A stretch of DNA of 40,582 bases, taken from positions 1 through 40,582 of the forward strand of contig JADZEM010000053.1 of NCBI GenBank assembly GCA_020850535.1, in the 5' to 3' direction. The first letter of the stretch is position 1. Each line of letters begins with the position of its first letter. This stretch comes from Chloroflexota bacterium. GTDB taxonomy: Bacteria > Chloroflexota > UBA6077 > JACCZL01. Shown here in pieces: positions 1 to 40,582 of the stretch. The position numbers and the translations under genes were made by a program. The notes beneath the pieces are model-generated. The model was not told where the DNA came from and did no database searches. It saw only the letters and a program-made list of their open reading frames with translations.

Positions 1-210
1 AATCGTATGTTGAGCGCGTCGTGCCGCCGCGTCGGGGCTTGAAAGCCCCGCCTACGATCCTGCAGTCGCTGCGCGACGCGCCAGTCGCACCAGTGCCTGC
101 CGTTCCCGACGGCCGTCGCGCAGCGACTGCATGCGTGTAGGCGGAGACTTCAGTCCCCGACCGCTCGCTTGACGGCGTTTCGGGAACACCGCCGGCGACT
201 GACAAACAGG
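1..210. repeat. Palindromic MITE-like repeat, copy A (decayed, left end at window edge)
   Basis: This copy has the same architecture as those at 20398-20611 and 24169-24383. A left arm contains the short hairpin GGGGCTTGAAAGCCCC followed by GCCTAC and a GCAGTCGCTGCGCGACG-type block. The same blocks return inverted on the right, as CGTCGCGCAGCGACTGC and then GTAGGCGG. The centre (about 79-108) matches the reverse complement of the centre of the 24169-24383 copy, so A and C lie in opposite orientation. The terminal inverted repeat is eroded: the start of the window only resembles the conserved end and the right end is unrecognisable. It holds no gene and abuts the stop codon of tldE. Confidence 0.7.
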
Positions 211-240
211 CCGCCCGATACGCCGCCCAACAGGCCGCCG

Positions 241-1632
241 CTACCGCCCCCCGATGGTCACGTCGTCCACGACGACGGTCGGCGCACCCACGTACCCGCC
301 TGCGCCGCTGATCCAGCGCAGGTCCGAGCCGCATTCGCGGAGGTTCTCCAGCACCTGGAGCATCGGCGCTGCGAGTGTCACGCCGCTGACCGGCTCGGCA
401 AGCTCGCCGTTGGAGATCCGCCGCCCAGACGCCCCGACCGAGTAGTCACCGCTGACGGGGTTGATGCCGCCGACATTCCTGGACGAGACGACGTACAGTC
501 CCTCGTCCACGCCGGCGATCAGCTCCTCAGGTGAGCGCGTCCCCGGACTGAGGATCAGGTTGGTCCCGCCGACCTCCGGCAGGAACTTGAACTGCGAGCG
601 CGTGCCGTTCCCCGTCGAGCCTGCGCCGGCCTGCCGCCCCGACTCGACGTTGTGCAGGAAGCCGCGCAGCACGCCCTGCTCGATCAGCGGCGTGCGCTGA
701 CTGGGAACGCCCTCACCGTCGAAGGGGAGGGTGGCGGGCGCACCGGAGACCGTCCCATCGTCCACGAAGGTGACCGTTGCCGCACCGATTCGCCGCCCGA
801 TCCACGGCTCGTCGCCGTTGCGCGCCGCGAAGAGGGAGCGCCCCTTGACCACGGCATCGCCGAAGAGCGCCTGTGAGACCCCACGCAGCAGGTCCGCGAT
901 GATGTCTGGCTCGAAGACAACGGTGGCGCGACGGGTGGTCAGCGGCGCGCCGCCCATCGGGGTGACGGCTCGCAGGGCCGCCCGCCGGCCGATCTCCTCC
1001 GGCACGAGGCCGCCGGGGCCACGGGCGACCACGCCAGCGTAGCCGCGTTCGGCGAGGCCGTCCTGGCGCGCGATGATGCTCAGCGAGATGTAGCAGGATG
1101 TGGCCGCCGTCGTCAGCGCGATCCCACGGCTGTTTGCGACGGCGATGCGCTCGACGGTCTGGCCGAAGCGCTCGATGTGCGGCGCGTCGATGCGGGTATC
1201 CGCCGCGAAGGCGGCCTGCTCCGTGCGGGTCAGGAGGCTGACGATCTCCTGGACCGACAGTTCGGGGACGGCTGGATCGAAGATGCCAAGGTCGGCCGCC
1301 GAGATCGGGGCCGGATCGGGGAGGACACGGGAGGGGTCGGGAGCGCTGGCACGGGCCAGCCAGACGGCCTGCTCCGCGAGGTCGGCCCGGCCGGCCGGGT
1401 CCAGGTCCGAGCCGCTTGCGAACCCGAGCGCGCCGTTGACCAGCACCCGCACGCCGACGCCGCGCGTCCCGGCCGTCGTCAGCGACTCGATGCTGCCGCC
1501 CCGCGCATCCACCACGCGGTTGGTCGCGGCCTCGAAGTACGCTTCGGCCTCGTCGGCGCCCGCCGCACGGGCACGCTCGACGATGTCCGCGCAGATGTCC
1601 AGTCCGTCAGTGGCCGAGAGTGGGGCGCTCAT
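241..1632 (-). CDS. tldE: TldE/PmbA-family metalloprotease subunit
   Basis: A 463-residue member of the TldD/PmbA (U62) family. In the known system TldD and TldE form a heterodimeric cytosolic protease that degrades unfolded peptides and matures some modified peptides, with the metal held by TldD. Consistent with the TldE role, this protein has the family fold throughout but no HExxxH motif. Its C-terminal half carries the family signatures around GINPVSGDYSVGASG, followed by a conserved GxLAEPVSGVTLA stretch. The ATG overlaps the tldD stop by 4 bp (ATGA), so the two should be translationally coupled and made in matched amounts. It is the last gene of the operon; a palindromic repeat follows within about 30 bp. 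Family assignment is secure; the natural substrate is not known from the sequence. Confidence 0.93.
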   Translation of the reverse strand: MSAPLSATDGLDICADIVERARAAGADEAEAYFEAATNRVVDARGGSIESLTTAGTRGVGVRVLVNGALGFASGSDLDPAGRADLAEQAVWLARASAPDPSRVLPDPAPISAADLGIFDPAVPELSVQEIVSLLTRTEQAAFAADTRIDAPHIERFGQTVERIAVANSRGIALTTAATSCYISLSIIARQDGLAERGYAGVVARGPGGLVPEEIGRRAALRAVTPMGGAPLTTRRATVVFEPDIIADLLRGVSQALFGDAVVKGRSLFAARNGDEPWIGRRIGAATVTFVDDGTVSGAPATLPFDGEGVPSQRTPLIEQGVLRGFLHNVESGRQAGAGSTGNGTRSQFKFLPEVGGTNLILSPGTRSPEELIAGVDEGLYVVSSRNVGGINPVSGDYSVGASGRRISNGELAEPVSGVTLAAPMLQVLENLRECGSDLRWISGAGGYVGAPTVVVDDVTIGGR

Positions 1633-3053
1633 GCGCCGCCCCCCGCCGTCCCGCCGACGATCATCTCGCTGACTCGCAGCGTCGGCTGGCCGACGCCGAC
1701 GGGCACGTGTTGTCCCTGTTTGCCACAGGTGCCCAGCCCCGGGTCGAGCGCGAAATCGTTGGCCACGGCGTCCACGCGCGCCAGCACCGAGAACGAGTCA
1801 CCGGCCAGCGTCGCGCCGCGCACGGGCACGGTCAGGCGTCCGTTCTCTATCAGGTAGCCCTCGGTGACCGAGAACACGAACTGCCCGCTGGTGGTGTCCA
1901 CCTGCCCGCCTCCCAGGCTGACCACGAAGAGGCCGCGCGGCGTGTCGGCCAGCACCTCTTCGGGCGTGCTCGGCCCGGGCTGCACGATCAGGTTGGTCAT
2001 GCGCGGAATCGGCAGCTTCTGAAACGACTGCCGCCGTCCGTTTCCTGACGTGGGCAGGCCCAGCGCGCGGGCGTGTTTGCGGTCCGTCAGGTACCCTTCC
2101 AGCACGCCGTCCACCACGCACATCGTCCGCTGCCCGGCCACACCCTCGTCGTCCACGCGGTACGAGCCACGATGGTTGGGGATCGTCGCGTCGTCGATCA
2201 GGGTGACGATGGGGTTGGCGACCCGCTGGCCGAGCTTGCCGGCGTAGACCGAGCTGTTCCGCTCGATGTGGTCGGCCTCAAGTCCGTGGCCGACCGCCTC
2301 GTGAAAGAGGACGCCGCCCCAGCCGTTGCTGATCACGACCGGCATCGTGCCGGCCGGCGCGGGGATCGCGTCGAGCATGCGGATGGCCCCGTCCGCCGTC
2401 TCGCGCCCCAGGATCTCCGGGGCGTGGCGGTCGTACAACTCCAGGCCAAGCTGCCCACCGCGCGCCCGCCGCCCGACCTGCCGAACGCCGTTCCGCTCGG
2501 CGGTGACCGCCGTCATCATCTGCACGACCCGCCGCTCGTCCTCGGCCAGCGTGCCGTCTGAGCTGGCGATCAGCACCCGCTGCACCACGTCGGCGAATCG
2601 AACGGTGACCTGGACGACCTCGGGGCCGGCCTCGCGGGCGGCAGCATTGGCCCGTTCGAGCAGCGCCGCCCGCTCGTCGATGGTGGCCCACTCGGCTGGC
2701 CGGGCCGGCCGCGGGGCGTGTCCAGCTTCGACGGGGATCAGCCGGGAGACCTGGGCGCTGGGCGCAGGCGCGTGCGCCACATCACGGGCCGCGCGCGCCG
2801 CGGAGAGCAGCCCCGCCTCGTCCCACCCATCGGCGTAGGCGTAGCCCGTGACCCCGTTCGCGACGACGCGCACCCCGACCCCTCGCTCCTGGGTCAGTTG
2901 CAGCCGGTCGAGACGGTCGTCCTCCATCGTGAAGGTGGTCGCCCGCCGGTCCTCCGCGAACAGGTCCGCGAACTCGCCCCCCGTTGCCAGCGCTTCGGCC
3001 AGGACGCGCTCGATCAGCGCTGGATCGAGACTCAGGGTTGGGCGGTCGGTCAC
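1629..3053 (-). CDS. tldD: TldD metalloprotease, catalytic subunit
   Basis: TldD subunit of the TldD/TldE protease, 474 residues from the chosen start. The zinc-binding HExxxH motif is visible as HEAVGH at about residues 251-256, inside the conserved context GWGGVLFHEAVGHGLEADH. Downstream are the family blocks around YRVDDEGVAGQRT and a C-terminal region ending TLRVSEMIVGG. I chose the GTG at 3053-3051 because it overlaps the preceding stop by 4 bp (GTGA) and gives an N-terminus of normal family length. An upstream GTG-type start at 3101 would add 16 residues unlike the family, inside the upstream gene. The tight overlaps on both sides show an operon with the putative glycoside hydrolase and tldE. 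Confidence 0.93.
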   Translation of the reverse strand: MTDRPTLSLDPALIERVLAEALATGGEFADLFAEDRRATTFTMEDDRLDRLQLTQERGVGVRVVANGVTGYAYADGWDEAGLLSAARAARDVAHAPAPSAQVSRLIPVEAGHAPRPARPAEWATIDERAALLERANAAAREAGPEVVQVTVRFADVVQRVLIASSDGTLAEDERRVVQMMTAVTAERNGVRQVGRRARGGQLGLELYDRHAPEILGRETADGAIRMLDAIPAPAGTMPVVISNGWGGVLFHEAVGHGLEADHIERNSSVYAGKLGQRVANPIVTLIDDATIPNHRGSYRVDDEGVAGQRTMCVVDGVLEGYLTDRKHARALGLPTSGNGRRQSFQKLPIPRMTNLIVQPGPSTPEEVLADTPRGLFVVSLGGGQVDTTSGQFVFSVTEGYLIENGRLTVPVRGATLAGDSFSVLARVDAVANDFALDPGLGTCGKQGQHVPVGVGQPTLRVSEMIVGGTAGGGA

Positions 3054-4963
3054 GGACGAACGCCCAGTCCGCCACGGGCGTACTTGTTCGACGGATCCCA
3101 CATCATCCAGCCGTTCGCTCCCGCCGCCATCGCACCGGTCCGCTGGGCGTCGATCTCGGCCGTCCGATACGCGCGGCCCGTCTGCCAGGAGTAGTCGTCG
3201 AAGTATTGCAGCCAGGGCCGCACGACCGCGCCCTGCTCCAGCGTTCGCGCTCGCGCCCGCCGGACGCTCTCGAAGGCGACATCGTGCGGGCGCTGGATCA
3301 CCTGCGGGTAGTTGATGAAGCCCGGCACGCCGGCCCTGAACGACGATGGGTAGAACGTCGGGCAGAGGTAGTCAACCAGGCTGGCGAGCGTCGTCAACTC
3401 GTGGCCGACGCCGTTGTCGCCGTCGTTCCAGGCGACGTACCCCATCACGGTGGCCGACACGAACGCGCCCGAGACGCGGACCTCGTCGTGCGCCCGCCGC
3501 AGGAAGTCGCTGACGGCGTCCACCCGATCCCGTGCAGTGTGCCAGGGCCGCGAATAGCGGGCCTGATTGGCGAGCATCCCGCCGCCGGCCTGCTCGACAG
3601 GGAAGCGCACGTCGTCAAACTGGACCTCGTCGAAGCCCTTGAGGGCCGCCTCGCGCGCAAGCTGGACGTTGTACTCCCAGACCTCGGGGCGGAACGGATC
3701 GACCCAGAAGCGGCCCTCGGCATCGGTCCAGGGCTTGTCGGTCAGTCGTTCCCGGACGGCCACGTCCACGCCGGCCGGCTCGCCGTTCTTCGCCAGCAGC
3801 TCGTCGCGGAACACGACGATCCGCGCGATGGTGTAGACGTTTCGCTGCTTCAGTTGCTGGAGCAGTTCGTCGATGTTCGGGACAGTGGTCTCGGCGTTCG
3901 CGCCGATGGCTTCCGCGAGCGGCACGCTGCTGCGGTACGACAACCGGCCACGGTCGCCCTTGACGTCGATGACGACGGCGTTGACCTCGGTCTTTTCGGT
4001 GAGCGCCAGTACGTTCTCGCGCAGGGCACGGTCGCCAACGCCGAAGTAGGTCAGATAGACGGCGCGCGCCGTGAACGGTTCGAGGCTGGCGACCACGAGC
4101 CGGCTCTGGCTGGCGTCAAGGTCGAGCCGCTTGAAGCCGGGCGCGAGCACCCGCAATGGACCCCGCGGCCGGCGCTCGAGCTCGAACCGGCCGTTTGTGT
4201 CGGTCGTCATGGCAAGGTCGCCGTCGGAGACGAACGCCCCTTGAATCGGGCGGCCGGTGGTGCCGTCGATGACCGCGCCAAGGATCCGTGGCTGCAGGTG
4301 AACGCGCAAGCTCGGCTCGCCACGGAAGGTGACCAGCGCGTCCCGGTAGTTGGGAGACGAGACGGTCACCTGAAGTGATTCACGGGCTGGCTCGATGCGG
4401 AACTGGCCCGTGGTGACCGAGTGCGCCCGTGCGCCAGCCGCCTGCACGATGACGTCGGCAACTGGTTCGTCGGTCTCGGCGTCGCGGGCGTCGATGGCGA
4501 ACGCGCGCGGCGCCAGCTCGACGTCCACCTGTCGCCGCGCCAGGATGCTCGCCTGGGCCGACTGGTAGCCGTCAGCCTCGACCTGCAGGCGGTCGGTCGG
4601 GCTGACGCGATCCACGGCGAAGCGGCCGTCGGCGCCGGTCTGGGTCGCCGACCGCCCGACGCCGATGCGTGCGCCGGCAATCGGCTCGCCGGAGGCGGCG
4701 TCGCGGATCCGGCCAGCCAGCGGGGCCTTCGGCAGCAGCAGGTCGAGCGGCGCGAGGGCCAGGGCGAGGATCGCCAGGACGAGGGCGCCGATCCAGAGCG
4801 TCGAGCGCTCAGGCCGTGCGACAGAAGATGCGGCTTCACGGCGCAGGAACCGCCGGATGGGCACCAGCGGCTGCCGGGTGCGCCCGTGGGACACGCGATC
4901 TCGGATCAGCGGCTCAGGAGCGGACACACCGGGACTCAATCCCCATGCCGTCGCAAGAGACAA
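3050..4963 (-). CDS. Membrane-anchored putative glycoside hydrolase (DUF4015-like) with carboxypeptidase-regulatory-like domains
   Basis: 637 residues. A basic cytosolic N-terminus precedes one hydrophobic segment (about 57-76, WIGALVLAILALALAPLDLL). Two beta-sandwich modules follow, of the carboxypeptidase regulatory-like type (about 80-150 and 225-285; motifs AGRIRDAASGEPIAGARIGV and AVIDGTTGRPIQGAFVSD). The C-terminal part (about 295-635) is a TIM-barrel-like domain matching the putative glycosyl hydrolase family PF13200/DUF4015: VNAVVIDVKGDRG, FDEVQFDDVRFP and DYLCPTFYPSSF are its recognisable strands. It is probably an extracytoplasmic enzyme tethered to the membrane; the substrate cannot be read. 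The start is a TTG about 30 nt below a good promoter; GTG codons further in are possible alternatives. It heads the tldD-tldE operon with a 4-bp overlap to tldD. Confidence 0.82.
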   Translation of the reverse strand: MSLATAWGLSPGVSAPEPLIRDRVSHGRTRQPLVPIRRFLRREAASSVARPERSTLWIGALVLAILALALAPLDLLLPKAPLAGRIRDAASGEPIAGARIGVGRSATQTGADGRFAVDRVSPTDRLQVEADGYQSAQASILARRQVDVELAPRAFAIDARDAETDEPVADVIVQAAGARAHSVTTGQFRIEPARESLQVTVSSPNYRDALVTFRGEPSLRVHLQPRILGAVIDGTTGRPIQGAFVSDGDLAMTTDTNGRFELERRPRGPLRVLAPGFKRLDLDASQSRLVVASLEPFTARAVYLTYFGVGDRALRENVLALTEKTEVNAVVIDVKGDRGRLSYRSSVPLAEAIGANAETTVPNIDELLQQLKQRNVYTIARIVVFRDELLAKNGEPAGVDVAVRERLTDKPWTDAEGRFWVDPFRPEVWEYNVQLAREAALKGFDEVQFDDVRFPVEQAGGGMLANQARYSRPWHTARDRVDAVSDFLRRAHDEVRVSGAFVSATVMGYVAWNDGDNGVGHELTTLASLVDYLCPTFYPSSFRAGVPGFINYPQVIQRPHDVAFESVRRARARTLEQGAVVRPWLQYFDDYSWQTGRAYRTAEIDAQRTGAMAAGANGWMMWDPSNKYARGGLGVRP

Positions 4964-4999
4964 CCCCGCTGGTCGTCACGTTCGGGCAGGTATTGGGCG

Positions 5000-5028
5000 A
5001 TTGTAGTCCGGATCGCGAGTTGTGGCAA
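5000..5028 (-). promoter_or_regulatory. Sigma-70-like promoter for the hydrolase-tldD-tldE operon
   Basis: On the minus strand, TTGCCA (5028-5023) and TACAAT (5005-5000) each match 5 of 6 consensus bases and are separated by exactly 17 bp. The predicted transcript starts near 4993, about 30 nt before the TTG start at 4963. This is a sequence match only. Confidence 0.55.
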
Positions 5029-5179
5029 CGGTATGGGTGTTTCGTCGCCTTCAGGAGACAGAAGAGGGATGAGCACCGGGCGCGCGCAGGGATCGCGGGG
5101 CGAAGCGGGCCGGCGAACGGGTCGGGCTGCCGTCTGGAGAGCGTGCCACGAAATGTCCTCGTCGGCCACCCCTCGACGT

Positions 5180-5208
5180 TTGAATGTGTGAAAGACCATG
5201 TGTATGGT
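5180..5208 (+). promoter_or_regulatory. Possible promoter for the small lipoprotein gene
   Basis: TTGAAT (5180-5185) and TATGGT (5203-5208), 17 bp apart, each match 4 of 6 consensus bases. The start codon at 5257 lies about 40 nt beyond the predicted transcription start. With the minus-strand promoter at 5000-5028 this makes 4964-5256 a divergent promoter region; I see no gene inside it. Confidence 0.35.
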
Positions 5209-5256
5209 GCGAATCCGCGCCAACATGGCCGTGCCTTCGCGAGGATTGTCAGCCTG

Positions 5257-5643
5257 ATGCGTTCTCATTCCCTGATGCGGCGCGCCTTCTGGATGAGCGT
5301 GACAGCCTGCCTCCTGGCGCTCGTCACCACTGGCTGCGCCTTGCTGGACACCGGCCTGTCGTCGGCTGGCACGCTCACGCGCTCGGGCGATGGCGGCGCG
5401 CCGTACCTCGTCGTCACGGTCGGCGGCTCGCCGGCCACCACCCCGACGCTGACCGTCGCCGAGACGATCCCGGACTCGACGCCGTTGCCGACACGGGCGC
5501 TCCCGACGCCCGACCCGAACGCGACGGCCCGGCCAGTCGCTTCGCCGAGCCTGGCTCAGCGGACCGTCTCCAACGGCGCGCGTGCGTCGCGGCCGCCAGA
5601 CAACCTGGTGCCGCAGGGCTCGCCAGCCGCCCGGGCTCCGTAG
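5257..5643 (+). CDS. Small predicted lipoprotein, function unknown
   Basis: 128 residues. The N-terminus has two Arg residues, a hydrophobic stretch (about 11-22) and a lipobox-like ALVTTGC with the candidate lipidated Cys at residue 27; the -3 residue is Thr rather than the usual Leu, so lipidation is probable but not certain. The mature part begins with a short Gly/Ser-rich stretch and then becomes Thr/Pro-rich (TPTLTVAETIPDSTPLP, TRALPTPDPNATARP) with no recognisable fold, as in surface spacer regions. I start it at the ATG at 5257; an ATG six codons later also leaves an intact signal peptide. The ORF runs far upstream, but that part has no signal-peptide logic. It precedes the kinase/BON gene on the same strand. 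Confidence 0.55.
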   Translation: MRSHSLMRRAFWMSVTACLLALVTTGCALLDTGLSSAGTLTRSGDGGAPYLVVTVGGSPATTPTLTVAETIPDSTPLPTRALPTPDPNATARPVASPSLAQRTVSNGARASRPPDNLVPQGSPAARAP

Positions 5644-5809
5644 CCGCTGCCGACGCGCCGTCAGGCTCGCGCTCACCATCCTGGCGGCCGCGACCTGTCG
5701 GCCCTGTCACGACCGGCAGAAACGTCTCCCTTCGATTCGGGCAGATGCTAGAATCCGGTCACTGCCGGAGCCGGCGGACGCTCCAGCGCATTGGGGCGCG
5801 GAGGGTGAC

Positions 5810-6634
5810 ATGCCAGTGGTGACCATTGCGCGTCTGTTGGGGAGTCGGGGTGACGAGATCGGCCGGGCGCTGGCCGAGCGTCTGAACTACCGATACCTCG
5901 ATCATCGCCTGCTGCTTGACTACGTGCGCGAGTTTGGCGAGGTCGAGGCCAATGCGCCCGAGATCGCCGAGACGCGCCCGTCCTTCTGGGAGCGTCTGAA
6001 CGAGGAACGCCGCCGTCACGCCATCGTGGTGCGGTGTGGGGTCTACGGGTTCGCCAAGGACGACGATGCCGTCATCGTCGGGCTGGGCGGCAACTACCTG
6101 ATGCGCGGCATGAGCCATGCGCTCCGGACCATCACGCTCGCGCCGACCAACGTGCGCGTGCAGCGCGTGATCGAGCGCCACGCCGGCAACCTGGACCCGA
6201 ACACGGCGGCCGAGGTCGTGCGGCGGAGCGACCGCGAGCGCGGCGGGTTCATCCGCTACATGTACAACGCCGACTGGCTCGACGTGCACGCCTACGACAT
6301 GGTGCTGAACACGGCCAACCTGGAGATCAACCAGGCGGTCGAGTTGCTCGCCTACTCGCTGGAGCGCGCCGAGATCACCCCGACGGCCTCCTCGCTCCAG
6401 GCCATCGACGACCTGGCGCTCGCCTCGCGGGTCGAAGCAGTGCTGATCTCGAACGCCGGCATCTGGATTCACGGGCTCAAGGCGACCGCCGAGCGGGGCG
6501 TGGTGACGATCTCCGGCGAGGTCATCACCGACGAGGACCGTGAGTACGCCGAGGAAGTGGCCGGCGGCGTCCAGGGCGTGCGCGCCATCGCCAACGACCT
6601 TCGGATCCAGCCGCCGCCGCTCACGGGCATGTAG
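5810..6634 (+). CDS. Cytidylate-kinase-like protein fused to a BON domain
   Basis: 274 residues, started at an ATG with a good Shine-Dalgarno sequence (GGAGGG, 5-7 nt upstream). Residues 1-190 resemble the cytidylate kinase-like family (PF13189): a P-loop-type start VVTIARLLGSRGDEIGRALA, YRYLDHRLL, a Lid/NMP region rich in Arg (VRRSDRERGGFIRYMYN) and the WLDVHAYDMVLNT strand typical of the family. Residues about 202-268 form a BON domain (RVEAVLI, then VVTISGEVITDEDREYAEEV and GVRAIANDLRI), a module usually linked to membrane or ligand binding. The P-loop lacks the classic GxxGxGKS, as is common in this family. No signal peptide or membrane segment is visible, so a cytosolic protein is likely; whether it phosphorylates CMP is unknown. 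holB starts 5 bp downstream. Confidence 0.8.
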   Translation: MPVVTIARLLGSRGDEIGRALAERLNYRYLDHRLLLDYVREFGEVEANAPEIAETRPSFWERLNEERRRHAIVVRCGVYGFAKDDDAVIVGLGGNYLMRGMSHALRTITLAPTNVRVQRVIERHAGNLDPNTAAEVVRRSDRERGGFIRYMYNADWLDVHAYDMVLNTANLEINQAVELLAYSLERAEITPTASSLQAIDDLALASRVEAVLISNAGIWIHGLKATAERGVVTISGEVITDEDREYAEEVAGGVQGVRAIANDLRIQPPPLTGM

Positions 6635-6639
6635 GCGGC

Positions 6640-7704
6640 GTGTCCACCGAGCATCCCTGGGGGATCGTCGGCCACGAGCGGGCCGTCGATCTCCTGCGCC
6701 GGTCGATTCAGCACCGGCGCATCGGCCACGCCTACCTGATCAGCGGCCCGCTCGGCGTCGGGAAGCGGACGCTGGCCGTGCGGCTGGCCCAGGCGCTGAA
6801 CTGCGAGCGTCTCGGCCCGGGCGTCGAGCACGGCCCGCTGTTCGCGGACGAGGCCGCCGCCGGCGATCCGCCCTGCGGCGCGTGCCGCCGCTGCCGCCTG
6901 ATCGAGAGCGGCGGGCACCCCGAGGTTCGGGTTGTCGGCGTGCAGGCGCCACACCGCGTGATCCGGGTGGCGGACGTGGAGTCGATCCAGGCCGACGCGT
7001 CGTTGCGGGCCGCCGACGTCTACCGCAAGGTCTACATCCTGGAGCAGGCCGAGCTTCTGCACCCAGATGCTGCCAACCGCCTGCTCAAGACCATCGAGGA
7101 GCCGCCGCCGTCCGTCGTCATGGTCCTGACGACCGTCGATCCTGAGGCGACGCTCGAAACGATTGTGTCGCGCTGCCAGCACCTGCGCCTGAAGCCCCTC
7201 GAACGGGAGCGGCTGACCGGCTATCTCGCCCAGCAGAGCAACGTCGAGCCTGAGCGGGCCGAGCTGATCGCCGCGCTGGCCGACGGCTGCGTCGGGCGGG
7301 CGCTCGACCTTGCCGGGGACAGCCGGGCGCTCGAACGGCGCGCGAAGCACCTGGACGAGCTGACGGCGCTGCTCTCGGCGGACCGGGTGGGGCGGCTCCA
7401 GTTCTCGCGGACCCTCGGGGACCGCTGGTCGAAGGATCAGGACAGCGTGCGCGAGACGCTCCAGGTCTGGCTGCGCTGGTGGCGCGACGTGCTGCTGCTC
7501 CAGGGCGGGCTGGCCCATCGGATCGTGAACCTGGACCGGCGAGGGCAACTTGAGCGGCTGGCCAGGACGCTCGACGCCCGACAGGCCGGCGCAGCCGTGG
7601 AGAGCGTCCGCGACATCCTCCAGATGCTGGATCAGAACGTCAACGCACGGCTCGCACTCGACGTTGTGGCGCTCGATCTGCCGCGCACGGACCGGGTGGC
7701 CTGA
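6640..7704 (+). CDS. holB: DNA polymerase III subunit delta prime
   Basis: 354 residues, GTG start 5 bp after the preceding stop. HolB is the stator of the clamp-loader complex that places the sliding clamp on primed DNA. Visible features: the opening PWGIVGHERAVDLLRRSI, a Walker-A-like GPLGVGKRT (36-44), a four-cysteine zinc module (C55, C79, C82, C85), the strand VYILEQAELLHPDAANRLLKTIEEPP typical of clamp-loader AAA+ domains, and a sensor-like VSRC motif. The C-terminal third is the helical collar domain. In Firmicutes holB is commonly followed by the PSP1-domain gene yaaT, and a small PSP1-like ORF follows here 2 bp after the stop. Assignment is firm, though gamma/tau-like paralogues are related. 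Confidence 0.9.
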   Translation: MSTEHPWGIVGHERAVDLLRRSIQHRRIGHAYLISGPLGVGKRTLAVRLAQALNCERLGPGVEHGPLFADEAAAGDPPCGACRRCRLIESGGHPEVRVVGVQAPHRVIRVADVESIQADASLRAADVYRKVYILEQAELLHPDAANRLLKTIEEPPPSVVMVLTTVDPEATLETIVSRCQHLRLKPLERERLTGYLAQQSNVEPERAELIAALADGCVGRALDLAGDSRALERRAKHLDELTALLSADRVGRLQFSRTLGDRWSKDQDSVRETLQVWLRWWRDVLLLQGGLAHRIVNLDRRGQLERLARTLDARQAGAAVESVRDILQMLDQNVNARLALDVVALDLPRTDRVA

Positions 7705-7706
7705 GC

Positions 7707-8021
7707 GTGGCTGGCGAGCGCCCGGTCGGCGTCCGAGCCGTGACCGGCTGGCTACGGCATCGGTTGGTGTGGGCGTCGCCCAACGGGGTGACGCTCCGCC
7801 ACGGCGACCGTGTCCTGGTCGAGGACGGCGCAACGTCCTGGTTGGCCGAGGTGGTCGTGATGCCCGACCAGATCGTCGAAGCGGTGTCGCTGGACGTGTT
7901 GCCCCGGGTGGCGCGGCAGGCCAGCCATGCCGACGGCTGGCCCACACCGCCGGAGCGGGCAGGGGCACGCCTGCTGGCGACGCTCGGGCCAGCAGGAGCA
8001 GGCCAGCCACTCTCAGGTTGA
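7707..8021 (+). CDS. Small PSP1-N-like hypothetical protein
   Basis: 104 residues, GTG start 2 bp after the holB stop, so almost certainly cotranscribed with it. The stretch VTLRHGDRVLVEDGATSWLA followed by EVVV recalls the N-terminal beta-domain of PSP1/YaaT proteins (a GDxVVVE...GxEL/AxVV pattern), and the position after holB is where yaaT sits in many genomes. PSP1 proteins are usually 250-300 residues; here the conserved C-terminal PSP1 domain is missing and the tail (about 68-104) is Ala/Pro/Gly-rich. It could be a reduced PSP1 relative or an unrelated small beta protein. The link to PSP1 is an inference from weak similarity plus synteny. Confidence 0.6.
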   Translation: MAGERPVGVRAVTGWLRHRLVWASPNGVTLRHGDRVLVEDGATSWLAEVVVMPDQIVEAVSLDVLPRVARQASHADGWPTPPERAGARLLATLGPAGAGQPLSG

Positions 8022-8049
8022 CGGGTTCAGCGCACGACGCGCCCGACAT

Positions 8050-8134
8050 GCAATCACCCTGAGAAGACAGTAGCTGGAGTTTTGACAGAAGCCCGAGGTC
8101 TGTGTAGACTTGCGCGTTGTCGAAGGGTGATTGC
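8050..8134. repeat. 11-bp perfect inverted repeat around the propeller-gene promoter
   Basis: GCAATCACCCT (8050-8060) is repeated as its exact reverse complement AGGGTGATTGC (8124-8134). The pair brackets the TTGACA/TAGACT promoter at 8082-8110. The sequence differs by one base from the terminal inverted repeat of the MITE-like elements in this window (AGGGCGATTGC), but the arms face the opposite way from those of an intact element. It could be an operator, the junction left by two element ends, or chance. Confidence 0.55.
8082..8110 (+). promoter_or_regulatory. Strong sigma-70-like promoter for the secreted repeat protein
   Basis: TTGACA (8082-8087) is a perfect -35; TAGACT (8105-8110) matches 4 of 6 bases of the -10; the spacer is 17 bp. 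The start codon at 8140 is about 22 nt beyond the predicted transcription start. Confidence 0.6.
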
Positions 8135-8139
8135 GTTCC

Positions 8140-9657
8140 ATGCTCAACCGACTCACTGCCATGGCGCTGCTGGCGCTCCTGACTGGCGTGATGGTGCTCC
8201 AGCCTGCGACGTCCACGGTCCAGGCCAGCTTCACGCTGGTCGGGCTGGCGGACGGTGGCAAGCCGAGCGGCTCGTCGCTCTCGCCGGCCGGCAGCCTGAC
8301 CATCGTCTCGGATGACAGCGGCGCGCCCGTCCGCTACACGATCAGCCTGGCCTGGGTCCGCGGCCGGCTGCCGGAGATCGCCCAGGACGACCTGCTGAGC
8401 GTCGAGGTGGAGGTGCTGCCGGACGGGACGCTCGTCGCGAGCAGCGTGACCAACCAGACCGACCGCCAGGGCACGGCCAACCAGGGCCGCTCGACCGGCT
8501 CGGTCCAGATACGCGAGCAGCCCCGCCAGCCTTCCACCACGGACAAGTCCAACGAAGGTCCCCCGACCTCCACGGGTACACCAACGCCCGCATCGACAAA
8601 CGTTATCCGCATCCTCGATACAGCGGGCAACGTCGGCTGGTACACCTCGCTGCAGCTGAACGCCAGCGGCAAGCCGGTCGTGAGCTACTACGACGAGGGC
8701 AATGGCGACTTGAAGCTGCTCGTCTGCGGAGACGCCACCTGCTCGGCCGGCACGACGATCCGCACGCTTGACTCTGGCGGGGATGTCGGCCTGAACACCT
8801 CGCTGCAGTTGAACGCCAGCGGCCACCCGGTCGTGAGCTACGGGTCGGCCATCATCAACGACTTGAAGCTGATCGTCTGCGGAGACGCCACCTGCTCGGC
8901 CCCCACCATCCGTACCCTCGATACAGCGTTCGACGTCGGCCGGTACCCCTCGCTGCAGTTGAGCGCCAGTGGCCACCCGGTCGTGAGCTACTACGACGAG
9001 GGCAATGGCGACTTGAAGCTGCTCGTCTGCGGAGACGCCACCTGCTCGGCCTCCACCATCCGCACCCTTGATGTAGGGGGCATCGTCGGCCGGGACAACT
9101 CGCTGCAGCTGCACGCCAGCGGCAAGCTGGTCGTGAGCTACTACGACAGCACCAACGGCGACTTGAAGCTGATGGTCTGCGGAGACGCCACCTGCCTGGC
9201 CGGCACGACGATCCGCACCCTTGACACAGCGGGCAATGTCGGCCGGTACACCTCGCTGCAGCTGAACGCCAGCGGCTACCCGGTCGTGAGCTACTACGAC
9301 AGCACCAACGGCGACTTGAAGCTGCTCGTCTGCGATGACGACACCTGCTCGGCCCCCACCATCCGCATCCTCGATACAGCGGGCAACGTCGGCTGGTACA
9401 CTTCGCTGCAGCTGAACGTCAGCGGCAAGCCGGTCGTGAGCTACTACGACGAGGGCAATGGCGACTTGAAGCTGCTCGTCTGCGGAGACGCCACCTGCTC
9501 GGCCCCCACCATCCGCACGCTTGACTCTGGCGGGGATGTCGGCCAGTACACCTCGCTGCAGCTGAACGCCAGCGGCCACCCGGTCGTGAGCTACTACGAC
9601 GTCACCAACGGCAACTTGAAGCTGATCGTCTGTGGTGACGCCACCTGCAGACCCTGA
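8140..9657 (+). CDS. Secreted protein of seven 50-residue repeats, likely beta-propeller
   Basis: 505 residues from the ATG at 8140 (a TTG three codons earlier is the alternative, but it would sit only 3 nt from the AAGGG ribosome-binding sequence). A signal peptide covers about 1-28, with cleavage likely near TVQA-SF. Residues about 30-155 form a separate N-terminal domain ending in a Ser/Thr/Pro linker. Then come seven consecutive units of about 50 residues, each with the pattern IRTLDxxGxVGxxTSLQLNA, SGxPVVSYYD, NGDLKLxVCGDATC. The SYYDxxNGDLK motif occurs in many secreted bacterial proteins thought to form beta-propellers, and seven units would close a seven-bladed ring. Each unit has a close Cys pair (CGDATC), suggesting a disulfide in every blade. 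Likely exported to the cell surface or medium; ligand unknown. A terminator-like hairpin follows. Confidence 0.85.
   Translation: MLNRLTAMALLALLTGVMVLQPATSTVQASFTLVGLADGGKPSGSSLSPAGSLTIVSDDSGAPVRYTISLAWVRGRLPEIAQDDLLSVEVEVLPDGTLVASSVTNQTDRQGTANQGRSTGSVQIREQPRQPSTTDKSNEGPPTSTGTPTPASTNVIRILDTAGNVGWYTSLQLNASGKPVVSYYDEGNGDLKLLVCGDATCSAGTTIRTLDSGGDVGLNTSLQLNASGHPVVSYGSAIINDLKLIVCGDATCSAPTIRTLDTAFDVGRYPSLQLSASGHPVVSYYDEGNGDLKLLVCGDATCSASTIRTLDVGGIVGRDNSLQLHASGKLVVSYYDSTNGDLKLMVCGDATCLAGTTIRTLDTAGNVGRYTSLQLNASGYPVVSYYDSTNGDLKLLVCDDDTCSAPTIRILDTAGNVGWYTSLQLNVSGKPVVSYYDEGNGDLKLLVCGDATCSAPTIRTLDSGGDVGQYTSLQLNASGHPVVSYYDVTNGNLKLIVCGDATCRP
8602..9654 (+). repeat. Seven tandem 150-bp coding repeats
   Basis: The repeat-coding part of the preceding gene is seven units of about 150 bp that remain highly similar at the DNA level (shared blocks such as CGGTCGTGAGCTACTACGAC and GTCTGCGGAGACGCCACCTG). 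Units 1 and 6 are almost identical, and units 2 and 7 share the same distinctive opening (CGCACGCTTGACTCTGGCGG). This suggests a recent multi-unit duplication or gene conversion rather than seven old independent copies. Confidence 0.85.
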
Positions 9658-9669
9658 CCTCTCTGCGGT

Positions 9670-9695
9670 GCGCTGAGGCTGCGCGGCCTCAGCGC
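9670..9695. terminator. Hairpin between convergent genes
   Basis: GCGCTGAGGC (9670-9679) pairs perfectly with GCCTCAGCGC (9686-9695) around a 6-nt loop, 13 bp after the stop of the secreted repeat protein. There is no T-run, so efficiency as an intrinsic terminator is uncertain. The remaining space to the anti-sigma stop at 9806 contains only a short direct repeat (ATGGTCTCAG twice, near 9773 and 9784). Confidence 0.5.
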
Positions 9696-9805
9696 GTGGG
9701 GGCATGTACGGGGCAGGCGGAGAGGGCGCTGCCGGGTCTGCTGATCCCGAGAGCGCCCGACGCCGCACCCGTATGGTCTCAGAATGGTCTCAGGCCGGCA
9801 TGGGT

Positions 9806-10816
9806 TCAAGTGCGCGCCGCCCGGCCCAGCGCCAATGACCAGCCGAGCAGGACAAGCGCGATCAGCGCCAGGATCAGGCCGCCCGCGCGCAGCGGCGTGA
9901 CCTCAAAGCCGGCGACCCGGGTCGGCAGGTCGGCGGTGGTCCCTGGCGCGATCGGCGCAAGTTCCGCGCCGGTGCCGGCCGGAGCTTGCGGCGGCGCGAT
10001 CACGGCGACAGAGGTGGTGCGCGGCGGCATCGTGGCCTGGGCCGGCTGCTGGGTGGCCTGGAAGGGGGCCGTCGTGCCCAGGGGGCCGAGCGTGGGGGCG
10101 AGGGCAGGGGCCGGCTGGACGGCCGGCGCAGCCGCTGGCTTTGCGGCGGATCCTGGCTGTGCAGGCTGTGCAGCGGCCGCGGGCGCCGCCGCTGGCGCGG
10201 GAGGTGGCGCCGCCGCGGCCGGTCTCGCCGCGCTGGCCGCCGGCGCGGACCTTGCAGCTTCGGCCGGCTTCGCAGCCTCGGCCGGTCTGGCGGCGTCGGC
10301 GGGTCTCGCCTCGGCCGGCTTCGCGGCCTCGGCCACGGGCGGGTACTCGGCGCGGCCGGCTGTCGTGCCTGTGCGGGCCTCGGCGGCGTTTTCGGCTGCC
10401 GACCGTGCCGACGGCTGCCCCCCGACCATCGTCGTGGTGATCTGCATCGCGCCGGACGTCTCCTGGTACTGCTTGGCCGAGGTGCCTCCCAGCAGCAGGG
10501 CGTCCGCCGAGAAGAAGACTACGCACAGGACGGCGGCCAGCGCGCTCAGCGCCCGCGTGAACGGGATCAGCCGCTGGTATCGTGGCCTGGACGCCGCAAG
10601 GGGGACGGGGATGGTGAAGTTGCGGGGAGGAAGGTGCAGGGGTATCGCCCGCAGCAGCATCTGGACCGAGCGCAAGCCTTCAAGCTCGGACGAGCACCGG
10701 TGGCACCCATCGACGTGGTCCGTCAGGAACCAGCGGTCGCCGGGCTCAGCCCGGTCGTCGAGCAGTGCCGACAACTGCTCGGTCGACGCGTGCTCCGGAC
10801 TCCCGATCTCACGCAC
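9806..10816 (-). CDS. Membrane-bound zinc-finger anti-sigma factor
   Basis: 336 residues. The N-terminal cytosolic domain has the zinc anti-sigma motif HxxxCxxC (HVDGCHRC, H34, C38, C41), which in this family clamps an ECF sigma factor. A first membrane segment lies near 88-110 (ALSALAAVLCVVFFSADALL). Next comes a very long Ala/Pro-rich extracytoplasmic stretch (roughly 150-270) containing many PAEAA/KPAEA units. A second membrane segment is at the C-terminus (LILALIALVLLGWSLALG). The GTG at 10816 is preferred because GGGAAG lies 8 nt upstream; a GTG at 10825 would overlap that site. The cognate sigma gene is immediately upstream on the same strand, separated by about 190 bp that hold nothing else I can recognise. 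The Ala/Pro region may sense or span the cell envelope; that is inference. Confidence 0.82.
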   Translation of the reverse strand: MREIGSPEHASTEQLSALLDDRAEPGDRWFLTDHVDGCHRCSSELEGLRSVQMLLRAIPLHLPPRNFTIPVPLAASRPRYQRLIPFTRALSALAAVLCVVFFSADALLLGGTSAKQYQETSGAMQITTTMVGGQPSARSAAENAAEARTGTTAGRAEYPPVAEAAKPAEARPADAARPAEAAKPAEAARSAPAASAARPAAAAPPPAPAAAPAAAAQPAQPGSAAKPAAAPAVQPAPALAPTLGPLGTTAPFQATQQPAQATMPPRTTSVAVIAPPQAPAGTGAELAPIAPGTTADLPTRVAGFEVTPLRAGGLILALIALVLLGWSLALGRAART

Positions 10817-11007
10817 GAGCCGCACTTCCCAGGTACATGCCAGTCTCCAACCGCTGCCCTACACCAACCCACTGGGGCGCTAGGGTAACGAACTCTCGCC
10901 GCGCTGTGCACGCTCGCCAGTGTCCTGCCAGCCCCCTGCAAGGAGAGTGCCCTGCATCACCGGGGCTGCCCGGCCCAGCGTGCGCGCCACGCGGCGCTGT
11001 TCGCATC

Positions 11008-11691
11008 TTACTGATCATGACGCTCAAGCTCGCTCGGAAGTTCCCCGCGTTCGGTCAGGAATTCGCGAAGGCGGGCGCGGGCGCGGCTCAGCCGTGACTT
11101 GACCGTCCCCAGCGCGATGCCTTCGATCTCGGCGGCCTCCTCGTAGCTCAGCCCCTGGACGTCGCACAGCACGACGATGGTTCGCTGATCGTCGGGCAGC
11201 AGCCGCAGCCCCTGCTCCACCATGCTGACCGTCTCCGATCCGAGGGCCGCCCGCTCCGGGCTGACCTGGCGGTCGGCGAAGATCGGGTTGTCGCCGCTCT
11301 CCTCGACGATCACGTCGAGCGAGGTGGAGGGCCGCCGCTGCCGACGCCGCAACAAGTCGTAGCAAGTGTTGACCGTGATGCGCAGCAGCCACGCCTTGAA
11401 GGAGCCGCCCCGGAAGTCGCCCAGGGCGCGGTAGGCCGCGACGAACGTCTCCTGGGCGGCATCGGCGGCGTCTTCGGGGTGGCCGATGGTCCGCAGCGCG
11501 ACGTTGAAGACCGTCGTCTGGTGCAGCAGCACAAGCTCGTTGAAGGCGTGGGGATCGCCGCGTTGCGCGGCCTCCAGCGCTCGCGACTCGGCAATGCCAC
11601 GGTCGGCGATGGAGGACAACAGCTCGCCTCGCGGTCCCGAATTCTGTGCGATTGGCAGTCGGCGCTGACGCAGGCCGACTGGCGGACGCAC
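11008..11691 (-). CDS. ECF-type RNA polymerase sigma factor
   Basis: About 227 residues if the GTG at 11691 is used; a TTG at 11619 with GAGG upstream would give about 203. Region 2 is clear (AFNELVLLHQTTVFNVAL, DAADAAQETFVAAYRALGDF, FKAWLLRITVNTCYDLLRRR) and binds core polymerase and the -10 element. Region 4 (LRLLPDDQRTIVVLCDVQGL, YEEAAEIEGIALGTVKSRLS) is the -35-binding helix-turn-helix. Regions 1.1 and 3 are absent, as expected for group 4. A 40-residue linker separates the two halves. It is paired with the anti-sigma gene 3' of it. It is divergent from the gene at 11910; a TATAGT (11729-11724, minus) lies upstream but without a well-spaced -35. The signal and regulon cannot be read here. 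Confidence 0.92.
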   Translation of the reverse strand: MRPPVGLRQRRLPIAQNSGPRGELLSSIADRGIAESRALEAAQRGDPHAFNELVLLHQTTVFNVALRTIGHPEDAADAAQETFVAAYRALGDFRGGSFKAWLLRITVNTCYDLLRRRQRRPSTSLDVIVEESGDNPIFADRQVSPERAALGSETVSMVEQGLRLLPDDQRTIVVLCDVQGLSYEEAAEIEGIALGTVKSRLSRARARLREFLTERGELPSELERHDQ

Positions 11692-11909
11692 TCATCTCGC
11701 GGCGACCGCACTCGCGCCGACCAACTATACGACACCATCCGGGCGCGAGTCAGTCAATCCGGCGACACTTTGGCCCGGCCCCGGCGGACCGAAGCGCGTC
11801 CACGCATTGTCCTGACCGGGCACGGAATCTGCGTACCCTCGCCGATTGGAGGCCGGAGACGGCGCCCGGTGTCTCCCTCCGCGCGACGCATAGCTAGAGG
11901 AGGCAGCTC

Positions 11910-12518
11910 ATGGCCGACGATAAGAGCCTTTCCACGATTCAGACCTACGCCAGCGACATGTACTCGCTGGAGGCGCATATCGAGCAGGCAATCGATGCCC
12001 AGGTTGAAAAGGTCAAGGATCACCCCAAGGCGGCGATGGCGGTCCGCCGGTTTCATGGCACGGTCCGCAACCAGCGCGATGCCATGAAGGCGCACCTCGA
12101 CAGCATCGGCGGCAGCAGCACCGGCACGCTGAAGGGCGCTGTGACCAACCTCTTCGGGATGGCGGCCGGCGTCATCGACAAGGTTCGCCCGGAGGCCGCC
12201 TCCAAGATCCTGCGCGACGACTACACGGCCTTCAACCTGGCGGCGATGGGCTACCACATGCTGTACGGGACGGCCTTGATGCTGAACGACCAGAAGACGG
12301 CGGCCCTGGCCGAGCGGCACCACCGCGCCTACACCGACATGGTGCAGGACATCAATCAGATCATCCTGACGGTCGTGGCCGAGGAGCTTCGTCAGGATGG
12401 GCTGAAGCTGAACGAGAAGGCGATGGACAGCGCCACCGAGACGATGAATCAGGACTGGCGGTCCACCGCGCCGACCGGTTCGACCACGGGAGCCACGACG
12501 CGCGGCTCGCTGGACTAG
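11910..12518 (+). CDS. Putative ferritin-like four-helix protein
   Basis: 202 residues with a strong Shine-Dalgarno (AGAGGAGG, about 8 nt before the ATG). The protein is almost wholly helical: DMYSLEAHIEQAIDAQVEKV (16-35), a second helix rich in His/Arg (AVRRFHGTVRNQRDAMKAHL), then a long pair (FNLAAMGYHMLYGTALMLND and ALAERHHRAYTDMVQDINQI). The layout and the spacing of Glu/His residues recall the DUF892/YciE-YciF ferritin-like families found among stress-induced genes. The last 25 residues are a Thr/Ser/Gly-rich tail. It has no signal peptide. It is transcribed away from the ECF sigma gene, so it may belong to that regulon. I cannot show a complete di-iron site, so function stays tentative. 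Confidence 0.6.
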   Translation: MADDKSLSTIQTYASDMYSLEAHIEQAIDAQVEKVKDHPKAAMAVRRFHGTVRNQRDAMKAHLDSIGGSSTGTLKGAVTNLFGMAAGVIDKVRPEAASKILRDDYTAFNLAAMGYHMLYGTALMLNDQKTAALAERHHRAYTDMVQDINQIILTVVAEELRQDGLKLNEKAMDSATETMNQDWRSTAPTGSTTGATTRGSLD

Positions 12519-12611
12519 TGGCTCGGCAGGCGTGAATCGCAGGGTCGCTCGGTGCCCATCGTCATCCCGACTGCGGCGAGAAACGACCTCCCGTCCGCCA
12601 TCCCGACCACG

Positions 12612-12648
12612 GCGTGTCAGTGGCCCGGCCCCCGCGCCACTGACACGC
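12612..12648. terminator. Strong hairpin between convergent genes, possible bidirectional terminator
   Basis: GCGTGTCAGTGG (12612-12623) pairs perfectly with CCACTGACACGC (12637-12648) around a 13-nt C/G loop. It lies immediately 3' of the HIT gene stop and 94 bp after the ferritin-like gene stop. No T-run is present on either strand. The stretch 12519-12611 before it contains fragments resembling the CATCCCGAC repeats but no gene. Confidence 0.6.
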
Positions 12649-12993
12649 TCACCCCGGCGGCCACGTCATCGGTCGGCCGCCGAAGACGTGCACGTGCAGG
12701 TGACCGACGGACATCTGCGCGTCCGGCCCGGTGTTGATCACCAGCCGAAAGCCGCTCTCGCCAACGCCGGCCTCCTTCGCCACCGCCTGTGCTGCTCGCA
12801 GCAGGTAGCCGATGTCGCCTTCGTGTCGCTCCTCCAGCTCGTTGACCGAGCCGACGTGGGTGTTCGGGATCATCAGGAGATGGACCGGCATCTTCGGGTC
12901 GATGTCCCAGAATGCCGTGATCCTGTCGTCCTGGTAGACCATCTTCGATGGGATGGTCCCGGCGACAATGCCGCAGAAGATGCAGTCGGGCAT
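12649..12993 (-). CDS. HIT-family nucleotide-binding protein
   Basis: 114 residues, full length for a bacterial HINT-like protein. It shows DCIFCGIVAG at the start, the core PVHLLMIPNTHVGSVNEL, and the histidine triad GHLHVHVFGGR with H98, H100 and H102. In the HIT superfamily the middle histidine is the nucleophile that hydrolyses adenosine phosphoramidates or related nucleotide conjugates. It lies 29 bp after mtaB on the same strand and is probably the last gene of that transcript; a strong hairpin follows its stop. The precise substrate is unknown. Confidence 0.92.
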   Translation of the reverse strand: MPDCIFCGIVAGTIPSKMVYQDDRITAFWDIDPKMPVHLLMIPNTHVGSVNELEERHEGDIGYLLRAAQAVAKEAGVGESGFRLVINTGPDAQMSVGHLHVHVFGGRPMTWPPG

Positions 12994-13022
12994 GGGAGGC
13001 TCCTTCCGAGCGCCGAAATGAA

Positions 13023-14489
13023 CTAGCGTGAGCGGGCTGCAGCCGCGCTGCGATGCGCCGCGACGACCATGTCGGCAGTCGGGGCGAGCGTGCCGAAGAT
13101 GCCGCCTTCGGCCAGTGCGCCCAGGCGGACCGGGGTGATCTGCCCGTCGTGCAGTGCTCCCGTCGTGTCGCGCGCGTAGACCTTCAAGTAATTGTCCGTC
13201 AGGCCGGTCCAGAGCGCCGGCTCACCGTCTCGGAGCGGTGCGGGCGCAAGCTCCTCCCACAGCACGGGCAGCGTCCGACCCAGGAACCGAGATCGATAGG
13301 CCGTGCGAAGCGTCGCGTCGAGCGCCCGGGCTTCGTCGCTGCGCTGCCGCTTGATGGCCGGCGGCACATCGTCCGGCAGGCGGGTGGCGGCTGTGCCCGG
13401 GCGCGGCGAGTAGCGAAAGACGTGCTGCTCCGCGAACGCCATCTCCCGCACGAAGGTGAGGCTGTCAGCGTGCTCGGCAGCCGTCTCACCAGGGAAGCCA
13501 ACCATCAGGTCGGCCGTGATGGCGACGTCGGGCAGGACCGCCCGAACCCGCGCAACCAGCGCACGGAAGTCCGCCGTCCTGTACCGCCGGACCATCCGCT
13601 TGAGGACCGTGTCCGACCCGCTCTGAAGGGGCAGGTGCAGATGCCGGCACATCCGTGGGTCGCTCCAGAGATCGAGGAAGCCGGGCGGCCAGTCCTGCGG
13701 CTGGATCGACGAGATGCGGATGCGGGGCATCGGGGTCTCGGTCAGCACCCGCTCGACCAGCGTGGTCAGCGAGGGGCCGCTGCCCTGGTGGACCCGTCGT
13801 GTCGCGCGGTCCCAGTCCGAGCCGTACGCGCCGATCTGCACGCCCGTCAGCACCGCCTCGCGGTATCCCAGCCGGTAGAGCAGGTTGACCTCGTCGACGA
13901 TGGCCTGAACCGGCCGGCTGCGCTGTGGGCCGCGCGCCAGCGGCACGATGCAGTACGTACAGTGGCTGTTGCAGCCGTCCTGCACCTTGACGAACGCCCG
14001 GCCCCGCCGCTCCAGGGCTGGCATGAGCGTCACCCAGCCGGGCCGCTCGGAGCGGTGCGTCCAGGTGTCTCCATCGGGCGCGGCGTCCCCTACGTCCGGC
14101 ATGGACGGCACGAGACCCGCCGCCGCCAGCTCCCGGACGATGCCGTCCTTGCTCTCGTTGCCGACGACAAGGTCGACGCCGTCGATGCTGGCGACGGCCC
14201 CGGCGTCAACCGAGGCGTAGCACCCCGTGACCACGAGGTAGCCGTCAGGGTTGGCACGAGCAGCCTGCCGGATCGCCTTCCGGGAGCCCTTGTCGCCGTC
14301 CACCGTGACGCTGCAGGTGTTGACGATGGCGAGGTCGGCCGGCTCACCAGGATCGACCAGCTTGACGCCGACTCGGGCAAGGCTGACGCTCCACTGGCGC
14401 AGCTCGCCCTGGTTCACCTTGCACCCGACCGAGTGCAAGGCGGCTGTGCGCGCCGGCGGACGCGGGGTGGTCGGCTGGTCGGTCAGCAT
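13023..14489 (-). CDS. mtaB: tRNA t6A37 methylthiotransferase (MtaB-type radical SAM enzyme)
   Basis: 488 residues, radical SAM methylthiotransferase with two iron-sulfur clusters. The N-terminal UPF0004 domain has its three Cys at C23 (VGCKVNQGE), C59 (NTCSV) and C90 (VTGCYA). The radical SAM cluster motif is C173, C177, C180 (GCNSHCTYC). GCKVN rather than the MiaB-type GCQMN favours MtaB, which converts t6A37 to ms2t6A37 in tRNAs decoding ANN codons. Downstream, RIRISSIQP, HLPLQSGSD and MVGFPGET are conserved, and a TRAM-like C-terminus is present. It is 72 bp downstream of the SAM hydrolase gene, within a run of translation-modification genes. RimO and MiaB are close relatives but fit the motif less well. 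Confidence 0.9.
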   Translation of the reverse strand: MLTDQPTTPRPPARTAALHSVGCKVNQGELRQWSVSLARVGVKLVDPGEPADLAIVNTCSVTVDGDKGSRKAIRQAARANPDGYLVVTGCYASVDAGAVASIDGVDLVVGNESKDGIVRELAAAGLVPSMPDVGDAAPDGDTWTHRSERPGWVTLMPALERRGRAFVKVQDGCNSHCTYCIVPLARGPQRSRPVQAIVDEVNLLYRLGYREAVLTGVQIGAYGSDWDRATRRVHQGSGPSLTTLVERVLTETPMPRIRISSIQPQDWPPGFLDLWSDPRMCRHLHLPLQSGSDTVLKRMVRRYRTADFRALVARVRAVLPDVAITADLMVGFPGETAAEHADSLTFVREMAFAEQHVFRYSPRPGTAATRLPDDVPPAIKRQRSDEARALDATLRTAYRSRFLGRTLPVLWEELAPAPLRDGEPALWTGLTDNYLKVYARDTTGALHDGQITPVRLGALAEGGIFGTLAPTADMVVAAHRSAAAARSR

Positions 14490-14561
14490 GCACGTATCCT
14501 ACCAGTGGCCTGCCAGACGAGCGCCAGCGGCGACCGTCGCAGGCGTCTGCCGCGGCCAGTG

Positions 14562-15425
14562 TCAGGCAGTGGGTGGCCGCGGCGCGTCACGGCCGGCCTG
14601 GTCGTGGTTTGAGGTGGCGGTGACCCCAGCACCGATGCCGAGACCGAGCGTCTTGCTGGCGCTTCCGTTCGGCACGGCGATCTCGAGCAGGCCAGTGCTG
14701 CCGATCAGCGCAACAAGCTGGCCGGCCTCGGCCACTTGATAGTGCGGCGACAGACCTTCGACGATCTCGTCGCCGATGACGACGGACGGTCGGCGCGGCA
14801 GGTCGGCCAGCCCGAGCGTGGTGATCAGGTTCCCGAAGTGGTCGACGTGGACGACCGTCCCCTCGGCCTTGACGATCTGGCCGCCGGGCGCACGGGTCAG
14901 CTGCGGTGACGGGAACAGCAGCTCCACGATTGGCTCGGCTGGCGATCCGACTGTATCCAATGGGACGCCGCGCGCCAGGTGCGCCGCCACCGGCCCGAAC
15001 AGGTCGCGGGCATGAAAGGTCGCGCTGAGGGGTGAGCGCCAGAACTCGGGGCTGTCCAGCTCGACGATCCGCAGCCGCTCGGCGCGCGATCGGTCGGACG
15101 ACGGGCCGGCCAGATCCTGCAAGATCCAGGAGAGCAGCCCGTTGTCCGGAGCGACGAATGTCTGGTCTCGCACCTGCACGGCGATGGGCCGTCGGGCCGA
15201 CCCGACGCCCGGATCGACCACGGCCATGACGACCGCGTCAGCAGGGAGATACTCGATGGCCGTCAGCAGCGCGAACGCGCCGGCCCGCACGTCCCGCGGC
15301 GGGATCTCGTGGGTGAGATCCACCAGCGTGGCGTCCGGCGCGATGCCGAGCATGACGGCTTTGACCACGCCGACGTAGGTGTCTCGTGTGCCGAAATCGG
15401 TCAGGAGGAAGATCGGTCGGGTCAT
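14562..15425 (-). CDS. S-adenosyl-L-methionine hydrolase (adenosine-forming, DUF62 family)
   Basis: 287 residues with the full family pattern: FLLTDFGTRDTYVGVVKAVM at the start, LVDLTHEIPPRDVRAGAF, VVDPGVGSARRPIAV, FVAPDNGLLSW, and a C-terminal beta-barrel with VVHVDHFGNLITT. Family members cleave S-adenosylmethionine (SAM) to adenosine and methionine, using a water-derived hydroxide; relatives are halogenases such as SalL/FlA. The ATG overlaps the rsmE stop by 4 bp, so it is coupled to a SAM-dependent rRNA methyltransferase, and another SAM user (mtaB) follows. A housekeeping role in removing SAM or its wrong diastereomer fits this setting, but that is inference. Confidence 0.9.
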   Translation of the reverse strand: MTRPIFLLTDFGTRDTYVGVVKAVMLGIAPDATLVDLTHEIPPRDVRAGAFALLTAIEYLPADAVVMAVVDPGVGSARRPIAVQVRDQTFVAPDNGLLSWILQDLAGPSSDRSRAERLRIVELDSPEFWRSPLSATFHARDLFGPVAAHLARGVPLDTVGSPAEPIVELLFPSPQLTRAPGGQIVKAEGTVVHVDHFGNLITTLGLADLPRRPSVVIGDEIVEGLSPHYQVAEAGQLVALIGSTGLLEIAVPNGSASKTLGLGIGAGVTATSNHDQAGRDAPRPPTA

Positions 15426-16234
15426 GGCACATTCTCCATTGGAGCAGCATCGACCGCTGGTGTATCGCCGGGCGGCGGTTCGAGGTCGCCAGCCTCGTAG
15501 AGGGCCAGGGCGGCGAGGATCGGGCCGGCCGTCTCGGTGCGGAGGATGCGCGGCCCGAGCGAGACGGTCAGCGCGCCGAGACGGCGTGCCAGCTCGATCT
15601 CACTGCCTGAGAAGCCGCCCTCCGGCCCGACGAAGAGTGCCATGCTGACCTTCCCGTTTCGCAGCACCTCGCGCAGCCCTCGCTCGGACTCGCGCTCCCA
15701 GGCCACGACCACCGGACCGTGTGCTGCCGCCTCTGCCAGCGCGTCGGCGAGTTTCGCAGGCCGGCCAACCTCGGGCACGGTGCTGCGCTCGCACTGTTCG
15801 GCGGCCTCGGTCACGACGCGCCGCCAGCGCTCCAGCCGCTTGTCGTCCACGGCCTCGCCGCGCGGCACGATGCTCCGCTCACACCAGGTGGGCACGAAGC
15901 GCGCAACCCCGACCTCACTGCCCTTCTGGAGGACCGTCTCGAAGCGCTCGCGCGGGACCAGCGCCTGGTAGAGCGTGAGCGTCAGGCGCGGCTCGGGGCG
16001 GCCAGCCCGCACCGATTCGACCGTGCCGACCACCGTTGAGGAGCGGACCTCGGTCAGCCGCACGAGGTGCTCCTGGCCGTCACCTGCCAGCAGCACGACC
16101 TGCTGCCCAGACTTCAGGCGGAGCACGCGGCTGATCTGGTGGGCCTGCGAACCGGTCAGCACGACATCGACCCCAGGCCGGGCGTCGTGCAGGGCGTCTG
16201 GCTGGACGAAGAACCGGTGGAAGCCGCGCGTCAT
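15422..16234 (-). CDS. rsmE: 16S rRNA m3U1498 methyltransferase
   Basis: 270 residues from the ATG at 16234, where the family opening RGFHRFFVQPDAL begins; the reading frame extends further upstream but into the prmA 3' end without family similarity. RsmE methylates N3 of U1498 in the decoding centre of 16S rRNA. An N-terminal PUA-like domain (about 1-75) includes QAHQISRVLRLKSG. The SPOUT methyltransferase domain has the deep-knot signatures LFVGPEGGFSGSEIELA and SLGPRILRTETA. It starts 20 bp after prmA and overlaps the SAM hydrolase gene by 4 bp, so all are one transcript. Confidence 0.93.
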   Translation of the reverse strand: MTRGFHRFFVQPDALHDARPGVDVVLTGSQAHQISRVLRLKSGQQVVLLAGDGQEHLVRLTEVRSSTVVGTVESVRAGRPEPRLTLTLYQALVPRERFETVLQKGSEVGVARFVPTWCERSIVPRGEAVDDKRLERWRRVVTEAAEQCERSTVPEVGRPAKLADALAEAAAHGPVVVAWERESERGLREVLRNGKVSMALFVGPEGGFSGSEIELARRLGALTVSLGPRILRTETAGPILAALALYEAGDLEPPPGDTPAVDAAPMENVP

Positions 16235-16254
16235 CGGTCCGAGCCGGTTGCCGG

Positions 16255-17175
16255 CTAGCTCGCTGCCGGTCGTCGAACGATCATGGCGATCCAGTCGCCC
16301 TCGCCGCGCGTCTCGACGTACTCCCACCCGGCTGCTTCGTAGGTAGCCCGCACATCATCTGCCGCGGTGGCCAGGATGCCCGAAAGCACCGCCTGACCGC
16401 CCGGCCTGATGGCGTCGCGCAGGCCCGCTGAGGCGTTCTTGAGGATGAACGTGCTGATGTTCGCGGCGATTGCGTCGAACGGGGCGCCCGGGACCGGCAC
16501 ACCCGGCTCGACGGTCCCCTTGCGGATCCGGATCTTCCGAGCCACCTTGTTCCGTCGGGCGTTCTCCTGCGCCACCTCGACGGCGATGGCGTCCACGTCA
16601 ATCGCCTCGATCCTCTTCGCGCCCAGGAGGGCCGCCGCTATCGAGAGAATGGCCGAGCCGCACCCGAAGTCGAAGACGTTGTCGTCGGGCTGGACGAGGT
16701 CTTCGAGCGCCGCGAGGCACATCCGGGTCGTCGGATGCAGGCCGGTCCCGAACGCCATCCCCGGGTCGAGGCGGATCACCAGATCCTGCGGCTCGCGGGC
16801 GCGTCGTCGCCAGGACGGCACGATCACCAGTCGCTTCCCCACGCGATGCGGGAAGAAGAAGCGCTTCCAGGATGTCGCCCAGTCCTCTTCGGCGATCACC
16901 TTGACCTGGAGCGGCTCGACATGCCGGAGCCGCCCGAGGTGCCACGCCGCCTCTTCGAGCAGCCGTCGCTTCTCCTCGGCCTCTTCGTCCAGGGGGATGT
17001 ACGTCTTGACGACCACGTTGCGATTCGGGTCGATCCAGCCGCCGTCCTGATCTGGCGATTGCAGCACCGGTTGATCGATGGCGACACCCCGTCCCCACCG
17101 CCCGAAGACCTCGGCAACGGCGTCCGCGGCCTCCGGCTCGGAGACGCTGCTCAACTCTAACCAGCTTTCAGGCAT
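16255..17175 (-). CDS. prmA: Ribosomal protein L11 methyltransferase
   Basis: 306 residues. PrmA trimethylates several amino groups of ribosomal protein L11. The N-terminal substrate-binding domain opens WLELSSVSEPEAADAVAEVF. The central linker has WKRFFFPHRVGKRLVIVPSW. The SAM-binding Rossmann fold is clear (DPGMAFGTGLHPTTRMCL; VFDFGCGSAILSIAAALLGA), with the family's catalytic-loop stretch IAANISTFILKNA in place of the common NILANP. It lies 76 bp downstream of dnaJ, a pairing seen in many bacteria, and 20 bp upstream of rsmE. The gap to dnaJ carries two short GGCCCTCAC repeats and no gene. Confidence 0.93.
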   Translation of the reverse strand: MPESWLELSSVSEPEAADAVAEVFGRWGRGVAIDQPVLQSPDQDGGWIDPNRNVVVKTYIPLDEEAEEKRRLLEEAAWHLGRLRHVEPLQVKVIAEEDWATSWKRFFFPHRVGKRLVIVPSWRRRAREPQDLVIRLDPGMAFGTGLHPTTRMCLAALEDLVQPDDNVFDFGCGSAILSIAAALLGAKRIEAIDVDAIAVEVAQENARRNKVARKIRIRKGTVEPGVPVPGAPFDAIAANISTFILKNASAGLRDAIRPGGQAVLSGILATAADDVRATYEAAGWEYVETRGEGDWIAMIVRRPAAS

Positions 17176-17251
17176 GGTGACTCCATGGCATGGAGGCCCT
17201 CACTCAACGGTGGGAATGGCCCTCACCCCCCGACCGCTGGAGCACAACCAG

Positions 17252-18439
<1,188 letters not shown>

Positions 18440-18465
18440 TCATCTCGTCGTGCTGCATCGACTGA

Positions 18466-19119
18466 TTATGATGCCACAGGGGCGTCGTCGGTTCCCGATG
18501 TTTCGCCGCCTTCGGCAGGCTCACCATTCGGATCGGCAGGCTCACCATTCGGAGCGGATGCGGTGGCCGCCGCCGGCGGCCCGACCTTGACCATCGTGGG
18601 GCGCAACACGCGCTCCTGGAAGGTGTACCCGCGCTGCAGCTCCTGCACGACCACGAGCGTGTCGCTGCCCTCCGCGCCCTCGTCGCGCAGGACCGCCTCA
18701 TGGTGGTACGGGTCGAACTCCTGGCCGAGCGCGTCGATCGGAGCCAGGCCGCGCGCCTGCATCAGCGCGAACAGCTTCTGCCCGATCATGTAGACGCCCT
18801 CGATCCAGGTGAACGTGCGGAAGTCGCTGGGCAGCACCTGGAACGCCCGCTCGAAGTCGTCGATGACGCGGAGCAGCTCCAGGGCCATCGCGCCCTCGGC
18901 CTGCTTGCTCAGGTCGGCTTTCTCCTGGTCGGTGCGCCGCTTCCAGTTCTGGAAGTCGGCGGCGGAGCGCTGCCAGTTCGAGTGGTAGCGGTCGGCCCGC
19001 TCGCGGGCGTCGGCCAGCTCCTGCTCGAGCTGGGCGATCTTCGCCTCAGCGGCGGCCAGGGCGTCCTGCGGGGCCGTGTCAGGCGCACCGCTGTCGGTCG
19101 TGTTCGGGTCAGTGGACAT
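18466..19119 (-). CDS. grpE: Nucleotide exchange factor GrpE
   Basis: 217 residues. GrpE releases ADP from DnaK. It has a long N-terminal coiled coil (AAAEAKIAQLEQELADARER through FQNWKRRTDQEKADLSKQAE), a four-helix dimer region (LELLRVIDDFERAFQVLP) and the beta-wing ending in GYTFQERVLRPTMVKVG. The C-terminus has an extra acidic, Pro/Gly-rich tail of about 35 residues holding a 7-residue duplication, PNGEPAD/PNGEPAE, which is a 21-bp tandem repeat in the DNA near 18516-18557. It starts 3 bp after hrcA. Confidence 0.94.
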   Translation of the reverse strand: MSTDPNTTDSGAPDTAPQDALAAAEAKIAQLEQELADARERADRYHSNWQRSAADFQNWKRRTDQEKADLSKQAEGAMALELLRVIDDFERAFQVLPSDFRTFTWIEGVYMIGQKLFALMQARGLAPIDALGQEFDPYHHEAVLRDEGAEGSDTLVVVQELQRGYTFQERVLRPTMVKVGPPAAATASAPNGEPADPNGEPAEGGETSGTDDAPVAS

Positions 19120-19122
19120 CGT

Positions 19123-20244
19123 CTAGTTCCTGTGATCCGGCCCGTTGTCCGGGTCGGTTGGTCGTGTCGCGGCGTCGGCTGCGGAGGCCGTGCGTCCGGT
19201 CGGCTTGTCGCCGTTGGAGATGGCGTCCGAGACCAGCAGGTCCAGCAGGTCGCCGATGAAGCCGACCATTGCCACGGCCCGCCAGTACGCCATACGAGTC
19301 GGCCCGAGCACGCACAGCACACCCTGCACGTCCGTGCCTGCGCCGTAGCGGGCCAGCACGGCGCTCGTCTCGCGCATCTCTTCCAGCGGATGCTCGGTGC
19401 CGATGATGACCTGCACACCGCTGCCGTGCAGCGCCTGCGACAGCAGCTGCCCGAGCATCTGGCTGCGCTCCAGCACCTGCACCAGCGGGACAGCTTTCTG
19501 GCTGTAGGTGAACTCGGGCTGGCTGAGGATGTGGCCGAGGCCCTCGTAGTACACGTCCTCGAACGCCAGCTCGTCGGCGTGCTCCAGGATGCGGGCGACG
19601 GCCACGGCAGCCTGCCGCTCGACCTGCCGATCCGGCGCATCCAGGGTCGCCGCGAGCAAGCTCACCTCGTCAGAAGCCTTGTCGTCGAGCAGGGCCGTCA
19701 GATAGTTGCCGACCCGGTCCAGGGCGTCGCGGTCGCAGGCCTGCTCCAGGTGCAGCACCTGCTGGCGTACGCCGCCGGAATGGAGCAGCACCGTCACCAG
19801 CGCCACGGTGTCCTGGACCCAGACCAGCGCCACCCGGCGCACCCGCGCCCGGGCGGAGGTCAATGGCGTGACCACGGCGGCCGACTGCACGGCGTTCGCC
19901 AGGACCGAGGATGCCAGATGCGCCCAGCGGTCCACGTCCGGCTCGACCTGGTGGAACTGGTGGCGGATCATCCGCTGCTCGCCGGCCGGCGGCCCCTCGT
20001 GCTCCATCAGGTGCTCGACGAAGAAGCGGTACCCCACGTCGGTCGGGACGCGGCCCGCCGAGGTGTGCGGATGGGAGATCAGCCCGAGCTCTTCGAGCTG
20101 CGACAGCTCATTGCGGACGGTGGCCGAGCTGACGGACGGCTCATAGCGCCGCACGATGACCTCGGACGAGACCGGCGTGGCCGACCGGACGTACTCCTCG
20201 ACCACGTGCTTGAGCATGCGCCGCCGTCGGGTCGTGATCTCCAC
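19123..20244 (-). CDS. hrcA: Heat-inducible transcription repressor HrcA
   Basis: 373 residues. HrcA binds CIRCE and represses heat-shock operons, and itself depends on GroEL for folding. The N-terminal winged helix is clear (RRRMLKHVVEEYVRSATPVS; SSATVRNELSQLEELGLISH; PHTSAGRVPTDVGYRFFVEH). The GAF-like core follows, with VQVIIGTEHPLEEMRETSAV and the C-terminal LGPTRMAYWRAVAMVGFIGD. A 30-residue low-complexity tail extends beyond the usual end. A perfect CIRCE lies 61 bp upstream of the ATG, so the hrcA-grpE-dnaJ operon should be autoregulated. Confidence 0.95.
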   Translation of the reverse strand: MEITTRRRRMLKHVVEEYVRSATPVSSEVIVRRYEPSVSSATVRNELSQLEELGLISHPHTSAGRVPTDVGYRFFVEHLMEHEGPPAGEQRMIRHQFHQVEPDVDRWAHLASSVLANAVQSAAVVTPLTSARARVRRVALVWVQDTVALVTVLLHSGGVRQQVLHLEQACDRDALDRVGNYLTALLDDKASDEVSLLAATLDAPDRQVERQAAVAVARILEHADELAFEDVYYEGLGHILSQPEFTYSQKAVPLVQVLERSQMLGQLLSQALHGSGVQVIIGTEHPLEEMRETSAVLARYGAGTDVQGVLCVLGPTRMAYWRAVAMVGFIGDLLDLLVSDAISNGDKPTGRTASAADAATRPTDPDNGPDHRN

Positions 20245-20304
20245 GCGTCCTGCTCCAAGTGAACACCTCGGCGAGCCGCTGCAGCAGCCGGCCGCTGTGG
20301 CAGG

Positions 20305-20331
20305 TTAGCACTCATCCGCTGAGAGTGCTAA
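20305..20331 (-). promoter_or_regulatory. CIRCE operator (HrcA binding site)
   Basis: TTAGCACTC (20305-20313) and GAGTGCTAA (20323-20331) form the perfect 9-9-9 CIRCE inverted repeat. It lies between the hrcA promoter and its start codon, where bound HrcA would block early transcription of the heat-shock run. Confidence 0.96.
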
Positions 20332-20348
20332 CGCTGACTGGTACTGTA

Positions 20349-20378
20349 GCTATAGCATCGGTTTCGGGAGCGTGTCAA
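20349..20378 (-). promoter_or_regulatory. Housekeeping-type promoter of the hrcA operon
   Basis: On the minus strand a perfect TTGACA (20378-20373) is followed after 18 bp by TATAGC (20354-20349). The transcription start would fall about 20342, some 10 bp before CIRCE. A mobile-element-like repeat ends only 19 bp upstream of the -35. Confidence 0.65.
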
Positions 20379-20397
20379 TACGGTCCGGGCCTGCCGC

Positions 20398-20611
20398 AGG
20401 GCGATTGCAGGTTGGGCGGGTCGTGCAGCGTGTCGGGGCTTGAAAGCCCCGCCTACCATCCTGCAGTCGCTTCGCGACGCTCCCGTCTCGCCCATCGACG
20501 GTGTTCCCGGCGTCCGTCGCGCAGCGACGGCATGACTGTAGGCGGGGGTTTCAACCCCCGACTGCGCGTCGCATGGCGTTGCGGGAACATCCCCGAACGT
20601 GCAATCGCCCT
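20398..20611. repeat. Palindromic MITE-like repeat, copy B (complete)
   Basis: 214 bp bounded by AGGGCGATTGCA (20398-20409) and its exact inverse TGCAATCGCCCT (20600-20611). Inside, the left arm carries GGGGCTTGAAAGCCCC then GCCTACCATCCTGCAGTCGC; the right arm carries the inverse blocks GCGCAGCGACGG and GTAGGCGGGGGTTTCAACCC. The whole could fold into one long hairpin. No coding capacity. It fills most of the region between the hrcA promoter and the EamA gene; 20612-20747 beyond it shows no gene or clear site. Confidence 0.85.
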
Positions 20612-20747
20612 GGGGCCGCCCGAGCCGTGTTCGGGGGATGCGTGCTACCCTCCCGCTCAGCATGGTTGAGTTCAGGCGACGATTCGGCGCTGACGGCGTC
20701 CTGCGCGCGATAGGCGGGTTCACACCCGTGCCGGCGACGTGGCCCCG

Positions 20748-21659
20748 ATGAGCGCGGCGCCGGTGCACGCTCCGTCGACACGGCCCGATCTGATGACGGT
20801 GCTCGCGCTGGTCGGCGCGACCGCCGGCTGGGGCGTCGGCTCGACGGCGACCCGTCTCGCCGTGGCCGAGCTGCCGCCACTGACGCTGACCTGCCTGCGG
20901 TTCGGCTCGGGGGCGCTGCTGCTGCTCGCGCTGCTGTGGTGGCGCGGGCAGACGCACGGACTGCCGGCCCGGCGCGCCTGGGGAGCGTTGCTGATCCTGG
21001 GCCTGCTGGGCGTGACGCTCTTCGGCGCGCTGATGACCGTGGGCCTCCAGTGGACCGGCGCGGCCGAGGGGACGCTGATCCAGGGCCTCAGCCCGCTGTT
21101 CACGCTGGCGTTCGCGTCGATCTTCGCGGGCGAGCGCGCGCGCCGCAACCAGGTGTTCGGGGCGTTGCTGGCGTTTTCGGGGCTGGCGACGATCCTCCTC
21201 AACGAGTTGGCGGCCTGGAGCGCCGGCGGTCAGCGACTGTTCGGGGATGTCATCCTGATCGGCTCGTCGCTCTGCTGGGCCGGCTACAACGTGGCCGTGC
21301 GGATGACGGCCGATCGGGTCAACCTGGGCGAGTCGAGCGCCTACGCGCTGCTGATCGGAACGGCCCTGCTGACGCCGTTTGCGCTGCTGGAGCCGCCGCG
21401 CACGCCGCTGCTCCAGATGTCGGCCTGGGGCTGGATCGGGCTGCTCTACCTGATGGTGGTATCGACCTGTCTGGCGTACATCTGGTGGAACGCTGGCATC
21501 CGGAAGATCGGCGCGGGGCGGGCGGCGATGTTCAGCTTCATTGCGCCGGTGGCCGCGATGGTCTCGGCCATTCCCGTGCTGGGCGAGTGGCCAGGGCCGT
21601 CGCAGCTGGTGGGCGGCGGCCTGATCCTGGCGGGACTGTACCTTGCCAATCGGCGGTAG
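20748..21659 (+). CDS. EamA-family (drug/metabolite transporter superfamily) permease
   Basis: 303 residues from the ATG at 20748 (a GTG three codons earlier is possible). It consists of ten hydrophobic segments in two EamA repeats. The first repeat opens VLALVGATAGWGVGSTATRL and includes LTLTCLRFGSGALLLLALLW and GLQWTGAAEGTLIQGLSPLF. The second opens GDVILIGSSLCWAGYNVAVR and ends ISAIP-like VLGEWPGPSQLVGGGLILAG. Members export or import small metabolites such as amino acids; the cargo cannot be told. It is monocistronic as far as can be seen, starting 136 bp after a palindromic repeat and transcribed away from hrcA. Confidence 0.9.
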   Translation: MSAAPVHAPSTRPDLMTVLALVGATAGWGVGSTATRLAVAELPPLTLTCLRFGSGALLLLALLWWRGQTHGLPARRAWGALLILGLLGVTLFGALMTVGLQWTGAAEGTLIQGLSPLFTLAFASIFAGERARRNQVFGALLAFSGLATILLNELAAWSAGGQRLFGDVILIGSSLCWAGYNVAVRMTADRVNLGESSAYALLIGTALLTPFALLEPPRTPLLQMSAWGWIGLLYLMVVSTCLAYIWWNAGIRKIGAGRAAMFSFIAPVAAMVSAIPVLGEWPGPSQLVGGGLILAGLYLANRR

Positions 21660-21781
21660 CGTCCCTGACGGTCACGCCGGCGCGGTCACGCCGCCGTGCG
21701 CCCACTGACAGGCGCGCCCGTTCCCGCGGTACCATCCGCGCGGCGGTCTGACGGCCGCGACGGAGCCCGGGAGAGCTACCT

Positions 21782-22618
21782 GTGAACGTTGAACTGTTGC
21801 GGCGCTCGGCAAGGGCCGCCGCCGTCGCCCTTGGCGTTGCGATCCTGACCGGTATGAGCGTCGCGCCGCCGCTGGCGGGCGCGCAGGAACCCGCGCCTAC
21901 CCCGAAGCCGGCGGCGACGAAGCCTGCGGAGAAGCCTGCCGCTGCCGCCAAGCCGGCCGCCTTCGACCCTACGCTGCCGACGCCGCCAGAGGTCACCGGT
22001 GGCGTCTTCCAGAACAGCCTCGCCAACGCCGACATCCTGCCGTCCGGCCGGTGCTTTGGTGGTCGGTCGCACGGGGAGGCGGTGGACGAGGGATTCAAGG
22101 TCACCGTTGGCGGGCGCTGCGTCGAGTCGGCGGAGACGGCTGAGCTGGCGCTGCCGGCGCGCGGCGTGAGCATCGGCGACGGCGACCTCGCCATGGACGT
22201 CAAGGCGGTAGCTGGCGCACAGCGGGCGCAGGTGACGGTCTACCTTCGCAATCAGCCCGGCAAACTGGCCGGCGTCACGGTCAATCTCGCCAGTGGCGAG
22301 GCGAAGGTCTTCACGCTGATCGACGGCAACATGAACGTCGTCGCGTCGCGGACGGATATCGGCGGGCTGGCGACGCCGACCGACTGGAACCGGCTCGGGC
22401 TGCGGGTGCGCGGCGGCGAGCTCTGGCTGCTCCTCAACGACGATCCGATCCTCTACGCCGCCGACGTGCTGACCGACGTGGGCGGCGCGGGTGTCCGGCT
22501 GCTCCGCGAGGGCAACCCCGACGACGAGGATGAGACGGCGGTCGTCTTCCGAGACCTGACGCTGTCAACGGTGGCCGGCGGCGGCGATGGCCGCGCCCCA
22601 GCCTACAACCAGCCGTAG
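21782..22618 (+). CDS. Secreted protein with laminin-G/ConA-like C-terminal domain
   Basis: 278 residues, GTG start with a weak GGGAGAG upstream. The signal peptide spans about 1-35 (AAAVALGVAILTGMSVAPPL, cleavage likely after AGA). A linker of about 25 residues is made of Pro/Lys/Ala units (PTPKPAATKPAEKPAAAAKP). The remaining 200 residues are a beta-rich domain: GDLAMDVKAVAGAQRAQVTV, AKVFTLIDGNMNVVASRTDI, NRLGLRVRGGELWLLLNDDP and ETAVVFRDLTLSTV. This order of strands is like laminin-G/DUF1080-type concanavalin folds that bind or process sugars. No catalytic residues are recognisable. The neighbouring convergent gene at 22975 has a similar C-terminal domain. Confidence 0.65.
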   Translation: MNVELLRRSARAAAVALGVAILTGMSVAPPLAGAQEPAPTPKPAATKPAEKPAAAAKPAAFDPTLPTPPEVTGGVFQNSLANADILPSGRCFGGRSHGEAVDEGFKVTVGGRCVESAETAELALPARGVSIGDGDLAMDVKAVAGAQRAQVTVYLRNQPGKLAGVTVNLASGEAKVFTLIDGNMNVVASRTDIGGLATPTDWNRLGLRVRGGELWLLLNDDPILYAADVLTDVGGAGVRLLREGNPDDEDETAVVFRDLTLSTVAGGGDGRAPAYNQP

Positions 22619-22673
22619 CCTGGTGGTCTGTCAGTCGTGAACGACCGGGGTGGACCCATGCCGATGCTTCCCT

Positions 22674-22876
22674 CGTCATCCCGAGCGACGTGAGGCTGCT
22701 CCCGTCACCGTCATCCCGAGCGACGTGAGCTTGCGAACGCAGTCGAGGGATCTTCCCCATCGTGGTGGCGTAAGGAAGATCCCTTCGCTCGTTCCTCGCT
22801 TCGGTCGGGATGACAGAGTGGTGGTCGTGCCTCGCGTAGCTTGCCCTGAGCCTGCCGAATGGGGTCGGGATGACGA
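22674..22876. repeat. GTCATCCC dispersed repeat cluster with internal hairpin
   Basis: CGTCATCCCGAGCGACGTGA occurs twice in direct order (starting 22674 and 22709). The unit then continues through GGGATCTTCC (22747-22756), which is repeated inverted as GGAAGATCCC (22774-22783), into an inverted arm ending GGTCGGGATGAC (to about 22814). A last GGTCGGGATGAC lies near 22864-22875. This is the intergenic repeat type that produces false SRPKRGTSEGI-like ORFs in many genomes. It occupies most of the 356-bp gap between two convergent genes (22619-22974); no gene is present there. Confidence 0.75.
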
Positions 22877-22974
22877 CGGGCGCTGAGCGACCCGTGGGGC
22901 GACCCCCGCTCGACCTCTCACAGAATCGGGCGGGGGACAAGCCCCTGCGCCACGTCGGCGGCCTTGCGACGTTG

Positions 22975-24051
22975 TCAGCCCTCGGTCGGCGTCGTGATGA
23001 TGATGTTGTCGAAGCTCACCACCGGCGGCGGGCCGAACGCGATCGCGCCGATGCCGATGCGCCCCTTGGCGATGGCGGTGTCCTTCAGGTCGAACACGTC
23101 CTCGCCGTTGACGTTGACGCGAATCTCGTCCTGGAAGCAGCGGACCACGACGCGGTTTACACCGCCGCTGGTGTCCACGGCGCTGGACTCCTGCCAGCCG
23201 GTGTTGCCGGTCGTCTCGCCGTTCACGATCTTCATCAGCAGGACTTTGCCGTCCTTGGCATCGACGGCCAGCGAGTAGGTGTTGTTGTTGTCCACGTGGC
23301 GGAAGAAGACACGGAAGCCAGCGTCCACCTGGTTGGCAACGCGGGCGTCCATGGTCATCGTGAAGTCGGTGACCTCGGGGCCGAAGCCCGTCCACCACGC
23401 CTGCGATGGATCCTCGGGCGTCCCAGGGATCTTCATCTTGATGGTGTAGCGGCCGCCTTCCTCGCTGTGCGTGGCGAACTCGGTGTCGCCTTCCGTCGCG
23501 GCCTTCGAGCCCTCGCGGAACTCGCTGGTGAACAGGATGTCCGGGATCTTGGAGCCAGGATAGGTCAGCGAGCGGAACAGGCGATAGGGCTGGCCCGGGC
23601 TGAAGCCGCCAGCCTTGGAGTGGACGAAGATGTAGTACGCACCCGGGATGTTGACCGTCGTGTCGATGACCTGGGCGCCGTTCGCACCGGGCGCGGATGT
23701 GGCGATCTCGTCGCCGTTCCAGTCGGCCAGGAACAACTCGTAGGCGGCGGGCATCTCTGGCATCTCGACGTGGACATCGGTGTTGAAGTCCAGCACTTCG
23801 ATGCGGTAGGCGTCTACGTCCCTCGCGGACGAGATGTAGCCGGCCGCGTCTGAGCTGGGGCCGAGATAGCAGGCGTTCTGGAACGAGTCGTTCGGCTCGG
23901 GGCAAGGGTCACCTTGCGCGGCCGGTCCGAGGATCGGCGCGGTGCCGGCGGTCCAGCCGGCCGCCGAAGCCGGAACGCTGGTGAACGGAGAGAGCGCAGG
24001 CAGGATCGCGAGCGCGGTGGCAACCGTCGCTCGGGCCAGTCGAGACCACAT
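22975..24051 (-). CDS. Secreted protein with PPC-like and laminin-G-like domains
   Basis: 358 residues, started at the ATG at 24051 because GGAGG lies 7 nt upstream; an ATG 27 bp earlier lacks such a site. A signal peptide covers about 1-32 (ATVATALAILPALSPFTSVP, cleavage after ASA). Residues about 45-150 resemble the bacterial pre-peptidase C-terminal domain: CPEPNDSFQNACYLG, DVDAYRIEVLDFNTDVHVEM and PGAYYIFVHSKAG. Residues about 175-358 form a laminin-G-like sandwich with DAGFRVFFRHVDNNNTYSLA, NRVVVRCFQDEIRVNVNGED and VVSFDNIIITTP. It was probably an exported binding protein, perhaps for polysaccharide, with no protease domain attached. It is convergent with the secreted gene at 21782, which shares the second domain type. 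Confidence 0.72.
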   Translation of the reverse strand: MWSRLARATVATALAILPALSPFTSVPASAAGWTAGTAPILGPAAQGDPCPEPNDSFQNACYLGPSSDAAGYISSARDVDAYRIEVLDFNTDVHVEMPEMPAAYELFLADWNGDEIATSAPGANGAQVIDTTVNIPGAYYIFVHSKAGGFSPGQPYRLFRSLTYPGSKIPDILFTSEFREGSKAATEGDTEFATHSEEGGRYTIKMKIPGTPEDPSQAWWTGFGPEVTDFTMTMDARVANQVDAGFRVFFRHVDNNNTYSLAVDAKDGKVLLMKIVNGETTGNTGWQESSAVDTSGGVNRVVVRCFQDEIRVNVNGEDVFDLKDTAIAKGRIGIGAIAFGPPPVVSFDNIIITTPTEG

Positions 24052-24168
24052 GGGACGCCTCCTGACAGCAGTGTGCAACCACCCGAGCAGGCGAACTGTC
24101 CGTTGGGCGACAGTCCGCCTGTCGGATGTGAAACGGTCAAATCGAGAAACGGTTCGCGGGAGAGGACG

Positions 24169-24383
24169 AGGGCGATTGCATGTTCATTGGTGTACCCGAA
24201 GCATCATGGAACGGTCGGTCGGGGACTGAAGTCCCCGCCTACCGTCATTCAGTCGCTGCGCGACGGCCGTCAGGAACGGCCGGCACTGGTGCGACTGGAG
24301 CGTCGCGCAGCGACTGAATGACGGTAGGCGGGGCTTTCAAGCTCCGACGAGGCGGCACGACGACATCAACATGCAATCGCCCT
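24169..24383. repeat. Palindromic MITE-like repeat, copy C (complete, perfect termini)
   Basis: 215 bp bounded by a perfect 16-bp terminal inverted repeat: AGGGCGATTGCATGTT (24169-24184) and AACATGCAATCGCCCT (24368-24383). The inner arms are also inverted: CCCCGCCTACCGTCATTCAG followed by TCGCTGCGCGACG on the left is the exact reverse complement of the right arm. The direct repeat GGGAGAGGAC flanks the element (24158-24167 and 24385-24394), one base outside each end, as a target-site duplication would. No ORF. The rest of the 24052-24424 gap holds nothing I recognise. Confidence 0.88.
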
Positions 24384-24424
24384 GGGGAGAGGACACGAGG
24401 GCTCGCACGCGACCGAAATCGATG

Positions 24425-26629
24425 CTAGACCGGCGAGCCGGACGGACGGAACGGCTGCTGCGGCTGGGGTTGTGGCTGCGGTTGAGGCTGGTACGGCTGC
24501 GGCTGCGGTCGGGGCTGCTGCGGCTGGGGTTGTGGCTGTGGCCGTGGCGTCGGCGTGTAGGTCGCCAGCCGCTTCTGCGCCTCGCCGCCGTCCGGCAGCA
24601 CGTCGAGCGCCCGCATCAGGATCGGGAATGCGCCGTCACGGTTGCCGGCCGTCAGCAGGTTGTCGGCCTTGCCGAGCAGCAGGGCGTACAGCTTCTGGCG
24701 CGTGTCCTTGAAGTTGGCGTCCAGCACCATATTCTCTTCCAGGGCCTTGATCCCCGCGTCATCGTCCTTGCCCCAGTTCGCTTCCATGATGGCGTAGTTC
24801 TTGGTGAGCACCACGCGCTTCTGGCCGTCGAGGGCTTCCTTGTCGTTCGGGGCGAGCTTCAGCGCCTCGGCGAACTGGGCATAGCTCTCGTCGAGCTTGT
24901 TCTGCTCGAGGAGCTGGCTCCCGTAGAGGATGTGGGTCTGCGCCAGCGTCTGATCCACCAGCGCCGCCGTGGCCTTGTCGTTCTTGACGACGGGATCGTC
25001 CCGAAGCGCGCGCAACTCGGCAATCGCCTTCGGGAGGTCGCCGCCGGCAACCGCACCCTGGGCCGCCGTCACCCGTGCCATCGCGTCAGGAGTGGGTGGC
25101 GGGGCCGGCGTGCTGGTGGCGGCCGGGGCCGTGGGCTTCTCGGCCGGCTTCTCCGTTGGCTTCGCGGCGGGCGCTGCGGTGGGCGCATCAGCGGGCTTGG
25201 CGGCAACAGCCTGGGCCGTCGTCGGCGTGAGCCCCGGCTGAGCCGCTGGCGCGGTCGTCGATGTCGCGCCGGCCGCCGGCTTCGCGGCGACGGCGGTGGG
25301 CGTTGCCGTGGTCGCGCTGGACCCGCCGATCAGCCCCGATTGCAGCAGCACGAAGCCGCCGACGACCACCAGCGCGAGCGCCGCGATGATCGGTCCGAGA
25401 ATCACGAGCGGCGAGCGCTTCGGCGGCAGGCTGACAGTGCCGGCGACATGCATCGGGCCGGGCTGGTACGGCCCGCTGCGCGCGGAGATCGGCGGTGGCG
25501 TCAGGGTGCTGGTGCTGTTGCCTCGGGCTGGCCCGGCCCAGCCAGGAGCCGGCTGACCCTGCGGACCCCAGCCTCCCGGCTGGACGGCCGGCCCGCCAGG
25601 AGGCATCCCCTGACCCGGCGGCGTACCCTGCCCTGGCGGCATCCCGGGACCGCGCGGCTGCCGCGGCACCGGCGTGCCGGGCATCGGGATGGGTGTGCCG
25701 GGCGTCGGGCCTGCTGGCATCGGTGTCCGGCTTCGTCCGGCGTTGGGATCGAAGACGGTCTGCGCGCCCGTCGCGCCGAATGCCGGCCCGGGGTCTGGCC
25801 GTGGCGGCTGCACGGGCTGCGCCAGGGCCGCCTTCGCGGCGCTGACCAGCTCCTGGGCGCTGCCGTAGCGGTCGGCCGGATTCTTGGCCAGCGCCTTGAC
25901 CACCACGTCGCTCAGGGTGCGCGGCAGATCGGGCCGGATCTGGTGGAGCGGCGGCGGCGGCTCGTGGACGTGCAGATAGAGCAGCGACGGTGTGCTGGCC
26001 GCGCTGAACGGCGGTCGGCCTCCGAGCGCTTCGTACATCAGGACGCCCATCGCGTAGATGTCGGAGCGCTTGTCGACCGGGTCGCCGCGCGCCTGCTCCG
26101 GCGACATGTACTCGGGAGTCCCGATCACCATGTGTGTCGCGGTGAGCTGGCTCGATTCGCCAGCGCGGGCGATGCCGAAGTCTGTCAGCGTCAGCACGTC
26201 GCCCGGCTCGACCATCACGTTGGCGGGCTTGATGTCGCGGTGCAGCACGCCGCGCGAGTGCGCGAAGTCGAGCGCGGCGGCGACCTGGTCGAGCATACGC
26301 ATCGCTCGGTTCGGCTCCAGCGGACCCTCGCGCCGCAACAACTGCCCGAGGTTCTCGCCGTCGATGAAGCGCATGGCGATGTAGTAGACGCCGTCCGCCT
26401 CGCCCACGTCGTAGATCGTCACGACGTGGGCGTGGTGCAGGTTCGCCGCGATCCGCGCCTCTTGCTGAAACCGCTGGACGATGACCTCGTCGGCGGCCAA
26501 CGATGGCTGCAGGATCTTGATGGCGACGAGCCGCCCGAGGCCCGCCTGCTCGGCCTTGAACACCGAGGCCATGCCGCCCCGGCCAAGCTGACTGAGAATC
26601 TTGTAGTGGCCGAGCTGTGTGCCGATCAC
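24425..26629 (-). CDS. PknB-type membrane serine/threonine protein kinase with extracytoplasmic repeat domain
   Basis: 734 residues from a GTG with GGAG about 7 nt upstream; a TTG at 26707 would add 26 unrelated residues. The kinase domain (about 8-270) is complete: glycine loop LGRGGMASVF, Lys38 (VAIKIL), catalytic HRD at 130-132 (HRDIKPANVM), DFG at 150-152 and GTPEYMSPEQA. A Pro/Gly-rich juxtamembrane linker (about 280-400) leads to one membrane segment (about 407-430). Outside are an Ala/Thr/Pro linker and a helical part like tetratricopeptide repeats (AIAELRALRDDPVVKNDKAT, DESYAQFAEALKLAPNDKEA), then a Pro/Gln tail made of PQPQ units. No PASTA domain is present, unlike classical PknB. 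It is divergent from selD. Substrates are unknown. Confidence 0.9.
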   Translation of the reverse strand: MIGTQLGHYKILSQLGRGGMASVFKAEQAGLGRLVAIKILQPSLAADEVIVQRFQQEARIAANLHHAHVVTIYDVGEADGVYYIAMRFIDGENLGQLLRREGPLEPNRAMRMLDQVAAALDFAHSRGVLHRDIKPANVMVEPGDVLTLTDFGIARAGESSQLTATHMVIGTPEYMSPEQARGDPVDKRSDIYAMGVLMYEALGGRPPFSAASTPSLLYLHVHEPPPPLHQIRPDLPRTLSDVVVKALAKNPADRYGSAQELVSAAKAALAQPVQPPRPDPGPAFGATGAQTVFDPNAGRSRTPMPAGPTPGTPIPMPGTPVPRQPRGPGMPPGQGTPPGQGMPPGGPAVQPGGWGPQGQPAPGWAGPARGNSTSTLTPPPISARSGPYQPGPMHVAGTVSLPPKRSPLVILGPIIAALALVVVGGFVLLQSGLIGGSSATTATPTAVAAKPAAGATSTTAPAAQPGLTPTTAQAVAAKPADAPTAAPAAKPTEKPAEKPTAPAATSTPAPPPTPDAMARVTAAQGAVAGGDLPKAIAELRALRDDPVVKNDKATAALVDQTLAQTHILYGSQLLEQNKLDESYAQFAEALKLAPNDKEALDGQKRVVLTKNYAIMEANWGKDDDAGIKALEENMVLDANFKDTRQKLYALLLGKADNLLTAGNRDGAFPILMRALDVLPDGGEAQKRLATYTPTPRPQPQPQPQQPRPQPQPYQPQPQPQPQPQQPFRPSGSPV

Positions 26630-26891
26630 GCCACGTCTCCAACCGCTGTGAAGCTCGTCCCCTGGCGCTGTGGCGAGCCCGGCTTCGGACCTACCAGATC
26701 GTTCCAAGACGTGAGGCGATCATACCAGTGGCGCGGGGGTCGTACAAGATGACGATGCGCCCCTGCTGGCGGTTCCTCGCAGGGATGTTCGGTTGGGAAC
26801 ACTCCGCCAACGCGCCAAACTCGCGAGCCGACAGGCTGACGGCCCGAACGCCCATAATGAGCAGCAGCCAGGACGAAAGGGGGTAGCGACG

Positions 26892-27944
26892 ATGGATCTG
26901 GACCCGTCCATTCGGCTGACTGGTTTCAGTCACGGCGCTGGTTGAGCGTGCAAGCTCAGCCCGTCTGAGCTGGCGCAGGTTCTGCGTCACCTGCCCCCGG
27001 TGATCGACCCGAGCGTGCTGGTGGGTGCGGCCACCTCTGACGACGCTGCCGTATACCGCCTCGGCGACGATCTCGCGCTCGTTGCCACGCTCGACTTCAT
27101 CACGCCCGTCGTCGAGGATCCTGAGGCGTTCGGCGCGGTCGCCGCTACCAACGCCATCAGCGATGTGTACGCGATGGGCGGGCGGCCGATCTTTGCCCTG
27201 AACGTGGTCAATTTCCCACGCGGCGCGCTGCCGCTGCACTACCTGGAGGCCATCCTGCGCGGCGGCTCGGCCAAGGCGACGGAGGCCGGCATCCCGATCC
27301 TCGGCGGGCACAGCGTGGACGATCCCGAGCTGAAGTACGGCATGGTCGTGCTTGGCACGGTCCACCCTGACCGGATCGTGCGGAACGCCGGCGCGCAGCT
27401 GGGTGACCAGCTAGTGTTGACGAAGCCGCTCGGCATTGGCGTCATCACCACGGCGATCAAGGCGCAAGTCGCCGACGACGAGATCGTCGCGCGGGCGCTG
27501 GAGGTCATGACGACTTTGAATCGCTCGGCCTCCGAAGCGATGCTGGCGGTCGGCGTGCATGGGGCAACGGACATCACCGGGTTCGGGCTGCTCGGGCACC
27601 TGGCTGAGATGGTGCGCGGCAGCGGCGCCGGAGCGCGAGTCTGGGCGCGGCAGGTGCCGTTCATCGAGGGGACACGCGCGCTTGCCGAGCGCGGCATCAT
27701 GCCGGGCGGCAGCCGCCGCAATCTTGAGTCGGTCAGCCCGATGGTCGCGTTCGATCCGTCGCTCTCCGAGCTGGATCACCTGCTGCTGGCCGACGCGCAA
27801 ACCTCTGGCGGGCTGCTGATCGCCGTTGCGCCGGATCGTCTGGAGGAGTTGCTCGGGCGACTGCGCGCCGCCGGGACGCTGGCGGCCAGCGTCGTCGGCG
27901 AGATCACGGATCAGGTCGGCCAGATCGAGGTGCTGGACCGCTGA
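26892..27944 (+). CDS. selD: Selenophosphate synthetase SelD, itself a selenoprotein (in-frame TGA = Sec18)
   Basis: 350 residues including selenocysteine. SelD makes selenophosphate from selenide and ATP for selenocysteine and selenouridine synthesis. The ATG at 26892 follows a GGGGG Shine-Dalgarno; the frame reads IRLTGFSHGAG, then TGA at 26943-26945, then ACKLSPSELAQVL. This aligns with the E. coli SelD start IRLTQYSHGAGCGCK, so the TGA replaces catalytic Cys17 and Lys21 corresponds to E. coli Lys20. The rest is complete: SDDAAVYRL, TNAISDVYAMGG, GGHSVDDPE, TKPLGIGV, ITGFGLLGHL, DAQTSGGLL. A conventional call from the GTG at 27000 would drop the active-site loop. The gene lies alone, divergent from the kinase; 27945-28174 downstream has only a weak hairpin and a promoter. 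Confidence 0.94.
26943..26971 (+). promoter_or_regulatory. UGA-Sec codon and SECIS-like hairpin in selD
   Basis: The TGA at 26943-26945 is followed 7 nt later by a perfect stem AGCTCAG (26953-26959) / CTGAGCT (26965-26971) closing a 5-nt loop CCCGT. The loop sits 15-19 nt after the UGA, within the range known for bacterial SECIS elements, which bind SelB. An alternative short pairing TGAGC/GCTCA overlaps the UGA. Confidence 0.75.
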
Positions 27945-28011
27945 CGCCCCGACCCGGTAGCGGGCTGACGCCCGACGTGACGATTGTGACCGGATCGTGC
28001 AGCGGCCCGCG

Positions 28012-28041
28012 TTGGCCTGCGCCGGGGTCGTGGTCTATAGT
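28012..28041 (+). promoter_or_regulatory. Possible promoter for the low-complexity membrane protein
   Basis: TTGGCC (28012-28017) and TATAGT (28036-28041, 5 of 6 matches) are 18 bp apart, about 135 bp upstream of the GTG at 28175. Confidence 0.4.
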
Positions 28042-28174
28042 TCGGCCCACCATGCCGTACTGCCCACGCACGGCCGGGCTGCGCCTCGAACGGCCCGGTG
28101 CACGGCTCGATTCACGGCGACGACCCCCGGCCGGCCCGTCCTCTCGGGACCGGGCGCGGCCCTGACGGACCATC

Positions 28175-28951
28175 GTGCCCAATCCCTTCGCTCTCATCGA
28201 CCGCCTGGACTTCGACTTTGATCTGCCGTCGTTGCCGTCGCCGCTGGCACGCGCCGACCGCTGGTTCAACCGCCTGAGCGAGGTTCAGCGGATAGGCGCG
28301 GTCCTGGCAATTCTGCTGTTTCTGGCCGCTGCCGCCCTCTACTGCCTGGGCCTGGGCAGCACCGTGGTTCTGAATCGGGCCGAGGCGGCCCTGGCGGCCG
28401 AAGAGGCTGAGGCGGCCGAGACTGCCGCGCAGCAGCCCGTGGTCGTGGCGCCGACGCCCGTGCCCGTCGAGCCGACTGTTCCGCCACCGACGGCCCTGCC
28501 CACAAGCGTGCCGACGCGCGCCGCCGCCAGACCGACGCAGGTCGCCGACTTCCCGACGCCGATCCCGGCCCAGCTCTTGCCCACCATCCCGCTCCAGCCG
28601 CAGCCACAGCAGCGCGCTGTGGCCCCGGCCGAGCAGCCGGCCCGGCCGCGCCTGGTTGCGCCGCAGGAGCCGCCAACGCCCACCCCGCCGATCCGCGCTG
28701 CCGCGCCGACGGGCACGCGCGCACCGGCTGCCGTCGCCACGGCCGGTACGGGGATCGTTCGCGGTGTGACGCCGACCGCCGCGCCGCGCAACGTCTTCGC
28801 GACGCCAGCCATCGCTCCTACGGCCGCCCGTCCCGTCGCCACCACCGTACCGGCCGCCAAGCCCGCCGCCACCACGGCCCCAGCCGCCAAGCCGGGCAAC
28901 ACGCTCTTTCCGAATCCGACGCCGACGCCGCGCACCAGCACGACGCGGTAG
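28175..28951 (+). CDS. Membrane-anchored Pro/Thr/Ala-rich protein of unknown function
   Basis: 258 residues, GTG start. A 38-residue cytosolic start (FALIDRLDFDFDLPSLPSPL) is followed by one membrane helix (about 39-62, IGAVLAILLFLAAAALYCLG) and a short Ala/Glu helix (69-86). The remaining 170 residues are low-complexity: Pro/Thr/Val/Ala with APTPVPVEPTVPPPTALPTS, QPQPQQRAVAPAEQPARP and PAAKPAATTAPAAKPG. This is a wall- or envelope-spanning spacer without an enzymatic domain. The base composition matches its neighbours. No homology is recognisable; the reading frame is supported by the membrane segment and by strong Pro/Thr codon bias in this frame. Confidence 0.6.
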   Translation: MPNPFALIDRLDFDFDLPSLPSPLARADRWFNRLSEVQRIGAVLAILLFLAAAALYCLGLGSTVVLNRAEAALAAEEAEAAETAAQQPVVVAPTPVPVEPTVPPPTALPTSVPTRAAARPTQVADFPTPIPAQLLPTIPLQPQPQQRAVAPAEQPARPRLVAPQEPPTPTPPIRAAAPTGTRAPAAVATAGTGIVRGVTPTAAPRNVFATPAIAPTAARPVATTVPAAKPAATTAPAAKPGNTLFPNPTPTPRTSTTR

Positions 28952-29075
28952 CGATCTCTGCTTCCCTGCGGAGCTGAGACGACGCCGTGACGGCGATCCT
29001 GTAGCTGCATCCGAACATCTGTACTATGCTGGCCTCTGCCGCCTGACCGGCGGACGACGCGGAGAGGCAACAGCT

Positions 29076-29591
29076 ATGACCATGACCAGCGAGCGCGTGA
29101 TGCAGGCCGTCGCGCCGATCCCGGCCGGCTTCTCGACGATCACGCCATCTCTGGTGGTCGACGACGCGCCGGCTGCCATTGCCTTCTACGAGCGCGCCTT
29201 TGGGGCGGTCGAGATCGACCGTGCGCCTGGCACCGATGGCAAGATCATGCACGCGACCATTCAGATCGGCGACTCTCGCCTGATGCTGAACGACGAGTTC
29301 CCCGACTGGCAGATCTTCGGCCCGAAGAAGTTCGGCGGCTCGCCGCAGTCCATCCACCTGTACGTCGCGGATGCCGACGCCATGTGGGAGCGGGCCGTCG
29401 CGGCCGGCGCAACGCCGCGCATGCCCGTCGCCGACACGTTCTGGGGTGACCGCTACGGGCAGCTCGTCGATCCGTACGGGCATGTGTGGAGTATCGCCAC
29501 CCATCAGCGCGACGTGACCGACGAGGAGATCCAGCAGGCGATGCAGGCGATGGCCGAGCAGGGGGGCTGTGGCGCTCCCGCCACCGAGTAG
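29076..29591 (+). CDS. VOC (glyoxalase/PhnB-like) family protein
   Basis: 171 residues with a GGAGAGG Shine-Dalgarno. It has the PhnB/YdcJ-like VOC pattern: ITPSLVVDDAPAAIAFYERA FGAVEI at the start of the fold, MHATIQIGDSRLMLND, SIHLYVADADAMWERAVAAG ATPRMPV, and WGDRYGQLVDPYGHVWSIAT near the end. VOC proteins build a metal or ligand cup from paired beta-alpha-beta-beta-beta modules. Members of this subgroup include antibiotic-resistance and isomerase-like proteins; many have no known substrate. A helical tail (TDEEIQQAMQAMAEQGG) follows. It stands alone between the low-complexity gene and argF. Confidence 0.85.
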   Translation: MTMTSERVMQAVAPIPAGFSTITPSLVVDDAPAAIAFYERAFGAVEIDRAPGTDGKIMHATIQIGDSRLMLNDEFPDWQIFGPKKFGGSPQSIHLYVADADAMWERAVAAGATPRMPVADTFWGDRYGQLVDPYGHVWSIATHQRDVTDEEIQQAMQAMAEQGGCGAPATE

Positions 29592-29814
29592 CCGCCGCTG
29601 AATCGTGCTCGGGTGGCCGCTGCAGGATGCCCTGGTGGCCACCTGAGCAACGCCCGCCCGGTCCGCCGCGCCACGACGGAATCGTCAGGGTTGCCGTCGG
29701 ACACCGTGCTATACTCGGCTCATCGGACGCCGCCGTCGACCTGTGGTCTCAGGGCGTTCCGCCGCCGTCACCGCAAGGCGGTTGCGCGGCGCCAGCGTCC
29801 ACGAGGTAGAGCAG

Positions 29815-30759
29815 GTGTATCCGAAGCATTTTGTCGGCATCGCCGATCTCGACCGTTCGCGACTGCACGCAGTCCTCGAACGGGCGGCTCGCTTGAAGCA
29901 CGATCTGAAGGTCGGCCGACCGCATCCGCTGCTGCCGGGCAAAGTCGCGGCGCTGATCTTCCAGAAGCCATCGCTTCGGACACGCGTCTCCTTCGAGGTC
30001 GGGATGGGCCAGCTTGGCGGCCGAGGCCTTTACCTCTCGCCGGCCGAGGTCGGGCTGGGGCAGCGTGAATCCCCGGCCGACGTCGCGCGCGTATTGTCGA
30101 GGATGGTGCAGACAATCGTCGCTCGGACGTACAAGCACGACGACATCGTGGCGCTTGCCGAGAACGCGACGATCCCAGTCGTGAATGCGCTCTCCGATCT
30201 GGAGCATCCGTGCCAGGCGTTGGCCGATCTCCAGACGATGGCCGAGACGTTCGGCAAACTCCAGGGGCTGACGCTCGCCTACGTTGGCGACGGGAACAAC
30301 GTCACACACTCGCTGATGCTGGCCGCGCCGCAGTTCGGCGTCAACGTGCGGATCGCGACGCCGCCGGTCTACCGGCCGTCCGCGGAGGTCACGCGACAGG
30401 CCGAGGCCCTGGCCGAAGAGGATGGCACCGAGATCTCGGTGATGGACGACCCGTACGCCGCCGTCCGAGGCGCGGACGTCATCTACACCGACACCTGGTA
30501 CAGCATGGGCCAGGAAGAGGAGGCCGCCGAGCGCCGCCCCATCTTCCGAGAGTACCAGGTCAACGACGACCTGCTCCGCGCCGCTGGCCCGAACACGAAG
30601 GTGCTCCACTGCCTGCCGGCCCATCGCGGCGACGAGATCACCGACGCGGTCATCGATGGTCCGGCCTCACTGGTCTACGATCAGGCAGAGAACCGGCTGC
30701 ACGCGCAGAAGGCGCTGCTGGTTGAGCTGCTTGGCGCGCCGCCGGGCGCTGAGGAGTAG
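29815..30759 (+). CDS. argF: Ornithine carbamoyltransferase
   Basis: 314 residues from the GTG at 29815 (GAGGT 7 nt upstream); a GTG at 29743 would add 24 residues that do not fit the family. It transfers the carbamoyl group from carbamoyl phosphate to ornithine, giving citrulline in arginine synthesis. Visible motifs: SLRTR at 53-57 (carbamoyl phosphate loop), HPCQ at 131-134, the ornithine loop SMGQ at 230-233 and HCLP at 265-268. FVGIADLDRSRLHAVL at the start is typical. A TATACT (29710-29715) lies upstream without a clear -35. It is followed after 6 bp by cdaA, so the two are probably cotranscribed, though their functions are unrelated. Confidence 0.95.
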   Translation: MYPKHFVGIADLDRSRLHAVLERAARLKHDLKVGRPHPLLPGKVAALIFQKPSLRTRVSFEVGMGQLGGRGLYLSPAEVGLGQRESPADVARVLSRMVQTIVARTYKHDDIVALAENATIPVVNALSDLEHPCQALADLQTMAETFGKLQGLTLAYVGDGNNVTHSLMLAAPQFGVNVRIATPPVYRPSAEVTRQAEALAEEDGTEISVMDDPYAAVRGADVIYTDTWYSMGQEEEAAERRPIFREYQVNDDLLRAAGPNTKVLHCLPAHRGDEITDAVIDGPASLVYDQAENRLHAQKALLVELLGAPPGAEE

Positions 30760-30765
30760 CTCGCG

Positions 30766-31683
30766 GTGCAGGGACTCCTCGATGCCGTCGTCACAGCCGT
30801 TGCGCTGCTGGAGTGGCGCAGCGTCGTCGATATCCTTGTCGTCGGCCTGATCGTCTACTGGCTGCTGACGCTGATCCAGGGCACCACCGCGAACATGGTG
30901 GTGCGCGGCATCGTCACCTTGCTGATCGTCGTCACCATCCTGGCCTGGGCGCTGAATCTGACGATGCTGAACTGGCTGCTCAGGAACAGCATCCCGGCCC
31001 TGATCGTCGTGATCCCGATCCTCTTCCAACCCGAGCTGAGGCGGGCGCTCGAACAGCTTGGGCGGGCCGGCGGACTGCTGCCGCACTCGCCGACGCTCAC
31101 CGTCTCGGCCCACGTCATCGACGTGGTGTCCATCGCGGCGCGCCGGCTCTCCGAGCGTCGCTGGGGCGCGCTGATCGTGCTGGAGCGCGACACCCGCCTC
31201 GGCGAGTACGTCAATACCGGCGTGCCGATTGATGGCACGCTCTCCGTCGAGTTGATGCTGAACGTCTTCTTCCCGAACTCGCCGCTCCACGATGGCGCCG
31301 TCATCGTGCAGGGCGAGCGGCTGGGCGCGGCCGGCTGTGTCCTGCCACTGGCCGAGGTGCATGCCAGCCCGATCCACTACGGGACGCGCCACCGGGCGGC
31401 TATCGGCATCTCGGAGGTGTCGGACGCGCTGGCGGTGGTCGTGTCGGAGGAGACGGGCCGTATCTCCATCGCCAACAACGGCCATCTCGTGAGCAACCTG
31501 GACGAGGAGAAGCTCCGGAAGGTGCTGGGCATCCTCTACCGACCGCCCGGCGGCGACCAGTTGCCCTGGCAGCGCGGTCGCAACGGCCCATCTTCGAACG
31601 GGCCATCGTCCCACGACCCAAAGGTTGACGGGCCGCAAGGCCGTGGCGGCCCACCGGTCGACGATCCCCGCGTGAAGGTCTAG
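30766..31683 (+). CDS. cdaA: Diadenylate cyclase CdaA (c-di-AMP synthase)
   Basis: 305 residues, GTG start with GAGGAG in the end of argF. It makes cyclic di-AMP from two ATP. Three N-terminal membrane helices (about 21-38, 46-62, 69-87) are followed by the DAC domain: FQPELRRALEQLGR, LGEYVNTGVPIDGTLSVELM, the catalytic DGA at 176-178 (LHDGAV) and RHR at 208-210 (GTRHRAAIG). The last 45 residues are a Pro/Ser/Arg-rich tail beyond the usual end. The cdaR gene follows after 3 bp, the arrangement seen in Firmicutes (cdaA-cdaR-glmM); no glmM is visible here. c-di-AMP typically controls potassium and turgor. Confidence 0.94.
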   Translation: MQGLLDAVVTAVALLEWRSVVDILVVGLIVYWLLTLIQGTTANMVVRGIVTLLIVVTILAWALNLTMLNWLLRNSIPALIVVIPILFQPELRRALEQLGRAGGLLPHSPTLTVSAHVIDVVSIAARRLSERRWGALIVLERDTRLGEYVNTGVPIDGTLSVELMLNVFFPNSPLHDGAVIVQGERLGAAGCVLPLAEVHASPIHYGTRHRAAIGISEVSDALAVVVSEETGRISIANNGHLVSNLDEEKLRKVLGILYRPPGGDQLPWQRGRNGPSSNGPSSHDPKVDGPQGRGGPPVDDPRVKV

Positions 31684-31686
31684 CCA

Positions 31687-32994
31687 TTGGCGACTGCCAG
31701 CGCGTCCCCGGCCTCGCGGTTGCGGCTGCGGCTCGACGTTGGTCGGGCGCTGATCGCGCTCGGGCTGGCCTGTGCGCTGTGGATCGTCGTGCAGAACGAA
31801 CAGAACCCCGAGCGGACGGACATCCCGGCGCTGGCGATCCCCGTCGAGGTGGTCAGCGCGCCGAGTGGGCTGGTCGTCGTCAGTGAGCAGCCACAGATCC
31901 AGGTCCGCGTCCGTATGCCGAACGAGTCGTGGAGCCTGTTGCGGCCCGGCAGCTTCCGTGCGACCGCCGACGCCTCGAACGCCAGCCCCGGGGTCAACGA
32001 GATCCCGGTCCGTGTCGAGGCCCTCGAGCCCCGTGTGCGGCAAGTCGATCCGGTCCCGCCGCTGGTCAACGTCGTCGTCGAGGAGGTCACCGAGCGGATC
32101 ATGCCGGTCCGGCTCAACATCCTCGGCAACGTGCCGTTTGGCTACGCCTACTCAACGCCGCGCATCGCCCCCGAGAACGTGACGGTATCCGGAGCGTCCA
32201 GCGCGGTGCAGCGGGTTGACGCGGTGTTGGTCGATATCCGTCTGGACGGCCTGACGGTCAGCCTGAACGCAACCTACGCGCCGCGCCCGCTCGACGCGCG
32301 CGGCGCGGAGGTGCGCGCCGTCCGGGTGAACCCCTCGACGGTCAACGTCGAGGTGCCGGTGGCGCAGCAGGTGGGCTACAAGGAAGTCGGCGTGCGGCCG
32401 GTGGTGCGGGGCCGGGTGGCGGCCGGCTACCTGCTCCAGCCCATCGAGGTCGAGCCGTCGACGGTCACGGTGGTCGGGTCCCCGGCGGCGCTCGCCAACG
32501 TCAGTTTCGTGGATACCGAGCCGGTCGACGTCTCGAACCTGTCGAACAGCGTCGTGCGCCGCGTTCAGGTGGTCCCGCCGACCGGCCTGACGCTCTTGCA
32601 GCCACAGCCGGTCTCCCTGACGATCCGCGTGACCTCGCTGACGGTCTCACAGACGCTGCGCGTGGTCCCGAGCATTCAGGGGTTGGGCGCAGGGCTCGAG
32701 ATCGCTGGCGACATCCCGCCCATCGATGTGACGATCAATGGTCCGGCCCCGACGCTTCAGCAGTTGACGCCACGCGATTTCCGGGTCGCCCTGGAGCTGA
32801 ACGGCCTGGGGGTAGGACGACACGAGCTTGAGCCACGCGTGGCTGTGCCGCAGGGCTTCACGCTGGAGCGGGTCGAGCCGGCCCGCGCAACGATCGCGAT
32901 CCGCGCTGCCCCCACGCCGATCCCCTCTCCGACGCCCATCCTCGCGCCGACGCCCGTCGCCGAGGCGCAGCCGGCCGCCCCGACGACACCGTAG
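31687..32994 (+). CDS. cdaR: CdaR, YbbR-domain regulator of CdaA
   Basis: 435 residues; TTG start 3 bp after cdaA, with GAAGGT upstream. One N-terminal membrane helix (about 19-37, ALIALGLACALWIVVQN) precedes four consecutive YbbR domains of about 85 residues. These are recognisable by strands such as IPVEVVSAPSGLVVVSEQPQ, VRLNILGNVPFGYAYSTPRI, VRPVVRGRVAAGYLLQPIEV and LRVVPSIQGLGAGLEIAGDI, each followed by a PxxVTVSG-like strand. A Pro/Thr tail ends the protein. In known systems CdaR binds CdaA in the membrane and alters its cyclase activity from the outside. It ends the argF-cdaA-cdaR run and is convergent with the acetyltransferase gene only 15 bp away. Confidence 0.92.
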   Translation: MATASASPASRLRLRLDVGRALIALGLACALWIVVQNEQNPERTDIPALAIPVEVVSAPSGLVVVSEQPQIQVRVRMPNESWSLLRPGSFRATADASNASPGVNEIPVRVEALEPRVRQVDPVPPLVNVVVEEVTERIMPVRLNILGNVPFGYAYSTPRIAPENVTVSGASSAVQRVDAVLVDIRLDGLTVSLNATYAPRPLDARGAEVRAVRVNPSTVNVEVPVAQQVGYKEVGVRPVVRGRVAAGYLLQPIEVEPSTVTVVGSPAALANVSFVDTEPVDVSNLSNSVVRRVQVVPPTGLTLLQPQPVSLTIRVTSLTVSQTLRVVPSIQGLGAGLEIAGDIPPIDVTINGPAPTLQQLTPRDFRVALELNGLGVGRHELEPRVAVPQGFTLERVEPARATIAIRAAPTPIPSPTPILAPTPVAEAQPAAPTTP

Positions 32995-33009
32995 CGGAGG
33001 ACGTGCCGC

Positions 33010-33615
33010 TCAGGCTGGCGGCGTTGCCCATTCCAGTGAGGCGTACTCCTCGGGCAGCAGTGCGAAGACGTGGAGATCGGCCGGCTCGCCGTCCGGGGCC
33101 GGCAGCGCCCGCCGCAGCGTCCCTTCGAGCACGAAGCCGAGGCGTTCGGCCACCCGACGGCTGCGGGTGTTGCGGGTGTCCATCCTGATCTCGACCCGGT
33201 TCGCGTCCAGCTCGTCGAAGGCGAAGCGGGTCAGCAACTGAACGGTCTCGCGGACGTATCCGTTGCCCTCAGCGTCCTGTCGCACCCAGTAGCCGATCTC
33301 GAACAGTCGGAACGGCCAGTTCAGGCGGTGAATGCCGCTGCCCCCGACGACGTGCCGCGTCTTGCGATCCACAATCGCCATCGCCAGGTCTTCGCGCAGC
33401 AACCAGCGAGCGTGTGCGCGGCGCGTGTAGTCGATGGCATCATCAGGGTTGCGGTAGGCATCGACCCAGGGCATCCACGGCCCGAGGTGGTCCCGCGAGT
33501 TGTCGATGGCGTCCCAGAGCATGCGGCTGTCGGCGTCCGTCCACGGACGCACGATCACGCGCTCACCTACAAGCTGCTCGGGCAGATCCACCAGTATTGG
33601 CGGCAAGTCGTCCAT
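33010..33615 (-). CDS. GNAT acetyltransferase, RimJ/RimL-like
   Basis: 201 residues from the ATG at 33615, preceded by GAGGA; the longer frame to 33687 has no family similarity in its first 24 residues. GNAT fold with GERVIVRPWTDADSRMLWDA, a LAMAIVDRKTRHVVGGSGIH strand pair, IGYWVRQDAEGNGYVRETVQ (the acetyl-CoA pyrophosphate loop) and NRVEIRMDTRNTRSRRVAER LGF. Members acetylate N-termini of ribosomal proteins or small amines; the substrate here is unknown. Divergent from the thioredoxin-like gene. Confidence 0.9.
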   Translation of the reverse strand: MDDLPPILVDLPEQLVGERVIVRPWTDADSRMLWDAIDNSRDHLGPWMPWVDAYRNPDDAIDYTRRAHARWLLREDLAMAIVDRKTRHVVGGSGIHRLNWPFRLFEIGYWVRQDAEGNGYVRETVQLLTRFAFDELDANRVEIRMDTRNTRSRRVAERLGFVLEGTLRRALPAPDGEPADLHVFALLPEEYASLEWATPPA

Positions 33616-33826
33616 CGGCTGTCCTCGTGCGCGCGGCCTGAATTCGGCTCGGCAAGTGGCCGCTCTTGTTCGATCATGCCATGCCACACGGGCGCTCAGG
33701 AATCATCTTGCCGACAGATTCCCGGTTCGGAATATGCCGTCCGGCCCGAACGTTGGACCGGGTAGAACATCCAGGAGCGGCGCGCTGGGCCGATCCAGCC
33801 GACCGATCTCCCCGAGAGGACCGATC

Positions 33827-34231
33827 ATGAAGGACTTCGCGAAGCTGGTGACCTATGCTCGCGAGGAGCTGGGCGCCGTCCACGAGTACGAGCGGTACCG
33901 CCCGAATCACTTCACCCTGCGCCGTATTGCTGAGCTGCTCCCGAGCGCCCACGTCGAGATCGTCGGGGCGTCCTGGTGCAAGGACTGCAAGCGCGAGGTT
34001 CCGCGCTTCGCCGCGATCGCCGAGCGGCTGCACGGCTGGACTGTCGAGCTGCTGGGCGACGACCGGGCGACGCGTGAGCGACTGGCGATCGAGCGCATCC
34101 CGACGTTCATCGTGCGGGCCGCCGCCGGCGGCAAGGAGCTGGGACGGATCGTCGAGTCGCCGGCCGGCGCGTCGCTCGAAGACGATCTGCTGGCCATCGC
34201 GGAGGCCCACCCCAGCCAGATTCTGGCCTGA
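33827..34231 (+). CDS. Thioredoxin-like protein with WCKDC active site
   Basis: 134 residues from the ATG at 33827 (GAGAGGA 7 nt upstream); the frame is open for 100 codons upstream but without similarity. It has no signal peptide, so it acts in the cytosol. A helical N-terminus (about 1-40) precedes a thioredoxin core: VEIVGASWCKDCKREVPRFA with Cys51 and Cys54, VELLGDDRATRERLAIERIP and the cis-proline at 92 (IPTFIV). WCKDC differs from the WCGPC of classical thioredoxin and raises the question of reductase partner and redox potential. A role in thiol-disulfide exchange is likely; the client is unknown. Confidence 0.86.
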   Translation: MKDFAKLVTYAREELGAVHEYERYRPNHFTLRRIAELLPSAHVEIVGASWCKDCKREVPRFAAIAERLHGWTVELLGDDRATRERLAIERIPTFIVRAAAGGKELGRIVESPAGASLEDDLLAIAEAHPSQILA

Positions 34232-34242
34232 CGCTGAGACGG

Positions 34243-34268
34243 AGGCCCTCACCCGGGGGTGAGGGCCT
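34243..34268. terminator. Hairpin between convergent thioredoxin-like and chemoreceptor genes
   Basis: AGGCCCTCACCC (34243-34254) pairs perfectly with GGGTGAGGGCCT (34257-34268), 11 bp after the thioredoxin-like stop. A second GTGAGGGCCTTTCC follows at about 34286-34299. Related GGCCCTCAC blocks occur in the prmA-dnaJ gap. It has no long T-run. Confidence 0.6.
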
Positions 34269-34296
34269 TCCAGGATCTGGGGAGTGAGGGCCTTTC

Positions 34297-36708
34297 CTAC
34301 GCCGACCGGCGCACCGGGCGTCGCTCAGAGGTCGCCGCGGCGCTCTGGTGGCCGTCGAGCCGGAAGCCGGCCACCAGCTCCCGCAGCTCGGCGGCTGACT
34401 CCGCGAGCTTCTGGGACTGCATGCTGCCGACTTGAATCTGCGTCGCCATCTCTTCGGCGGTCGCCGAGACTTCCTCGGCCGCCGCGCTGCTCTCCTCCGA
34501 GACGGCCGCGATGGACTCCACCGACGCATTGACCTCGTGGCTCTGGCCGACCATCAGGTTGGCCGCTGAGAGGCAGGCCTCAGCGCCGTCGTTGACCCGC
34601 ACAATCGCTTCAGCCGCGGACCGTGAGCTGGCGTCCAGCGCCTCGGCGGCCGACGAGATGTCGGCGATGTGCGACGAGCTTGAGGCAACTACCCGCTCGA
34701 TCTGTGAGAAGGCCAGCCGCGCCTGATCGACGCGCTCGACGCCGGCGTCGATGGTCCCCTCGCCGGAGGCCATCGCCTGGACGGCCTGCCGCGTGCCTTG
34801 CTGGATCTCGTGGACGAACGTACCGATGGCCTGCGTCTCGCGGCGCGACCGCTCGGCCAGCTTGCGGACCTCGTCCGCGACGATGGCGAAACCGCGTCCT
34901 TGCTCGCCCGCGCGGGCCGCTTCGATGGCGGCGTTCAGGGCGAGGAGATTGGTCTGCTCGGCGATGTCTTCAATGGTCTCCACAACCGTCTCGATGCGCT
35001 CGCCGAGCTGCCCGAGCAGCTCGACGTGGTGAGCCGTCTGATCGTGTACGGCACGGATGTTCGCCATCGCCTGCGCGATCTCGCGGACGGCCTCGCCGCC
35101 GTGGCCCAGGGACACCACCGTCTGCTGGCTGTCCTCGCTGATGCTGTGGGCCATGTCGCCCACGCGGTGGGCATGCTCGGCGATCTGCACGGTGGCCGCA
35201 GTCACCGTATGGATCGCCTGCGCCTGGGCCGAGGTGGCGTCGTTCACGCTCTCGACGGTGTCCGACAGTCCGTTGAGGGCGGCGCTGGCCGTCTGGGTGG
35301 AGCGGCTCGTCTCGACGCTGCCCTCGGCGATGTTCTGCATGGCCACGGCGACTTGATGGATCGCGTGGCTGGACTGCTCGGATGCGTCGCCCAGGTGGTG
35401 GCTGGCCGTCGCCACCTCTTCTGCCGTGCGGCGGATCTCGGCGATGATGCCGGTCAGGTCGTGGCGGGCCTGCTCGAAGCTCTCCATCGTCTCGGACATG
35501 CGGTCGTGCAGGCTGTTCGCCGTGGCCGCCATCTGGCCCAGCTCGTCGCGCGATGTGGCCGCCAGCCGCGCCAGGGTCGGCTGGTCCCGCTCGGTCAGGT
35601 CACCCGTGGCGAGCCGGTGGAGCGCCCCGGCCAGCCAGCTCGCACTCTGGTCGGCCAGCTCGGTGAGCTGCCTCTGCACGTCGTGGACGGCGTTGCGGAC
35701 ATTGGAGCCAATAGTGTGGACGAACGCCAGGGTGACGGCCAGCAGCACGAGCCCGATCACCGCCAACTGCACCAGGCTCGACAAGGCGTCGCGCTCGAGG
35801 CTCGCGGCGTGGTTCAGGAGGTCGGTCGCCAGTCCGTCTTCAACCACCTTGAACAGGTCGATGCGGGCCGTGCTGGCAGCAAACCAGCGCTGCGGATCGA
35901 CGCCCCCCAACGACGGCTCGAACGCCCGCGACATCGCCTGCGTCCGCAGCTTCGCGACTTCGTCCACGTCCGGACCGACGACCTTCGCCGCCAGCAACTG
36001 GCGGTGCGCCGGCGTGGCATAGGTCTGGTAGAGCTTCAGGTAGAGGTTGTGGCTGGTCGAGACCGCCACGGCGCGCTCGAGGAATCCGTCCAGAAAGCGA
36101 TCCGCCGCGAAGGCGTTGTTGAGGGTGGCGCGCTCGATGCCGGCCTGCTCCTTGGCCCGCATGAAACTGGTGAACGCCAGCAATTGCTGAGCGATCTCCG
36201 GTTCGGTGATGCCCTCCGCGCCGTTCGAGAGCGTCGCCAGCATCTGCTCGATCAGGTTGGTGTAGTAGTTCAGCGCATCGCCCGCCGGGATGTTCATGCC
36301 GTCCACGGCGGCTCGGTGGGCCTTGAGGCCATCGATCTGCGTCAGCGACTGGCGAAGCCCCTCGTCAAAGCGCTGGTTGCTCTTGGCGATGGCGGTGATG
36401 GCGGGCGCGCTTCGGAACTCCCCGATGCGCTGATCGACGGTCGCGCGCTGCGCGGCCAGCTCGGCGCGGAAGTTGGCGCCCTTGCTGCCCAGGAAGCCGC
36501 TGGTCATGCCACGCTCGCGCTGCAGCTCGTGGACGACGGGACTCACACTGACCGCGAACTGCGCGACCTGCTGGACAGATCGCATCTCCTGCACAAGCTG
36601 GACGCGCGCGACCAGGGCTACGATCAACAGGCCGATGAATCCGAGCAGCGGGGCCGCGACCATCAGCGAGAGTTTGGTGCGGATGCCACGATTGGCGAGC
36701 AGGCGCAT
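34297..36708 (-). CDS. Methyl-accepting chemotaxis protein with nitrate/nitrite-sensing (NIT) domain
   Basis: 803 residues from the ATG at 36708, with GGGAG 8 nt upstream; the frame continues upstream but without membrane-protein logic. First membrane helix about 16-36. The periplasmic part is a helical NIT domain (PF08376) with [20 protein letters not shown] near 60-78 and the matching [16 protein letters not shown] near 190. A second membrane helix at about 313-333 leads to a HAMP region and a long coiled signalling domain. The tip is [20 protein letters not shown] at about 584-603, which contacts CheA and CheW. NIT domains are linked to nitrate or nitrite sensing in known proteins, so that ligand class is plausible. 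No other chemotaxis gene is in the window. Confidence 0.9.
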
Positions 36709-36744
36709 ATCGAATACTCCCAGCGAAAAGCGATCGACCAGCGT

Positions 36745-36780
36745 GGGAGCGCGCTGGGACATATGTCTCAGCGCGTTCCC
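36745..36780. promoter_or_regulatory. 36-bp imperfect palindrome upstream of the chemoreceptor
   Basis: GGGAGCGCGCTG (36745-36756) and CAGCGCGTTCCC (36769-36780) are inverted around the perfect palindrome GACATATGTC (36758-36767). Only two symmetric positions mismatch (36749/36776 and 36757/36768), both G-T. It lies 37-72 bp upstream of the start codon and may be an operator for a dimeric regulator. Confidence 0.6.
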
Positions 36781-36794
36781 CACAGCAGAGACCT

Positions 36795-36819
36795 GGGCCG
36801 ACCGCCGAATCGTCGGCCC
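36795..36819. other. Second inverted repeat upstream of the chemoreceptor
   Basis: GGGCCGAC (36795-36802) pairs with GTCGGCCC (36812-36819) around 9 nt. With the palindrome at 36745-36780 it makes a structured leader or operator region. I see no gene in 36709-37060. Confidence 0.45.
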
Positions 36820-37001
36820 GAGACGCGCATTGGGAGGCTGATCGACCGCCACCGAATCGGCCGCTCGCAATCGTGCTCTGAAGAGTCCGAACGATGGCCC
36901 CGCAAGTGGCGTGATGGCTCTTGCCCGTGCGAACGGAAATCTGACGCTACCCTGACAGGAGAAGCGAATCCGTGCGCGGTGGCGCTGCGAACGGCACGAA
37001 A

Positions 37002-37032
37002 ACGGGTTGGGCATCGCCGATGCCCAACCCGT
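37002..37032 (-). terminator. Intrinsic terminator after the aminotransferase gene
   Basis: ACGGGTTGGGCATC (37002-37015) and GATGCCCAACCCGT (37019-37032) form a 14-bp perfect stem with a 3-nt loop. Read on the minus strand it is followed by TTTT and lies 29 bp after the aminotransferase stop. Confidence 0.88.
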
Positions 37033-37060
37033 GCTGGATCTTGCTCCGCGGAGTGGCCGT

Positions 37061-38431
37061 CTACTGCCTGGGCAGCAGTTCCGCGACCTCGGCTAGCGAC
37101 TGGTCGAGGATGTCGCACATCTCGTCGATGTCGGCGGGCGTCGAGACCAGCGGCGGCGAGAACGCCACGTAGTCGGTCGCCGTGCGGAAGATCAGACCGC
37201 GCTCGCGGGCCGCACGCTCGATCATCTTCCCCGGCTTCACATCCGGAGTGTACGGGCGGCGCGTGTCACGGTCCGCCACGATCTCGACGCCCTGGAGCAG
37301 GCCGGCCCCGCGCACCTCGCCGATCATCGGGTAGGTGGCGCGCATCGCCTCCAGACGCTCGCGCATCCGCAGGCCCATCTGGCGGGCGTGCTCCACGAGG
37401 TTCTCTTCCTTGATCTGGCGGATCGCCGCCAGTCCGGCCGCACAGGCGACCGGGTTGCCGCCGAACGTGTGGCCGTGGTGAAACTCGACGCGGTCCTCAA
37501 GCTTGCCCAGGAACTCGCGGTTGACCTTCTCCTGAATCAGCACGGCGGCCAGCGGCGCGTAGCCACTGGACATCCCCTTGCCGCAGGCGATCAGGTCCGG
37601 CACCACGCCGTAGTAGTCGGCCCCGAAGTTGGTTCCCAGCCGACCGAAGCCGGTGATGATCTCGTCGAAGATCAGCAGGATGTCGTAGCGGTCGCAGTAC
37701 TCGCGGAGCATCTTGAAGAAGGACGGCGGCGGTACGACGAAGCCGGCCGACGAGATCGAGATCGGCTCCATGATGATGGCAGCCACCGTCTCGGGATCCT
37801 CGGCGAGGATCGTCCGTTCGACGATGTCCGCGCAGACGGTGCCGCAGTTCTCCGGTCCGGGGTAGCCGTACGGGCAGCGGAAGCAGTACGGCGGGTGGAC
37901 GTGGAGCATGTGGCCGAGCAGCGGCTCGAAGACCGACTTGCGCTCCCAGCCGCCGCCGGCCGAGAGCGCGCCCATCGTCGCGCCGTGGTAGGCGCCGTAC
38001 TTGGCGACGATCTTGTACTTGCGGGCGTTCCCACGGTTGACGTGGTACTGGCGGGCCAGCTTCATCGCGGCCTCGGTGGCCTCGGAGCCACCCGAGACGA
38101 ACTTGACGGCGCTGACTCCCGGCGGCGCGAACTCGATCAGCTCCTTTGCCAGCTCGATGGCCTGCGGGTTGGTGCCGTGCAGCGGCGGCGCGAACGCAAT
38201 CGATTTGAGTTGCTCGGTGACGGCGTCGATGATCCGCTGGTTGCCGTGCCCCAGACTGACGGTGAAGACGCCGGCCAGCCCGTCGATGTACTCGCGGCCG
38301 TCCGTGGAGCGTAAGCGAATACCGCTCGCCTCCTGAATGACGAAGGGGTCTTTGGCGAACTCCTCCATCTGCATGAAGTCGAGCACGAGATTCATCACGT
38401 CGGAGCGGGCGGGAGTGTCGACCATCGGCAT
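37061..38431 (-). CDS. Class III aminotransferase (PLP-dependent)
   Basis: 456 residues from the ATG at 38431 (AAGGA 4-5 nt upstream; a second ATG two codons on is an alternative). Fold-type I PLP enzyme with [40 protein letters not shown] (phosphate-binding loop), [27 protein letters not shown], and the PLP-lysine strand [39 protein letters not shown] closes the active site. An insert rich in Cys ([19 protein letters not shown]) occurs in omega-amino acid:pyruvate and similar transaminases. The amino donor cannot be read. It is downstream of two sugar-type ABC permeases on the same strand with 109 bp between; a catabolic link is possible but unproved. Confidence 0.88.
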
Positions 38432-38540
38432 ACCGTCCTTGGAAGGATGACTGACGGAGCGCCCGAACAGGCGCGTCCGCACGTCATTGTCAGATGTCGA
38501 CAGAGTGTACGACGCCCCCTGGCCGGGCGCAACGGAGCGG

Positions 38541-39428
38541 CTATCCCTTGACCGCGCCCGCCGTCAGGCCGGCCGCGTACTGATCCACGAAGAACGAGTA
38601 GATCAACGCGACCGGGATCGAGCCGCACAGCGCGCCCGCCATCAGCGGTCCCCAGAAGTAGAAGTCGGCGCGGGTGAGCTGTACCAGCACACCCGTCGGG
38701 ATGGTCCGCTCCTGGCTCGACGTAATCAACGTCAGCGCGTAGATGAACTCGTTCCAGGAGAGCGTGAAACAGAAGATCCCCGCCGACACGATCCCCGGCG
38801 CGGCCAGCGGGAAGGCGATGCGGATCATCGCCATGATGCGGCTGGCCCCGTCGATGCGGGCGCACTCCTCCAGCTCACCGGGGATCGTCTTGAAGTAGCC
38901 CGACATCAGCCAGGTCGTGAACGGCAGCAGGAAGGTCGGGTAGACCACCACCAGCCCGACGATGGTGTCGAGCAGGTTGAGCACCTTCATCACCTGGACC
39001 ATCGGGATGAAGAGCAGGGTGGTCGGCACGAGGTAGGTCGTGAAGACGCCGAGGCTGATGGTGTCCGCGCCCCGGAAGCGGAGCCGCGCCAGGGCGTAGC
39101 CGGCCGGCACCCCGAAGAAGATCGAGATGACGGTGGAGGCAATCGACACGAACATCGTGTTCCAGGCCCAGACGATGAAGTCCGTCTTGAACCAGAGGTA
39201 CTCGAAGTGCTCCGTCGTCGGCTCGAACACCAGCAACGGGCTGATCGCGCCGTTGTACAGCTCGGAGTTCGGCTTCATCGCCGTGATCAGCATCCAGTAG
39301 AACGGCGCAAGCAGGAAGACCAGCACCAGCAGCAGCGGCAGGTACAGCGCCACGAGGCGGTCGACGATGCGCGTGCCCGCCATGCGGCCGGCGCCGTGAC
39401 CGGGGACGGAACTGGCTACGGTGCTCAT
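38541..39428 (-). CDS. ABC transporter permease, MalG/UgpE type
   Basis: 295 residues; the ATG overlaps the preceding permease stop by 4 bp (ATGA). Six membrane helices, the first LYLPLLLVLVFLLAPFYWML. The EAA loop that contacts the ATPase is ELEECARIDGASRIMAMIRI AFPLAAPG. MalG-type features include LITAMKP after the first helix and a C-terminal FVDQYAAGLTAGAVKG, almost universal in this subfamily. It forms a heterodimer with the MalF-type permease. Substrate is a carbohydrate or related solute; identity would come from the binding protein, expected upstream beyond the window. No ATPase gene follows, so a shared one is likely. Confidence 0.94.
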   Translation of the reverse strand: MSTVASSVPGHGAGRMAGTRIVDRLVALYLPLLLVLVFLLAPFYWMLITAMKPNSELYNGAISPLLVFEPTTEHFEYLWFKTDFIVWAWNTMFVSIASTVISIFFGVPAGYALARLRFRGADTISLGVFTTYLVPTTLLFIPMVQVMKVLNLLDTIVGLVVVYPTFLLPFTTWLMSGYFKTIPGELEECARIDGASRIMAMIRIAFPLAAPGIVSAGIFCFTLSWNEFIYALTLITSSQERTIPTGVLVQLTRADFYFWGPLMAGALCGSIPVALIYSFFVDQYAAGLTAGAVKG

Positions 39429-40393
39429 GCGCCGCCACTCCTTCGTAGCTGTCGAAGCTGAAAGACGACCAGCAGCAACAGCAACGGCAGCATCGTCAGG
39501 GAGATCGCCACGCCTTCGCTGATCTTGCCGCCCTGCATGCCGACCTGGAAGCTGAGCGTCGCCAGCACGTGGGTGCTGTTGACCGGCCCGCCGCGCGTCA
39601 GGGCGTAGACCGCCTGGAAGTCGGAGAAGGTCCAGATGATGGACAGCACCAGGGTGATGGTGAGAATCGGGAGGATCAAGGGGAACGTCACGAAGCGGAA
39701 CCGCTGCCAGCGGCCGGCCCCGTCGATGGCACTCGCCTCGTACAACTCGGCGGGAATGGTCTGAAGACCCGCCAGCAGCGTGATGCCGAAGAACGGGATG
39801 GCGCGCCAGGCGTTGATCAGCGCCACGCAGAAGAGCGCCAGATCGGGGTTCGTGAGCCAGGGCAGGCCGGTCCGCATCAGGCCACTGTTGACCAGGATCC
39901 AGTTGATGACGCTGAAGTTCGGGGTGAACATCCACTGCCAGGCCATGCCCGAGAGGACCGTCGGCACGATCCACGGCAGCAGGATGGCCGCTCGCACCAG
40001 CTTGCGGCCGGGGAACTGCTCGTTGATCAGCAGCGCCACGCCGAAGCCGATGACCACCTTCATCACGGTGGCAGCCGCCGTGAAAACGATCGTGTTTCGG
40101 AGCGTCTGGCGGTAGAGGTTGCTGTCCCAAAGGCCCACGATGGTTTGCAGGCCGACGAACTTGCCGTCCGCGCCGATGGTCTTGTCCATGAAGCTGAGCT
40201 GGACGGCATACAGCAGCGGGTACGCGACCAGCCCGACCAGGATGATGATGACCGGAGCGACCAGCACGTAGCCGAGGGTCGATTCTCGGTCGAGCGCGGC
40301 GGACAGGGCCGCCAGCGGACCGCCGGATGCGGAGTTCGCAACGACGCTCCCGCCGCCAGCAGGCCCGCCAAGGTTGGCGCGGACCGACTGCAT
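39425..40393 (-). CDS. ABC transporter permease, MalF/UgpA type
   Basis: 322 residues with a strong AGGAGG Shine-Dalgarno. A Gly/Ala-rich cytosolic start of about 38 residues precedes six membrane helices; the first is TLGYVLVAPVIIILVGLVAY. ELYEASAIDGAGRWQRFRFV TFPLILP is the EAA loop. MDKTIGADGKFVGLQ begins the first external loop, as in UgpA-like proteins, and the C-terminus is ILP-type helix plus FQLRQLRRSGGA. It is coupled to the MalG-type gene by a 4-bp overlap. The leader contains a heptamer tandem repeat. Confidence 0.94.
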   Translation of the reverse strand: MQSVRANLGGPAGGGSVVANSASGGPLAALSAALDRESTLGYVLVAPVIIILVGLVAYPLLYAVQLSFMDKTIGADGKFVGLQTIVGLWDSNLYRQTLRNTIVFTAAATVMKVVIGFGVALLINEQFPGRKLVRAAILLPWIVPTVLSGMAWQWMFTPNFSVINWILVNSGLMRTGLPWLTNPDLALFCVALINAWRAIPFFGITLLAGLQTIPAELYEASAIDGAGRWQRFRFVTFPLILPILTITLVLSIIWTFSDFQAVYALTRGGPVNSTHVLATLSFQVGMQGGKISEGVAISLTMLPLLLLLVVFQLRQLRRSGGA

Positions 40394-40404
40394 GGGATCC
40401 TCCT

Positions 40405-40582
<178 letters not shown>

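Follow-up and report, generated by a model that had tools for sequence, protein, structure and literature searches.

The window analysed here, a 40,582-nt stretch of DNA from a Chloroflexota bacterium, carries an open reading frame whose product is probably exported and built from three parts: an N-terminal module, a flexible linker rich in Thr and Pro, and a single seven-bladed β-propeller. The propeller was probably amplified recently from one blade and then reshuffled by recombination between its units. The fold and the evolutionary history in this explanation are much firmer than the function that we propose. The gene is laid out as follows, with the ATG at 8140 as the likelier start codon.

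8131–9657, + strand: whole open reading frame, 508 residues from TTG 8131 or 505 residues from ATG 8140, with the stop codon at 9655–9657
8140–8226, + strand: signal-peptide-like segment MLNRLTAMALLALLTGVMVLQPATSTVQA, of the Sec type by eye in the translation and without a lipobox cysteine
8227–8529, + strand: N-terminal module of about 100 residues
8530–8601, + strand: Thr/Pro/Ser-rich linker, with pLDDT mostly below 50 in the full-length model
8605–8619, + strand: first strand of the array, IRILD (DSSP strand 2–6), predicted to be strand 4 of the last blade

Judging by eye from its signal-peptide-like start, the protein is probably secreted or exported. The initial annotation, made from the sequence alone, had called it a surface protein, of which export appears likely; no anchor was seen in the protein.

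Structure prediction, proposed in the initial annotation as a check on a closed seven-bladed propeller, returned a confident model with seven blades. The AlphaFold2 model of the array has a pLDDT of 96.3, a pTM of 0.93 and 28 strands arranged as seven times four, and was built from an alignment of 21 rows (the protein plus 20 rows from relatives) that were trimmed to seven units, which may bias the model toward seven blades. The blades are accordingly predicted to be four-stranded, with units of 48–51 residues, as in propellers with blades of about 40–50 residues. The array was again confident in the full-length AlphaFold model, in which the N-terminal module lies mostly below a pLDDT of 70. 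In the model, each 50-residue unit is predicted to supply strand 4 of one blade and strands 1–3 of the next. Since the array begins with strand 4 and stops at strand 3, the strand missing from the last blade would have to come from the start of the array, which would close the ring. The best PDB matches found by Foldseek are seven-bladed PLL lectins (8q7u, E 1.9e-15, TM 0.79). By VIA-align 2, the top match is CylK (Z 37.5, 2.3 Å over 334 residues), followed among the known propellers considered below by PLL4 (Z 33.2, 2.5 Å over 318 residues) and virginiamycin B lyase (Z 30.8). An open solenoid, also considered, is contradicted by the structure prediction and by the counts of seven in relatives. 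Strong support for a closed ring, as predicted, comes from the pTM and from alignment over the full length with seven-bladed rings of known structure. Prediction, fold matches and these counts together support the closed seven-bladed β-propeller that had been proposed.

A profile search of the PDB with E up to 1 yielded ten matches and no convincing sequence homologue of a solved structure; eight of the ten are designed (TIM) barrels, which we took as chance or repeat artefacts, and another match is to 4irt (E 0.009), a putative neuraminidase. For the whole protein, Pfam yielded nothing beyond scattered matches or ones below threshold. With the propeller alone, DUF7340 scored 28.2 against a cut-off of 27, over a best stretch of 28 residues and without any single stretch clearing the cut-off, and was judged a chance match. 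NCBIfam gave no matches. In the libraries searched, the repeat has no Pfam or NCBIfam model. Among the matches listed in open-licence papers, none concerned the repeat or its cysteine pairs.

The seven units of about 50 residues first placed at 8602–9654 were recovered at 8605–9654, each 48–51 residues long. Tandem Repeats Finder picked up the same array independently (scores 1289–1569), with a best-scoring period of 453 nt, i.e., three units. The units and the tracts that they share are listed below.

8605–8757, + strand: unit 1, 51 residues
8758–8907, + strand: unit 2, 50 residues, the most divergent unit, with SYGSAIIND replacing SYYDxxNGD
8908–9057, + strand: unit 3, 50 residues
9058–9210, + strand: unit 4, 51 residues
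9211–9360, + strand: unit 5, 50 residues
9361–9510, + strand: unit 6, 50 residues, matching unit 1 at 145/150 nt (96.7%)
9511–9654, + strand: unit 7, 48 residues, terminating with strand 3 and its cysteine pair
8674–8748, + strand: 75-nt tract, unit 1 copy, identical in units 3 and 6
8977–9051, + strand: 75-nt tract, unit 3 copy
9430–9504, + strand: 75-nt tract, unit 6 copy
8758–8791, + strand: 34-nt opening, unit 2 copy, common to unit 7 only
9511–9544, + strand: 34-nt opening, unit 7 copy

Pairwise DNA identities of the units, the other check that had been suggested, average 83.8% and range from 76.4% to 98.6% over the first 144 nt, and protein identities run from 67% to 98% with a median of 75.0% over 48 residues. 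The near-identity of units 1 and 6 and the peculiar opening of units 2 and 7, both noticed at the outset, are borne out. Exact tracts common to units 1 and 6 reach 85 nt, and the two units differ at their ends: unit 1 terminates in GGCACGACG, as does unit 4, and unit 6 in CCCACC. Units 2 and 7 are identical for the first 34 nt and diverge afterwards. Unit 7 is about as similar to the rest as other units are, unlike the last units of four other arrays (L071, L062, L061 and L008), each of which is clearly the most divergent of its array.

Comparison with relatives points to a single blade as the source of the array. The mean identity between blades within the protein is 0.764, the highest among the 27 proteins compared, against a best value of 0.625 to any blade of 26 relatives, a maximum that excludes later matches at 57–60% identity. 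Blades closer within the protein than to other propellers, here the 26 relatives, and a median blade identity above 60% are the signs of recent amplification given by Pereira and Lupas (2022, PMC9218822). This pattern is the mark of a recent, independent amplification of one blade.

The units also appear to have recombined after they began to diverge. Their grouping varies along the unit: in columns 1–45, units 1 and 6 and units 2 and 7 form pairs, and in columns 85–135, units 1, 3 and 6 are identical and unit 4 is nearest to unit 5. In a site-shuffle mosaic test, 8 of the 21 unit pairs fell below p = 0.01 (null mean 0.13), two of which stayed below it when codon blocks were shuffled. Global p values by site were 0.0035 for units 3 and 6, 0.020 for units 2 and 6, 0.020 for units 2 and 7, and 0.022 for units 1 and 3; by codon block, only units 3 and 6 (0.009) and units 1 and 3 (0.036) remained below 0.05, and the 34-nt tract of units 2 and 7 went from 0.02 to 0.32. 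As identical runs may also stem from uneven rates along the unit, the mosaic is good rather than final evidence of recombination. It supports recombination between units inside the array, clearest for units 3 and 6 and for units 1 and 3, and backs the earlier view of a protein evolving by recombination. The reshuffling may have proceeded by either gene conversion or unequal crossing-over.

Other histories of the array were weighed against this one. That units 1–2 were copied as a block onto units 6–7, or underwent conversion with them across five units, the proposal of the initial annotation, would fit the colinear likenesses of units 1 and 6 and of units 2 and 7 and the mean identity at lag 5 (0.920), the top of six lags. 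When unit order was permuted, however, lag 5 reached p = 0.038 taken by itself and 0.19 once all six lags were counted, so that the five-unit block was dropped as a significant pattern. Moreover, the shared tract is interrupted at the ends of units 1 and 6, units 2 and 7 part after 34 nt, unit 3 carries the 75-nt tract as well, and the unit lengths (51-50-50-51-50-50-48) together with the 453-nt period indicate three-unit steps equally well; we find this block unlikely. Clearly unlikely is a single amplification of one blade followed by point mutation alone, without later recombination of units. The units of the array are indeed all alike, and 92% of repetitive propellers look globally amplified from one blade according to the excerpts of PMC9218822, but pairwise dS spans 0.03 to 0.55 inside the one array, the groupings of units differ by segment, and the long identical runs exceed those in site shuffles. 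Near-identical 150-nt units could also have been misjoined or collapsed in a draft assembly, here of 7.65 Mb in 227 contigs (96.3% complete, 4.6% contaminated), for which the exact tracts of units 1 and 6 would offer an opening. That the array is partly such an artefact is nevertheless highly improbable, given that seven units recur in most relatives from independent assemblies, that every unit, perhaps barring units 1 and 6, has clear private differences, and that the reading frame is open throughout. Amplification of one blade with later reshuffling between units remains our preferred reading.

A scan of a genome collection found the 26 relatives in both bacteria and archaea: Chloroflexi, Anaerolineales, SAR202, Doudnabacteria, Bacteroidetes, Brocadia, Loosdrechtia, Fermentibacteria, WOR-3, Armatimonadota, Nitrospiraceae, Verrucomicrobiaceae, Omnitrophota, Stahlbacteria, Thermoplasmata, Poseidoniales and unplaced bacteria. 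Their units were counted by profile, and five of the 26 arrays are cut by the end of the locus (L016, L017, L018, L026 and L027). Among the 21 uncut relatives, 17 have seven units or groups of seven: 13 with seven (including L013, whose eighth match, 285 residues away, was excluded), two with 14 (L006 and L008), one with 14+7 (L015) and one with 7+7 and an extra group of eight (L011). The other four depart from multiples of seven (L007 with 12, L022 with six, L023 with four and L024 with scattered units). By these counts, seven is a family trait, in line with the demands of a closed ring, and ring closure is the likely reason why the unit number is held at seven. A further relative, L061 (G328:C346), has an unrelated N-terminal part, then a T/P linker and only four units. 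Its frame is not cut and its contig measures 41.5 kb; the low count may reflect unit-number variation or assembly collapse. In the phylum of the window itself, 13 of 400 genomes match the repeat, so the distribution of the gene is patchy; neither of the two same-family genomes searched contains a match. Phage or plasmid origin of the gene was rejected, given zero phage matches and two weak plasmid matches.

A less usual trait of the array is a C-x4-C pair in every unit, at the following positions, converted from residue numbers.

8725–8742, + strand: C-x4-C pair of unit 1
8878–8895, + strand: C-x4-C pair of unit 2
9028–9045, + strand: C-x4-C pair of unit 3
9178–9195, + strand: C-x4-C pair of unit 4
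9331–9348, + strand: C-x4-C pair of unit 5
9481–9498, + strand: C-x4-C pair of unit 6
9631–9648, + strand: C-x4-C pair of unit 7

All 14 cysteines of the protein belong to these seven pairs, which are predicted to sit in the strand 3–4 turn (between DSSP strands 36–41 and 52–57 for unit 1). The CGDATC pair formerly ascribed to each blade is thus present as a pair in all seven, but with that wording in six, unit 5 reading CDDDTC. To place it in the family, the loci of the analysis were combed for arrays of three or more units, which gave 48 (70 ORFs before duplicates were removed) with 359 units in total, in 352 of which the loop could be read by pattern. Of those, 69 have only the cysteine pair, 220 only a Trp, four both and 59 neither; cysteine pair and Trp are therefore nearly mutually exclusive. 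At column 46 of the unit profile, 68% of 263 units have W and 26% have C, and the second cysteine of the pair falls at the column where other members carry Trp. Thirteen of the 48 arrays belong to the Cys type, which makes the pair a subfamily trait rather than simply something unusual for propellers, as had been supposed. In a tree of the arrays, four Cys/Trp changes sufficed, compared with an average of 11.6 in 1000 shuffles (lowest value 8). The tree suggests few switches between the two turns, but it was built from 38 consensus columns, with the turn excluded, and is too short to trust. In the L028 array, some turns carry cysteine pairs and Trp together, possibly as an intermediate between the two types.

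The seven pairs probably form disulfides, one per blade, that would pin each outer hairpin and replace an aromatic lock. The same genome encodes a VKOR homologue, which would fit disulfides being made outside the cytoplasm. We tentatively suggest a widespread bacterial and archaeal propeller family whose strand 3–4 turn is pinned, near-exclusively, either by an aromatic residue in an Asp-box-like manner or by a C-x4-C disulfide, the Cys form being an oxidised extracellular variant that might let near-identical blades amplify stably.

The N-terminal module recurs in other settings. DUF5666 reached 15.4 bits with it, under the Pfam gathering cut-off of 27. A paralogue in the same genome (L060, G000:C166:46041-47447, − strand) has a module 66% identical over 150 residues, a start resembling the signal-peptide-like segment and a similar T/P linker, followed by two Ig/cadherin-like domains in the place of the propeller. 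In a same-family genome (G001, L032), a distant version of the module precedes a carboxypeptidase-regulatory-like domain. Because the partner domains differ in these two proteins, the module seems to be a fixed carrier whose C-terminal partners change. On yet another contig of the genome (C138:17738-17905, − strand; L002 and L059), a single blade is 83% identical to the array over 130 nt. Signal-peptide-like and linker-like stretches lie near it but in other frames, and it is apparently a decayed paralogue. Decay of blades is described for repetitive propellers in the excerpts of Pereira and Lupas (2022, PMC9218822).

As to function, our best guess, drawn from fold and domain context and put forward with some hesitation, is that the propeller acts outside the cell as a scaffold that binds a glycan or another polymer and is displayed by the N-terminal module. 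Partner parts in the relatives, which we take to be collagen-like repeats, a sortase-like domain, Bacteroidetes sorting tails and thrombospondin-like repeats, would suit exported or surface proteins. An enzyme working in the manner of CylK or virginiamycin B lyase was considered instead, in view of their VIA-align scores. However, the PDB searches gave no sequence match to CylK, near-identical blades give little asymmetry for a single active site, and, in the excerpts of PMC8916777, the essential Arg105 of CylK is supplied by its N-terminal domain, a domain not recognised here. We regard a catalytic propeller as quite improbable and keep to the binding scaffold.

Two further repeats were seen in the window. 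The dispersed sequence CGACATGCAATCNC occurs at 8044–8057 (+ strand), 24170–24184 (− strand) and 24368–24382 (+ strand), and 188 times in the genome with at most one mismatch, against one for a control. Many of the copies listed lie near contig ends. At 24170–24382, a long inverted repeat lies between two opposing copies, an arrangement resembling a MITE-like element. At 40406–40458, GTAGGCA forms a perfect 7-nt tandem repeat of 7.6 copies.

In summary, the protein is a clear added example of a propeller amplified recently from a single blade, and its mosaic tracts suggest that recombination went on after the units had started to diverge. Copying and reshuffling of blades is a well-described evolutionary route for propellers; less usual is that every blade has a cysteine pair where most relatives have tryptophan. 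The analysis draws notice to a repeat family without a Pfam model across many bacterial phyla and archaea, in which a Cys-for-Trp swap at a single turn makes an effect on stability directly testable.

Among known systems, the C-terminal propeller of CylK likewise has seven blades and gave the best VIA-align score, at an identity of 13%; by sequence, CylK was absent from PDB matches to E 10 with the protein and to E 1 with the profile. The excerpts of PMC8916777 describe for CylK a Ca-binding β-roll domain and blade-bridging Ca sites. The PLL-family lectins (Photorhabdus PLL and PHL) have the seven-bladed fold in common with our model, with identities of 10–17% in 22 Foldseek rows, and PDB searches with the protein and the profile found no match to PLL by sequence. 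Their inter-blade sugar sites depend on conserved Trp according to the excerpts of PMC12203525, whereas the whole propeller here has two Trp residues. With Asp-box (BNR) propellers, the protein shares a feature repeated at the strand 3–4 turn, where Asp-boxes lie according to the excerpts of Quistgaard and Thirup (2009, PMC2716378). The turn here is C-x4-C without an aromatic residue, and the Asp-box S-x-D-x-G-x-T-W was found in none of the seven units and, by a loose pattern, in 10 of the 352 family units; relatives have Gly/Trp turns, and the SAR202 relative L021 fits the Asp-box pattern in five of seven units. The closest likeness is to recently amplified propellers such as WRAP of Nostoc punctiforme. 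As described in the excerpts of PMC9218822, these share with our protein a median blade identity above 60%, blades closest within their own protein, a C-terminal location, relatives that differ in blade number and a decayed blade elsewhere in the genome. In contrast to WRAP, the repeat is dissimilar from WD40, the blades bear cysteine pairs, the decayed blade lies on another contig rather than adjacent, and the array is older, since dS between its blades reaches 0.55. With these differences, the protein is a further case of the recently amplified β-propellers known from Pereira and Lupas (2022).

Follow-up and report, generated by a model that had tools for sequence, protein, structure and literature searches.

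A short stretch of DNA with no gene of its own, bounded by inverted repeats and lying between two genes of a Chloroflexota bacterium, raises the question of what it is and which enzyme put it there. The window (the whole stretch of 40,582 nucleotides under analysis) is contig C53 of an assembly of 7.65 Mb in 227 contigs, and a first-pass annotation, working from its letters alone, had read the locus as a non-autonomous element (MITE). According to a 2024 review, prokaryotic MITEs are the least studied mobile elements, and the text of that review names neither ISAs1 nor dimers (PMC10969869). Our analysis supports the existence of an abundant, previously undescribed family of ISAs1-type MITEs, a gene-less transposon with hundreds of copies. 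What was an orphan repeat thus becomes a family of transposons for which a candidate enzyme can be named; ISAs1-type MITEs can evidently reach hundreds of copies, and dimers marked by their spacers provide a natural record of transposition history.

The element and its inner palindrome

Comparison with other copies sets the boundaries of the element (Table 1), which ends in 17-bp repeats of the form CAGGGCGATTGCATGTT. Within them, the perfect 16-bp terminal inverted repeats described earlier are present as AGGGCGATTGCATGTT (24169-24184) and AACATGCAATCGCCCT (24368-24383), and the flanking 10-bp direct repeat, GGGAGAGGAC, is exact on both sides. The first-pass annotation had placed this repeat one base away from a 215-bp element; the repeats stand, but the length and boundary do not, as the intervening base on each side belongs to the element, being part of its terminal C/G pair, and the length becomes 217 bp. 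In the family consensus, C-AGGGCGATTGCATGTT ... AACATGCAATCGCCCT-G, the 10-bp duplication directly abuts the ends (C-AGGG...CCCT-G in other copies), and the left terminal base of the window copy has mutated. The closest other copies are 94-95% identical over the whole element. Since even the closest copy found differs from it by about 5%, and since a terminal base is mutated, the earlier description of the element as recently transposed was too strong.

No open reading frame in the window's list lies wholly inside the element and none there is of transposase size, in keeping with a MITE that has no gene of its own, though plus-strand ORFs of 95-135 aa extend into it and a long, spurious-looking one begins at 24371. 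The element occupies most of the gap (24053-24424) between two minus-strand genes. As it fills most of the gap upstream of the putative secreted-protein gene, it may affect the promoter of that gene.

The long internal palindrome reported from the sequence is also there, with 48-nt arms that are 90% complementary, and the single-stranded DNA fold of the element is much stronger than those of shuffled sequences (z = -12.3). Each element carries two inverted copies of a small inner hairpin adjoined by a GTAG tag (GTAG-GCGGGG...CCCCGAC). In other copies, the two sides of these small hairpins vary jointly, with loop-side triplets ACT/AGT, GTT/AAC and CTT/AAG, and the paired changes could reflect either selection or hairpin-templated repair. 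Compensatory selection on the long inner stem was considered and set aside: the stem is nearly invariant, 13 double-change cells against a shuffle maximum of 9 are too weak a signal, and covariation is uninformative for a stem that hardly varies.

Table 1. Coordinates of the element, its further copies and the neighboring genes in the window
Feature	Position	Strand	Remarks
Left 10-bp target-site duplication, GGGAGAGGAC	24158-24167	+	Exact match to 24385-24394; 10 bp is the family-wide duplication length
217-bp non-autonomous element (MITE) with ISAs1-type ends	24168-24384	+	Boundaries from other copies
Left 17-bp terminal inverted repeat	24168-24184	+	First base G here, C in other copies
Inner palindrome, left arm	24218-24265	+	With small hairpin GGGGACT-GA-AGTCCCC
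Inner palindrome, right arm	24301-24348	+	With small hairpin GGGGCTT-TC-AAGCTCC
Right 17-bp terminal inverted repeat	24368-24384	-	
Right 10-bp target-site duplication, GGGAGAGGAC	24385-24394	+	Exact match to left repeat
Second, more diverged copy	20397-20612	-	216 bp; 78% identical in family alignment; duplication 8/10, GGGCCTGCCG / GGGCCGCCCG
Third copy, inverted	1 to about 190	-	Cut by contig start, other end unrecognizable; inverted repeat 2-190 vs 24189-24377, 85%
Ser/Thr protein kinase gene	24425-26707	-	
Putative secreted protein gene	start about 24051	-	Weak 3-keto-disaccharide hydrolase match

Copies, target duplications and empty sites

When the 16-bp end was counted across the genome, as had been proposed, it returned 691 matches at up to two mismatches versus 1 for a reversed-pattern control, so the repeat is not a product of chance. 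In the 22 contigs that were read (2.15 Mb, mostly chosen for earlier search matches, so that densities are not to be extrapolated), there are 87 paired elements, 57 of them exactly 217 bp long. Sixty relatives, of which two share the family of this genome and none its genus, gave no copy of the 217-bp element, and a text search of published papers did not find the end sequence. A lone family end, CAGGGTGATTGCATGTC, lies without a partner on the minus strand at 8045-8061 of the window and is probably a decayed fragment. The same genome (G000) also contains half-size versions of about 108 bp (C15:27180-27287, C187:29414-29521, C28:58442-58548), which have both ends, one hairpin and target duplications of 9-10/10; they seem to be a shorter deletion derivative that is also mobile.

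The target-site duplication is a property of the family. In the 2.15 Mb read, the duplication is 10/10 at 25 of 55 solitary copies and 9/10 at another 10. Flanks match at 9/10 or better in 35 elements when the 10-bp repeats directly abut the ends, versus 0-1 when the register is shifted by 1-3 bp, and among flank lengths k of 5 to 14, exact matches occur in 26 elements at k = 10 and in at most one at each of the others. Thirteen of the 55 solitary copies have flanks that match at 6/10 or less; to account for these, one must assume decay after insertion, array edges or deletions. The first-pass annotation had named two observations that would speak against its reading, namely flanking sequence shared beyond the ends and a lack of direct repeats at other copies. 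Neither was seen: flanks differ by locus, with no sharing beyond the element ends, and the 10-bp repeats recur, each with its own sequence, which supports the reading as a MITE with a target-site duplication.

The search for empty sites, also proposed earlier, yielded paralogous ones in other dispersed repeats. For the copy at C143:92248, a joined-flank search found 121 ungapped bp across the site at 87% identity in a paralogous repeat, and for C3:17323 a paralogous alignment is likewise ungapped over the junction. Separately, a second dispersed repeat family, of the GGGATGAC type, has a member in the window at 22674-22766 (within about 22650-22890) that matches many contigs of the genome, and at C135:76508 the MITE sits inside another member of this family.

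The mobilizing enzyme

The first-pass annotation had called the mobilizing enzyme unknown; good but indirect evidence now places it in the ISAs1 family. A search of public genomes for the end CAGGGCGATTGCATGTT gave 40 stretches that contain it. One of these, from a Chloroflexi metagenome-assembled genome (L091), has two inverted ends 1,256 bp apart that match the MITE ends with 0 and 1 mismatch (17/17 and 16/17), and the gene between them encodes an ISAs1-family transposase (NF033564, 388 bits; PF13808, 118 bits; PF01609). The same stretch, 100% identical over the transposase, is present in G001, a genome of the same family as that of the window, where the ISAs1 element has no 10-bp duplication; this kinship also assigns the window to Chloroflexota. 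It is only through this relative that the terminal repeats can be tied to an autonomous element. ISAs1 target duplications range from 8 to 10 bp, with 10 bp common. Published ISAs1 ends start with CAGGG and come with a 10-bp target duplication (PMC11946415), and ISArsp11, of the same family, has the end CAGGGCTGATGCAAAGTCG and the duplication GGAACAGCAC (PMC6305408). The MITE shares both features, a consensus end starting with CAGGG and a 10-bp duplication, and it is otherwise what a MITE should be: short and bounded by terminal inverted repeats, with duplications at many loci, no transposase gene and a high copy number.

The earlier suggestion to look for a transposase gene with the same ends therefore succeeded in G001/L091, whereas the assembly of the window's own genome contains no intact ISAs1 transposase, only broken remnants. 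The copy on C136 has a frameshift and is interrupted by about 5.5 kb of other mobile DNA; a second, on C187, is truncated; the ends of these remnants are related to the MITE ends but less similar to them than those of G001. Within L111:1608-8374 (from C136), a group II intron (RVT_1, GIIM) interrupts the ISAs1 remnant, and the ORF of the intron in turn appears to be broken by a gene for a serine recombinase (Resolvase/Recombinase), a case of nested mobile elements. It is possible that the MITE family is stranded; alternatively, an intact helper may have escaped assembly, given that the MITE is found at 20 of the 44 contig ends that were examined.

Judged from sequence comparison, a DDE transposase of the ISAs1 family is the most likely mobilizing enzyme. 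It would act in trans on an element without a gene, recognize the 17-bp ends and insert the MITE where the target has been cut with a 10-bp stagger; repair of the gaps would then duplicate 10 bp on either side. We regard it as very probable that this is an ISAs1-end MITE inserted in this manner, and we infer the actual movement by the ISAs1 transposase. Past the 17-bp ends, no obvious common sequence is seen between the MITE and the ISAs1 elements found, so that direct derivation of the MITE from such an element by internal deletion is no more than a possibility.

A different DDE transposase, such as another PF01609 enzyme of the genome, might have done the mobilizing, as other PF01609 genes are indeed present. 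However, in the surrounding DNA examined, no such gene apart from the ISAs1 remnants is accompanied by comparable ends, and these genes were rejected as candidates, whereas CAGGGC-type ends lie near other ISAs1 genes in the phylum; we consider such an enzyme very unlikely. The inner hairpins call to mind repeats of the REP/REPIN type, which are mobilized by RAYT (Y1 tyrosine) transposases, since each element has two inverted copies of a GTAG tag with a short hairpin, and GTAG-tagged REPs have been reported from Chloroflexi (PMC3733652). Yet a PF01797 search found no Y1_Tnp gene in the genome, on which ground this origin was rejected, and the hairpin occurs almost exclusively within the MITE rather than dispersed as an independent unit (12 of 217 close matches lie outside recognized elements or ends, some of them visibly element fragments). 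The MITE also has 10-bp target duplications and 17-bp terminal inverted repeats, a combination that REPs are not known to make. We assign this origin a minimal probability.

The very strong inner hairpin would also suit a structural or regulatory repeat (a terminator or RNA element) spread by recombination rather than transposition, as would the avoidance of long ORFs: 60% of insertion points fall in ORFs of at least 200 aa, compared with 89% of random points. Recombination does not account for exact, locus-specific 10-bp duplications, empty sites and the lack of common flanks. Moreover, no terminator-like site was found in the element, and no RNA family scored above its gathering score (Rfam matches near 24214-24340 are far below it). 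As an account of the spread, this explanation is refuted and hardly credible; a secondary regulatory effect on neighboring genes is possible.

Relatives and head-to-tail dimers

Like ISAs1-family insertion sequences (ISAs1, ISArsp11 and the G001 element at L091:1658-2913), the MITE has inverted ends starting with CAGGG; the G001 element is the one with 17/17 and 16/17 end identity, and published ISAs1 members are those with 10-bp duplications. Unlike them, it is 217 bp long, lacks a transposase gene and has an inner sequence that is not recognizably related. Four of the stretches from the end search, elements in Salinivenus and other Bacteroidota (L083, L087, L089, L090), share CAGGGCGATTGCATGTT-type ends and 10/10 target duplications but are 172-246 bp long with a different inner sequence. 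The likeness to GTAG-tagged REPs is limited to GTAG beside a short stem in the inner hairpins, whereas here no RAYT gene was found in the genome and the hairpin is not dispersed alone. Other bacterial MITEs (RUP, NEMIS/Correia, ERIC, Nezha, MITEAba12) are similarly short, gene-less, bounded by terminal inverted repeats, high in copy number and strong in hairpin; their terminal repeats are different, and the ISAs1 link and mobile head-to-tail dimers set the present family apart. It is thus an ISAs1-type MITE of ordinary kind in unusually many copies, whose less ordinary feature is its mobile, spacer-marked dimers.

These dimers, the least expected feature of the family, consist of two elements and a spacer and account for 16 of 71 loci. 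All are head-to-tail direct repeats, and this common orientation disfavors independent side-by-side insertions. The spacer is 10 bp long in 15 dimers and 17 bp in one, and its sequence recurs: GTAGCAGCAT at 8 dimer loci (plus one variant) and GTTCGTGACT at 3 (plus one variant). A genome-wide search returned 39 junctions, many with a few recurring spacers. The outer duplications are 9-10/10 at 10 dimers and differ between loci. Because the spacer is common to loci and yet the outer duplications are locus-specific, dimers appear to move as units. A dimer could arise when the target duplication of an element becomes a spacer, whether through slippage, unequal exchange or a tandem produced by the transposase; the outermost two ends would then serve to move the pair.

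On the simplest reading, a dimer arose a single time, retained the target duplication of its founder as its spacer and has since travelled whole. We think it fairly likely that dimers born at one site keep its 10-bp duplication and increase in number by transposing as one longer element, the spacer serving as a heritable barcode of the founding insertion. A candidate birth site is suggested by the element at C141:15024-15240, whose left flank is an element-end remnant plus GTTCGTGACT and whose right flank, with 2 mismatches, is GTTCCTGACC followed by unique sequence. Members of same-spacer dimers do not form clean left-member and right-member clades; copies may therefore have exchanged sequence later, or dimers may have originated more than once. 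A search of the literature by title and abstract found nothing on point for tandem or dimeric MITEs in bacteria.

Elsewhere in the window, a repeat with a step of about 150 bp occurs seven times at positions 8547-9752, its copies being 62-86% alike, and is probably coding because its period is divisible by three.
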